Positions 1 through 64,000 of a stretch of 64,000 nucleotides of DNA are shown piece after piece; position 1 is the stretch's first letter, and each line of letters starts with the position of its first letter. The notes beneath the pieces were generated by a model. That model did no database searches, was not told the DNA's origin, and was given only the letters and a program-made list of their open reading frames with translations. The stretch comes from Pardosa pseudoannulata (taxonomy: Eukaryota > Arthropoda > Arachnida > Araneae > Lycosidae), in assembly GCA_032207245.1 (NCBI GenBank), contig CM063502.1, forward strand, positions 133,017,205 to 133,081,204, in the 5' to 3' direction. The translations under genes were made by a program, and so were the position numbers.

Positions 1-477
1 TAGTGACAGGCTTGAAAATGATAATTTTAATGGCTAAAACTGATAAAGTACTCACAGATTTTTAAAAGTAGTGACCAACTTTTATTAGTATTTTAACAAT
101 GACAAAAGCTCATAAGTTTGAAAATACTGATTTTATAGACTAAAACTAAAAAGTAATGAAATATTTTGAAAAAGTATTAACCAACTTTTATATAGAAATG
201 AGTAAATAAAAGTTAAATCTTGTACAACTGCAATCTTTTTTTTTTTTTACTGTTATTCAGAAATAATAAAAATTTTCAGTAGATCAATTTCATTATAAGC
301 TCTAAAATAGAACATAGTCAAGATTGAAATGCAATTCAAAATGGGGAGGACATTTCAATTAGGTTTCCTCTTTTATTACATACATAGACTAAGACAAAAA
401 CATATATAAAAACTATAATATGCTGCAAAATTATATCAAAATTGTAATAAAATATTGTATCATCATTAACGTTAGCA
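1..477. other. AT-rich DNA, no gene seen
   Basis: Short A/T runs and stop codons in every frame. No motif, repeat boundary or coding pattern that I can support. Confidence 0.5.
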
Positions 478-655
478 TGTAAACCTTTTTTGGGTGTTGG
501 CCTTCCCCAGAAGTCTCTCCACCAGTCCCTCCATCTTTTGTTGGGTCTTCCTCTTGATCCTTCACACAAATGAGTTGCACCTTAATGGGTGTTCTCTCTG
601 CATTCATTCTTAAGAGGTGACCATCTCATCTCATTCTAGTCAATTTTAAGATTTG
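478..655 (-). pseudogene. Decayed C-terminal tail of a LINE reverse transcriptase
   Basis: On the minus strand about 45 codons read GHLLRMNAERTPIKV and then, after a frameshift near 562, GSRGRPNKRWRDWWRDF. The pattern G-H-x-x-R-M ... R-G-R-P-x-x-R-W-x-D is the usual extreme C-terminus of many animal non-LTR retrotransposon polyproteins (RTE/craniofacial-development-protein-2-like tails), just after the reverse transcriptase. The rest of the polyprotein is not visible at higher coordinates, so this is a 5'-truncated, frameshifted relic. The family assignment is inferred from the tail motif only. Confidence 0.6.
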
Positions 656-3600
656 ATTTTGTCCTCCCTTTTATAGATTTTGCATAATTCAAGGTTATAT
701 CTCTTTTGCCAGGTGTTGTTTTCCCTGACAGCCCCAAAAATACCTCTCAGGACCTTTCAAAAATTGCCAAGACTCTCTCTTCCTCCATTGTCAAGGTTTA
801 GGCCTCTTAATCATAGGTTAAAATAGATTTAATAATTTCATGCATAAAATAATCTTTATCCTTCTCTTAATTAGTTGGAACTAATAGGATAGTTAAATAT
901 TATATAGCAACATCCTAATATATAGCAATAAATAATTAAGAATAGTTAAGAAAGTATTCTATCTGGAAACATGCATCGGCCAATGAAGCCACATAAATCT
1001 GCATATTGATTAGAAAGTTGCCTTGTATCTCTTCCACCACTTCCCCAACATAAATATTCAACAAGTTCACAAGCTTTTGAAGACATTTTGCAGTTTCTCA
1101 TAATACTGCCCTTAATTTAGTATAATTTTAGAAAAATAAAGTATTCAAATAAAACAAAATTATTTAAAATGCTTTTACAATAATGCAATGGTGGATTTAA
1201 ACTTCAAATTACTTTTATTTAACATTTTATGAACTTCTTTTAAGCATGAAGTTTCCTATTGCATGAATAGAGGGTACCACCAATATCAAAATGCATAATA
1301 ACTGATATCTCATTGCAAAAAATGAAATTTTTCACACTCACAGCAATTTTGAACCAATTAAGTCCACAAGAAATGCAATGTATAAGTTTCTTCTAGCACC
1401 AAAGCTGTGAGAAACAACATATAGCCTAAATAATGAAAAGTTCAAACAATTTATAAGATATAAAATTTGCAAACAGTAAGTTAAAGAACACAATACATAA
1501 TCAAAAACTCAAGGTACTGGAAAACATAAAAAAAAGATATATTTTTATGGTAATTTATAATTTTTTTATAGGACATAAGACAAGGATAACACAGTTCATG
1601 AATAATAATTATGTTTGCAAAAGACCTGAATGATGTGATTCCTGAAATATTGGTAGCAAGAGTGAAATTAAAAGGCAAAGCTAAAAAATGCTAAAAATCA
1701 CAAACAACTAAATTAAGATAAAGAGTAAAATCAAATTTTAGCCCATGAAAAAACCATTATCTTGACCTTCACCTTTTATATGTACTTGCTTTTGAAATTA
1801 TTTAAATGTTAGCTCCTAAATTACCAATGTGATAAATAGTTTTAAATCTGTAAACTATGAAAACGTGAAAAGTTATTGAAAACACCATTATATCATACAT
1901 TTAATATATGTTTTGTCATATGTAAGTGCATACCTTAAATTTAAGACAATAGAATAATGAACACTTTTCATTAGTCTTAATAAATTTAATCTGAAATTAA
2001 TAATTTTAAACTTATTGTTTAAATAAAAGATATTTTTAGCAATCATGTTACATTTACATGAAGTCCTATTTTTAATTATATATAGGAACTGTATAGATAG
2101 GGAGCAAATGTTATGCTTTACTTTATAATTCATTTTATATTAGATCAAATTTTTTAATAGTGAAAAAGCTAGTTGATTACTTAATGAATGCTGCTATAGA
2201 GAATGTAAGCAGTACTTATTTGAGACGTTTTGGGTTAAAAAGTAGAATTTGTATATCTCTTTTATTTTCTATTACTGCATTACTTATACTTATTTTAATA
2301 ACCTTGAAATATACAGAACTTTAATTATGAATTAGTTATAATATCTGTGTCACTTTTTGCATATTTTATACAAAAATGTATTTGTTAACCAATTGACACA
2401 GGAATTCATCAACTGACTTATTTGAAGTATGAAATCACGCTGTCAGGCTTGTAAGTATTCTAGGGAACATGCTGTATAATAATTTACTTGCATGTGTATG
2501 AAATATAATGTGAATGTAAAATATTCCTGTCATTAGAAATACTAATCTTGATCTTATAGATCCTGAAATTAAAGAATATGAAAAACATTTGGATTTTATT
2601 TATATGGAATTGAGAAGTATATAATATTACTATGGAATTGAGAAGTATATTTTCTTTATAAAAATCCATATAAAGCAAAAGAATCATTATAGACTTACCC
2701 AATTATTCCTGTATCTTAAGGTCAGACTATTAAACCAATGAATCTAAATTACTTCTTTGGATAATTCAATAGTCCTTTTCCTTCACTAAAATCTCAAATG
2801 TTTACAAACAATTCTTTTAAAAACACCTGATATTCCTAAGAAAAAAATGTTATAAGTGTAAGTATGTGTAGCACAGTACTAGCATTTGAATATTTAAAGA
2901 TTTTAGTTTTCTACAGAGGGAAATTCCATGGATTAAAATTATATAATGTTATAAAATGTGAAATCAACCATAAAAACAAGTCATCATCTACCATTAAAAT
3001 TTCTGATGAAATGGTACAAAAGTTGAAAACAGGAAAAGCAGAGAAATAATTTTGTTGACTTGAACCAAAAAGAAATACACAAATATACATAAGAAAAACA
3101 TTTATCTTTTCGAAAATTATAATAACTATGGCACCAGCAGAAACAGAAGCATCTAAAACCTGGGATAAAAATTACATAAGTTGAACATGATTGGACGTTC
3201 AAAGAGTGATGTAGTTATGTTTCTTCTGACAACCTTTATTGTTGAAAAGCATTGCCAATTCTGTACATTTTGACTGCATTTCAGGTATCATTACATTGAA
3301 TTTCAGTATGCCAAGCGATAATAGAAATGATGGAATTAAAGTATGTCTGTTGTAGAATTTTATTTTAAAATGTATATGGCAGACCACGCTATGTATATAA
3401 CTATACATAGCGTAAAACGTAAAATAATATATCCAAAAACATAAAGTAATACTGTTACTCTGTGCAATGTCAAGAGGAGAATTGACAAGCTATTTTACGC
3501 ATTAGCTATGATGCATGGAAGCATTTGATAGATATTAACATAATAAGAAATTTTGGAAACCATCTGTGCAGAGATAACGAAAGAATTTACAAGCGATGGA

Positions 3601-4859
3601 CTGTACAACAATCTTTTATTTCTAATATCACAGCACATCTCATGCGGCATCTGTTCCATCTTAATAGTAGTCTTTTCTTAATAACAATAATAAAGTTATA
3701 TAATGATAATATGTAAATATTATGGATTTCACTTTATCATAGTTGTTATGAAACTTGTTAACTTTATGATGTAATTTTATTTTTTAGATGTAATTCTGTT
3801 AGACTTTATTCTTCTTTTAATATTCAAATCATCTTTGAATCATTTGAAAATGCTACAAGAGTAAAAGGAAATGTCTGTGGTAACATTGAAACACTTTATA
3901 TATATACTTTTCAAGTTAGTTGTGTTTCAGATACCACAAAATTAAATCCAGAAAGGATATAGAGCACTTTTCTAGATGGAAATGATGGCCAAATTTAAAA
4001 AATATATATATAAATAAAAGAAAAATAACTATTTTTTTTTGTTCAACCTCTGTGTTGTGCTTTTCTTTAATTATATATTTTTAGCACTTAGAAGGAGAAA
4101 TTTTTCATTTTTATTATTTAAGAAACAGTTTGTACCATTGAAAAAAAAAATTAATACTGATTTCAGAGGAATGAAAGAATTACAGCGGCATAAGTATAAT
4201 ATAAATGTGTGGTGTGGTCTAAAATCACCTATCTCATTCTTTTTTATACCTATTATCTATTTTTCAAATCTTGCAGAATTTAAAAATGACTTATGTAATA
4301 AAAACATCAGCTTATTTCAAAGCACATGCCTATTCTATTATATAAAAATAATAAACAGAAATCATAGTTTTATTAAACTATGAAGATTGTTAAGAAATAA
4401 ATAATATTCTTGAAATGTTCATCAATTAATTAATAAGTTGAAACTTCAGTCATACTACTTTCAATTTAAGTTTAAAAACTAGTTATAGATGTATGCATAT
4501 TAATGTCTGGGTGGAGATGCAATGGAGTAAATTCCTGTATTTGCCGTAAACTACAAAAATGCCTCAACTTTTCTCAGAGATTGGAAAATAAATTGTTACT
4601 TAAAGCAACTCAAAAATGTGTAATGCAGTTCTACAGCCAGTCTTTAGCAACTATAGTTTTTATGTATGCTTACAGCTAATTGTACAACTACATCACATCT
4701 CAGTTAGTAAGAAATTGCATTTCTTCTAAACTCTGAGAATGGTGTAATGCAGTTGTACAGTTTTAAACCCAAGAATTTATAATTAGACCCACCCAAACAG
4801 TGTGATGGCATTCAGCTGGGCAATTGTAATTATTACGTTGGCATTCAGTTGAGGAATTG
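656..4859. other. AT-rich intergenic DNA
   Basis: No supportable gene. Open frames here are short, low in complexity and without recognisable domains. Small structures: a perfect hairpin at 3386-3413, a 20-bp direct duplication at about 2602-2621 and 2632-2651, and imperfect repeats before 4860 (a GTGTAATGCAGTT motif near 4617 and 4743, and a TTGGCATTCAG motif near 4807 and 4839). Confidence 0.5.
3386..3413. repeat. Perfect 12-bp inverted repeat (hairpin)
   Basis: ACGCTATGTATA at 3386-3397 pairs exactly with its reverse complement at 3402-3413 across a 4-nt spacer. No coding context. It may be a footprint of a palindromic mobile sequence or simply a cruciform-prone site. Confidence 0.7.
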
Positions 4860-4864
4860 TAGTT

Positions 4865-5214
4865 CGTCGTAAAAATATAAAAAAAAAAAGTTTCTTGTGT
4901 TGAAAATTAATACTCCAAAAGTATTAATACTGCCAAATCTCATTTATTTCACAAATTAACATGCCAACTAGAGTCCAAGACTCACCAAGTTAAATAATTT
5001 TTTCATAGAACACTGTTAAATTAAACAAAACAGAATGAGAACTAGCTTGTTGCCACAACGTACAAAATAATATACTTATCATAATAAATATCGTTCAGTT
5101 CACGGTGACAAAAATTAAACAATGATAAATAAATTCACGTAAGCAAAATAATAAATTTAAATAATTGTTTTGCTTTTAACATAATAAACCGAAATTTATA
5201 AAGTGGATCTCACA
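4865..5214 (-). repeat. 3' LTR of the BEL/Pao element
   Basis: 350 bp. Read on the minus strand it begins TGTGAGATCCAC at 5214 and ends in the TACGACG region at 4865, where the last bases are CG instead of the CA seen in the 5' LTR. Apart from a few substitutions, a 12-bp indel and a shorter A-run it matches 20173-20559. Confidence 0.9.
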
Positions 5215-5449
5215 TCCTCCCACCTTGAGGTGTGGAAGTCCCACAGCTCAACAACTATATTATCACACGGTAAGCGCGTACGCACTGACAACCCTTTCAC
5301 GCTACTCTTTCAGAGAAATACAATAGATTTAGGGTGTCGTTCTTCAAGCTCAACTTTTCCCACCCGGTATGGGAAAAGTCGAACTAGTTGAAGTAGTCGA
5401 ACTAAATCAGCCAATCAGAGACGAGAAATGTGAGAGAGCAATTTTCAAG

Positions 5450-6055
5450 ATGGCTGCTGTTGCACGTGTGTTTGAGTGGACATCTGAAATGGAAGCTTAT
5501 TTTATTTCAGAAGTAGAGTGCAGAAAAAATATTTATGACATCAGGGATCCACTATATACTAAAAAAGTCCTGAAGCGTATAAGCTACGAAGAGATTTGCC
5601 ATAAACTTATTGAAAAGGGGCATCTATTCACTGTTGGTAAGTAATTGTTTCACTTGTATATTTTTGCATGTATGTATTTTTTTTACCTACTTATCTTCAT
5701 ATTTAAGTTTTATGAAACATAAGATTATATATATGCTTATGTATTTATATATTCTCTCTTCAAAATTGTTGTTTTTCTTTTTTTTTTACCATTATTCAAT
5801 AAATGTCGCCAAATCATCGCCAATGTTTATTCACATTTCATAGATTAGATTGTATATGTATGAATGTTTGGTTTGTAGTTAATTTCAGTTCGATAAATCT
5901 TTTTCAAGCCTAAATTAAAGATTAACTAATGATAAATGATGTGTTTTAATCAGTTATGTACTGAAGGATAGTGGTTTTTTCTTAAGGGGGGTTTATATTA
6001 AAAGATCTTATAATGTTTGTGCATCAAATCTGAGTATAGTAAAATAGTTTGTTTG

Positions 6056-6146
<91 letters not shown>

Positions 6147-6347
6147 CATGTATGTGTGTGTGTACGTAAATATATATTACTTATTCATCACATGTATACA
6201 TTATAGATTTTTACTTAAATGTTTTATGTTTGAGTTATAAAAAATTAAATACTTGTTTTCTTTTTTAGAACTGCTGCTGAGAAATTTTAGCAATATGAAA
6301 ACGTATTATAGGAGGGAGAGGAAGAAAATGATTATTACTATGATGTG
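5450..6347 (+). CDS. MADF-domain DNA-binding protein of PIF/Harbinger, two exons
   Basis: Exon 1 runs from the ATG at 5450 (MAAVARV, preferred over the upstream in-frame ATG at 5369 because the sequence before it looks like element leader) to a GT donor at 5637. Exon 2 begins after the acceptor near 6267 and ends at a TGA near 6347. The reading FEWTSEMEAYFISEVE ... YDIRDPLY ... SYEEICHKL, continuing as LLRNFSNMKTYYRRERKK, is a MADF/Myb-SANT-like fold, which in Harbinger elements recognises the element ends and helps bring the transposase to DNA in the nucleus. The protein stops right after the MADF region (about 90 residues), shorter than usual, so it is probably truncated. The intron carries the (TA)n(GA)n tract. 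Confidence 0.72.
6057..6147. repeat. Compound microsatellite (TA)n(GA)n
   Basis: About 35 TA units are followed by about 10 GA units, inside the intron of the MADF gene. Open frames across it (Tyr-Ile repeats) are artefacts. Confidence 0.97.
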
Positions 6348-6738
6348 AAAATGTTTATTAATTCAACTGAAAACATAATCACAAAAGACATAAGAATAAT
6401 ATATGTGTAAAGTTCAAATACCAGCAAGTGCAATATGTATTAATTGGTATATAAAAGGATATGCTAGAAAGTGTGTGCTTCCATAATAGTAATTTTTGTT
6501 CAAAATCTAATTCTGAGTAAAAAATATCTGCTTCAGTTACATTATTATATATAAATATCTTAAAATAAATGCAAAGCTAATTCAAATATATGCTTTTACC
6601 AAACTGAGTAAATTATTTCAAATATAACTCTTCGTTCTTATAGAATTATAGACAACTAAAATAAACAAAATTGACAAAATGAAAATGCTTTATTGCTTGA
6701 TAACAATATGTCAGATTAATATATGCCTGAAACAACAA
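6348..6738. other. Interior spacer of the Harbinger element
   Basis: AT-rich DNA between the 3' ends of the two convergent Harbinger genes. No motif seen. Confidence 0.5.
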
Positions 6739-9050
6739 TTAATGTAGGTTACACATTTTTTTTTGCCAAGGAACAGCTCCTGTTGTATTAAAATAATTAC
6801 ATAATATATTTTGAGTGTCCTTGGCAAAACTTGAAGGCTTGGTTGGTGTTTTTTTTAATTTCCTCAATTCATCTTTTGCATGATAATCCCCATAATTTAT
6901 TTTCATATTTACAATATCCTCACTATCAATGCTTCCAGTAGGTACATACAAATTGCCTGCTCTAATTTTTAGAAAGTTGTGCAAAGCACAAGTGGCAAGG
7001 ACAATTTTTTGTACCTTTACTGGAGAAGAATTGATAGTTTTTTGGAATATTTGAAATCTTGAGGATAGAATTCCAAATGCATTTTCAACTACTCTTCGGG
7101 CTCTTGACAGTCTGTAATTGAATATTCTTTTTTGTTCTGTAAGGGCTTTTCCAAGATAAGGTTTCATTAAATATGGAGTAAGGGGGAAAGCATCATCAGC
7201 TACTATGGTATACTGCATAGCAGTTTGGGTTTTTGGTAGTACACCTACTTTAGGAATATTTAGAATATTTGATTCTAACGCTGTTTTTAATGTGCTTTTC
7301 CCCCAAACTCCACCATTACTAATTCTACCATTTGTTCCCACATCCACATATAAAAATCTTAGATTAGCATCAACCATTGTTAACAGCACAATACTAAACT
7401 CTCCTTTGTAATTGAAAAATGTAGAGCCTGAGCCTGGAGGAGATTTTATCTTGATGTGCTTTCCATCCAAAGCACCTATACACAATGAAAAATTCCATAA
7501 ATTAAAAAATTGATCAGAAATTTCTGTCCATTCTCTTTCAGTCTTTGGCACTGATAAAAATTCATCTTTTAAGACTTTGTATATGGCATTACACACTATA
7601 GGTATTATGCCTGAGATTGTATTTTGGGCCACTCGAAATTGGAATGACAGAGAGCTTTGAGTTTCACCTGAAATAAAAAAATCTGCATTTAGAGTCACAA
7701 TACAAATTATGTAGTTAAAAATATAGTTATTTTAACATATTTGAATTTATATACACATAAGCAATGTTTTAAATATGCAAATGATTTTTAGTATTTATTA
7801 ACTATTTAAGATAATTTACCTGTTGCAAAATAGCGCAAAGTAAGTGCCAATCTCTCTGCTGCTAGGATTGCATCCCTCATTACAGTATTTTCCTTTGCAA
7901 TATGGGGAGTAACCTTTTGCAGCAAAAACTCGAAGTCATCCTCAGCCATCTTCTGTATCCTTCCTGATCCTGAAACAAAAAAATATTGGAATTCAGCTGA
8001 CTAGAAACTGTACAGTAGAGGTTAAAAAAAATAAACTCTAAGGATTAAGTCTAAAAGTTTATGCAGTTATAAAACTAATATATTAAATCTATAGTAAATT
8101 TCTAGATTTCTATTACAATATTTGAATAAATGAAAATTATTCTACATAATTGTATGAGACATCTTTTTTGTACCAAAATATAATCAAATAAAAATGATAG
8201 CAGAAAAGCATAGTATTTTATGCCAAAAAATCATTTACAGCATTAATTCATTAAATAGAGAGAAAAAATTAGAGGGAAAATTGTTAACAGATTGTATAAC
8301 AAACATTATTTAAATAGAAAAAATACAGAAATAAGACAAATTTCTACTAACTTATCACTGCTGGACCAACCACTTTCCCTTTTTAATTAAAAAAAATATT
8401 ACATACTAATTTTTTTTTAAATATTCTAAGGTAAGTTTCAATTTGAAATTAAAAATCATGTAATACTTTTAGAAAATTAAAAAGGAAATTAGATAAATGA
8501 TTTACAAGATTTGGGAAAATTAAATAGCAAGTGTGTGTTCATGGAAAATGCAGATTACTGGATTCTATAAAATAAAGCTTTAATTTTGAATGTTTTTTTT
8601 TAAGATCTTATTACTGTCACACATTATAATTCATAATAATGTGCCCAAATTTTAGGTATTTACAAGAAATTTTAACCTGTATGCAACAACATATTTTGTT
8701 ACAAAAAAAGTACAGAAATTTTCTATCCAAAATAACCGTTTTGGCTAAACTATCAAATAATGTCAAATAATGTTGATATTTTAATTAATAACAAATAGAA
8801 ATGATTGTAAAAGGCGAAAGGATGCAAGGAATTTTTTCTAGACAGGAAAAGAAATTATAAAATTTATAGTTACCTCTAGTGCTAATTCTCTCATTAGGTT
8901 TTCATAGCAACCTTATTTATTTCGTCGACGAAGCCACTCTCTAGTCCAAATTTTACGTTTTCGTCTTTCGTCATCTTTCGTCTCTTCTTCAATAATTGTT
9001 AATGCTAAAAGCACTGCAGTACATGCCCGTTTTTTCTGCAAGAGACTCAT
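6739..9050 (-). pseudogene. PIF/Harbinger (HARBI1-like) DDE transposase, three exons, disrupted
   Basis: Exon 1 starts at the ATG at 9050 (MSLLQKKRACTAVLLAL, then IWTREWLRRRNK). An in-frame TAA follows, after which the frame continues GCYENLMRELALE to a GT donor near 8873. Exon 2 is about 7971-7822: YRRWLRM, then a small frame-changing deletion, then DFEFLLQKVTPHIAKENTVM and LRYFATG. Exon 3 (about 7667-6739) is intact and holds the nuclease domain: first Asp in GALDGKHIKIKSPPG, second in VADDAFPLTPYLMKPY, Glu in RRVVENAFGILSSRF. The family cuts and pastes DNA at 3-bp TWA-type targets with its MADF partner. The stop and frameshift make this copy inactive as read; exon 3 alone has full family features. 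Confidence 0.9.
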
Positions 9051-9140
9051 TGCAAAAATGAAAAAAAAAAAAAAATTCCGAAATCTGAGAGAAAAATATT
9101 GTACCAACTATTCACGTGGTTACTAGTGGTTAGTGCTACC

Positions 9141-9306
9141 AGGTTCCAAAAAATTTTTTAAGCCAGGTGATATTTGTACAGTCGCCAATAAGGGATTCTA
9201 CGCCAAAATTTGGTACGATCATTTCGACGGCATAGTAACCCTAATCGGTAGAAACTGCAGGGTGAAACAGTTGTCTGTGCATTTTTAAACTGTCGTGTGA
9301 TAAGCC
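9141..9306 (-). other. 3' untranslated part of the BEL/Pao element
   Basis: Sequence between the pol stop and the Harbinger right end, continued at about 5225-5365 on the far side of the Harbinger insertion. No reading frame. Confidence 0.6.
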
Positions 9307-11117
9307 TTAGAGATCCAACCTTTCGGGAATTTTAACAGTCCGTCCTAGTCTTGTCTTGTTTGGAACAATTGCGTAGTCGATGGAGTTGTCGTCAGAACAC
9401 TTAGGAATAGCATTCTTCATAGAGACGATTTTTGTAGATAATGCATTTTTGTCAGGTGGAAAAGACGAATCATTAGAAGAGATCTCTAAAGGTAATACGA
9501 GCTGAACTGGACGCAGAATTTCTCCTCGAGATGTTCTAAGTTTAATTAATCGACACACACCGTCTTTCCCTGGCAGAATTTCTGTCACTTTCCCCAGTGG
9601 CCAGTCGATTCTATTGGCGTTGTCACTTTTTATGAGAACAATGTCCCCGGCAGTTATCCTCGAAGTTCTAGTCTTTTCCGGCCTCCTTATCAAAGATCCA
9701 AGATATTCGGACCTGAACATCTTTCGTATGTCCTTCTGCAAAGCTAACCTGTACTTGATACGATGGTTGAGACTTTTATGATCTGCCGCATCACAGTCGG
9801 GAACACCAGAGTTTTTGATATCCTGAAGAAACATCGCAGGGGTAAGTGGAACAAATTCTGAGTCACATTCATCGATGTAAGTCAAAGGGCGTGAGTTGAT
9901 TACAGATTCACAATCACAAATAACTGTTGTCAACTCCTCGAATTCCAAACTTGTTCTTCCAAGTATTCTTCTCAAAAGATTTTTAAGAATACTAATTAGT
10001 CTCTCCCCCCATCCATCCCACCATGGTGATGAACGGGATTAAATTTCCACTTAATTGGACGAAGAACATTGTCGCTACAAATGCGGTCCCAATCTAAACT
10101 TCTAAGCAAATTGGAAGCTCCAACAAAATTAGTGCTATTATCACAGTACATGGTTTCACATCAGCCTCTCCGAGCTATAAATCGTCATAGAGCTAACAAA
10201 AAGCTTTCGGTGGATAGCGATGAAACAAGCTCTAAGTAGACAGCTCTATATACGGCACATGTAAAAATGCATACCCACGCCTTCTTCCCATCTTTTAAAA
10301 ATAAAGGTCCTGCCAGGTCAATTCCACAGATCTCGAACACGTTTGCCTGTCGTATTCGATCTTCAAGCAAAGAAGCAGATACAACATCACAACATTTAGA
10401 AGAAAATCTTTTGCAAACGACACATTTTGAGATAACAGAACTCACTGTTTTTCTTCAACTCAAAATCCAAAAATGTTCTCTCAAAATATTAAGCAAAATT
10501 AGAGTTCCAGCATGATTATTTTTGATATGGTGAGAAAATATTAGTCTTTCGACAACTTTATGATTGGACGGGAGAACAACTGGTTCCCTAAAATCTTCTG
10601 TATCCTGACGGATAATTATTTTCGTCTTGAGCCGTATTATTCTATCGGCATCCTTATACGCACTCAGAGTTTTTAGTTTTGCATCATGCTCGTTCACAAA
10701 AGATTCCGACTGGACCAATTTTATCACTTGTTTTCTGCTACCCTGTATTCTTCAGTATCCAAACTTCCCTTTTTCCTTAGCTGAACATCGCATCTGCAGC
10801 TCTTCACAAATCTCAAAATCCATCCCATTAACTTCACAATGCTTTCATATTTTGAAAATCACTGATAAAACCAGCCTGCAGATGAGCCTTGATTTACAGA
10901 CACCAAAGCTAATATTGAGCTTTTCTTTTTCTCTTTTAGTATCTCATCTTCATCAATCACATATTCATTGCATGGTCCTTCGTCTTCAAATAAAGTAAGC
11001 CATTTTGGCCCCTCCCACCATCTAGTTTTCACTAAAATACTTGCTTTGCATCCTCGGGAGGGTAAATCAGCTGGATTTTCAAATCCAGAAATATGACGCC
11101 AAGAAAAAGCTTGGGGG
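9307..11117 (-). pseudogene. BEL/Pao pol, distal half: RNase H end, integrase, Pao C-terminal domain
   Basis: Reading down the minus strand from 11117: AFSWRHISGFENPADLPSRG is the end of the RNase H region. The H2C2 integrase zinc-binding part follows (RLIFSHHIKNNHAG ... CVVCKRF), then the start of the catalytic core (FEICGIDLAGPLF). The middle of the core near 10000-10180 is frame-broken. The last open part (9307-9975) has the distal integrase plus the Pao C-terminal domain with ITAGDIVLIKSDNANRIDWPLGKV, ending RTVKIPERLDL. At least three frame changes separate these blocks, so no functional polyprotein is made. The run of five C at 11113-11117 (+ strand G) puts the first block one base out of frame with the proximal half. 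Confidence 0.88.
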
Positions 11118-11709
11118 TAATTCCATACCAAATCAACACAAGGTTTCTACCTGACCCCCTCCAATTTTGATTAAATTTGGTATAGTAAGTGACTTAATGT
11201 TAATAAAGAAAATCCCCAAATCTTATGTTCAAATAATAATTGGTTTGGGAGTTATAAGGCTTTAAAGTTGCCAGATTTGTCTAAAAAATACACTATCAGC
11301 ATACCTTTAAATTACACTTGCTACTCACCTAATTAAGTTAGAGATATGTGCAAGGTGTTATTTTAAACCTTTTTTTAATGGGCTTTCATATGACATACAA
11401 CACATGATGACTTGAAAATATTTTTAAAAATTTAAATTTAAATTAAAATTTAAAATTTAAATTTCTCAAAAAGTCAAGTTTTTAAAATTTTGAAAAAAAT
11501 CTCAAAAATTGCTCATATTATTGTTAATTAATCCTCAAAGTTTCATATTGGGATCATAGTGGGATCCCAAGCTACAAAAGTTTTTTGTTGGATATATTTA
11601 CTATTGGAATAACGAAAATGAGAACATGCATTCATTATTTTTAATCTAACTCAGCTGTATAGGATGGCATTAATGCTTACACACTACCTTATCAACATAT
11701 ACTCTAGTA

Positions 11710-14025
11710 CAGGGGTCGGCAACCTGTTTGTTCTTAAGGGCGCGAAACTAAATTTGAAAATCACCGAGGGCGCATATTTTACAGATAATCAAGAGGTATA
11801 AATAGGCATTAAAAAACAGATTTTTTATAACTTTATTTTGTTGGTGTTATACATAATGATACATATAATTCAGTGTGAAACTTTAGTGTCCATATTTTCA
11901 GCTAATTTCTTATAATTGGGGATATATTTAGAGTTCCCGGTCCTTAAACAATTATATAAATGTGAGTCATTAAGCTTTGTTCGGTATTTTGATTTTAAAT
12001 ATTTCATATTTGGGAACAAAGACTCGCAATTGTATGTTGTTGCACAATATGAATAAATTTTAGCGTACATTTCCTTAAAATGGGATACTTATTTTCATCG
12101 ACTAAGTTCCAAAACATTTTATCATTACAATGAGCTTTTAAAATAATATCACTTTGCAAGTTTATTATTTCTAATTCTAGGTCTTCGATATTATGAAGCT
12201 CGAAATACACTGAAACTATTTCAAGGACATCATCTTCAGTAACATTGAATGGATTTATGAAAAATCTTAGAACGGGTTCTAATGCTGCAAAATCTTCAAA
12301 TCTAGACGAAAACTCTTCTATTAGCTTATCTATAATTTCTAAATATGATGTAGCAGTAAAATTTTCATTATTCAAATTTAAACTCTCAACAGTATATTTT
12401 ATATTTGGGAAATGTGATAATGATTTTTTCAATAGATGGGATTTCAACAACACTAATTTGCATTTGAATGAGTTTACTGCACTAATCATGTCAGCGATAT
12501 GCTGATTTTTCCCTTGTATTTTTAAATTTAATTCATTCAACTTTGCAGTTATATCGGTCAGAAATCCGAGGTCGATTATCCAATCCTTATTTTCTAATTG
12601 CTTGTAAAATTCGCCTCTTGATGCAATAAATTCCTTTATTTGTGGCAAAAGCATGATAAACCGTTCAAGTATTTTACCTCTGCTCAGCTACCTCACTTCA
12701 GTATGTAAAAGATCTGTGAACTGAACGTCCTCATCTTCTAAAAGTAATTTAAACAATCTGTGTTGCATAGCTCCCGATTTTATGGAATTAATAATTTTTG
12801 TTACTATCGTAAATACATGTTGAAAACCGATTGTTTTTGCGCATAATATTTCCTGATGTATGAGGCAATGATAAGAAATAAATTTAGGGAATAAGGAATC
12901 CTGTCTACATAAGGCAATAAATCCTTTTTTCTTACCTGTCATCGCTGGTGCCCCGTCTGTTGTAATTGACGATAACTTTTGTACAAGTAATTTTACATCT
13001 GTTATATACTTTTTACAAGTGGAAAAGATATCTTCTTCTCTGGTGCTTCCCTTTAATGGCAGAACTTTAAGGAATTCTTCTTTTGTTGTAAAATTAGAAA
13101 ATACCATGTTCACGCAAATTGCTAATTGTGATATATTTGTCACATTTGTCGATTCATCCATCTGTAGCGAAAAGAAAATACAATTTTCCATATCATTTGC
13201 TAATTCTGCCTCCAAATTCTCCACTATTACTTCAATTCTTCTAGTAACAGTTCGTGCAGATAATTGCAACGTGTTTATAGCTGAAACTATTTCTTTTTTA
13301 TTTTTAAATTCTTCAAAAAGTGAATCAATGGCTTCTAACATGGCTTCTTTCACTAATTCTCCATCTGTAAATGGTTTTTTATTCTTCGCTTGCAAATGCG
13401 ATATTTTATATGACGCGATTGTTGCTGCTTTATGTTGTTGCAGTGATTTAATAAAAAAAACCTTTGCTGGTTAGTTATTGAAGATTTTAAAGAAATAATT
13501 TTTTTTTCTTCTAATTTCAGAGTTCATTGGATAGTCACTATCAAAATTGGTATGAACGGCCTTAAAATGTCGTTCAATATTACTTTTCTTGGGAATCGCA
13601 ACACTATTATTACAAAACAAACAAATACACTTCCCTTTGTAATCAACGAAACAATATAGATGTTCCCATTCATCGTTAAAATAATATGTTCTTTTTCTTT
13701 TACATTTATCCATGAAGGGTTTTGAAAGAAAAGAATTATTTCGGATTACTTGGTAGTTTTAAATGCACGGTCTACGCGTGGTCTATTCGAAATACGATCT
13801 CACACTAACAAAAAACACGTGCGTGTTATTAGATACGCTCAAGGTTAGCAAAATGCTAATCTATGCACAATCCTAAACTCAACTGACTACTTGCTGTATA
13901 TCGCCGTTTGACAAGAGTAAGTAAATCGCTCTGGCTATCATACATTTACATTAGTCCAGTAAGGGTGCATTAAAAATCGATCGGGGGCGCCATGGCGCCC
14001 GCGGGCGCCGCGTTGCCTACCCCTG
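11710..14025 (-). mobile_element. hAT (Buster-like) transposon, copy 1, complete ends
   Basis: Left end CAGGGGTCGGCAACC (11710) and right end GTTGCCTACCCCTG (to 14025) are near-perfect inverted termini. The 8-bp duplication CTCTAGTA flanks them (11702-11709 and 14026-14033). A TA at the centre of the duplication fits the nnnTAnnn target preference described for Buster-group hATs. The transposase gene is on the minus strand with the end-proximal GC-rich stretch (13981-14010) upstream. Confidence 0.93.
11870..13713 (-). pseudogene. hAT transposase (ZBED/SCAND3-like), copy 1, disrupted
   Basis: Starts at the ATG at 13713. Residues 1-70 hold a BED-type zinc finger (YKGKCICLFCNNSVAIPKKS followed by IERHFKAVH). 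The RNase H-like core follows: FFSLQMDESTNVTNISQLAI (Asp region), SITTDGAPAMTGKKKGFIA, YHCLIHQEILCAK, then the conserved VRWLSRG segment where Trp is replaced by TAG (near 12686). The helical insertion and C-terminal dimerisation region (CESLFPNMKYLKSKYRTKL) come last, after a frameshift near 12040. The architecture equals that of vertebrate and arthropod Buster/ZBED relatives. The frame is also broken near 13470. Copy 2 at 36674-38650 shares the TAG and the late frameshift. Confidence 0.9.
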
Positions 14026-14319
14026 CTCTAGTAAATAGTACATTTAACATTTGTGAAGATTTTAGAATGAAGAAAAATCATTAAAGTGCATTACTTTTGA
14101 TGGGTTGTGCTACTTATTTAGTTGAAACTGGTAGAAAGCTTTATGTGTTTTGAGAATTTCTACTTCAGAAAGAATATACATTGGTCCTGTTGGAGTTAAA
14201 GGATTCACCTTACACATAACATCTGAAATTGGAATCCATAGTACATCTGGCTTCATACATTGTGACATAGTACATTGGGATTATAATGGGATCCCAAGCT
14301 ATAAAATACCAAATTAGCT

Positions 14320-16032
14320 TCCATTAACACATGGAAAAATTAACACATACAAGGACTGCCTTGCTATGATGATTTGTAATCCAGCATCAGTCAGCTGCCA
14401 CATGGGAGAGTGTACATCATGTTCTGGGACTACATAATTAAAAACCTTACTTGGTGAAACATTCGATGAAAATATGGTGGAAAAGGTCATTTTCAATCAG
14501 TGGATTTCTGTTGATAGGAGCTCTTTAGAAACAATACAAAAGTCAGCATCAGAATTTATTGACTTATTTTGTGAGAAAATGTCTGTATTAGTTTATCATG
14601 ACTTTGTGGTGAAACAACAAAATTCATTTATAAATAATATAAAAGAAAATTTAAAAGATTCAGAGTTTGTAGGTCTTCTTGATTTTGCTGAAAATTACTT
14701 ATTTGTCATACAGGATGAGGCCCAGAGCTGCCACTGGACTAATGTTCAATCTACAACTCACCCATTTGTTGTATATTACAAAGGAAAGGGAATTGACCAC
14801 TTTACATACATTGTAATTTAAGACTGTTTGGAGCCCAATACAGTCGCAGTTTACTGTTTTCAAAAGAAGCTTATTACTTTTTTCAACTCTTCTTCTTAGC
14901 CCACTCTCCTGTTTCTAATCATGGATCTTGTTGGTGCTTCAACCACATTTGGCGAAATTGGCGTGCTTGCAGCTTGCGTGCGTGGCGTGCTTGCAGCGTG
15001 GCGTTTGAAATCTGGCAAGGGGATAGTAACTCAACAAATTGATACATAAACAAAAACAACATTTTGAGGAAAAATTTTGCAAAAATTTTGAAAAAAATTG
15101 GAAAATACCAAGAGAAAGTTAGTCCAAAGGGATGAGGGAGGGTAGGCGGGGTCTCATCCAGCAAAAAACTCTTTGACTTAAAAGAAACTGTATTTTGAGT
15201 GGAGGTTGAAGAGGAGTTGTAAAATTGAAAATTTTTTTCAAATCTCTTATTTAAGACAGAATTTAAAAAAAAGTGCAAGGAAAATATTTTATTTCTCAGA
15301 TGGGTGATCTGCAAAATATATAAATAAGAAAAACTTTGCCAATCTATGCTTACATAAGGAATATTTTGGAATTGAGGCAGAATGGAATTTTTGGGCAATT
15401 GCTTATGGTAAAGGACCTTGTGATGGGGTAAGAGGTACACTCAAGAGTTAGTGGCTCGAGCAAGCCTACTACGACCATATAAAAATCAAATACTTACACC
15501 ACAACTTTTTAACTGGGTACAGGAAATCATCACAGGAATACATTTTGTTTTTCAGACCAAGACGAACATGTTTCTACAGTTATATTTCTAGATGACCGAT
15601 TTGAAAATGCTTATGCAATTCCTGGGACTCGGAAATATCATGCTTTTATACCCACAGAATCAAAAACAAAAGTCTTTGAGAAGACATTTTCCTTTTCACA
15701 AGATTTATTGATGCAAACTGCGATAGCATCACAATAAAAGCTTCTATTTGCTGATATAAAAAGCTATATTACTGCTGTTTATAATTGCAACTGGTGGCTT
15801 ACATTTATGTTAAGAGAAAGACTCTGAAGAGGTAAAAGTGACATTCCTTCACTCATTTGAACCATCACCATCTTTTTTATATCTATATAAAACAGATGTA
15901 CTATGGATTCCAATTTCAGATGTTATGTGTAAGGTGAATCCTTTAACTCCAACAGGACCAATGTATATTCTTTCTGAAGTAGAAATTCTCAAAACACATA
16001 AAGCTTTCTACCAGTTTCAACTAAATAAGTAG
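14320..16032 (+). pseudogene. Putative D/D/E-type transposase of the long-TIR element, decayed
   Basis: I do not recognise a named family, although related hypothetical proteins occur in repeat-rich invertebrate genomes as far as I recall. In order: a cysteine cluster CNPASVSCHMGECTSCSG (about 14369-14422), a helical part starting MVEKVIFNQWISVDRSSL, LLDFAENYLFVIQDEAQSCHW with a first Asp (about 14680), THPFVVYYKG, FQKKLI, the insert at 14884-15219, FYFSDG with a second Asp (about 15296; the next codon is a TGA stop), FGIEAEWNFWAIAYGKGPCD with a Glu (about 15370), RFENAYAIPGTRKYHAFIP, and a C-terminal domain VTFLHSFEPSPSFLYLYK ... DVLWIPISDVMCKVNPLTP ending at the TAG/TAA region 16030-16032. 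Stops and at least three frameshifts kill it. The last 46 codons lie inside the right TIR. That the acidic residues are catalytic is inference. Confidence 0.7.
14884..15219. mobile_element. Small insert with inverted termini (MITE-like) inside the long-TIR gene
   Basis: CAACTCTTCTTC at 14884-14895 and GAAGAGGAGTTG at 15208-15219 are inverted copies with one mismatch. The stretch between interrupts the protein alignment between FQKKLI and KIFYFSDG. It contains no transposase. T-runs on both sides blur the exact target duplication; the true right border may reach about 15230. Confidence 0.55.
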
Positions 16033-16702
16033 CACAATCCATCAAAAGTAATGCACTTTAATGATTTTTCTTCATTCTAAAATCTTCACAAATGTTAAAT
16101 GTACTATTTACTAGAGTATATGTGGATAAGGTAGTGTGTAAACATTAATGCCATCGTATACAGCTGAGTTAGATTAAAAGTAATGAATGCATGTTCTCAT
16201 TTTCGTTATTCCAATAATAAATATATCCAACAAAAAAACTTTTGTAGCTTGGGATTCCATTATGATCCCAACATGAAACTTTGAGGATTAATTAACAATA
16301 ATATGAGCAATTTTTGAGATTTTTTTCAAAATTTTAAAAACTTGGCTTTTTGAGAAATTTTTAAATTTTAAATTTTAATTTAAATTTTTAAAATAATTTT
16401 CAAGTCATTATGTGTTGTATATCATATGAAAGCCCATTAAAAAAGGTTTAAAATAACACCTTGCACATATCTCTAGCTTAATTAGGTGAGTAGCAAGTGT
16501 AATTTAAAGGTATGCTGATAGTGTATTTTTTAGACAAATCTGACAACTTTAAAGCCTTATAACTCCCAAACCAATTATTATTTGAACATAAGATTTGGGG
16601 ATTTTCTTTATTACCATGAAGTCACTTACTCTACCAAATTTAATCAAAATTGGAGGGGGTCAGGTAGAATTTGTTCTAAAATTGTGTTGATTTCACATGG
16701 AA
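15893..16702 (+). repeat. Right long terminal inverted repeat
   Basis: Reverse complement of the left repeat, about 810 bp. It contains the stop codon and the last 46 codons of the element's gene (15893-16032) and then about 670 bp of non-coding, very AT-rich DNA rich in AAATTTTAA motifs. Confidence 0.9.
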
Positions 16703-16705
16703 TAA

Positions 16706-19090
16706 CCTTTGGCTAATATTCCGTATTTCTTGGACTCTGTTATTCACGAAAATAGACCAATTTTCATCTTTAGTGATCCAGGTAAGAACGGTAGTAGAAT
16801 CACTCCAATAAAAAACATCTAATATCCGTCCATCCAAGAGCATCCAACACAGATTTCGTTAATCTTGCTCCCACCAATGCAGCAAGAAGCTCCAATCTTG
16901 GAATTGTAGCAATTTTCAGAGGAGATATTCGTGATCTCGAGGCTAAAAAAATGCACCTTTCCACATTCTTCCTCTTGTACAAGATACGTAACGGCGGCAT
17001 ATGCATCTCTACTTGCGTCACAAAAGGTATGAATGGAGAAGTTCTTCATATTTTCTGGATTAACGTTGATCCAGTGAGGAACGGTAACATTTTCCAATAC
17101 TTTTAGTTCCCTAAACCATTGTAAAAATTCTTGTCGCAGGGATCCAGTGATTTCTTCGTCTCATTCCAGCGATAATTTCCAGGTTTTTTGTAGCATAATT
17201 TTGGGACAAAGCATTACAGGAGATACAAATCCCAATGGATCAAACACTTTGTGAGTAACCGATAATATTTTACGTTTAGTAATGTTGTCGACATTTACTT
17301 CTTTCAACCAGCTGATATTTAGAGAAAAACAGTCTTCAATTTTATTCCATTGAAGGCCTAACAGATCTGTTTTGAAGGATCTTCCATCCTCTGTTAGTGA
17401 AGATTCCCAATCCCGCAGAATAAAACCACCTTTTTTTAATAACTCATTAGAAACACTTATCACTCGCTGCAAATCTAATTCACCGTGGACGCTGGTTACA
17501 AGATTGTCCACATAAAAACTCTTCAAAAGACAACTAGTTACAAACGGATCAAAGTCAGTATTTTGTTCAAAATGATACTTCAATACAGCTCCTAGTAGAA
17601 AAGGACTGCTGCGAACGCCAAAAACTACTCTGGTATGCCGAAAAATCCTGTAGTCTTTGCAAGACTTATTTTTCCACCATAGAAATCTCAAGAAGTCTCT
17701 GTCTTCTCTACAAAGGCTTTCTTTATGTCTGCGATTACACCAATCTTCTTTTCTCGAAAACGCAGCAAAATATCAGGAATGAGCTCAATCAAGTTTGGAC
17801 CACTATGTAAGGAGTCATTTAGGGACGGATGTCCTTTGATTCGAGCAGATGCATCAAAAACTGGGCGAATAGGAGTTGTCTTACTAACTTTGATAACAGG
17901 TCTGTGAGGTAGATAACTAGCAGGCAAATCTTTATCTTCAATTGGTATTTCTTCTATAATTCCTTCACTCAGCCATTCGAAAAATATACCCTCATAACTA
18001 TCATACAAATTTTCCTGAAATAACTTCTTGGTTGTGGTGTCTAACCTTCTTTTAGCTTGCTCAAAATTATCAGGTAAAGGCACACAGTTATCTAACCAAG
18101 GCAAATGAACTTCATAGCGATTATCTTCATTGTACCTAACAGTTTGAAGAAAATTTTCAGTAGTCAAATTCTCTTGCTCTTTTTTAGACAGCTTTTCAAT
18201 AGGATCCTTGATTCCAATAGAGTCCAGTTTCCAGAAGTCCGAAATGTCAAACTCTTTAGCGAAAAGTGATGTCACTAACATGGCATTGCTTGTAGTAACT
18301 TTACTATCAGGAACTTTCCCTAACAAAGTCCACCCAAGCAAAGTTTCAATGGCTACTAATCCGCATGGTAAGACCCTAAGCTGACCGATTAAAATCTTTC
18401 CAAAAAGATCAGCTCCTATAAGTACTTGTACAGGTTGTAGCTTTTCTCCAACATCACTCAATGTTATATCTTTTTCTTGAAGCTCTTTTAACCAAGGCCC
18501 GGAGTTCACAGGTGATACATCATTACAAATAGCTACCTGATCCAAAGCTTCAAAGTTGCACGCAAAATTGTTCTTAATATTTTTCAACCTAATTCTGTAA
18601 CATGTATGTACAAATTCTTTAGATTTAATCCCGCCAAAGAGTGAATGTACCAGAGTTTCTTTCTTTACAGGAACGTATCCCATTTCTTCGGCAAGACTCT
18701 TTACAATATAAGACTTTTGCGAGTCGGTGTCCAGAACAATTCGCACGATTTTCTCTTTTTGATCTGATATGAGCTTGCACTTTAGAATCTGTAAAAACAC
18801 TTTAGGACCCACACTCAGGTTGAACATGTTGACCTCGTCGAAAACTTCAGCTTCTTCCGTCTTCTTGAAATCATTTTTTCTTGACTCGTTTGTTTCGCAC
18901 ATCAAGGGAACATGTTTCTTCCCGCAAATTACACATCTCAAAAATGAACGACATTTTCGGACTGGGTGACCGGGAACCAGACAGGCAAAACAGCAATTTT
19001 TTTCCTCAGAATCTTTTGTTTTTCATCTAAACTCATTTTTTGTGCAGAAAAACAGTCTGCACTGGGATGAGTTTTCTCGCAAAACACACA
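16706..19090 (-). pseudogene. BEL/Pao pol, proximal half: zinc knuckles, protease, RT, RNase H
   Basis: From 19090 downward: Cys/His knuckles CVFCEKTHPSADC, CFACLVPGHPVRKC and CVICGKKHVPLMC, with two frame changes between them. The Pao aspartic protease follows (IVLDTDSQKSYIVKSLAEEM; the family usually has D-S/T-G-S here). RT begins at LPHRPVIKV and continues RPVFDASARIKGHPSLND, IADIKKAF, then a frameshift near 17690, FLWWKN, FGVRSSPFLLGAVLKYH and SFYVDNLVTSV, which is the YVDD-box position with Asn in the fourth place. RNase H begins at FSIHTFCDASRDAYAAVTY. A TGA at about 17161 and the long-TIR insertion end the frame. The element once encoded a particle-forming, self-integrating polyprotein; this copy cannot. 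Confidence 0.9.
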
Positions 19091-20138
19091 TGACGTTGGT
19101 TTCATGAATATGTGGATTGGTGAAAAGACCGGAGGCGGTGGGTGTTTTATTTTGTTTTACTCTTGGTTCAAATTTCTTATTTCTAAACCCAATGTTGTCT
19201 TTCTTTTTGTTTAAGCCGAAACCTTGCATCGTCAAACAAATCCTTTCTTCTGATTCTACTTCAGATTTTAAGAATTTTAGTAAGCTACTAAGCCTTTCTT
19301 GTGGTTCGCCACTATGTTTGAAATCAGGACCTCTTTGTCTTTGCCATGCTCTTAGTATATTTTCCGGTAAGCATGACTCAACCAAAGGATGAAGTAGAGC
19401 AGCGCTTTTATCCGTTGTTATGCCAAGTGTATCTAATGCCCTAATCTGAGACTCCAAATGGTCATACAGCGTACATAAATTAACAGTCGAACTTTGCGAA
19501 GCGTTTTGTAAAACCAATTTTAAAAGCTCGCGGACATAGAATTCTATAAGTAAATCAGTTCGACCAAAACGTGATTTTAAAGATTCAACAGCTTTGGCGT
19601 AGTTGGCGCCGGTGGGTGGAAAACTTTCCACTACCTCCCGAGCTCGTGAGCCTCTAACGGTTGCTTGCACTAAATACTGAAATTTATTTTCTGGTGCTAT
19701 ATCAACATCGTTATGAACATGTTCGAACTGGCTCCAAAAAGGCAACCAGTCCTTTAAATCTCCCGAAAAATGGCGTAATTCTAACTTAGGTATGTGAAAT
19801 TTCTTTTTTACACTACCTGACTCTGGAGTTTTATCATCTTGAGTATCTAAAACTGTCCGGGAGTTTAATTTCATCAAATCCAACTCATGTTGCCTTTGTC
19901 GTTCTCTTTCATCTTCTTGGTGCTTTCTCTCTTCGTCTTGGCCTTCTTTTTTCTGTCTTTCAGAAACAGTTGTGGCTAGTACGGTTGAAACAAAGTCCGG
20001 ATCATTTTTATATTCTTTACTGTTTAAAATTACATCTTTCGGTGTAGATATAGTAACCTTCAACGGTAAGTCCTCATTGATCTCTTGACACAAATAAATT
20101 AGGTCTTCTTTCTTGAAGCCTTTAACAGATGTAAACAT
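19026..20138 (-). CDS. BEL/Pao Gag (DUF1759-type capsid region)
   Basis: Start chosen at the ATG at 20138 (MFTSVKGFKKEDLIYL), 17 nt inside the primer-binding site; the longer open frame runs back into the LTR A-tract and is not meaningful. About 370 residues: an acidic/basic coiled stretch (ERQKKEGQDEERKHQEDERE, residues about 60-80) precedes the conserved Pao capsid core, with IPKLELRHFSGDLKDWLPFW, VESLKSRFGRTDLLIEFYV and LYDHLESQIRALDTLGI. The frame is open through the core but leaves the proper frame just before the first zinc knuckle, so the C-terminal 20 residues printed by this frame are not native. It would form the cytoplasmic particle shell. Confidence 0.85.
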
Positions 20139-20154
20139 ATTGACACTTAATAGT

Positions 20155-20170
20155 CCTGTCGCGGACGCCA
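20155..20170 (-). other. Primer-binding site of the BEL/Pao element
   Basis: Minus strand TGGCGTCCGCGACAGG begins 2 nt after the end of the 5' LTR. TGG is the complement of a tRNA CCA end. The donor tRNA is not identified. Confidence 0.65.
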
Positions 20171-20172
20171 GA

Positions 20173-20176
20173 TGTC

Positions 20177-20209
<33 letters not shown>

Positions 20210-20559
20210 AAAAAAAAGAGTTTCTTGTGTTGAAAATTAATACTCCAAAAGTATTAATACTGCCAAATCTCATTTATTTCACAAATTAACATGCAAACTA
20301 GAGTCCAAGACTCACCTAGTTATATAACAATTTTTTCATAGAACACTGTTAAATTAAACAAAACAGAACGAGAACTAGCTTGTTGCCACAGCGTACAAAA
20401 TAATATACTTATCATAATGAATATCGTTTTCAATATCGTTCAGTTCACGGTGACAAAAATTAAACAATGATAAATAAATTCACGTAAACAAAATAATAAA
20501 TTTAAATAATTGTTTTGCTTTTAACATAATAAACCGAAATTTATAAAGTGGATCTCACA
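20173..20559 (-). repeat. 5' LTR of the BEL/Pao element
   Basis: 387 bp, TGTGAGATCC ... TTTTACGACA on the minus strand. It differs from the 3' LTR by scattered substitutions, a 12-bp duplication of CAATATCGTTTT and an expanded A-run of about 30 at 20179-20208. Confidence 0.92.
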
Positions 20560-20564
20560 TAGTT

Positions 20565-20818
20565 ATTACGTTGGCATTGTGTAAATAACTAATAACCAAT
20601 GGTTGGCCAACGGACGTTGCTAGCTGGGATACCAGGAATTATATTTAGTTTTTCAAACAACCATGTAGTAAAATGAAAATTAATCTAACAACATATTAAC
20701 CTAGATTTAGGCTTTAATCAACTAGAGTACAACGAGGTGTAAAGGCAAGATAGTCTGTGTCCAGCAATCCTCCAACTCCGACTCATGCGCTTTTGATGTT
20801 TACCCCCAAAAGAGAAAC
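20565..20818. other. Non-coding flank, with a stretch like the 5' end of the MULE-type element
   Basis: No gene. The first 20 bp continue the target-site repeat found before 4860. About 20735-20810, reverse-complemented, resembles 29095-29170 (shared GCGCATG ... GGAGGTTGCTGGACACAGAC with differences), which suggests a relic of the same element end. Confidence 0.45.
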
Positions 20819-21568
20819 ACTGGACACTAGAATAATGCATTTTGGGGTACCTAGGGCCGGAGGCCCTTTATCCCCGATAGTAGACATTTATATGTGTTCA
20901 ACATTACACTCATTATTGGCCGACATTTGAATAATAATTATGGAAAAGGAAAAGGGAGAGGAGAAGGAAAGAAGAAAGAAGAGCACATACATAAGACAAG
21001 AAAAAATAAATCAAAGTATACATTTATAAAATAATATCAAATTTGCCCTTAAATAAATTTTATTTTATTTTATTTTTTTTTATTTATTTATTTTTTATTT
21101 ATTTATTTATTTTTTTTTTTTTTTAATTTTTTAAATTTTTTTTTCCACTCTGAAAGAACTCTTAAAAGTCATGACATTAATATAGAACAATGCACACAAT
21201 TAAATATTAATACAAGAGGTTGGTTAGACAAGAGAAAAAAGAGATAATAGAGTTTCAGAGGGTTTTAATTATATATAAAAAATATATGTTTTTTTTTTTT
21301 TTTTTTTTATTATTATTATTTTTTTTTTAATGGCAAGAAGATATTTACAATAAAAAGAGATAAAAAAAAAGACACTCAAAACTGTGGGCGAATTCCCGTC
21401 AATATGGTTGAAGCTCTGGGACGACGCCTGTTTTCCCAGGGGTCATAGTCAGGGAGATTGAGAACTTCATCATTATTGACATTTCTTAGGTTGAAGAAAA
21501 ATTTTGTTGACAGCTTTGCTATAAAGTCTCTAACGGGATCAATGTTCAGAGTATCGTGAATGATATCA
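20819..21568 (-). pseudogene. Jockey-like LINE 3' end, copy 1, cut by assembly gap
   Basis: Nearly the same sequence as 27909-28688. The protein part (21369-21568) reads DIIHDTLNIDPVRDFIAKLS, FFFNLRNVNNDEVLNLPDY and an extra PWENRRRPRAS, the C-terminus of a Jockey/X-type LINE polyprotein downstream of the RT. The rest is the 3' untranslated region with T-rich and A-rich low complexity, ending at TGGACAC (20819). The 5' part is lost in the N gap. Confidence 0.85.
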
Positions 21569-21668
21569 NNNNNNNNNNNNNNNNNNNNNNNNNNNNNNNN
21601 NNNNNNNNNNNNNNNNNNNNNNNNNNNNNNNNNNNNNNNNNNNNNNNNNNNNNNNNNNNNNNNNNNNN
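21569..21668. other. Assembly gap (100 N)
   Basis: A run of exactly 100 N, so probably of nominal size. The left side is LINE tail, the right side copia RNase H, so the copia 3' end with its LTR and the LINE upstream part should lie in it. Confidence 1.
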
Positions 21669-24140
21669 TACAAAATTCCAATGTGATTGGCCTGGGTTTG
21701 TTTGGAATCGACTAGCCACATTAGTAGCAAATGCTATGTCAGGGCGTGTGGTAGTGGCAAGAAACATTAAAGATCCAATAGCCTCTCTATAGGGAACAGG
21801 CTTACCATCTGGTAAAGGATTAGATTCTGCAGATATGATTATTCCAGGATCTGCAGGTATGCTATTCGGTTTGGCATCACATAGATTGAACAGTTTCAAA
21901 ATTCGTTTTATGTAACTATTAGAGTGCAGGAAGATTGAACCATTAGATTGATGAACAATTTCGATCCCAATGAAGCATCCTGTTGTGCATATAGTGGCTT
22001 CGAATTTCTTTCGAAGGTCATCGACAATTTGCATTAATATGGTCTTTTCTTCACAGAATAAGAGTGCATCGTCAACATATAAAATTAGAATGACTTTCTT
22101 GCTTTGGAAAATACCACTGAAAACGCAGGAGTCTGCAGTACTTTGTTTGAATCCAAAATCTGTTAGGAATTCTGAGAAAGTTCTGTTCCAGCACCTAGAG
22201 GCTTGTTTCAGTCCATATAAGGATTTATTTAATTTGCACACTGTATCTTTATCGAAATTTAATCCTGTAGGTGGTTGCATAAAAATAGTTTCTTTGACTT
22301 CGCCATGAAGAAAAGCAGTTTTTATGTCAATCTGTATTACTTTCCATTTTCTTTGTGCAGCTAAGGCTAGCACAATTCTTATTGTGTCAAACCTTGATGT
22401 CGGTGAAAAGGTCTCACTGAAGTCGACTCCCTCCATTTGGGAGAAACCTTTTGCACACACTCTGGCCTTATATTTGTCAATTTTTCCATTGGGTAAGTAT
22501 TTGACTTTAAATACCCACTTGGACCCAATTACATTACCTGCCTTTGGAGTAGGTACAAGATCCCATGTTTGATTTTCTTCTAGGGATTTCAGTTCTTCCC
22601 TTATGGCTTCCTTCCACTCATCTGCTTGAGGAGAATTGACTGCTTCTTCATATGTAAGTGGAGTTTCGATGTCTGCTACATTTACTTCGTAACGAACAGG
22701 AACCTTTAGTTTGTTCCTGGGACGCAGACTGTAGTGATCAGTATCATCGTTCGAGTTAGAGGGATCATTAAATTGATCTTGATCACTGATTGTGGATTCG
22801 TTGTTGTCAGCATTGTCTTCATTGAATGTAAGCTTGATTGTTGATGGTGGTGGTGAGATCCTCAATTCGTCACAATCTTCGTTAAAGATAACATTTCTGG
22901 ATATTTTTATGGTTTTAGTCACAGGATCAAAAAGGCGATAGTTCTTTGATTCCTTTTCATACCCCACAAAAATCATCTTCTTGCTCTTTGGAGCTAATTT
23001 CTTCCTCAGGCTATCGGGCACATGCATGAAAGCATCTGAGGCAAACACTCTTAGATGGTTGAGAGTGGTTGGTTTCCCAGTCCATAACTCATATGGGGTA
23101 GAATCTGGAGCCTGAGTTGTGGGGGTTCTGTTCAATATATGCACCGCTGTGTTTACAGCTTCTGCCCACAAATACAGAGGTAATTCTTTTGAGTATATCA
23201 TCGAACGAGCGCTTTCCACAATTGTGCACATGTCTCTCTCGGACCGACCATTCTGCTGAGGAGTGTAGGGAGCTGTTGTTTCTAACTGGATACCTTTCTT
23301 CTTTAGGAAGTTGCTAAAATTCAAATTGATGTATTCAGTTCCATTATCCACTCTGAGTGCTTTAACATGATGACCGAATTTGTTTTTACACAGTTGAACA
23401 AAGTTTTGAAAAGCTTCCAAGGCATCACTCTTGTGTTTCAAAAAATATACAGTTCTAAAACCACTGTAATCATCCTTCATTAAAATAAAGTAATTAGATC
23501 CACCTACCGATTCTACCGACATTGGGCCACAAATGTCACTGTGTATCAGTTCTGCTGGCTTAGTTGCTTTGTGTTGCTTACAACTAAATGAAAACCTGTG
23601 TTGTTTTCCGTATCGACATCCTTCACAGAAAAATTCGTCATCATTTGGGAAATCGAGTTTGTCGATTAATCCTCTGTCACTTAATTGACGTAGAGCATTC
23701 AAATTTAAGTGTCCAGCTCTTTCATGCCAAATTTGCAGGTTGTTCTTCTGGAAAATGTTTGCTTCAGGGGATGTTTGGGTTCTGAAGAGCATATGGTACA
23801 AGTTGTTGGATGAACGTACGGCTGTTCCAACTAATTCATCGTTGTAATTATATATTTCTGCCTGATCCTCCATTTTAATTATTTTCATGCCGTTACGGGC
23901 AATTACACCTTCAGATAGAAGGTTCTTCTTCAGATCTGGCACGTACAAAACATCTTGTATTTCTCCTTCCTCCCATTCTCCATGAATAAGTTTTAGAATT
24001 TTGACATTTCCTTTTCTTTTGATGGATACTTCTTGATTATTACCAAGACGAATAACCTCATTTTCGTGCGACTCGTTGAAGCTGTTAGTAATATAGCTAA
24101 GATTATGAGTCATATGAGCTGATGCTCCACTGTCCAGAAT
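21669..24140 (-). CDS. Copia Pol: protease, integrase, RT, partial RNase H
   Basis: Open for about 820 codons from the protease to the gap. Protease: ILDSGASAHMTHNLSYI (active-site Asp near 24128). GAG-pre-integrase: IWHERAGHLNLNALRQL with CEGCRYGKQHRF. Integrase core: DICGPMSVESVGGSNYFILM, ALRVDNGTEYINLNFSNF and YTPQQNGRSERDMCTIVESA (D, D, E). RT: WVFKVKYLPNGKIDKYKAR, KVIQIDIKTAFLHGEVKE and LILYVDDALLF (catalytic YVDD). RNase H begins at SLMFLATTTRPDIAFATNVA and runs into the gap. A TGA at 24141-24143 separates it from gag in the same frame (a Trp-type codon could be the ancestor), so it would need readthrough or is a single lesion. Otherwise it is the best-preserved polyprotein in the window. 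Confidence 0.92.
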
Positions 24141-24143
24141 TCA

Positions 24144-24975
24144 AATATCTTCGTTGCTGCCCCTGATTTCACTACTAAAAGCGCAATAGTTCGATGCATT
24201 TCTTCTCTCAGGAGGTTTCTCTCTATCGCGAGGTTTGGAGCGACATTCCCGGGCATAATGGCCTTTTTTTCTGCAGGCGTAGCACGTTACACTGGATTTA
24301 TCTGATCCTTGATTTCTGGGTTTATTTTCTGTATAAGCTGCTTTCTTTTGCACAAATTTTCGATGATTAGAGGCAAGAAGTGCGGCTTCACTCTGTTCTG
24401 TTTGAGATAACGATGTTTCTTCATCTATTAGTCTCGCCGTCAAATTTGATAGGTTCTGTTTGCTATCGTCAACAGATAGCCATGCTTGTCTAAAATTTCT
24501 ATACTTTGAAGGCAATGTACCAAGAATTTTAGTAATTATGGTTGCGTCACTAATGCTTTCGCCGGAGTCCTTAATTTGGTGCGCGGGATTTTCAACCTTC
24601 GAGATATATTGCACAACAGTTTCATTACTTTCCATTTTTAAACTGATGGAATTTGTCCAACAACAACATTTTGTTGAAGTCCTATTTCAATTTGAAGACG
24701 GAGTCCAGTTTTGAGAGCATTTCTTTCGATGACACACAGCTCTCAATAAGCGTGACCTGCGACAGTTCCATCGCCGAGGATATCGTGAACATCGCTACTG
24801 CATCCTCTTTTACCCATTTCTCAATTTTCCCTTCGTCATCATTTGACTTGATTTTAGTTCCACTGGCCACCGAGAACACACCTTTTGCTTTGAGAGCACA
24901 GTTAATTTGGAATCGCCACTGTGAATAGTTTTGTCCATTGAATTTGTTGATCGCAGAAATGTCAACACCGGCCAT
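24144..24975 (-). pseudogene. Copia Gag with CCHC zinc knuckle, frameshifted
   Basis: ATG at 24975 (MAGVDISAINKFNGQNYSQW, the typical copia Gag start). The frame breaks near 24680 after LDSVFKLK and resumes in another frame at MESNETVVQYISKVENPAH, running to the TGA at 24141. The zinc knuckle CYACRKKGHYAREC is followed by a basic tail. In the family, Gag packages RNA in cytoplasmic particles. A single frameshift in an otherwise clean frame suggests moderate age. Confidence 0.85.
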
Positions 24976-25087
24976 GCCGAAGATTAGGCTTAGCAGCACT
25001 GCTTCCGATTTCACCGTATTTCTCTTAATTGAAGGAACGAATCCACGAACGTATCGTGCGACGATGATTTCTATGGAAGAGTAGGAC

Positions 25088-25101
25088 CTGGGCCCATAAC
25101 C
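25088..25101 (-). other. Copia primer-binding site, initiator-tRNA half type
   Basis: Minus strand GGTTATGGGCCCAG, directly next to the LTR end. It is complementary to the anticodon-stem region CUGGGCCCAUAACC of initiator methionine tRNA, the internal-priming site known for Drosophila copia, rather than to a tRNA 3' CCA end. Confidence 0.85.
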
Positions 25102-25287
25102 TGTTATTACTTATAGGTTATGAAGTTTATTGAGTTAAATAAAAGTAGAATGCAGTACAAGTTAATGCGACACACGCTGAGAACACATCTCTGATTGACT
25201 GGCAGACACTATCTGTTGCCAACATTAAGAATACATTTCAACTGATATTACCTGCTGCCAATACATATTACATAAGTAGTGACAACA
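25102..25287 (-). repeat. Copia 5' LTR (outer border inferred)
   Basis: Begins after the primer site. On the minus strand the proposed limits are TGTTGTCACTAC at 25287 and AATAACA at 25102, giving the TGTT...AACA ends usual for copia LTRs, 186 bp. The outer border is inferred because the partner LTR is missing. Confidence 0.65.
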
Positions 25288-25928
25288 TAATTAAAAAGTC
25301 AATATTTATCAAAGTATAATTTTATCTTTATATGCTAATATAACAAATTATTTTAACAAAAGATTATTAAACAATTTTATACAAAAATTTATGACCCATG
25401 GGTTCTTACTGATATAAATTAATGGTATTAAATAGTTATCTCTTTAATAAGTATATGTTATGAAGAAAATGTTTGTTTGCATATTTGCTGGTGCTAATTA
25501 AAACATTGTTATAAATATAAATTTTGTGATTTTACATCATTTATAAAATTTCTCTTAATTTTGTGTGAAAATTCATTTATTTACAGAGATATAACTTATT
25601 TAAAGAATCAAACCAACATAGTTATTTAAAAAAACAAAATTTTGATTAACTCTTTCATATTGAAACATTTAAAAAAAGATGAAACTTAAAATCCCTGTAC
25701 AGATAACAAATCTGAACAAACTTGACTAATTAAATTTTTATTCAAAATGTTTATTTTTTTTACATTGTCCACGTAATTTAATAAAGTATGTGTACTTGTG
25801 TTTCTTTTTATTATCTATTAGTTTATGTATTTTTTTATCTCACTTATAAATGAAACCTAAATCATTCAGAAGAATAAAATAAATAAATTTATATACACAC
25901 ACACATATTTGAACATTTGTGTATGTAT

Positions 25929-26001
<73 letters not shown>

Positions 26002-26189
26002 AAATAAAAAAGCAAAATGTAGGAAGTAACCAGCAAATTTTATATAATACAAAAATACAAATTTCATGTTTCAATATAAAATTTAAACATAATGAAGACA
26101 GAATTTTCTCAATATTATTAATGTTTATAATCAGTCATAGAATGTAAATACAGCACTTCTTTATTTAAATGTGTGAAACTTTCACCAAT
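25288..26189. other. AT-rich DNA without genes; (TA)n tract
   Basis: No supported gene. The (TA)n stretch 25923-25998 yields only Tyr-Ile repeat frames. Confidence 0.55.
25923..25998. repeat. (TA)n microsatellite
   Basis: About 37 TA units with a single phase break near 25939. Confidence 0.97.
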
Positions 26190-27900
26190 ATTTTCTTTTC
26201 ATTCTCTAATTGTTTTAATAATGCTAAATTGGGATTCGATTTTTTCCTTCTTGTGGAGTTTGTTTGGAGTTTTAATTTTCTTACTAAGCAGTTCATTTTT
26301 AAAATGTTCATGAATCTTAAAATTTACATGTTTAATTTTGTTGCTTAATTTTAGCACATTATGTATAGTATTTTCTCTTATTTTTTAGTTCTTTACTAAT
26401 TTTAGGTCTTATTTCACAGCCTTTTAGGACATATTCTAGAATGTTAAATTTTTGCTTCATTACACAGAACTGGTTGTTTGTTTCTGGTTTTTAGATACTA
26501 TTGAAACTATACATTTGCAAAATATTATCAATTTCTTTTTCACCACCACTGTTTTCAATATATGTATTTTTTCTTTTGGTGTTTCTCATCTGCATACTTG
26601 CATGAATATGTTTACATATGTTGTTTTAAATTATTCGCACATGTTCACTGAAACAGATGAAAGCACCCTTAGCAAATTGTGCACTTCAATTTATATTGCA
26701 TGATACAAGTTGGATGTTCAACAGTGTAATGATGCTTATGATCTAATTTTTTAGTTGATTTCGCTTCACACTCATAACTATTTACTTTAGTTATCATATT
26801 AAGTGTAACTGTATGACTTTTAACATAGATCTAACTTATTTTAGTTATTCTATATGTATCAACATTTTTCATAAGTTTAATTAATCTTTGAACCTTCCCC
26901 TTATTTTATTACAGTGATAATAGTTTTATCTAATCTTTTAAACTTTTTTTCTTTCTAGATAAAAATGCTTAAGAATAAATGCATGTTAGTGTTCGATTCT
27001 AAACTTATCAGTGAGTAATATGCTCAACTTTTGCCTGAGTAGCAAATTTTAAAAATATTCCCCAAACTCTTTGGTATCAGCTGAACTGAATATTTTTGTT
27101 TACAGTATGTAAATGGATAAAATAGAAGTTATCATTAATCAATAAAGCTTATATTCATGAACGACATACATTCTTTGTCATTTTTCATATTTTTGAAAAT
27201 TATGCATGTATTTTAACTTTCAAAAACATGACCCATTCCTCCCTAATGTAAGGGAGTGATAGGGCATATTTATTACCAATGTAATTGTTGTTTTAAAACA
27301 ACACTTCTATAATTACTATCATTTTTATATTTTTTAAAAATGGTAAAATAGTTTGTCACCCTGAAACTTACAATGTTGTATTAGTAGAAAATATTTTGTA
27401 AAACAAACTTTTGTTAACTGTCCCTTTCATGTTTATTTTCCCCAATACGATAAAAATTATTATCAAAATTGGTAAATTCAAAATTTTCAACTTCAATTTT
27501 GGTATGATGATCATCTATATGCTCACTTAAATGCTTATGAATCCAAATTTTGTGTCACCCGATGGACTTTCTAATCTCTGATTCAAAATCATGTTCACAT
27601 ACTTTTACGTTTTGTTAAAAAATCTTTCTTAATAAAAGGTTTTTCACAAATATTGCATCCATATGATGGGTCCATTTTTCATAAAATAAAATAAAAACTT
27701 AGCGAATAAGTCAACACTAAAAAAAGCACGTGGTGGCGAATTACTATATAAATTCAGCAGTTAAGTGATCTTTTATAATAAAAAGTTTTTCATAAATATT
27801 GAATCCATAGGATGGGCTTATTTTTCATGAAATAAAATATAAACTTAGCAAATAAGTCAACCACAAAAATGTACGTGGCGGCGTGCTATAAAAACGCGTG
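26190..27900 (-). pseudogene. Decayed C2H2 zinc-finger gene, probably of a transposon
   Basis: Three finger-like blocks survive on the minus strand, each with stops or frame changes: YGCNICEKPFIKKDFL (about 27660-27610), CEHDFESEIRKSIG ... WIHKHLSEHIDDHHT (about 27590-27500), and KCTIC.GCFHLFQ.TCANNLKQHM (about 26690-26610). A lysine-rich frame then follows, MKQKFNILEYVLKGCEIRPK and HEHFKNELLSKKIKTPNKLH (26460-26200). The finger style resembles the N-terminal fingers of the MULE-type gene at 29277, so a relative of that element is the best guess; a host gene relic is possible. 27637-27760 and 27779-27900 are imperfect direct copies of the start of this block. Confidence 0.42.
27637..27900. 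repeat. Tandem duplication of about 120 bp
   Basis: 27637-27760 and 27779-27900 share AAAAGTTTTTCA, a patch with ATCCATA.GATGGG, CTTAGC.AATAAGTCAAC and a GTACGTGG.GGCG patch in the same order. They diverge by point changes, so the duplication is old. Confidence 0.65.
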
Positions 27901-27908
27901 TAATTCCC

Positions 27909-29040
<1,132 letters not shown>

Positions 29041-29276
29041 AAAGTGTGAGGAGGGAAGCTGGTTTTGAAGTATAATCCTTCAAAACCAGCTTCTCTCCGT
29101 ACACAATGCGCATGCTTTGGAGTTTGGAGGTTGCTGGACACAGACGCTTCTGTAACAGGCGGCTAGAATCTGAGCCCGGACAAAACGCACTCGAGCTCTG
29201 ATTGGCTCGTAGAAACAGCAAGTCCTTTTTAATAAGTACGCTTGTCTAGCGCCAGAACCGAAACTAAAACTTTAAC
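29041..29276 (+). promoter_or_regulatory. Leader of the MULE-type element with a 16-bp hairpin
   Basis: GC-richer than its surroundings. It holds a perfect hairpin (29055-29070 with 29078-29093, 7-nt loop) and a GATTGG inverted CCAAT motif (29199-29204) upstream of the ATG at 29277. A promoter role is inferred from position. No TATA box was recognised. Confidence 0.4.
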
Positions 29277-29382
29277 ATGGCGAATGCTAGATTGGCTGAA
29301 TTTAAATGCACTGAATGTGAGCAAAGCTTTTATGAAAAAAGATATTTAAATGCGCACATTAAGCGCAAACATAAACAGTATT

Positions 29383-29652
29383 TATTAGATTTGTACTCTT
29401 CAAACATGAACACATAGTTCCTTGAATATACTTTATTGATCTTGATTAATATGCAAAGATTATTTACAGCATAGCATGGCACTCTAGCCACCAATTCGTA
29501 TACACCGCTACAGCATCTACATGCTCAAACATCATGCAGTTAAGGTTACCAACAACATACAAGAGTCATAGTTACAGTTACAATATATATACAGGCAATT
29601 ACACATGGAGGTAATAATAATAGATATATATACAATAATTAGATATGTTACA
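29383..29652 (-). repeat. 3' LTR of the gypsy element
   Basis: 270 bp, TGTAACATATC ... CAAATCTAATA on the minus strand. The second copy lies at 32635-32904. Confidence 0.95.
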
Positions 29653-29968
29653 CCCCCCTTTGAAGTTTTTTTTTAGTTACATACGTAATCATTTAGGTAG
29701 CTTGGTTTTTTAATTAATCTTCCTGATTTTGTTTGATTATTAGAGACTTGCGGCAACTTGGATACTTCTGGCGTATCTGAATCATTGGAGTTTGTATTGC
29801 TAGTCCTGAATTTGCATTGGAATTTCTGATGGTCTTAAGTGAACACGATTCCTAATAAAATTTTTGCCCTTATTATTTTGAACAACATAAGACCTGGGAT
29901 TTCTACATCTGGAAATAATTTTGGCTGGTTCCCAAGTTCTACTATTAAAGTTATACAAGGTTACATTA

Positions 29969-30784
29969 TCACCAGGACCAAATTCTTTTTAGCACAGTAC
30001 TATTTCTGTCATAATATCGCTTTTGTTTTTTCTGTCTGATAACAAATCTTTCTTTTAGATTTTTAGAACATTTTGCGTTTAACAATTTGTTATGTATGGG
30101 AAGTTTAGTTTTTAGCCTACGGCCAAACAAAAGTTGAGCTGGAGATAAGCTTATACCTGAGATTGGAGTATTCCTATATTCCATTAATCCCCAAATCCAA
30201 TCTTTGTTGCTTTCAGCTGCTTTCTTTAAAATTGCCTTGACTATTCCTACTCCCCTTTCTGCCATACCATTACTTTTGGGATATCGCGGACTTACAAATG
30301 TGCACTTAAAATCCCATTCTTTGGCAAAAGACTTAAACTGAAAACTATTGAATGGTGCATTGTCACTAACTACCTCAGTTGGAACTCCAAAACGAGAAAA
30401 ACAGACTTTTAATTTTGTATTTATGTCTGATATACTTTTACTATTTAACTTTTCAACTTCAATCCATTTTGAGAAATAACACATAATAACCAAATAATTA
30501 TAATTTCTATATTCCATAATGTCAATTCCTATTTTTTCAAAGGGTCTTTGTGGAATTTCATGAGATATAAGAGGTTCTTTAATATTACACCTTTGAAACT
30601 TTTGACAAATTTCACATTTTTGAACCATTTTCTCTATACCAGTAGACATATGAGGCCAAAACATTATCTCGCGAGCTCTGTTTTTACTCTTTTCCATACC
30701 AAAATGACCCTCATGTAATAATGATAACATGTCACTTCTTAGAGAATATGGTACAACAATTTTAGTCTTTAAATAACAAACCAA
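29969..30784 (-). CDS. Ty3/gypsy integrase
   Basis: Open frame with the H2C2 zinc-binding module (LLHEGHFGMEKSKNRAREIM and KCEICQKFQ), then the core: first Asp in IGIDIMEYRNYNYLVIMCYF, second in EVVSDNAPFNSFQFKSFAKE, Glu in YPKSNGMAERGVGIVKAILK. It continues to SPAQLLFGRRLKTKLPIHN and a basic end. It is preceded directly by the truncated RT frame. Its own upstream linker and RNase H are absent, so in this copy integrase would not be released from a normal polyprotein. Confidence 0.88.
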   Translation of the reverse strand: MVCYLKTKIVVPYSLRSDMLSLLHEGHFGMEKSKNRAREIMFWPHMSTGIEKMVQKCEICQKFQRCNIKEPLISHEIPQRPFEKIGIDIMEYRNYNYLVIMCYFSKWIEVEKLNSKSISDINTKLKVCFSRFGVPTEVVSDNAPFNSFQFKSFAKEWDFKCTFVSPRYPKSNGMAERGVGIVKAILKKAAESNKDWIWGLMEYRNTPISGISLSPAQLLFGRRLKTKLPIHNKLLNAKCSKNLKERFVIRQKKQKRYYDRNSTVLKRIWSW

Positions 30785-30786
30785 AT

Positions 30787-31977
30787 TCAGTAAACATTTT
30801 CTATATCATCAAATAAATTTAAATTACGTTTTTGAAAGACTTCAGGTGCTGAGGCTATCCCAAATGGCATTCTTAAGAATTGAAACCGGCCAAAAGGTGT
30901 ATTAAATGTGCATAAATCTGCACTGTACTCATCTAGTGGCACTTGCCAAAACCCATCTTTTAAGTCTAGTACAGAAAAAACTTTTTTCCCTTCTAATCTG
31001 CTTATTAATTCTTCAGAAGTTGGTATGACATGATGTTCTCGTTTAATAGCCTTATTCAGGTTTCTGGGATCCAAACAAATTCTCAGTTTACCATTGGGTT
31101 TATCTACTATGACTAGACTATTTACCCAGTCTGTCGGTTTATTTACTCTACGAATTACCCCATTAGATTCCAAATTACTCAATGTATTTTTAAGACTTTC
31201 ATAAAGGGATAAAGGTACCCGTCTAGGTGGATCTATCACAGGCTTAATCTCAGATTTCAGCTCAATGTGATATGGATCTCCAGGAAATATTCCCAGCCCT
31301 TGAAATACTTCACTATAGTTATTTATAATATCATCTTTAGAAATTAGATTAATTTGGTCTACTTTTTGTATTAAATTAAGCATTTGACATGCTTTTAAAC
31401 CTAGTATTGGCTTTGAGGATACATTTACAACAATAAACTTTAAAGGAATATCAATAAAATTATTTACAGAACATTTCAATATTAACTCACCTTCCGGTTT
31501 TAACTTGAAATTGCCATATGAAACTAATGTAATATTAGATTTACTTAATTCTTGGGTAGTTGGGAAACACATCTTTTTATAAATTGACATTGGCAAGACA
31601 TTAACTTCAGCTCCAGTGTCTAATTTAAACTCAATGTCATTACTTTCAACATTAATTAGTTTTACCCAAACATTCTCAATTGAATTTACTGTTATTACAC
31701 TGTCTATAAACAATTCTTGCCCTGAATTTTCCAGTTCATTAACTTTTCTGTAGTTATTTTGTTTTAAGTTCTTAACTGTACACATAGCTGCAAAATGGTT
31801 CTTTTTCTTGCACTTAGCACACAATCTTCCAAATGCAGGGCAGTTATTCTTTGAATGTTCTTTACCGCATCTCTGGCACTTGAAGATATCAGTGTTTTGC
31901 TTAAACTTGAGTTGTTTTGATCTATCCCTTTTCACTTCACTAATTTTAGGTGCTGCTGATGTCACAGTTTCTAACTG
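30787..31977 (-). pseudogene. Ty3/gypsy zinc knuckles, protease and truncated RT
   Basis: Continues the gag frame after a TAA (31978-31980). Knuckles CQRCGKEHSKNNC and CAKCKKKNHFAAMC, protease FKLDTGAEVNVLPMSIYKK (D-T-G-A), then RT: LRICLDPRNLNKAIKREHH, FSVLDLKDGFWQVPLDEYSA and FGRFQFLRMPFGIASAPEVF. The frame stops soon after, before the YxDD box; the catalytic box, thumb and RNase H are deleted at a junction near 30786. The element is therefore unable to reverse-transcribe itself. Confidence 0.9.
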
Positions 31978-32502
31978 TTATTTACTTGTCTCTGCTGCTC
32001 TCAAGAAGTCTGCTGCCTTCTTCAATGTTAGGTCTGCTTCTCGTAGCAATCTTTCTAATAGAGACTTTTCATGGATTCCGAGCACCAGACGATCTCTTAT
32101 TAGGCCTTCCTCTTGATCACCAAATTCACATGTTGAGGCAAGGGTTTTCAGTTCAGTCAAGTAATGGTCAACTTGCTGACCTTCATGCTGGCTGCACGAG
32201 AAGAATTTAAACCTTTCAAAAACCACGTTCTTTTGGGGTATGCAATAGTCTTCAAACATCGTCATTACATCCTCGAATTTTTCAACACTTTTTCCAGCTG
32301 GTGGTTTGAAGGTATTGAAGATTTCCACTCCTTCATCTCCAAGCAAGTTCAGCAAAATAGCGATTTTAACATTATCCGCTTTTTTATCCTTTTCAGATGC
32401 TATCAGGTAGTTTTGAAATTTCTGTTTCCATTTAGTCCATGACTCCGACACATTGCTGCAGGTGAACTTTATTTCACCAGGTGGTCGAAAGGAATTATCC
32501 AT
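31978..32502 (-). CDS. Ty3/gypsy Gag
   Basis: ATG at 32502 (MDNSFRPPGEIKFTCSNVSE), chosen over an ATG 18 nt upstream because of the usual position after the leader. About 174 residues of the retrotransposon capsid type: SWTKWKQKFQNYLIASEKDK, ILLNLLGDEGVEIFNTFKPP, ERFKFFSCSQHEGQQVDHYL and LIRDRLVLGIHEKSLLERLL. It ends at a TAA in the same frame as the zinc-knuckle part, so the stop may be a point lesion or a readthrough site. Confidence 0.88.
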   Translation of the reverse strand: MDNSFRPPGEIKFTCSNVSESWTKWKQKFQNYLIASEKDKKADNVKIAILLNLLGDEGVEIFNTFKPPAGKSVEKFEDVMTMFEDYCIPQKNVVFERFKFFSCSQHEGQQVDHYLTELKTLASTCEFGDQEEGLIRDRLVLGIHEKSLLERLLREADLTLKKAADFLRAAETSK

Positions 32503-32634
32503 TATAATCAGAGAACACAAAGTTCGTACAGTAAAATTAGAACTTCAGACAGAGCACAGAACTCACTAAGAGATCAATCCATTTCCATCTGAGAGTCTAT
32601 TAGGCTTAATGAGTTCAGCAATTTTCTGACACCA

Positions 32635-32904
32635 TATTAGATTTGTACTCTTCAAACATGAACACATAGTTCCTTGAATATACTTTATTGATCTTGATTA
32701 ATATGCAAAGATTATTTACAGCATAGCATGGCACTCTAGCCACCAATTCGTATACACCGCTACAGCATCTACATGCTCAAACATCATGCAGTTAAGGTTA
32801 CCAACAACATACAAGAGTCATAGTTACAGTTACAATATATATACAGGCAATTACACATGGAGGTAATAATAATAGATATATATACAATAATTAGATATGT
32901 TACA
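32635..32904 (-). repeat. 5' LTR of the gypsy element
   Basis: 270 bp, seemingly identical to 29383-29652. The adjoining primer site TGGTGTCAGAAAATTGC lies at 32618-32634. Confidence 0.95.
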
Positions 32905-33028
32905 GTATTCCGAGGAAACTGATAAAATATATAAATGTGTATATTGTGAAAAAGTATTTAAATCGCAGGACAGTATGAGTAAGCATCGTAGGCGGACACA
33001 CGGACAATATAATGTAAAACAGGAACGT

Positions 33029-33038
33029 AAAAAAAAAA

Positions 33039-33129
<91 letters not shown>

Positions 33130-33157
33130 AAAAAAAAAAAAATATATGGGGGGGGGG
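33029..33157. repeat. Long poly(A) tract and G-run
   Basis: More than 100 nearly pure A with a few interruptions, then a G8 run. It lies within the coding part of the MULE-type finger exon, where it yields a Lys-repeat frame: an expansion, or an assembly or sequencing problem. Confidence 0.95.
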
Positions 33158-33300
33158 TTAAAAAAAAAAAGTTTGCCAAGAAAAAACTTGCCATGAAAGA
33201 TTTTCAACCGTTAAGCAATATTTCGTAATCATTTGAAATCACATCACGGCTTCGAAAACCAAGATTACTGTCAAGAAAAAAGTTTCAAGAGTAAAGAAGG

Positions 33301-34149
33301 TAAGCCCTCTTATATACTAAATTTCATAATAGCTTATTTTAATACGATAATAAAGCATGATAATTTTTGTAAAATGTGATACATAATGGGTATTAAAATT
33401 ATTTATGCAACCATATTTATATATAGTTGCAATTTCTTTCATTTCTTCACCACGGCCATTAAAAAATATTTCAAAATGTACTAACCAAGCTAAAATTCAC
33501 AGTTCCATATTGTCTATTCATTATTATTATTGAATTAATTGTTATATATATATTTTGATATTTCTATACTTTTTATATTTATATAAATTATACTATTTTT
33601 TCCCATTCCATTTTATTATTTTATTCCAGTTCTTAATTCATTCCTATTAGTAAGGTTTTAAACTATATAGTAACATAATGATTATGTAAATTAACTCTAA
33701 AGCTGTATAAAATTATTGTATATTATGCCATATGTTTTCAAATGGTAATCATAAGTAACACTCTAGAATAAATTGTGTACTTACTCTCATCCCACATCCA
33801 GCCCCTATAGAAGAGTTTATGGACTCTTAAAAATATAAAAAGTCCCTTTTAAAAATATAACTGTTTGAAAAAGAGCACTGAGTCATTAGATATAGGGCTG
33901 GATCTTGGATGATTTGGAAATTTCAAGTTATAATTAATATAATTATTATTATTTATAATTATATAATAAATATATGTACATCTTCTTGTTTGGCCATGGT
34001 CCCATCACTTCTTCCATGTAATAATAAATTGTGTGCCTCTTTTTAAAACAGAATTCTGTACATACCTCTGTTATAGTAACCTCATCCTACAGTGCTGGTG
34101 TCCTTGTGGGCCTCCCCACCCTAAATCTAAATCTAACCTCATCTTACTA
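33301..34149. other. Intron of the MULE-type pseudogene, first part
   Basis: AT-rich, no frame of interest. It begins with a GTAAGC donor near 33300. Confidence 0.5.
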
Positions 34150-34313
34150 AGTGCCAAATGGTAGAGCACAGCTCTTCGGCAACAGAGTTTGTGGGTACAA
34201 ATCCCACTGCTGGCATGGATGTTTGTAGATGTTCAGAACCAACTTTAAGCTGTAGGTCCAGTCTCATTAGGCCCCAGGAAGCAAAATAGTAGACTGTAGC
34301 ATTCAAAACGAAA
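34150..34313 (+). repeat. tRNA-derived SINE, degenerate copy
   Basis: GCCAAATGGTAGAGCAC ... GTGGGTACAAATCCCACT ... GGCATGGATGTTTGTAG ... TTTAAGCTGTAGGTCC ... TCTCATTAG ... CAAAACGAAACC follows the order of the family seen at 54536 and 62766, with many substitutions in the A and B boxes. It sits in the intron of the MULE-type pseudogene. Confidence 0.8.
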
Positions 34314-35169
34314 CCATTTTACTATAATATAATTAATTTTTTATAGGTGTTCTATGGGATCAGGTTTTAATATTATAGACTAGTGAAAACTAAAAGCATT
34401 ATTAACTTTTAACCATTGGTAAAATAATATTTTGGGACTATGCATTAATATTTTAGTAAAAACAGAACTCATCTGCATAAAATATTGCTTAAAAGTTAAT
34501 TGGGCATATGTGTCCTGGATGTCAAGTTAGACTTCTAAATTAACACTTATGTGCATTTTTTTTTAAATCTAATAGAGTTGATTTCATAACAGTAGTTTAT
34601 ATACACAGCATCTATTGATTAGCAGGATAAATGGGACATCTACCCAAGACTCAAATTTCAGAAACCTAAGAAATTTGCATTCATCAAAAACTTATTTTAA
34701 AAAGTATATAAAGTACAAAATTTGTCAAATTTAAATTTTATTATCACTATGCATAAATTATACAGCCACTCAATAACTTTTCATAGCTTATTCTACACAA
34801 CACTAGTGTTAAAGATGAAAAATTTGTCTGAATAGTCTAGATCTTGGTAAATTGGGAGAGGGGAGTAGCTTAAGCCCTGTGGACTACTACTGCAATAGAT
34901 ATGTAGTACTTTCATGCAATTTCTCATATAAAAATGATCTAGCATAAGTGACTAAAAATTATATGTCTTGGATTTCGTATTGTGGTAGTCAGATCCTAAA
35001 GTTTATGGCCCCTGATGTTTATGGAATTTTTAAAATTAATTATCTGAGATCTATGCAATTTTGAAAAAAATTTCGGAGTCAAATAAAACATGTTGCAATA
35101 TACCATTACATACTTATTTAAAAAATATAATAATATAGAGCACACTTTAACTCATGCATATGTTATAGA
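34314..35169. other. Intron of the MULE-type pseudogene, second part
   Basis: AT-rich, no supported gene. It ends with an acceptor TTATAG before 35170. Confidence 0.5.
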
Positions 35170-36673
35170 TTTTGAATCCTGGTTTGATGAAGAAGAACAA
35201 AATGCAAGAGCAGTTTCGTGATGGCTCGGGGAGAACAAAAATTTAGTTCTCATACTACTAAATCCTATATTTGTAGTAGAAGTGGGCACTATATTTCACA
35301 CTCAGAAGGAAAAAGACAGCTTAAGGCTCAAAGCTCAAAAAGAATTGGTTTCCACTGTACCTCCCTGATTGTTGTAAAACAATCTGAAAACAGTATTGAT
35401 GTGCAATGCTTTCCAAGTCATTATAAACATGACAGCTTATTAAGCCATATTCCTTTATCTCAAGAAATAAAGAATACTGTTGCAGGTAAGAAAATTATTT
35501 TTATCTATACATATAAAAAATTAAAGACAATAATTTCTAGTATAATAGAATCTGAAGGTAAAAGTAAGAAGAAAATAAAAAGATGAGCAAAACTATGGTT
35601 GTTTTTAATTTTCTATTTTTCTCATTCTTTCTACATCTTTTATTATATTCATAAATTATATTTGTTACTTTTCATGCTTATTTTAGCAGTTTTTATTTTT
35701 TACAATGACACATAAAGAAAAATGTAATTCTGTATATCAGTGTACTTAGTCTTTGAATCCAAGATCATTCATAGCTTGAAATAATCAAGTTTTTAAGCCC
35801 ACTTAGCCGTTGGAATCATTACATTAGTTTTTGTTTAAAAAAAGTTTGTGGCTGTAAGAAATATAAACAAACTGTATACAGTTTTTTTTTCTCTTAAAAA
35901 TATGTATTTTATTATACGTACAATAAAATTTTACTACAAAAGAAATATTTTACTTTTCTAGGTAAATTACTTCAAGGTATCAGTGATTCTAGAATCATTA
36001 GAGATATCCGAGGCTGTTCAACTTCTGAAGACAATTTGGAAAGGAACCATATATTTACCCGTAAAGATTTGAATAATATTAAAAAAGATATTGTTGTAAC
36101 AGACAATCATATAAACCCAAGTTCATTCGATGAAATAAGCGTAGAAATGTGGGTAGAAAGTATGAAAGAGAGAAAAAATATTATTCTTGATTTCAAAAAA
36201 CAAGATACTGATCATGAAATTATTGAAAAAAAGGATTTTTTTCTTGCTTTTATGATGCCTCTTCAGTTAGATATGTTTATTCAATTTGGGGGGGGGGGAT
36301 AGAATATGTGTTGATTCAACCCATGGCATATCAAGCTATGTGTTTGAGCTTGTTACCATAATGGTAATCGATGAATATGAAGAAGGTTTCTCTGTTGCAT
36401 TTTGTGTTACATCGACTGTAAATTTTAAATCAATGCAATATTTTTAAAAAAAATTAAAAAATACTCTCCCAGAAGAGATAAAAACCAGAGTTTTTATGAG
36501 TGATGATGCTCCTTTTTTTATCAGGCATGGGAGAGTATTTTTGGTCCTGTCAAAGTTCATCTACTTTGTGCCTGGCATGTGGATACAGCATGGCAAGGAC
36601 ATTTAATTTCTATTCCATTAGAAAAGAGAAGATATGTGTATAAAGTTTTAAAGTCAATAACGTATGAGTATAA

Positions 36674-38650
36674 CATATTATTTTAACGATGAATGGGAAC
36701 ATCTATATTGTTTCGTTGATTACAAAGGGAAGTGTATTTGTTTGTTTTGTAATATAGTGTTGCGATTCCCAAGAAAAGTAATATTGAACGACATTTTAAG
36801 GCCGTTCATACCAATTTTGATAGTGACTATCCAATGAACTCTGAAATTAGAAGAAAAAAAAATTATTTCTTTAAAATCTTCAATAACTAACCAGCAAAGT
36901 TTTTTTTACTAAATCGCTGCAACAACATAAAGCAGCAACGATCGCGTCATATAAAATATCGCATTTGCTAGCTAAGAATAAAAACCATTTACAGATGGAG
37001 AATTAGTGAAAGAAGCCATGTTAGAAGCCATTGATTCACTTTTTGAAGAATTTAAAAAATAAAAAAGAAATAGTTTCAGCTATAAACACGTTGCAATTAT
37101 CAGCACGAACTGTTACTAGAAGAATTGAAGTAATTGAGGAGAATTTGGAGGCAGAATTAGCAAATGATATGGAAAATTGTATTTTCTTTTCGCTACAGAT
37201 GGATGAATCGACAAATGTGACAAATATATCACAATTAGCAATTTGCGTGAACATGGTATTTTCTAATTTTACAACAAAAGAAGAATTCCTTAAAGTTCTG
37301 CCATTAAAGGGAAGCACCAGAGAAGAAGATATCTTTTCCACTTGTAAAAAGTATATAACAGATGTAAAATTACTTGTACAAAAGTTATCGTCAATTACAA
37401 CAGACGGGGCACCAGCGATGACAGGTAAGAAAAAAGGATTTATTGCCTTATGTAGACAGGATTCCTTATTCCCTAAATTTATTTCTTATCATTGCCTCAT
37501 ACATCAGGAAATATTATGCGCAAAAACAATCGGTTTTCAACATGTATTTACGATAGTAACAAAAATTATTAATTCCATAAAATCGGGAGCTATGCAACAC
37601 AGATTGTTTAAATTACTTTTAGAAGATGAGGACGTTCAGTTCACAGATCTTTTACATACTGAAGTGAGGTAGCTGAGCAGAGGTAAAATACTTGAACGGT
37701 TTATCATGCTTTTGCCACAAATAAAGGAATTTATTGCATCAAGAGGCGAATTTTACAAGCAATTAGAAAATAAGGATTGGATAATCGACCTCGGATTTCT
37801 GACCGATATAACTGCAAAGTTGAATGAATTAAATTTAAAAATACAAGGGAAAAATCAGCATATCGCTGACATGATTAGTGCAGTAAACTCATTCAAATGC
37901 AAATTAGTGTTGTTGAAATCCCATCTATTGAAAAAATCATTATCACATTTCCCAAATATAAAATATACTGTTGAGAGTTTAAATTTGAATAATGAAAATT
38001 TTACTGCTACATCATATTTAGAAATTATAGATAAGCTAATAGAAGAGTTTTCGTCTAGATTTGAAGATTTTGCAGCATTAGAACCCGTTCTAAGATTTTT
38101 CATAAATCCATTCAATGTTACTGAAGATGATGTCCTTGAAATAGTTTCAGTGTATTTCGAGCTTCATAATATCGAAGACCTAGAATTAGAAATAATAAAC
38201 TTGCAAAGTGATATTATTTTAAAAGCTCATTGTAATGATAAAATGTTTTGGAACTTAGTCGATGAAAATAAGTATCCCATTTTAAGGAAATGTACGCTAA
38301 AATTTATTCATATTGTGCAACAACATACAATTGCGAGTCTTTGTTCCCAAATATGAAATATTTAAAATCAAAATACCGAACAAAGCTTAATGACTCACAT
38401 TTATATAATTGTTTAAGGACCGGGAACTCTAAATATATCCCCAATTATAAGAAATTAGCTGAAAATATGGACACTAAAGTTTCACACTGAATTATATGTA
38501 TCATTATGTATGACACCAACAAAATAAAGTTATAAAAAATCTGTTTTTTAATGCCTATTTATACCTCTTGATTATCTGTAAAATATGCGCCCTCGGTGAT
38601 TTTCAAATTTAGTTTCGCGCCCTTAAGAACAAATAGGTTGCCGACCCCTG
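36674..38650 (+). mobile_element. hAT (Buster-like) transposon, copy 2, 5'-truncated
   Basis: Nearly identical to copy 1 but in the other orientation. It starts abruptly inside the gene (shared from ACATATTATTTTAACG) and lacks the left terminus. The right end GGTTGCCGACCCCTG (38636-38650) is intact and followed by CTCTAGAG, again TA-centred. The left part was replaced by MULE sequence, so a deletion or recombination joined the two elements. Confidence 0.92.
36676..38490 (+). pseudogene. hAT transposase, copy 2, disrupted
   Basis: Same domains as copy 1: BED finger (frame-broken by a lost base near 36756), core with MDESTNVTNISQLAI, TTDGAPAMTGKKKGF and YHCLIHQEI, a TAG in place of the Trp of VRWLSRG (37670), and CESLFPNMKYLKSKYR after a late frameshift. 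A one-base insertion near 37060 (poly-A) is private to this copy. It shares the TAG and the late shift with copy 1. Confidence 0.9.
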
Positions 38651-40580
38651 CTCTAGAGATTCTGAAGAATTAGTGTGAGGAAGATGAATGGGTTGCATGT
38701 CGAGATTGGCTGCTGAGTCACCTTTGTGTGCCAAATGTCGAACAGAGAAACTTGACTCAAGTCCATTAGGAAGCTTAACATAAGCATAATCTGGATTAGC
38801 CTCGATTAATTCAACTTTTTGTACAATAGGATCATATTTAGTATGTCGCAAATGATTTTTCATTAAAACCGGACTTGGTTGAGTTAACCTTGTAGTCAAG
38901 GATCGACCATTGAAGGATCTCCTAGGGTGAATGAACATACACTCATGAGGAGTAGCGTTGGTAGCAGTGCACAGTAATGATCTAATTGAGTGGAGAGCTG
39001 GTTGAAGCATCTCTTCCCAACATTCTGTCCTTGTACTTTTTGTTTTTAAGGCTAAAAGTACTGTCCTCCATATAATCCCATTATATCTTTCGACTTGTCC
39101 ATTGCCTTGTGGGTTATAAGCAGTGGTTCTACTAGTAGCAACCCCTAAGGAAGTGAGGAACGAATTCAGTTCATGTGACATAAATGAAGCAACTCTATCT
39201 GAATGTATGTAGGCTGGTGTCCCAAAGAGGGAAAATACATTGGTCAATACTTTTACTATGGTTGGAGCAGATATATCTGTACAAGGAAATGCAAAGGGGT
39301 ATCTTGAAAATTCATCTACTTTGGTCAGAAGGAAACGATTCTTGGATGAGGTAGGTAGGGGCCCTTGAAGTCTAAGTTTAGCCTCTCAAATGACGAAGTT
39401 GCCTTTACTAAATGCCCCTTACTCCTATGGAAACGAAGTTTCATCTCATTACAGACAGGACATGAATTAGTCATTCTTTTAATGTCATCTAATGGGAATG
39501 ACAAGTTTTTAGCTCTATTCCAGTGGTGCATACGTGTTATCCCAGGGTAACATAGGCTATTGTGATACTCTTTGAGGTTTGTTTCTGTTCCTGTAAAGAT
39601 ATTTGCTGCAATTCTTGACATTGTGTCTGCAGCAGTGTTCCGATTACCTGGACGATAAATTATATCAAATTTGAAGTTAGCCAATTCCAGTCGCCCTCAC
39701 ATAATCTTTTCGTTTTTTATTTTGCTTAAGTGATACTGATCAAACATGAAAGCCACAGATCTCTGGTCAGTGAGAACTTCAAAATGTCTTCCTATCAGGT
39801 AGTGCCTCCAATTTCTTATGGATTCCACAGTGGCATAAGCCTCTTTCTCAACAGAAGAGTGCCTTTGCTCAGCAGCTTTAAGTGTTCTTGAAAAGAAGGC
39901 TATGGGACGTTCTGTTTGGCTGAGAGTTGCCTCAATGGCAAATTCTGAAGCATTAGTTTCAACTCTTAATGGGATGTTGTTTTCAATTACAGACAAAGAA
40001 GCTTTCGCAACATTTTCCTTGATGGAGTTGAATGTTCTCACAGCTTCTTCAGAGAGTGGGAATGCTTTTGTCAGGAGAGGACGAATTTTTCCTGAGAATC
40101 GTGGAATCCAGTGGCAGTGATGTGCAAACATACCAAGAGTTCTTTGTAAGGTTGCCATGTCATTAGGAATAGGTAAGCTCATAAGTGGTGCTAGCCTGAC
40201 AGGATCAGGTTTAATAACTCTATTTTCAATAAGATATCCTAGTAATCTGACACACTTTGTTGAGTATTGACATTTATCTGGGTTCAGTGTGAGGTTATAT
40301 TTTTTAACAGCATTCAGGAATTTCTGCAAATATTGATCATACTCGTGTTGGTCCCTATCACAAACTGTTACATCATCTAAGTATGGAAAAACACCTTTGA
40401 GTTTTTCTTCCTTGATAATATTGTCAATATTTCTTTGAAAAGCTGGGACACCGTTAGTAATTCCAAAGGGGATTAGTTGGAATTGAAAGAGTTTTCCTGA
40501 AGCTTCAAAGGCTGTATATTGCTTGTCTAAGTCTAAGATAGGTACTTGGTAGTAGCAAAGCCGTCTTAAGACCCCAAGCC
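38651..40580 (-). pseudogene. Ty3/gypsy pol fragment (RT, RNase H, integrase)
   Basis: From 40580 down: VPILDLDKQYTAFEASGKLF and FGITNGVPAFQRNIDNI, then the catalytic box GVFPYLDDVTVC of RT, and LNPDKCQYSTKCVRLLGYLI. The RNase H part is VETNASEFAIEATLSQ with RPIAFFSRTL and SVEKEAYATVESIRNWRHYL. After a TGA near 39685: FDIIYRPGNRNTAADTMSRI, a zinc module (NSCPVCNEMKLRFH), LNLDFKGPYLPHP, a frame change near 39320, then FGTPAYIHSDRVASFMSHEL and AYNPQGNGQVERYNGI (D, E). The RT N-terminus and gag are missing at the right and the 3' end is cut by the hAT. No LTR is attached. Confidence 0.9.
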
Positions 40581-41652
40581 AGACACACACATTCGTGACG
40601 TCACAGGCCGAGGCTAGAACGAGAACGCGAAATAGTATTAGTTTTGCGTATTTCTTGTTTATTCTGCTCGTTTATTCTGCTTAGCTATATATTTTAAAGT
40701 AACATATTGAAGATATAAAATTATATATGCATTATTACATATTTAGACTTTAAGTAACGTTTTTAATTCTTAATTTTTTTTTACAGTTTCAGATGCGATT
40801 AAAATAATTATTAAAAGATCCATAATTATTAATAACTTAAAAAAGGGTAAATTATTAAAAAAGACCTTTTAAACAGTTTATAGAGGAAAATGACATGAAT
40901 ATTTATATAATTATTAGAAAATGAAGTTGCAATTATTTAACAAACATTCAGAAAACATTCTTAAATTTTAAATAATTAAGAAAACAAAAAGAAATCCTCA
41001 ACATCCAAAATAAGAACAATGACTAAACAAAATGCTAATTTCTAGGAATTACATATTTTATATACTGTTAAAAATGTATATTCCAGAACATCAATATAAG
41101 AGTGGTGGATTTTAAACATATTAAATTACTTTTATTAAATAAATAAAATTCCATTTAAAAGATTAAAAAAACACTAGTTAGGAATATACATTACTCACAA
41201 ATATTACTTTTAAATGGAAATAATATTTAATAGCAATATGTATAAATTGTGATATTTATAGGAGATATATAGTTTTATATTATCACAATGTTCCTAATCA
41301 AATTTACAGTATATAAGATTTACTTCAAAATAACTTGAATATAAAAAATAAAAGGTGTATTAATCTTAGTAAACAGAAAAAATTCATTAATATTTCTATA
41401 TATTTCATTGAAAATAAAACACTGAATACAACGGGCAATATTAGTTTAAAACTTTATTTACATACACTATGTACTAAACACATATTATTTATCAAGAACC
41501 TATTTCTTTGAAATATTTTACACATCAGTTACATTTAAAGATGAATTTGGTAAAATTAAAACAAGATTGCAAAAACAATTGTGCAGATACGGTAACAGAA
41601 GTGAAAAATATAAAACTATTAACTTAATTATCTTATTGATAAATGTAACTAT
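40581..41652. other. AT-rich DNA, no gene
   Basis: A short GC-richer patch with GTGACGTCAC (40596-40605, a perfect CRE-like palindrome) lies next to the RT fragment; the rest is AT-rich with no coding pattern. Confidence 0.45.
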
Positions 41653-41656
41653 AGTT

Positions 41657-41854
41657 TGTAGAAGGACGAGACTCTTATATCAAAAGACTATTTTTCTAGG
41701 AACCATTTTATTTTCTTGAAAAGTTCCACATCACAAAACACAAACAACAAAACACACTCACATAGACTACTGACACTCATAGACAAACGCACTACTTGGC
41801 TTTTTAGCGCCACCTATCGTGAAAAAGGAGAGGGGCGTAATTGTACCCGCTACA
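41657..41854 (-). repeat. 3' LTR of the gypsy element
   Basis: TGTAGCGGGTACAATTACG ... TCTCGTCCTTCTACA on the minus strand. Paired with 45292-45475. Confidence 0.93.
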
Positions 41855-41862
41855 TCCTCCCC

Positions 41863-42668
41863 CTACACCTCCGAAGACCGTCTCGGCGAGGTGGTGGGAT
41901 TTTTGATTTGTTTTCGGTTTCCACAGAAACAGGAGGGGGCTGTTTCGGGGGGTCTACCTCTTTTCCGGAGCGGCACCATAGGAGATTGTTTTTGTGTGAC
42001 ATTTTGAAAAGGTGTTAAAGCTGATGCATGGTATGCACCTAAAGGTTCATCAGGTTTGTCACAACTAGCTATGAAAAATGTAGTAGGGGATTTTGGGGAC
42101 AAAATGATGTAAGGGCCATCTTTCCTCGGCATCAATTTTGCACTTACGCTTTGGCTTGCTTTGCTTAATGGGTGAAGCTTTACCTATACTAAATCCCCAG
42201 GTTTAAAATTAGGGCTTGATTTACGTGATTTATCTGCATATGTTTTTCGACGATCCTGATTATTCTCAATATTTTCTTTAATTTGTGAGATATTCCTTTC
42301 AAAACGTTTTAAATAAGGAGTGAATTCTGGGATAAAATTATCGTTATGAATAACCGATCGCAGGTCAGTAGTTACATCGTCTGAAGTTCTTAATTCTCGA
42401 GCAAAGTTCAAGTATGCTGCAGTGCATCCAGTAGTTTCGCATTTTGCAGTGTTCATTGCAAATCTAATGGCTGGTAATTGTTCCTTCCATAAGGTATGAT
42501 TGTTACCTACCAAGATTGCCAAACGAGGCTTCAAATCTCTATTTTTACGCTCAACGGGGTTGGCCTGTGGATGGTAAACAGGAATTAAATTTTGCTTGAT
42601 GTTTAGGACATAACACAACTGTTGCATGATTGCACTAACAAATTGAGTACCATTATCACTGATTAGAC
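41863..42668 (-). pseudogene. Ty3/gypsy distal integrase and tail
   Basis: Begins at the gap with LISDNGTQFVSAIMQQLCYV (second catalytic Asp), then YHPQANPVERKNRDLKPRLA (the family's E position), LWKEQLPAIRFAMNTAKCET and KSSPNFKPGDLV. After a TAG near 42184, another frame gives MPRKDGPYIILSPKSPTTFF and a proline-rich basic end. The stop and the frame change make it inactive as read. Confidence 0.88.
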
Positions 42669-42768
42669 NNNNNNNNNNNNNNNNNNNNNNNNNNNNNNNN
42701 NNNNNNNNNNNNNNNNNNNNNNNNNNNNNNNNNNNNNNNNNNNNNNNNNNNNNNNNNNNNNNNNNNNN
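42669..42768. other. Assembly gap (100 N)
   Basis: Inside the gypsy pol. Its true size is probably 2.5-3 kb, judged from the missing domains. Confidence 1.
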
Positions 42769-43971
42769 CAAACTATTCCTGTAGCTCCATAAATTTCAAT
42801 ATTAAGCAAGGCTACTGGAAGAGTAAAACAAGTAAACATCTGTATGGCATTGACATGAACACTGTCTTTCTTCATAGAACATGTTGGGCACTTGGATTTT
42901 ATAAATCCTGGATAGCCACATCCATAACAATAAACAGAGTTTTCCAAATTTCGAGATGGCATATTGCTTGAGTTAGATATTGTATTTTTGCGAGTATAGA
43001 AAGAATCTGTCTTTTCAAATTTAGGGAATTGGGAGTTCCTTAAGTTCTGATTACCAGCATTTCTAGGAAATTTAGGTTTGTACCATTCTTGTGAATTTTG
43101 AGGCTTTGTAGCTTTAAGGCTATAAGGCGGTTTTATATTTTCATACAAGTCCAGCTTTTCAGCTAACATGACAGGATCATTGAGTGTTTCCCAAATATCT
43201 AAATAGTGGGTTTTATATTCTGGTGGGCATTTTTTCTTAATTTGATCAGCAATGATCAGTTCTTTCAACTTGTCAAATGAACTAATTTCTAGTTCATTCA
43301 GCCAACCTTCAAAGTAAGTTCGCAGTTCGAAAAAGAAATCTTTCCAAGTGGAATGATTACGTTTCTGATGTCGGCTAAAAAGAATTCGAAATCGGTCTGC
43401 TGTCAGCTTAAACCGTTGCAATAATATAGTACGAATGTGGATGTAATTCTTAAACATTTCTTCAGGTTCTCTTGCTATTAATTTACCTATATCACTTGGA
43501 AGTACTTCAATTAGATATGACACCCAATAATCAGTAGATACGTTTACAAAGCTTCATCTGTCTTTCAAACATCGTTAAATATAATGACATGTCGTCTGTG
43601 TCAGGGTTAAATGTAGGTAAAACAGTTTTTAAATCAAACCGCGTTGGGTTAGGATCAACTGGATTAGCATTTCCATTTGCTGTTGATTTTTGATTCTGCA
43701 GCCTAAGCTTTTCAAGCTCAAATGCTCTTTCCTCAACTAGACGCTGTTTTTCTGTTTCTGCTTTCTTTATTTCTGCTTCTTCCAACTTTTTCCGCTCGTC
43801 AACAACATTGTTAAACGTATCTTTAACAAACTGCTCGTTATCCTTAAAAATAGCAGATTTAGTTATTTTGCCATGTAAATCAATTATTTTATCAGTAGAT
43901 GTGACATCGATGCCTAATTCTGATGCTAAGTTAAAAAGGTCGATTTTCTTGCCCTTAGAAAGATAAGCCAT
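42769..43971 (-). pseudogene. Ty3/gypsy Gag with zinc knuckle, frameshifted
   Basis: ATG at 43971: MAYLSKGKKIDLFNLASELG, an N-terminal SAP-like helix pair, then a Glu/Lys coiled coil (DERKKLEEAEIKKAETEKQR). FDLKTVLPTFNPDTDDMSLY leads into the capsid core. A frameshift at about 43530 precedes SYLIEVLPSDIGKLIAREPE, LLQRFKLTADRFRILFSRHQ and FFFELRTYFEGWLNELEIS. The knuckle CYGCGYPGFIKSKCPTC lacks a His at the usual place. The frame runs to PVALLNIEIYGATGIV, the start of protease, where the gap begins. Confidence 0.88.
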
Positions 43972-45276
43972 TTTACCCTACGCAATTATTAAACCGAAAC
44001 TGAAACTGTTAAATAACTCAAGAAAATTTGTAAATTCAATATTACGTAACGGTTACACAACTACCCTCTCCTTTGTAGATAATATAACCAATAAAATAAG
44101 CAATCATAAAGATACTATAAAATCAAGAATCAATTTAAAATACAACAATAATTTTGATAAAATTCTTTTGAAGCAGTACTAATACCTTATATTTACTCGT
44201 TTAAAATTATAATTTGAATTTCTTACAAATAACCTTTTATATAATTGGTATGCAACATAAAACGACAATTAGTATGAAAACATAAAACTTTAAAAAAAAA
44301 TCAATATATCGTGAACAAGCAGAACATATTATTATTTAGCTACTATTTGAATTATAAGAATAGCATACTTAGAACCAGAAATAGAATTACACATTTTATG
44401 TTTTAAAACAGTAAAAAAGGAATAATTATGAATAAGAATATTTTATTTCGAATGATCGACCATTTTTAATATGATTTTCAAGAACACAGAATACAATATC
44501 AAACTAGCATAAAAATTTAATTAACCAGATCAATACGTTTTCCTTTCTTAAAACAAAAGAGTTAGATCCAACAACAACAAAAAAAAAACACAAAATTGAT
44601 ATTTCCTTTTCCATAAAACAATGAGAGAGAAAAATAGAAAAAAAATCAAGTTCTCAAAATTTAAACATGTTTCTTTCCTTCAGGATATATACATTAGAAG
44701 TACTTTATACAACCAATAGAAACAGATTATTTTCAAAAACATACAATTTATACATATATCTTGTTCTTAAAAGAAATTAATATATCAATTAAATGATAAA
44801 ACGAAATCAAAATATGAGACATAAAAAGGTATCACAAAACGATAATTAAGCGGGAAAGAACTTTTCAGCTTACTTCCGGGTAGAAGAGACGTTTGAATTC
44901 CAGATGCGACCGAAAACAAAACTGCTGTTACATTATGGTTTTACTTTGTAGTAATACATTTAATTATAAAGATGATTTTCAGAACGCAGATTTATGGATA
45001 CTTCATTTTTATGAGAATGCAACACAAAATTCTTGAAAGAATCAATTTCGTTGAAAACGGAACTTTCACTGAAACGAAAACAACACAAGCTGAAGCACAC
45101 AATTCTTGGTGAAAGCGGCAAAAATCACCGTAGAACAAACACACAAAATTTTTCACATCGTGTTAGGGCAACACATGTCGAGATGAATCGAAACTTTGAC
45201 AGAATTTTACTATTTCCCAGGACGGGAAGAAACATGGCATGTGTCTGGATGACACTTTTCCATTCTTTCAAAATTT
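43972..45276 (-). other. Gypsy leader between primer site and Gag
   Basis: About 1.3 kb, AT-rich, no coding frame on the element strand. Unusually long for an untranslated leader, so it may hold an undetected insertion. Confidence 0.6.
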
Positions 45277-45291
45277 CACGTTGGGCGCCAC

Positions 45292-45475
45292 TGTAGAAGG
45301 ACGAGACTCTTATATCAAAAGACTATTTTTCTAGGAACCATTTTATTTTCTTGAAAAGTTCCACATCACAAAACACACTCACATAGACTACTGACACTCA
45401 TAGACAAACGCACTACTTGGTTTTTTAGCTCCACCTATCGTGAAAAAGGAGAGGGGCGTAACTGTACCCGCTACA
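45292..45475 (-). repeat. 5' LTR of the gypsy element
   Basis: 184 bp. Differs from the 3' LTR by loss of a 14-bp CAAACAACAAAACA-type unit and a few point changes. Confidence 0.93.
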
Positions 45476-45479
45476 AGTT

Positions 45480-46027
45480 TATATTCATATAGAGTGAACC
45501 TCCTCTTTATAAAATCCATCTGAGTATTTAGAAACAAATGAAAAAATACATAATTACTCATTTTTAAATTCTTTCGCCTTATATTTCATATATACACATA
45601 ATATGCTTTCACAATGTCTACATTATATGAACTTATAAAAAAACTGATAAAAATAAAATAACTTTGTATGTTACACATCTCCCTTAATTGTTATCTCTCT
45701 TAGTTTTATATTGGCTTTAGAAATTTGAATAAGGTTTTTAAGAATGCCATTATGTTTTTATTTTTACATTTTAGGTAAAATACCAAAGAAAAAAAATTAA
45801 ATTAAAATTATTTGCTATTAGTAAAAATTATTAAATATTCAAAATATGAAAAGGGAATACATATATAAGTGAAAATAACTTACTGTGTCAAGGTAGCCAA
45901 TTTTCTTTCTTTCTTTTTTTTTTTTTTTTTTTTTTTTTTGATTTTGAAAATAAATCATTAGTCATTTTACAATAGTTATTAAGTAAGATATTAGAAATGC
46001 ACTTAACACAGTTATATAATAATTTGT
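45480..46027. other. AT-rich DNA, no gene
   Basis: Contains a T-run of about 26 at 45912-45939. No motif recognised. Confidence 0.5.
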
Positions 46028-48756
46028 TCATGCTTTTTTTACAATTTTCATTGAAACACTCTGCGTCTCCGCCGATGTTTTTTGAACCTGCAATTTTTCT
46101 AATGTCAGTTCAATTAGCAGCTTTCTTTGATTTTTAGAAATTTTGATTTTTTTGATTTTTAAAAATTCTTCTTCAAACTCCTTGGTAATTAAAGTCTGAA
46201 AATTTTTTAATGTGGAACTACACGCATGGAGACAGAAATCATTAGGCCAAAATAGACCTACCTCCTCTGTCTAATATATCTATATAAGATTTATTCAGTA
46301 AATTATCACCCTTCAAACGGGTGTCATGTGCAAGTTTCCCTTTACATTGAATGCATGTCCCAGCAGCAATGCGAGCTACATATCCAGCAATGTATATAAT
46401 TGCTTTCTGATTATTTTCAGTTAAAGTAACTGATTCAGAAGCTTCCAAAACTTGAAAAAAACTGTTAAACATCCAAAATGAGCTTTCATCTTCATTTTGC
46501 TGGCAAGATTTTAATATATCCTTAATTTCAAAATAACCTTTGTTAGCTGACTTTAATTTTAATAAGCTCAACAATTTTAACTTGCGCTCTGATTCTAAAA
46601 CTTGGATAACTGATATGGTGTAATTGCATCCAATCATTCCTCTGTATTGACCAAATCGGCCTTCAAGACAGTCTGTCTGAAATTTTCCTAAAAGTACATA
46701 ATTTGCTGGAAGAACCAAAGTTATCAACAAATACCTGCATAATTTTATTAAAGTTGTAGTTGTGTGGTATAAAGCCTGGTGGGTCTCATTTGATAATCGA
46801 AAGCATCTTGATTTTTCTGATTTTGACTGTAAAACTAGACACTGACAGTTTTCCAGCCATAAGCAGAATTCTTCTAGAAATTTAATGTTTTTATCATCCA
46901 TGCTTCTAATTGGATCACAGAAGGAGTCTAAAAGATGTTCCTCTTTATATGGCGATTGTGTGTTGACTATTTTCCACCACTTGGAAATGATATTAATAAA
47001 ATGGGCTGTGCCACGCACATCGTCCCCAAATTTTATTTTTGCTAGTTCAAGTGATGGGATTAACTTTTCGTGAAATAAGCGGAGAGTGTGTTTAACATTT
47101 TGTCTTTCTAAATTATTCGGCCATAATGCTTTTCTTGTTAAACTTGTAGCTAGTTTAATTACAGTACCTTTTTCTTTATAATACACTGTTTTCAGATGAG
47201 AAATACTTGCGATTAAATATTCAGAAACACAAACATTTAAAAGGCTTTTAAAAGGTGGAATATAAAAGGTCTGATTATTACTCTTTTGGTTCAGCCAATT
47301 ATTTCGTATATTCTTTAACAAATGGACAGTATCAAAAAGGAGAAATATTGGTAACTCGAATCCTACTAGACTAGGAATGGAGGATCTTAAATGATTACCT
47401 CCAAGATTTATATACATTTTTGTATTTACCGCATTATTGTCTGATATTATGAATAAAGCTTTATAATCAGTATCATGTAATCCTTTTAAAACACAAATTA
47501 AAAGATTTTTTAAATATTCTGCACTTTGATCTTTAACTGGGAATAACGCTACAATATCTTTATTTTTGCTAAAAACAGAAGATATCATAAATGCCTGTAA
47601 AGTCCTGGCAATGTCATTTGTATTTTGAGCTTTTCCTTCAATCTTTCCACCTTTGTATGTGATTTCAGATTTAATATAAATTTCGTCATTCATTACACCC
47701 ACAGTTCTCTCTCGATCAGAAAGCTGATGATTTTTCATCTTCAAGTACTGCATATGAGGATCTGATAGTCCTGTTTGTAATTAACCCAATTGTTGTAGTG
47801 TTCTTTTCAAATAACTAGTATGGGGAAGAGTTAATTTGTTTTTTTTTATCTCGTATAGTAACATATGCTGCTGGATAACTGTAATAAATACTAGAAGCCC
47901 AAATTATTAAGTCTGTAGAGTATCGTGGAATACCTTGACATAATTTCAACTGTTAATTAATAAGTATTATTTTCTCTTTCTTTATGTCATCTGTACATAA
48001 ATTTACAGAATCATTCAGTAACAAAATAGCAGAACTTATTTTATCATTAGCTGATGCTGTGAAGCTGTTCAAGTAACTGATCATGCTGTCAAATGTAGAC
48101 CAATTCAAACATTTTTGTTCCTTTCCGAAGAGCCATTTAAAAGTTAATGGAGAAACAATATTTCCATTTTCCCATATTTTAATTCTCAAATCATTTGTTA
48201 CTTTTATAGAAATAGGAAATTTCGGGAAAACAGATGGATCACACTTCACAATACAAACCGAGTCACTGCCTTCAAGGTTGATTGTCATCCAAAGATGAGA
48301 TAATCTTGATGCAATACCCTGATTAAAAGAATCAAAACTAGTTATATTGTCATTCTGCAGGTATTGCTTGAATTTCTCCTCATCTTTTCTTTCTTGAACT
48401 AATCTCCTCTCATTTGGATCCTTCCGTTTTGCTGGTAGTACTGAAGATAGATATGAAGGTTGGTCATGAAAAATTGATGGATATGCATCATTAGTCAAAA
48501 TTGGAACTTTTCTTGGCATCACAAGTTCACTTCCATCTGGACAAGTAACTCTATGTTCTCGTATGATGAATCTCTCATCAAAGTGCTTAATACACACAAC
48601 TGAATGTTTACCAATTACAAAGTCTTTCCTGTGAATTTGCTGAAGCCACCTAGACCGGCTGCATTCATTCTTAGAAAAAGAGAATACATTTACATATCCT
48701 GATCCCGAATTTTGATAATTTGTTAGACATCCAGGAACACAACACTTACGTGGCAT
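46028..48756 (-). pseudogene. THAP-domain P-element-type transposase, disrupted
   Basis: Starts at ATG 48756, which directly follows a T-rich tract and CAG, so it may be the first codon of a second exon. The THAP zinc finger (residues 1-90) shows MPRKCCVPGC ... FSFSKN ... RSRWLQQIHRKDF ... VVCIKHFDERFI. SYLNSFTASANDKI and QLKLCQGIPRYSTDL lead into the P-element region; a TAA lies at about 47945 and frame changes near 47840 and 47760. The RNase H-like core is then open for about 500 codons (47753-46242): IARTLQAFMISSVF, LFIISDNNAVNTKMYINLGG and LLFDTVHLLKNIRNNWLN. FLEEFCLWLENCQCL and FGQYRGMIGCNYTISVIQVL are typical C-terminal parts. A last shift near 46260 moves to LFWPNDFCLHACSSTLKNFQ and a TGA at 46028. 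Confidence 0.9.
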
Positions 48757-48913
48757 CTGAAAAAAAAAAAGATTTCTGTAAAACATTATATATGACACTT
48801 CATTAGTTTATTAGTTCTCGCAGTTGCCGATGATACGTCCAGTTTCCTCACCGTTGTCTCCAACTTCGGAAGTGCAACCTATGCCTCATCCAGGGGGTTA
48901 CCCCAACGATCTG
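48757..48913 (-). other. Presumed internal edge of an LTR-like element next to the THAP gene
   Basis: On the minus strand the LTR-like arm ends in TTATTACA, then TCC, then TGGTGTCAGATCGTTGG (from about 48919), which looks like a retroelement primer site, then about 100 bp that end at the CAG|ATG of the THAP gene. No frame. Interpretation is inferred. Confidence 0.4.
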
Positions 48914-49566
48914 ACACCAGGATGTAATAACCACCCCCACTCCGGGGGCCAATGATGTAATAACACACTGTTCTGGTGCCTTATGCTTGCCTGGGACCTG
49001 TCCGTCTGCTTTACTGGGGCAGGTATGTTCGTCGCTCTCAGTTGGGATGCATAGGCTAAATAAATCCTCCAAAGTTTAGACGGACAACACAAATTTTATT
49101 TACAAGATTTAGGAAACATTAGGGTAAAACAAAATGTCATATTTAGAACCTCGGGGCCTGTATGAATCAAAAAAGATTAACCGAGCATATTTTTAAGTCC
49201 AAACAAAACCGTCGTCGTGTTCTCTCACATCGAAATGAGAGATGTCTCCAAGTCGCAGGCCCGAATCCAACTGTTTTCTTCCCATCTTCTCTCCCTTTCC
49301 TCGGGGGCGGGGGTGTCCGCTTTTCTCGCAACTTGATCCCTGCCGAAAAGAGAAGTTCTCTCGTCCAGATGTACTGCTGGCCTGCAAAAACACAATCGAG
49401 CGCATCCGAAGAGCCTTATCATCCTCCCTCCCCCCCCCCCACTTAGCCGGCCATCTCCAATGAGGAATTTTCATGTTTTCTAATTTTAATTTTAAACGAT
49501 AGAAGACAAAAAAGTAAGCAGGATAGTAGCTATTTTTCTTTCATTTGGAACCTAATTAGTGATTTC
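48914..49566 (-). repeat. LTR-like arm 1 of a long inverted repeat
   Basis: About 653 bp, the reverse complement of 63346-64000 with few differences. It is GC-rich compared with the rest, contains AATAAA, and has a C13 run at 49429-49441. It ends TTATTACA beside a primer-site-like TGG sequence, which suggests a solo or broken LTR; the outer end GAAATCACTAATTAGG lacks a clear TG. Confidence 0.7.
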
Positions 49567-50897
49567 AACAGTGATGACAACATAACAGTGATGACAACAA
49601 AAACAAACAGAAAGTATTCTGCTGTAAATGCATATTCTTGAATCAACCGCAGAAAAAGTTTTGGCTGGTGTATTGTCTGTAAGAGAAGCAGCAAGAACCT
49701 TATGTGTAAGCAAAAGTACCCTTAGCCACCATATACTTAAATTTAAAAGCAAATATGAATCCACAACAGGCTTTAAATACCAGTCAAATATAAAAAGTTG
49801 CCAAAATTTTAGTGAGGAAGAAGAGATAATGTTAGTCATTTATTACAGGCTTCAAAACATTAATATGGGATAACAATAAGTGAAGTTAGAACTCTTGCAT
49901 TTCAGTTTGCTCTAGCTGTTAATAAAAATATTTTGCCAAATTGGATTCGGGAAGAAAAAGCTCGTATAGACCGGGACCTTGGCTTCGAGAAAAGACATGC
50001 TAAATCTATTTCTCTTTAAAAACCCGAAGCTACCAGTCTTTCAAGATCTACAAATTTCAGGGTAGCAAAGGTGCATAAAAAATCTGAGTTTTCATCAAGC
50101 AGCAAAGATGAAGATAAAGTATTAAGACAATGGAAAAAAAACTCCTGGAAGAAAACTGAATGTAAGTGATTTATACGATGACAGTAGTGACAGCTAGGAT
50201 ATAGATTGTCCAAGTGATGGTAGCTTCCATTCAATTAAAGAACTGGAACAAAATAAATGAAAAGTTTCTCAAGAGAAGGGAAAGCTTGAAGTAGGAGATT
50301 ATGCACTAATAAAATTTGCAGGTAAAAGAAGCATTGTTACATTTGTAGGTCACTTTTATAATGAAAACACCAGAGAGTATGAAATGTCTTTTTTGAGAAA
50401 AGACCAAGATGGATGATAATTTTTTTTTTATTCTAACAAAGAAGACAAATCCTTTATAGGAAAAACTCATATTCTTGTAAAGTTGAACACTCCTAAAGAA
50501 ACAATAGGCCGAAGGTGCATTTTGTTAGATTTTAAAAAAGAATTTGCTGGCATCAAATATAAGATTTGTTAAAAAAAATGTATTAACTTGAAAAATTTTC
50601 AGCCATTTCCCTTTTATAACAGTTAATAAAAATAATTTGAACAGTATTTTGTATTTGTTATTTAGTGTCCCAACCTACCCCATACAGTGGGTCAGGTTGG
50701 GACATTGGAAAGGTATTTTATTTCTTTTATTACTCTTTAACTAAATGAGATATTAAGTAGATTTAATGTTTATAAGAAGCAGATATGATGTCAATATATG
50801 CATGAATACTTATTTTTTTTTTTTAATTAGCTTTAGAAAAAATTCATAAAAATGTTTAACTGAAAAGTGTCCCAAGGTGCCCCGGTCTCCCCCTATG
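49567..50897 (+). mobile_element. pogo/Tigger-like element, internally deleted, copy 1
   Basis: Holds a short gene head and tail of a pogo-type transposase and a right terminal region with GTCCCAACCTACCCCAT (about 50668) and GTGTCCCAAGGTGCCCCGGT (50868-50887), motifs repeated at the outer end of copy 2. The left terminus is missing and joins the LTR-like arm. Central catalytic sequence is absent. Confidence 0.75.
49628..50571 (+). pseudogene. pogo-type transposase remnant, copy 1
   Basis: MHILESTAEKVLAGVLSVRE and LCVSKSTLSHHILKFKSKYE form the pipsqueak/pogo N-terminal helix-turn-helix. After a one-base change: AFQFALAVNKNILPNWIREE and LGFEKRHAKSISL*KPEAT, the CENP-B-like second half of the DNA-binding domain. 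The DDE core that should follow SLSRSTNF is gone; the frame continues in a tail, VAKVHKKSEFSSSSKDEDK, and LEVGDYALIKFAGKRSIVTF ... FVGHFYNENTREYEMSFLRK, a C-terminal domain found in some pogo relatives. Several stops follow. It could bind element ends at most; it cannot cut. Confidence 0.72.
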
Positions 50898-51331
50898 TGT
50901 ATTAATTTGATCATGATGACTTACTACTTAAATCCAATTCTTAGTGGCTACAAAAATCTATATTGACAGCAGTATTCAAACCTGCAGATTCTGGAACTGA
51001 AAACTAATGTCCTACCTATTTGGCCCTTGCCTGGTTGTTTAGACTGCAGTTGCAAATAAACAAATAAATAGAGTTTAATTTTTTCTGGACACCAAATATT
51101 AACAAATGTAAATGCAAACCATGTGGTCTTCCTATGACAGGAAAGTATATATCTTAAAACTTTTAGTGTAATTAAATTTGGTTATAATGAATATTTTGCT
51201 TATCTAATAGAATAATTTTTCTGAGCGATATCTTGAATTGGATCAGCAGAAACAGAAACATGTGATTAAAATGCCTGCATGGTAGTTATGAAAGCATTAT
51301 ATAAATGATAAATAATGTACAAAACCAAATA
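50898..51331. other. AT-rich DNA, no gene
   Basis: No motif or frame that I can support. Confidence 0.5.
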
Positions 51332-51945
51332 CAGGGATGTTGCGCCCCTTCAAGTATTTCGTAGCAGTTTTCGGAGCAGCAAAACTTGAAATTTGTATCA
51401 AGAGAAAGCATTTTCGTAGTAGCCATAATGTTGATTTGGAGCAGGAGAAAGAATTTTTGTAGCAGACAAATTATTGATTTGGAGCCGGATATAATGTCAT
51501 TGTAGCAGTTAAATTAACGATTTAAAAAACAAACTTCAGTTTTTGAGAAGTCCGCCAAATAATTTAGAATGATTGGTTGATAGCATTCGGAACAGCCAAA
51601 TATTCAATAATTGCTGATATGGTTTGTTGGTTTCGTATATGCAATATACTTATATTTGTGTGTAATTGATTAGTACAATCATATAAAAGATTATAACAAA
51701 GTATTAGCAGTAAAAACCAAAGCTGGAGAATTACTAGTAAGATTCTTTATTACAGCTTCAGTACGTATTTATTTATTAACAAGAAAGCATTTTTTACTGC
51801 ATGATGCTTAAAGAGTTGTTACACATGATTACAAGTAATATCAGTAAGGTATTTACTTTTCATTCACGGGAAATAGCACTAAAAAAAGGACAGGAGAGGA
51901 GAGTCATCTTTTCTCCTTTAATGTAATGTAAATGATATATCAAGT

Positions 51946-51947
<2 letters not shown>

Positions 51948-51987
<40 letters not shown>
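51948..51987. repeat. poly(T) tract
   Basis: About 40 T in a row, with no element end recognised beside it. Confidence 0.95.
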
Positions 51988-51988
<1 letters not shown>

Positions 51989-52315
51989 TCAAGATCAGAA
52001 TGAAGATACTTAGAGTTGATTTTACTTTCAACTTTTTAAGCATATTAAAGTTCATTTTATCTTTCAACATACTGGGTGATTTCTGAACACTGATTAGTTC
52101 ACAGAGGAGAATAATTCACAAGGTGGGAAGATGCAGAGGAACATCACTACTGCATGATAAAAGATAGTACTTACAGATGAAGATACATATTGCCTTTAAA
52201 GATTAAGAGGTGTAAGTAGAGGATAAAATGAACAGTAGAAAAATAGATGAAGTTATGTGCATTGCTGCTCCAGCCTTTAAAAATTATTTTGATATGAGTT
52301 TCGTTTCTTCATTGT

Positions 52316-52475
52316 GCTGAACGATGGCCGAATGTTTAGGGTGCTGGCCTTTGAAACAAGAGTTCGTTGGTTCGAATCCCATTATGGCATGGATGTTCGT
52401 AGCCGTTCGGAATCGGCTTTAAGCAGTAGGTCCCGGTCTCATTAGCCCTCGTTTTGCAAAAAGTGGACTTTATTT
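52316..52475 (+). repeat. tRNA-derived SINE
   Basis: A-box-like GATGGCCGAATGTTTAGGG and B-box GGTTCGAATCCCATT are followed by the family body GGCATGGATGTTCGTAGCCG, TTTAAGCAGTAGGTCCCGG and TCTCATTAGCCCTCG. The tail is short and T/A-rich instead of the AAACC repeats. Confidence 0.88.
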
Positions 52476-52949
52476 GGAAAATAAAATGATATTTTACACT
52501 AACACCTTCAGCAAGAAGGTGATATATAAAACTTCTCCCCCTAACGTTCTTCCAAATATAGGTTACCTAGGGTGGTCACAAAAAATGCACTTGAATATTC
52601 CCTCATTTATATTCGAGTGTATTTTTGTGCAATTATTTTAATTATTTAAGCATTTAAACTACTTTATTCAAAATTAACTAAATATAATTAAAAATTGAAA
52701 AATAATGAGGTAAAATGAAGCTTTCAATGCTGATATAAGTAATTTTAGGCATCCAATTACAATTGTTACATTAAATATCTAACTATTCAAATATTTAAAA
52801 AGTTATTAAAAATTACGCATCTTATTTTTCTCGAACTTTATTTTCATTTCGCTGTCTATTTTTTTAATTATTCAACATTCTTCTATATTCTTTACGAGAT
52901 CCTATACTAGATTTGTATATGACTACAGTATGTATTAGACTGGGCGATG

Positions 52950-52981
52950 TATCGATATATCGGGAAATATCGATATAGCAT
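52950..52981. repeat. Palindromic ATATCGATA-rich block
   Basis: GTATCGATATATCGGGAAAT followed by ATCGATATAGC is built from TATCGATA units in inverted order, preceded by CTGGGCGATG. It resembles ends of small hAT-type elements, but I found no partner end. Confidence 0.35.
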
Positions 52982-53221
52982 ACTCCATCGTGATGCTGAT
53001 TTCCAAACTTCGAGTTCAGATCAAGACGCGAACGAACACCTATATAGATCGGTTTGATCGCCGATCTCTGATGTGAAATCGTCTTTCCGGTTTCATGACA
53101 GTATTAGAGCATACGAGGTATAGTGTTCCTAAAAGTCACGTTCCGACATATAAACATAATCTTTCCGATTTTACAACTTCTAGTCACATAGCGCATGCTC
53201 AATAAAACGTCCTTATATATA

Positions 53222-53399
53222 AACGCCAAATGATTGCAGAAAGGATAAAGCGTTGTTCTTCGGTATCCGGAATTCGCGGGTTCGAATCCCACTATTGGTA
53301 TAGATATTCGTAGTTATTTGAATCGGCTTTAAGCAGAAGGTCACAGTCTCATTAGTATTTGTATAGCTAAACAGGAGACCGAAGCACTCCAACCAACCG
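53222..53399 (+). repeat. tRNA-derived SINE, diverged copy
   Basis: The B box GGGTTCGAATCCCACT is intact. The A-box part is degraded. The body (TAGATATTCGTAG, CGGCTTTAAGCAGAAGGTC, TCTCATTAG) and a tail with CCAACCAACC are recognisable. Confidence 0.82.
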
Positions 53400-54535
53400 A
53401 TATTTTAACATCATCTGTTCGATTTTACAACATTGGGAGAGGAACTTGCGGTATATCAGTGATCGGCAATTTATCTCTTCGCTAAATCATTATTTTGTCT
53501 TTAGCTGGAGAATCCAGATAAGCATTAGAAATAAATAAAAGAGAGAAGCGCGGAAAGGAGGAAAACCTCGGCGATTCACAAATACGGAATTTCAAGTGGG
53601 GTCTACGTCAAGATAATCTTGTGACACGTTTATACGCAACTATAATGGAGAAGTTAAACTAAGATCCGCATCTGACCAGTGCATTAAATTCTTGTTGTGA
53701 CATGTTTGTGCAGGCTCGTTTTGAACCAATTTTTTCCCGGTAGTAAAGCGCGGAAAATTGTAAATTGGCTTTACAAAAAATAAATAAGTAAAATAAATTT
53801 AAAAAATAAAATAAATCTGAATATTCTAGATTGATCAATTTCCATATTTTCCCGATCCGATTACCATTTTAATAGGATGCTAACATTACGTTAGAGGAGC
53901 AATCGGCAATAGGAAAGAATATTGGTCCCCCATAAGATGAAAATCTGACTTCAAGGGATGATAGTCTCACCAATAAGCGAAATTCTTTCCCATTTCAAAA
54001 AATTTACAAATAGCAAGAAGATTTTTGAAAACTCAGAATTTTCTAAAAATTCGGAAAAAAAAATCTGAAATTCCCACAGACGCACTAAAATTTGCGAAAA
54101 AAAGAGCAGAAATTGGCGGAGAAGCAGAAATCGACTGTAGAAATCAACAAGCAGAACTTCACCAAAAAGCGAAAAATTTCTATCGCTGTACATGCTATAA
54201 ACATATTTCTTTGCGTTGTGCACAATTTTAATTTTTTTCTTGGATTTTTTTCGTCAATCTTGAGTTAGTAGTACGAAAGAGTAGCAGCATGGCTGAAGGA
54301 TCTTCTTTCCTCTTATTTCATGTACTTTTTCCTGACAAAGTAAGTAGGAAAAATAAATATGACATATTCACTCCAAAGTCTAGTAATCAATGACGTTCGA
54401 TGGGGAAAATTCGTCTTAATAGAACTGACGTAATTACTAAACGTGCGAAAGCTGCAAAAATTTGCAAAATGGCGCAGTTTTGGCGCAATATTTGCTAAAA
54501 CTACCGTTTTTGGAGCAGCTGGGCGCAGATATCGG

Positions 54536-54720
54536 TTTGGTTTGGTTTGGTTTGGAGTGCTACGGTCTACTTTTTGCAACACGAGGGCTAATGAGACCGG
54601 GACCTACAGCTTAAAGCCGATTCCGAACGGCTACGAACATCCATGCCTCAGTGGGATTCGAACCCACGAACTCCGGTTCCGAAGGCCAGCACCCTAACCA
54701 ATCGGCCATCGTTCGGCACA
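54536..54720 (-). repeat. tRNA-derived SINE with perfect target duplication
   Basis: The 14-bp duplication GGCGCAGATATCGG lies at 54522-54535 and 54721-54734. On the minus strand: TGTGCCGAACGATGGCCG, A-box-like GATTGGTTAGGGTGCTGG, B box GGGTTCGAATCCCAC, the common body and an (AAACC)n tail. Insertion by a LINE machinery is implied by the variable-length duplication. It is a retroposon rather than a tRNA gene. Confidence 0.95.
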
Positions 54721-54760
54721 GGCGCAGATATCGGAAATTGGCGCAGTCGCAACATCCCTG

Positions 54761-57626
54761 CAAGTATTTTAATTCTTAATTTCTAATTATCTAAGTGATA
54801 ATCTTAGACTAACTGAAATGAGTGTAATACTCTTGTCAATTAATTTTTCAACTCCCTGCAGTTCTATTATTTAAAGTATTGTCTACATTTAATTAAAAAA
54901 AAACCTACAAGGATTAAAACTTTATTAATCTGACTTTTGTATAAACAAGATTTTAGTGCATGCATAAAGACAAGTACTCATATTTATTTTCTAATTAAAA
55001 TATTATTAATAACTTGTTTGAAGAACTACAAAGAATGCATTTGCTAAATCTAACTGGTAGACTAATATCTTGTAATAAAATATTTAAAAAGACTTTAAAA
55101 AATAAAATCAGCTACAATAGTCCAAGACATGTATCTGAAATGAGATGATAACATTTATCTCTCCATGGCAAATATAAGATACAAAATATGCATGACCTGA
55201 ACACATTTTGTACAAAGTATTTTGCTGTGGAAAAAAAATCTCTCTGCTATTTTACACTTTTGGATTTTTTTTATTGTGAAACAGGATGGGAAATTAAGTA
55301 ACTGAATCTAAACAAGGTAGCATTGAAATGTTAGACATGAATACTGTATTTAAATTTTCAGTGTTTTAAATATGAAAAACAAATCTCTCTACAAATGAAA
55401 TGGCAGCACATTTTATTCATCTTGTGTAACATGTAAGAAGTTATATATACAGAGTTATATCAAATGAAACCAAGTGTGAAAAGATTTTTTTTCTTTTGAC
55501 AAATAGAGATCCATACAAACATTAATGAATGAAATAGTATAAAAATACAAATATATTGATGTAAAAATACAGCTTCTTCTTTCCAAAAGGATCCAAAGTT
55601 ACTGCAGCTAGTGATGTACAGCAAAGTACATGTATGGCTAACATGAAACTGAATAGAATTAAAAACTATTAATATTTCAGACTAAAATATGAATATTGCT
55701 CCATATACATATAAAGCAATTAAAAATTACATTTTAACAATGCTGTTCTTAAAATTGTCTGTTATTCATAAAAACTTAATAACACACATTAAGTATGAAA
55801 AGTTACTAACATTTTTGCTTTTCTTAAATGTCTATTTAAATTAAAAGTATTAACAATGTTACCTTCAGTTGCATATGTCACTATTGAGAAGTTTAGATTA
55901 TGTCTCTATAAATCCCATATTCTTATTTCCTACACATAAATCTACAAATGACTTACAATTTAGAGTGAGCCAAACTTTCACAATGCTGTTAAAGATATTC
56001 AAACAAAGATGTAATGAATGTTATAAGAAAATAGAAAAATTTGTGATGGCAGTAAATAAAATTATTGCATAATAACCATACTTATGTAATTTCAACTTTA
56101 TATAATTTTGTTTATACGGTGACTACAATTATGAGGCAACATAAGGCACAAAACATTATTTTATGCACTGTGAAACATAAAAATGAAATAATTTTCTATA
56201 TAGTACATAACACTTATCTGGCACAACAAAATATTAAAATTTCTGTTATTAAATGGTAATTTATTAACAAGGTTTATAATAATAAATTTACAATGTACAT
56301 TACATAAAAGTGGTATATACTATTCAGAATGTAATTTGCTTCTTAAATTTTTAGATATGAAAAAAAAAAAATACATTAACATTATATACAAATATATATA
56401 AGGGGGCTATCTGTTTTTGTACAAGAAACTTTATTGGCTAATTTAATCATGGCATTGGTTTGAAGCCCTTCATCAACTGAATAATAAATTTTAAACAATT
56501 GTAAGAAAATACTACAATAATACTGAAATATGGATACAATTTAATCAAAAAATATTAATGTGAATATTATAAAACAAGTCAAATTTTTAAAACATAATGC
56601 AAAAATGCCAAAAGAATTGAAGGCGTGAGAGGATTTTTTTTTCTCACTCACACGCACATACACATATCAAAACTATGATACATATAACAGAAATGTTTAT
56701 GGGGAGAAAAAAATCTGAAAATTTTGCGGATTTATACATCAAGACAGATGCAAAAACAAATATCAGCAAATAACAATTTGGACAAGGAGAACAGGATTAA
56801 ATAACTTCTATAAAAATAGTAAAATTAAAAAAAAAAGGTCTTTTCAGGTGTGAGAAAGTATGCTATATATATTTACAAAAATTAAGTTTTACTTAAAAAA
56901 ATTGAAAAGCAAACTTTAATTACCAAAATTACTTCATTTTAAATAACATGCATTCAATTTTTTTAGATAAATAATAATAAGTATGCTTTCTTAAGCACTA
57001 CCTGTACTTTTGCCTACATATAATGAGAATGGCCTCTCTTTTACAGTTCTAACCTAGAACTGTTATTACATAGTGTTATTACAGATTTATGATTTTTATC
57101 TCAAAGCATTTCATATTTTTCAAAACAGAATTTTTTTTTCAGTACCTACCTGTAATATGTAGTAGGTACCAAATTTTAACCTATTATTTTAAAATTCAGG
57201 GTTTAGTAGACCATATATAGAGACTGCTATATTCTTTGATTCATTATTAATGTAAAACAAAATGCAGTAAGGAAAAAAATTTGTAACTTTATTTCCAAAG
57301 CACAAACATAATTTAAATAAATGAATTAATCTTATTGAGAGTTTCCGCAGGCATGAGATGGTCTAGTACAGTGGGCGACAACCAATAGCACGCATGCTAT
57401 ATAATGGCATTGCAGAGGGTTAAAATATTTAAGGAGCACAGCAGATAGTGAGAACTAATAGAATTATCTATTTATAAATGTTGCATAGGTCATATCCATG
57501 AAGAATTTTTTTCTGAATGCAATAATAACAGATTTCTGTAAATTACTCTTATATACAGCACCAAGTTATTATATTAACATTATACAAGTATTTACAAGTA
57601 AGTAATGTTAGCTGAAGCACTTATAA
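54761..57626. other. AT-rich DNA, no gene
   Basis: About 2.9 kb without recognisable coding sequence, element end or RNA gene. Open frames are short and biased to Asn, Lys and Ile. Confidence 0.55.
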
Positions 57627-57692
57627 GCACATACAAGTACACATTTTGATCAGTGATAATTATCACTGATCAAAATGTGTACTTGTATGTGC
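57627..57692. repeat. 66-bp perfect palindrome
   Basis: GCACATACAAGTACACATTT opens the left arm (57627-57659), which is an exact reverse complement of 57660-57692 with no spacer. It is followed directly by (TA)n, (GT)n and an assembly gap. Confidence 0.97.
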
Positions 57693-57695
57693 ATA

Positions 57696-57698
<3 letters not shown>

Positions 57699-57748
<50 letters not shown>

Positions 57749-57749
57749 A
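57699..57749. repeat. (TA)n(GT)n microsatellite
   Basis: About 18 TA and 8 GT units between the palindrome and the gap. Confidence 0.95.
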
Positions 57750-57768
57750 TGTATACATGTATTTATAT

Positions 57769-57868
57769 NNNNNNNNNNNNNNNNNNNNNNNNNNNNNNNN
57801 NNNNNNNNNNNNNNNNNNNNNNNNNNNNNNNNNNNNNNNNNNNNNNNNNNNNNNNNNNNNNNNNNNNN
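57769..57868. other. Assembly gap (100 N)
   Basis: Third 100-N run. It separates the palindrome from the tandem array. Confidence 1.
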
Positions 57869-58436
57869 ATATGTCCTAAAAATCTAGAGGGGCAAAACTA
57901 CAAGTTTGATTACCTATACTTAATTTAAAAATTTCACAGGAAATGATAACCGTAATTAGAATACATCTTAAACATACTGAAAAAAAATAATTTCAAAATT
58001 CATTAAAATGTCAAATCAAAAATTTAATATACCATAAAAATCTAGAGGGGCAAAACTACAAGTTCGAGATGTCGAATCAAAAATTTAATATACCTAAAAA
58101 TCTACAGGGGCAAAACTACAAGTTTGAGTACCTATATTTCCTTTAAAAAATTCACAGGAAAGGATGATAACCGTAATTAGAATACATCTTAAACATACTG
58201 AAAAAATAATTTCAAAATTCATTAAAATGTCGAATCAAAAATTTAATATGCCCTAAAAATCTAGAGAGGCAAAACTACAAGTTCGAGAGTACCTCTATAC
58301 TTCTATATTTAAAAAATTCTCAGGAAAGGATGATTATCGTAATTAGATTACATCTTAAACATACTAAAAAAAATAATTTCAAAATTCATTAAAACGCCGA
58401 ATCAAAAATTTCATTTATGAATTAAGCCCTAAAAAC
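57869..58436 (+). repeat. Tandem array, unit about 165 bp
   Basis: Units start at CTAAAAATCTAGAGGGGCAAA near 57875, 58096 and 58251, plus a short 53-bp partial at 58036. Each has GGCAAAACTACAAGTT, TTCACAGGAAA, CCGTAATTAGAATACATC and CAAAATTCATTAAAA in the same order. The array may begin inside the gap. It ends next to the gypsy gag frame, so it may be the element's repeated leader. Confidence 0.88.
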
Positions 58437-59457
58437 TTATTCTAAAATCAAAGAAGATTGTGGAACAGCATTTTTAAACCGGCAACAAACATCCATGCCG
58501 AAAGAACAAAATTTTCCCAACATTTTCGCCGTAACGGTGAATCAATAGCTGAATTTATTACTGCTTTACGAACTCTTGCAGTAAACTGTAAATTTAAGAA
58601 TTCTTTAGATGAACGTTTAAGAGATCAATTAATATTGGGTATCAATGATTTCCGAATACAAGAACATTTGTTTCGTGAGCATTCTGATGAAACAGCAACT
58701 TTTAATCAGATCGAGAAGTCGGCTTTAAATTATGAATCTGCGTATATCAATCGAGAAACTATTGAATCTGTTATAGATTCCGAACATAAAAACCCAGTTA
58801 CAAGTGTGAATAAAATAAATGCGTCAACTCAGAATGTAAAGAAAAACAATTTCAACGCCGGCGCCAAACCCACCACTTTCAAAACCAAACCAAAAGTTCA
58901 CGGCGAGATGGAACATAATAAATTCCGAATAGATAAGCGAACTGTCTGCATTCGATGTGGGAAAAGTAAACATTCGAAAGGGGAGAAATGTAGAGCTGAA
59001 TTAGCCACTTGCCGCAGTTGTCATACTAAAGGGCATTTTGAAAAAGTATGTGTACGATCTGGGAATAGAGTTGTGAACAGTGGAAAAAACCCGGTTTAAA
59101 CCCGGGAAAAAAACCGGGTTTTTGGAACGAGAATTTTGAAAATTTCCAAAACATGGGAATTTTGAAATATTTTGAAGCCGCAAATTTCTATGTCACAATG
59201 AGAACCACCATTTCTTCTGTCTTTGTTGTAGACCTCAAAAGTTGATATTTTCACAAAATTTAACTATTATATGCTATGAAACAAAAACTGAATAATTGGG
59301 AATAACTAACTATATATGGCAAGGTATCATGTTTAGCATAAAAGTATGAGTCTATTTTTCCTTTGAGAAATATCCAATATTTTTATTATTACATAAATAT
59401 TACGCAATAATCTGTAGTGTCACAAAACCTGTAAATCATTATTTTTCTTGAATAACA

Positions 59458-59461
<4 letters not shown>

Positions 59462-59532
<71 letters not shown>

Positions 59533-59535
59533 GTA
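59462..59535. repeat. (CT)n(TA)n microsatellite
   Basis: About 18 CT units followed by TA units with GTA interruptions. Confidence 0.96.
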
Positions 59536-59874
59536 TATATGTATATATGTATAAAATGAGTGTGTGTGTACGAATTGGACACAAAATGCAACAGTGTCAT
59601 TTGATTACACCTTTAAATGATATATGCGTTACAAAAAATAATAAACTGTTATTTTAAATTTAAAGATATTTATTTTTATATTATAAAAAGAGGGGGAAAA
59701 GTTTAACATAAAGCAATATACATAATAAATAATTATAAAAAATAATGTATATAATTATTATACTAGCAACTAAAATTGAATCAACCAGTTATGTGTTTGA
59801 TAAGACTAACAGGGTAATTAATTACATAAGTATTACTATAAAATTATTTAAATGCTGATTTCTATTATTTCTTG

Positions 59875-59975
<101 letters not shown>

Positions 59976-60382
59976 CCAAACGTAAAAAAAATCTATTAGA
60001 AATAATATGCTAGTTCTAAAAAAGCTACTGTTGGAAAATAAATGCAAACATTGTTAAAATGATTTCTTCCCAAAGTTCCCAAAATTCCGGGTTTATTCCT
60101 CAAAATTCCCGGGTTTATTCCCACCTCTTCAAAATTCCGGGATTTTTACATCTCTATCTGGGAAAGCAGAATTTGTTCATCATATTTTTCACATAAGCAA
60201 TGATAACAAATATCAGGTTAGAGCTGTAATTAACAAGAAAGAAATTGATTTTCAGTACGATACTGGATCTGGGAAATCTATAATACCTGAAAGCTTTTAT
60301 AAATAATTGGAAAACTAAAACTTTTAAAATCTAAACAACTAATTGCTTATCCTGATAAACCGATTGCAACACTGGGAGACAT

Positions 60383-61563
60383 TAATTGAATGGAAGCTAC
60401 CATCAATTGGACAATCTATATCCTCGCTGTCACTACTGTCATCGTATAAATCACTTACATTCGGTTTTTCTTCCAGGAGTTTTTTTTCCATTGTCTTAAT
60501 ACTTTATCTTCATCTTTGCTGCTTGATGAAAACTCAGATTTTTTATGCACCTTTGCTACCCTGAAATTTGTAGATCTTAAAAGACTGGTAGCTTCGGGTT
60601 TTTAAAGAGAAATAGATTTAGCATGTCTTTTCATGAAGCCAAGGTCCCAGTCTATACGAGATTTTTCATCCCGAATCCAATTTGGCAAAATATTTTTATT
60701 AACAGCTAGAGCAAACTGAAATGCAAGAGTTCTAACTTCACTTATTGTTATCCCATATTAATGTTTTGAAGCCTGTAATAAATGACTAACATTATCTCTT
60801 CTTCCTCACTAAAAATTTGGCAACTTTTTATATTTGACTGGTATTTAGAGCCTGTTGTGAATTCATATTTGCTTTTAAATTTAAGTATATGGTGGCTAAG
60901 GGTACTTTTGCTTACACATAAGGTTCCTGCTGCTTCTCTTACAGACAATACACCAGCCAAAACTTTTTCTGCGGTTGATTCAAGAATATGCATTTACAGC
61001 AGAATACTTTCTGTTTGTTTTTGTTGTTCTCACCTTTTTTTTCTGAAACAAAAAAGGTTAATAAATTAATATTTTGACATGTTAAATCATCAATTAAAAA
61101 TTAGGCACCAAAATATTAATTATTTTTCTTGAATTGATATTTGTTTACACTTTTTAAAATGTCCCAAGGTGCCCCATATATGTGTGTCCCAACCTGCCCC
61201 ATTTTACAAAGTATTTTTTGATAACTACTATACAGTTAGGTTTAACAATGCAGTTTATTTATTAGCATAGAAATAATAATAAATGAATTTTCTTTCATAA
61301 CAATAGACTTTTTTTTAAATTAAAAAATTTTTTTCAAAAAAATTACTTTTTAAAATGCACATTGATGTAATTTTGGGTTATTCAAAACAAAGAAAATGAA
61401 ATTGTTCCTTATCTATAAGCACTATCTTCATCAAAATTCTTTGAGAAGTGAAGAGTAATGTCATCTATCAATACACATCAGCACTAATTCCTGGCTGCAA
61501 ATCAAAGCCTGGAAATAAAGGTGTCCCAAGGTGGGCTATGTCCCAAGGTGCCTCACTCTCCCC
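60383..61563 (-). mobile_element. pogo/Tigger-like element, internally deleted, copy 2
   Basis: The reverse complement of copy 1 over 60383-61010, with the same internal deletion. On its 5' side it keeps the terminal region with GTCCCAAGGTGCC motifs (about 61160, 61520 and 61540) ending CTCTCCCCTATTCC at 61563. The 3' part is cut at 60383, where it joins the gypsy fragment. Confidence 0.78.
60600..60993 (-). pseudogene. pogo-type transposase remnant, copy 2
   Basis: ATG at 60993. The same helix-turn-helix head as copy 1 (SVREAAGTLCVSKSTLSHH) with a handful of substitutions and the same break after IMLVIYYRLQNINMG. The NKNILPNWIRDEKSRIDWDL-like second half follows in another frame, again jumping to the tail without a DDE core. 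Confidence 0.72.
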
Positions 61564-62488
61564 TATTCCAAAAAAGATAAGTAATTGATAAAAGATTGTA
61601 ATTAAATTTAAAGATCTGTAAAAAGGGGAATGGGATTAAAATAAAATAAGTACAGGCATAAATATTGTAATTAGTATGCACTGTGTAAGGAATGTGGATC
61701 CCACGACCAGTGTTTCACATGTGTATGCCTTTTTTGTTTTCGGCAAAATCGCCCCCATTGACCCCTTTCACTCGGCGTTCCTTGAAATGAGGAATTTGCA
61801 CATGTGGGGGATTCGAACAACTTAGTATTTCTCTGATAATTACAGACTCATAGATTCCAAAAATGTTCTCAAAAATGGAAAAAACTGGGTCCATCATTTC
61901 AAAAATTAATTTTAAAGTTAAGCGAAAATCACGCGACATCAAAACGCTCCGTGATTGGTTGTGACGTCATCGTTCCGGTTGTCCAATATTTTCTTATTGC
62001 TTGTAAACGCGCACTATTTTCCAATTTTGTTTTGCAAGTTCCGCTATAAGTTCCTGAAATTTTCTAGCTATCAAAATTAATTTTTATTTAAACCTGAAGG
62101 TTTATTTTATCGATTTAGATAGTTTAGTTATCTCAATTTGTCATAAATGTCTATTCTACCTGGATTTACCAAAGGACAGTCAGACACATCTCGAAAATCG
62201 ACAGCATGCCAATATTTTCGTTTTTGGAGGGAAAAATCCGGATTTTTTGGGAGCCGAAATACGGGGAATTAAAACCCAAAGGTATGTAAAATCATTTATA
62301 TATTTATCCAATTTTACTTAACACGTATTAATATTTTATTCATGCTAATAACAGCTCTTCTGTTTGTAGACATAGACAAGTCAAATAAATATACATATAT
62401 CATATACACATATTTGTAGTAGCATCGGTTTTTATAAATAGAGATAGATGTAATATATTAAAATAAAAATTAGGGAGGTATTTTTTGT
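61564..62488. other. Non-coding stretch with a promoter-like patch and a possible first exon
   Basis: A GC-richer patch holds an inverted CCAAT box (GATTGG, 61953-61958) and a consensus CRE TGACGTCA (61962-61969). On + an ATG at 62147 opens 42 codons (MSILPGFTKGQSDTSRKSTA, then CQYFRFWREKSGFFGS) followed by AAAG|GTATGT, a good donor (about 62281). On - an ATG at 61942 opens 75 codons (MMSRDFRLTLKLIFEMMDPV). Neither has a domain I know. A divergent promoter of a lost transposon or gene is possible. Confidence 0.35.
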
Positions 62489-62557
62489 GAGACCGGGACC
62501 TTTAGCCCTCGTGTTGCAAAAAGTAGACCGTAGCGCTCAAAAACCAAAACCAAACCA
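62489..62557 (+). repeat. tRNA-derived SINE, 3' tail only
   Basis: GAGACCGGGACC ... TTAGCCCTCGTGTTGCAAAA ... GTAGACCGTAGCGCTC ... AAACCAAAACCAAACC is the 3' third of the SINE family, with a small deletion. The head is absent. Confidence 0.8.
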
Positions 62558-62765
62558 ATTCTTAAGTATTTTAAATTTGATGAAAAGAAATTTCAAATAT
62601 ATTCAAATATATTCAATTTAAAATCTTTAAAAGGCTTTACTTACTTATTTATGCTTTTTTAAATAGCAATACAATTTTATTGCCTTTAATATTAATGTTA
62701 AATTAAAAAATGTATAAAGTTTCTAAATTAGTAATATTTAAATAAAAGCAAGCATTTATTTACCG

Positions 62766-62949
62766 GTGCCGAACGATTGGTTAGGGTGCTGGCCTTCGGT
62801 ACCGGAGTTCGTGGGTTCGAATCCCACTGTGGCATGGATGTTCGTAGCCGTTCGGAATCGGCTTTAAGCTGTAGTTCCCGGTCTCATTAGCCCTCGTGTT
62901 GCAAAAAAATAGACCGTAGCACTCCAAACCAAACCAAACCAAACCAAAC
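62766..62949 (+). repeat. tRNA-derived SINE with perfect target duplication
   Basis: The 13-bp duplication CATTTATTTACCG lies at 62753-62765 and 62950-62962. TGCCGAACGATTGGTTAGGG (A-box region), B box GGGTTCGAATCCCAC, the body and an (AAACC)n tail are complete. It interrupts the THAP-like exon on the other strand right after its conserved HFS. Confidence 0.95.
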
Positions 62950-63179
62950 CATTTATTTACCGAAAAATGGTCTTCACAAACCCATAGAAATGATTTATAT
63001 GATAATATAGGGTTTAATTTCTCATCCCTTTTCATCGCATTTGGCCAGATTTTACGTATATGCGGGTCTTTAGGAACGCTGAAAAATATCTTCCCATTGC
63101 AATTATTTGTTGTATTTTTACAGAGTGGTATAGTACAATATTTATAATATGATTTTTTAATGCCAGACATAATAAACAA
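62950..63179 (-). pseudogene. THAP-like zinc-finger exon, cut by a SINE
   Basis: Start at the ATG at 63179 or, more likely, the second ATG at 63167 (MSGIKKSYYKYC). Cys pair in KYCTIPLCKNTTNN, then KIFFSVPKDPHIRKIWPNAM and the terminal Cys-His in FLWVCEDHFS: the C2-C-H layout of a THAP domain, a DNA-binding module common in P-element, Kolobok and related transposases. Past HFS the frame runs into the SINE target site. No transposase core is visible downstream, so this is an orphan DNA-binding exon. The upstream DNA is GC-richer and may be its promoter. Confidence 0.65.
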
Positions 63180-63345
63180 TTTCTACTACATGCGATACTT
63201 TATATAGAAACAAATTTAAAAGCCGCCTTTTAACATGTAAACAACATAAGCGCTCGGTATCAAAATGTATGATGATGTCACAAACTTCGCGGAGGAAAAG
63301 TATTGTTTTTGAGAGACGTTAATGAGTCCGCTATAAATCCCATTA

Positions 63346-64000
63346 GAAATCACTAATTAGGTTCCAAATGAAAGAAAAATAGCTACTATCCTGCTTACTT
63401 TTTTGTCTTCTATCGTTTAAAATTAAAATTAGAAAACATGAAAATTCCTCATTGGAGATGGCCGGCTAAGTGGGGGGAGGGGGGAGGGAGGATGATAAGG
63501 CTCTTTGGATGCGCTCGATTGTGTTTTTGCAGGCCAGCAGTATATCTGGACGAGAGAACTTCTCTTTTCGGCAGGGATCAAGTTGCGAGAAATGCGGACA
63601 CCCCCGCCCCCGAGGAAAGGGAGAGAAGATGGGAAGAAAACAGTTGGATTCGGGCCTGCGACTTGGAGACATCTCTCATTTCGATTTGAGAGAACACGAC
63701 GACGGTTTTGTTTGGACTTAAAAATATGCTCGGTTAATCCTTTTTGATTCATACAGGCCCCGAGGTTCTAAATAGGACATTTTGTTTTACTCTAATGTTT
63801 CCTAAATCTTGTAAATAAAATTTGTGTTGTCCATCTAAACTTTGGAGGATTTATTTAGCCTATGCATCCCAACTGCGAGCGACGAACATACCTGCCCCAG
63901 TAAAGTACGCGGACAGGTCCCAGGCAAGCATAAGGCACCAGAACAGTGTGTTATTACATCATTGGCCCCCGGAGTGGGGGTGGTTATTACATCCTGGTGT
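63346..64000 (+). repeat. LTR-like arm 2 of the long inverted repeat (runs off the window)
   Basis: The reverse complement of 48914-49566. It contains a purine-rich G tract (63470-63490) and a polyadenylation-like AATAAA (63815-63820). The window ends at GGTTATTACATCCTGGTGT, just inside the primer-site-like TGGTGT that also follows arm 1, so the element continues beyond 64000. Confidence 0.7.

Follow-up and report, generated by a model that had tools for sequence, protein, structure and literature searches.

The window, a 64,000-nucleotide stretch of a 2.4-Gb assembly (G000:C6:133017205–133081204), contains a decayed, non-autonomous deletion derivative of a cut-and-paste DNA transposon (Table 1). 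The locus is likely best explained as a dead, probably Sola-type copy within a Pao-type retroelement, belonging to a 2.9-kb derivative that carries the end of its transposase gene inside terminal inverted repeats (TIRs) of about 810 bp. The ends of the element, its target site duplication (TSD), its copies, their common deletion junction, and both orientations of the interior were observed directly. The transposon family is represented by many copies in this genome, and relatives occur across several animal groups.

Structure of the window copy and its insertion site

The two inverted repeats of about 805–810 bp described in the initial annotation are present. Within the bounds given there, 11121–16702, the left repeat has 805 bp, excluding a nested element, and the right one 810 bp. 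The left and right TIRs are identical in 774 of 816 alignment columns, and their innermost 210 bp or so are nearly unchanged. The TAA noted on either side of these bounds is also found in the window sequence. The open reading frames of the plus strand encode a cysteine cluster followed by the motifs DFAENY, FSDG, and AEWNF, in the order previously listed. As had been proposed, the stop codon and about the last 46 codons are located in the right TIR, with an antisense copy in the left one. The TIRs thus hold coding sequence, as they do in both full-length relatives described below (L029 and L031), and it is possible that antisense RNA is produced from the coding TIR. The earlier description of a single gene on the plus strand applies to the coding pieces, which are on that strand, but not to an intact gene: the homology to P0033 begins at residue 348 of its 793 residues, the relic carries stops and frame changes, and an insert of about 360 bp interrupts it. 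The tblastn search with the relic gave 56% to P0033, 55% to P0001, and 37% to P0014, and a query built from the relic pieces found 32 relatives at 33–56% identity.

The left TIR is split by the nested element, whose protein remnants are located at 12004–13713 on the minus strand and match Pfam DUF4371 with an E-value of 0.0007, below the Pfam cut-off. We take this element to be hAT-like, based on its termini, 8-bp duplication, and type of protein. No clear TIRs or duplication were seen at the insert of about 360 bp in the transposase relic. A 33-bp motif with a palindrome-like core occurs at 11547–11579, in the TIR, and at 14274–14306, just inside it; the two occurrences are 91% identical, and the motif is a possible candidate for a binding site.

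The transposon was inserted into a minus-strand Pao-type retroelement, which spans approximately 10185–11114 and 16713–20273. In the right flank, Peptidase_A17 is matched above the cut-off by two open reading frames and DUF1759 by one further out, and three other reading frames had no match. Joining the flanks with one TTGG generates a single open Pao-type frame across the insertion site, whereas a join with one TAA puts the host out of frame; of the two joins tried, TTGG alone restores it. An unplaced 61-kb contig carries the same insertion with the same flanks (L009, G000:C281:29127–38900), and may represent either an alternative haplotype or a duplicate of the window locus.

Table 1 Features of the transposon copy, in coordinates of the window
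Feature	Position	Strand	Evidence or content
Left target duplication	11111..11114		TTGG, 4 bp
Whole element, including nested insertions	11115..16708	+	Termini GGGTAATTCCAT...ATGGAATAACCT; both ends found at these positions; 31 A and 22 B ends compared
Left (5') TIR, outer part	11115..11709	+	Precedes nested hAT-like element
Left duplication of nested element	11702..11709		CTCTAGTA, 8 bp
Nested hAT-like element	11710..14025	-	2,316 bp; termini CAGGGGTCGGCAACC...; 8-bp duplication
Right duplication of nested element	14026..14033		CTCTAGTA, 8 bp
Left (5') TIR, inner part	14034..14249	+	Last ~46 transposase codons, antisense
Transposase relic, first part	14324..14886	+	Cys cluster, proposed first catalytic Asp (D of DFAENY, 14681-14683); tblastn, ORF segments
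Insert of ~360 bp in transposase relic	14887..15249		Approximate boundaries; missing from 4 other copies aligned
Transposase relic, second part	15250..16032	+	FSDG, AEWNF, CDG, C-terminal domain; stop 16030-16032
Proposed second Asp (FSDG)	15299-15301	+
Strand-β5 Glu (AEWNF)	15380-15382	+
Proposed third Asp (CDG)	15422-15424	+
Right (3') TIR	15893..16708	+	First ~137 bp are the transposase gene end
Right target duplication	16709..16712		TTGG, 4 bp

Predicted catalytic core of the transposase

Enzymes with the DDE/D fold follow the order β1-β2-β3-α1-β4-α-β5-α, with catalytic acids near β1, β4, and the helix after β5 (PMC5718144). Two structure models of the transposase and structural alignments have this RNase H-type order and acid placement, with D442 after β1, D525 after β4, and D566 at the start of the helix after β5. 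The core is accordingly modelled as RNase H-type, in agreement with the nuclease fold anticipated in the initial annotation. The acid at the CDG position, D566, is D or E in all 63 proteins aligned. D546 (D or E in every one of the 63) and E445 (E in 62 of them) are as conserved as the proposed triad, and D566 was chosen as the third acid because of its position in the model, since conservation alone does not single it out. The order D/D/E ending in AEWNF, which had been proposed before, is rejected because the glutamate of this motif lies in strand β5 of the model and is less conserved than the CDG acid (E in 58 of 63 proteins). A D/D/D triad with the spacing D-D-(40)-D, in which the CDG aspartate is the third acid, is more likely based on the models.

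Two model searches of the PDB with Foldseek gave no match that reached an E-value of 0.001. The top rows of the first search included TnsB, Argonaute, HYPE-BiP, and GRP78, and those of the second Argonaute, a viral terminase nuclease, and NurA. Among viral models, two rows, one for a phage RNase H and one for a terminase, had E-values under 0.001; they are consistent with an RNase H-type core and say no more than that. The transposases among the structural matches were mariner and IstA in VIA and TnsB in Foldseek, and the absence of other superfamilies from these rows carries no weight as evidence. A sequence search of the PDB produced one match, with an E-value of 0.6, which was not to Mos1 or a retroviral integrase. 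The transposase has only the fold in common with the Tc1/mariner transposase Mos1 and retroviral integrases.

Copies, termini, and orientation of the interior

The outermost 210 bp of the left TIR served as a probe of the genome, and 40 of 1,414 candidates were scored. Matches at 98–100% identity occurred in at least 40 places, the window and its duplicate included, together with one weak match; 20 of the probed places were extracted at about 9.7 kb and 10 at about 3.3 kb. The ends were located with the tip sequence minus its first six bases. Not counting L009 and L011, which are duplicates of other insertions, all 31 A-type ends read NNNTAA (GGGTAA in 29) and all 22 B-type ends NNNTTA (GGGTTA in 18). 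The commonest right end across copies is TAACCC, and the bases beyond the termini vary. Since TAA or TTA is inside the tip in every end compared, the TAA belongs to the terminus.

The survey of target duplications comprised 34 sequences (33 loci and the window), with both ends present in 24 and not in 10. Removal of L009, which is the insertion of the window, and L011, which is the same as L010, left 22 independent two-ended copies. An exact 4-bp TSD flanks 18 of them, which is, in locus direction, TTGG, AGTA, ATAG, GTAT, GTAC, TATA, ATAT, TACT, TTCT, TTTC, ATTT, GGTT, AGTA, ACAA, TATT, AAAT, GTAT, and ATAT; the last (L038) sits within AT-repeat sequence and could equally be read as 2 or 6 bp. 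The exact duplication is absent from L031, L034, L037, and L040. When flanks were swapped between the 24 two-ended sequences as a control, 13 of 552 combinations agreed.

When the genome was searched at the protein level with P0045, 58 of 2,064 candidates were scored and gave 68 matches, and only three of those scored start before residue 200. L029 (C6:57914352) starts at residue 3 of P0045, L031 (C6:155471723) at 186, and the distant L030 (C5:154607495) at 70; six others start at 269–305 and the remainder at 322 or later. L029 is 4,666 bp long and has a 4-bp TSD, TIRs of about 800 bp, and P0045 residues 2–768 in two frames with a stop. L031 is 4,550 bp long, with TIRs of 700–760 bp and P0045 residues 2–765 in pieces. 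Both are full-length and decayed, and in both the gene ends within the right TIR; no intact source copy was found among the P0045 matches scored. In the window copy and in all eight other derivatives tested, L029 position 852 is joined to 2627. This common junction points to one founder deletion, which would have taken out the region upstream of the gene together with roughly its first 320 codons. The window copy belongs to the resulting 2.9-kb derivative, which is without about 1.77 kb of sequence including these codons. Three short copies (L010, L012, and L034; 753–945 bp) retain both tips and contain nothing that matches the interior. L029 contains at positions 820–1215, just inside its left TIR, a second partial copy of TIR sequence that is 79–84% identical, which suggests repeated rearrangement of the TIRs. 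L030 has 35–39% amino acid identity, one tip reading GGGTCATTCCATGTC and the other degraded, and no readable TSD. Its inverted repeats of about 490 bp end well before the gene, so that coding TIRs are at most a trait of a lineage.

The A and B tips differ within their first approximately 37 bases, which makes the orientation of the interior readable. Among the 22 copies, the interior points in one direction in 8 and in the other in 10, three have no interior, and L028 (4971–9450) is an inverted dimer that contains both orientations and has an intact 4-bp GGTT duplication. In the tree of 18 interiors, orientation requires three changes, two of them forced by starred branches; L029 and L031, a starred pair, have opposite orientations. 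Shuffled orientations require 6.1 changes on average, and values as low as the observed one arose in 7 and 10 of 500 shuffles. This clustering argues that flips were few and that both forms then multiplied. The mean TIR identities beyond the tips, calculated from 15 derivatives with L029, L031, the window, and other loci excluded, are 0.968 for A–A, 0.967 for B–B, and 0.967 for A–B. The TIRs of the two sides are thus indistinguishable beyond the tips, which makes the length of exchanged tracts unreadable. Strong homogenisation of the TIRs in one element was not seen in these 15 derivatives (0.974 within elements versus 0.967–0.968 between them).

The TAA that flanks 11121–16702 in the window had been taken for the 3-bp target duplication of a D/D/E transposon. 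Tabulating the flanking duplications of many copies, as the initial annotation suggested, gave 4 bp instead. The 3-bp duplication is rejected, since TAA or TTA is part of the tips and a TAA join disrupts the reading frame of the host, and the D/D/E version as a whole, with its glutamate in strand β5, is extremely improbable. Another reading is that a long TIR containing the gene end is an accident of the deletion derivative, whose right end became inverted and duplicated, and not a family trait. The derivative is indeed without the N-terminal part, and the repeats of L030 end before the gene; however, the TIRs of full-length L029 and L031 overlap the gene end, which makes this reading very unlikely, and the birth of the coding TIR only with the deletion is largely rejected. 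The two orientations might also have arisen by gene conversion that exchanged the 37-bp tips and left the interior uninverted. We consider this a tentative possibility and the less probable one: TIRs that are indistinguishable beyond the tips would be compatible with it, but the inverted dimer with its TSD is the product expected of recombination between TIRs. Because the interior occurs in either direction with respect to the tips, we infer such recombination, by which the long TIRs probably invert the interior.

Superfamily placement and proposed history

The Sola superfamily (Sola1–3) was reportedly founded in Bao et al. 2009. The termini and the preferred targets vary from one Sola group to another. 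The excerpts of a review that describe Sola give a DDD transposase, a 4-bp TSD, a length of mostly 2–9 kb, and TIRs of 11–1124 bp (PMC10741241). The element has in common with this description the likely DDD triad, the 4-bp TSD, the long TIRs, the length, and the occurrence in metazoans, and its main features therefore match an already named group; the undescribed superfamily of the initial annotation is not established. The TIRs of about 810 bp and the full-length relatives fit the printed ranges, which are not a discriminating feature. Amoebozoan Sola2 families have an AWWT TSD according to excerpts of PMC3627910, which fits only 4 of the 18 exact TSDs here. A coding TIR end, present in this element, is not described in the excerpts of PMC10741241 and PMC3627910. 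Compared by description, through generic features, the element probably belongs to Sola.

It is unlikely, though worth considering, that the family is instead an unnamed metazoan superfamily with a DDD transposase and a 4-bp TSD. There was no Pfam match above the cut-off in 10 proteins, no NCBIfam match above it in 7, and no Pfam domain on any of the 120 relatives covered out of 903, and the motifs DFAENY, FAENYS, and DFSENYS were not found in the literature searched. Absence from Pfam proves little, however, and the triad, the TSD, the long and variable TIRs, and the length are as printed for Sola. The fuller version, a not-yet-named metazoan superfamily (DDD, 4-bp TSD, GGGTWATTCCAT tips) in which, in one lineage, the TIRs extended across the 3' gene end, flips of the interior keep the gene end, and both isomers multiply, is more doubtful still. 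A superfamily that combines TAA with long TIRs was not found among the papers searched, and none of 41 pattern stretches in viral contigs or 91 in prokaryote genomes was confirmed as a relative.

Other groups differ from the element in their target sites or termini. Zator is likewise a cut-and-paste transposon with a DDE/D transposase, but has a 3-bp TSD (PMC10045372) as opposed to 4 bp here. PIF/Harbinger also has a 3-bp TSD (PMC2213677), and the 10 proteins had no Pfam match above the cut-off; the TSDs of the wider PHIS group are 0–4 bp (PMC10045372). None of the 18 exact TSDs is the TTAA of piggyBac and Kolobok (PMC9587614). Tc1/mariner duplicates the 2-bp TA, MULE 7–12 bp, and Ginger has 5'-TG...CA-3' termini (all PMC10741241), whereas the termini here are GGGTWA. 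A close parallel to the architecture of the repeats is Galileo of Drosophila, a P-superfamily transposon that has deletion derivatives and whose inverted repeats measure 600 bp or more, for which TIR extension by recruitment of internal sequence and recombination among TIRs were proposed (excerpts of PMC3573991). The likeness concerns long TIRs, their extension and recombination, and the derivatives; the P-superfamily transposase differs, and no protein kinship is claimed.

Based on the copies and the models, a history of the family can be proposed. Full-length relatives would make a transposase of about 770 amino acids, composed of an N-terminal cysteine-containing helical part, the cysteine cluster, the RNase H-type core, and a small C-terminal β domain. 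The transposase presumably binds the TIR tips (GGGTWATTCCAT...), excises the element, and joins it to staggered cuts, which would produce the 4-bp TSD. The TIR plausibly spread inward over about the last 46 codons by the route proposed for Galileo, and such extension and recombination of TIRs would explain the gene end in the TIR. Recombination between TIRs probably flips the interior relative to the tips. A founder would have undergone a deletion of about 1.77 kb, which took away the first 320 or so codons, and would then have multiplied as a 2.9-kb element, probably mobilised in trans. The window copy, one such derivative, was apparently struck later by the hAT-like element and the insert of about 360 bp.

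The ends, the TSD, and the likely catalytic residues are now given for a large family of animal transposases that no Pfam or NCBIfam model reaches at the cut-off in the proteins scanned. The window copy also teaches that a conserved terminal TAA is easily mistaken for a TSD by a reader of one copy alone. Should the flipping be confirmed, long-TIR transposons with their gene end in the TIR would offer a natural example of mobile elements that can be inverted and still persist.
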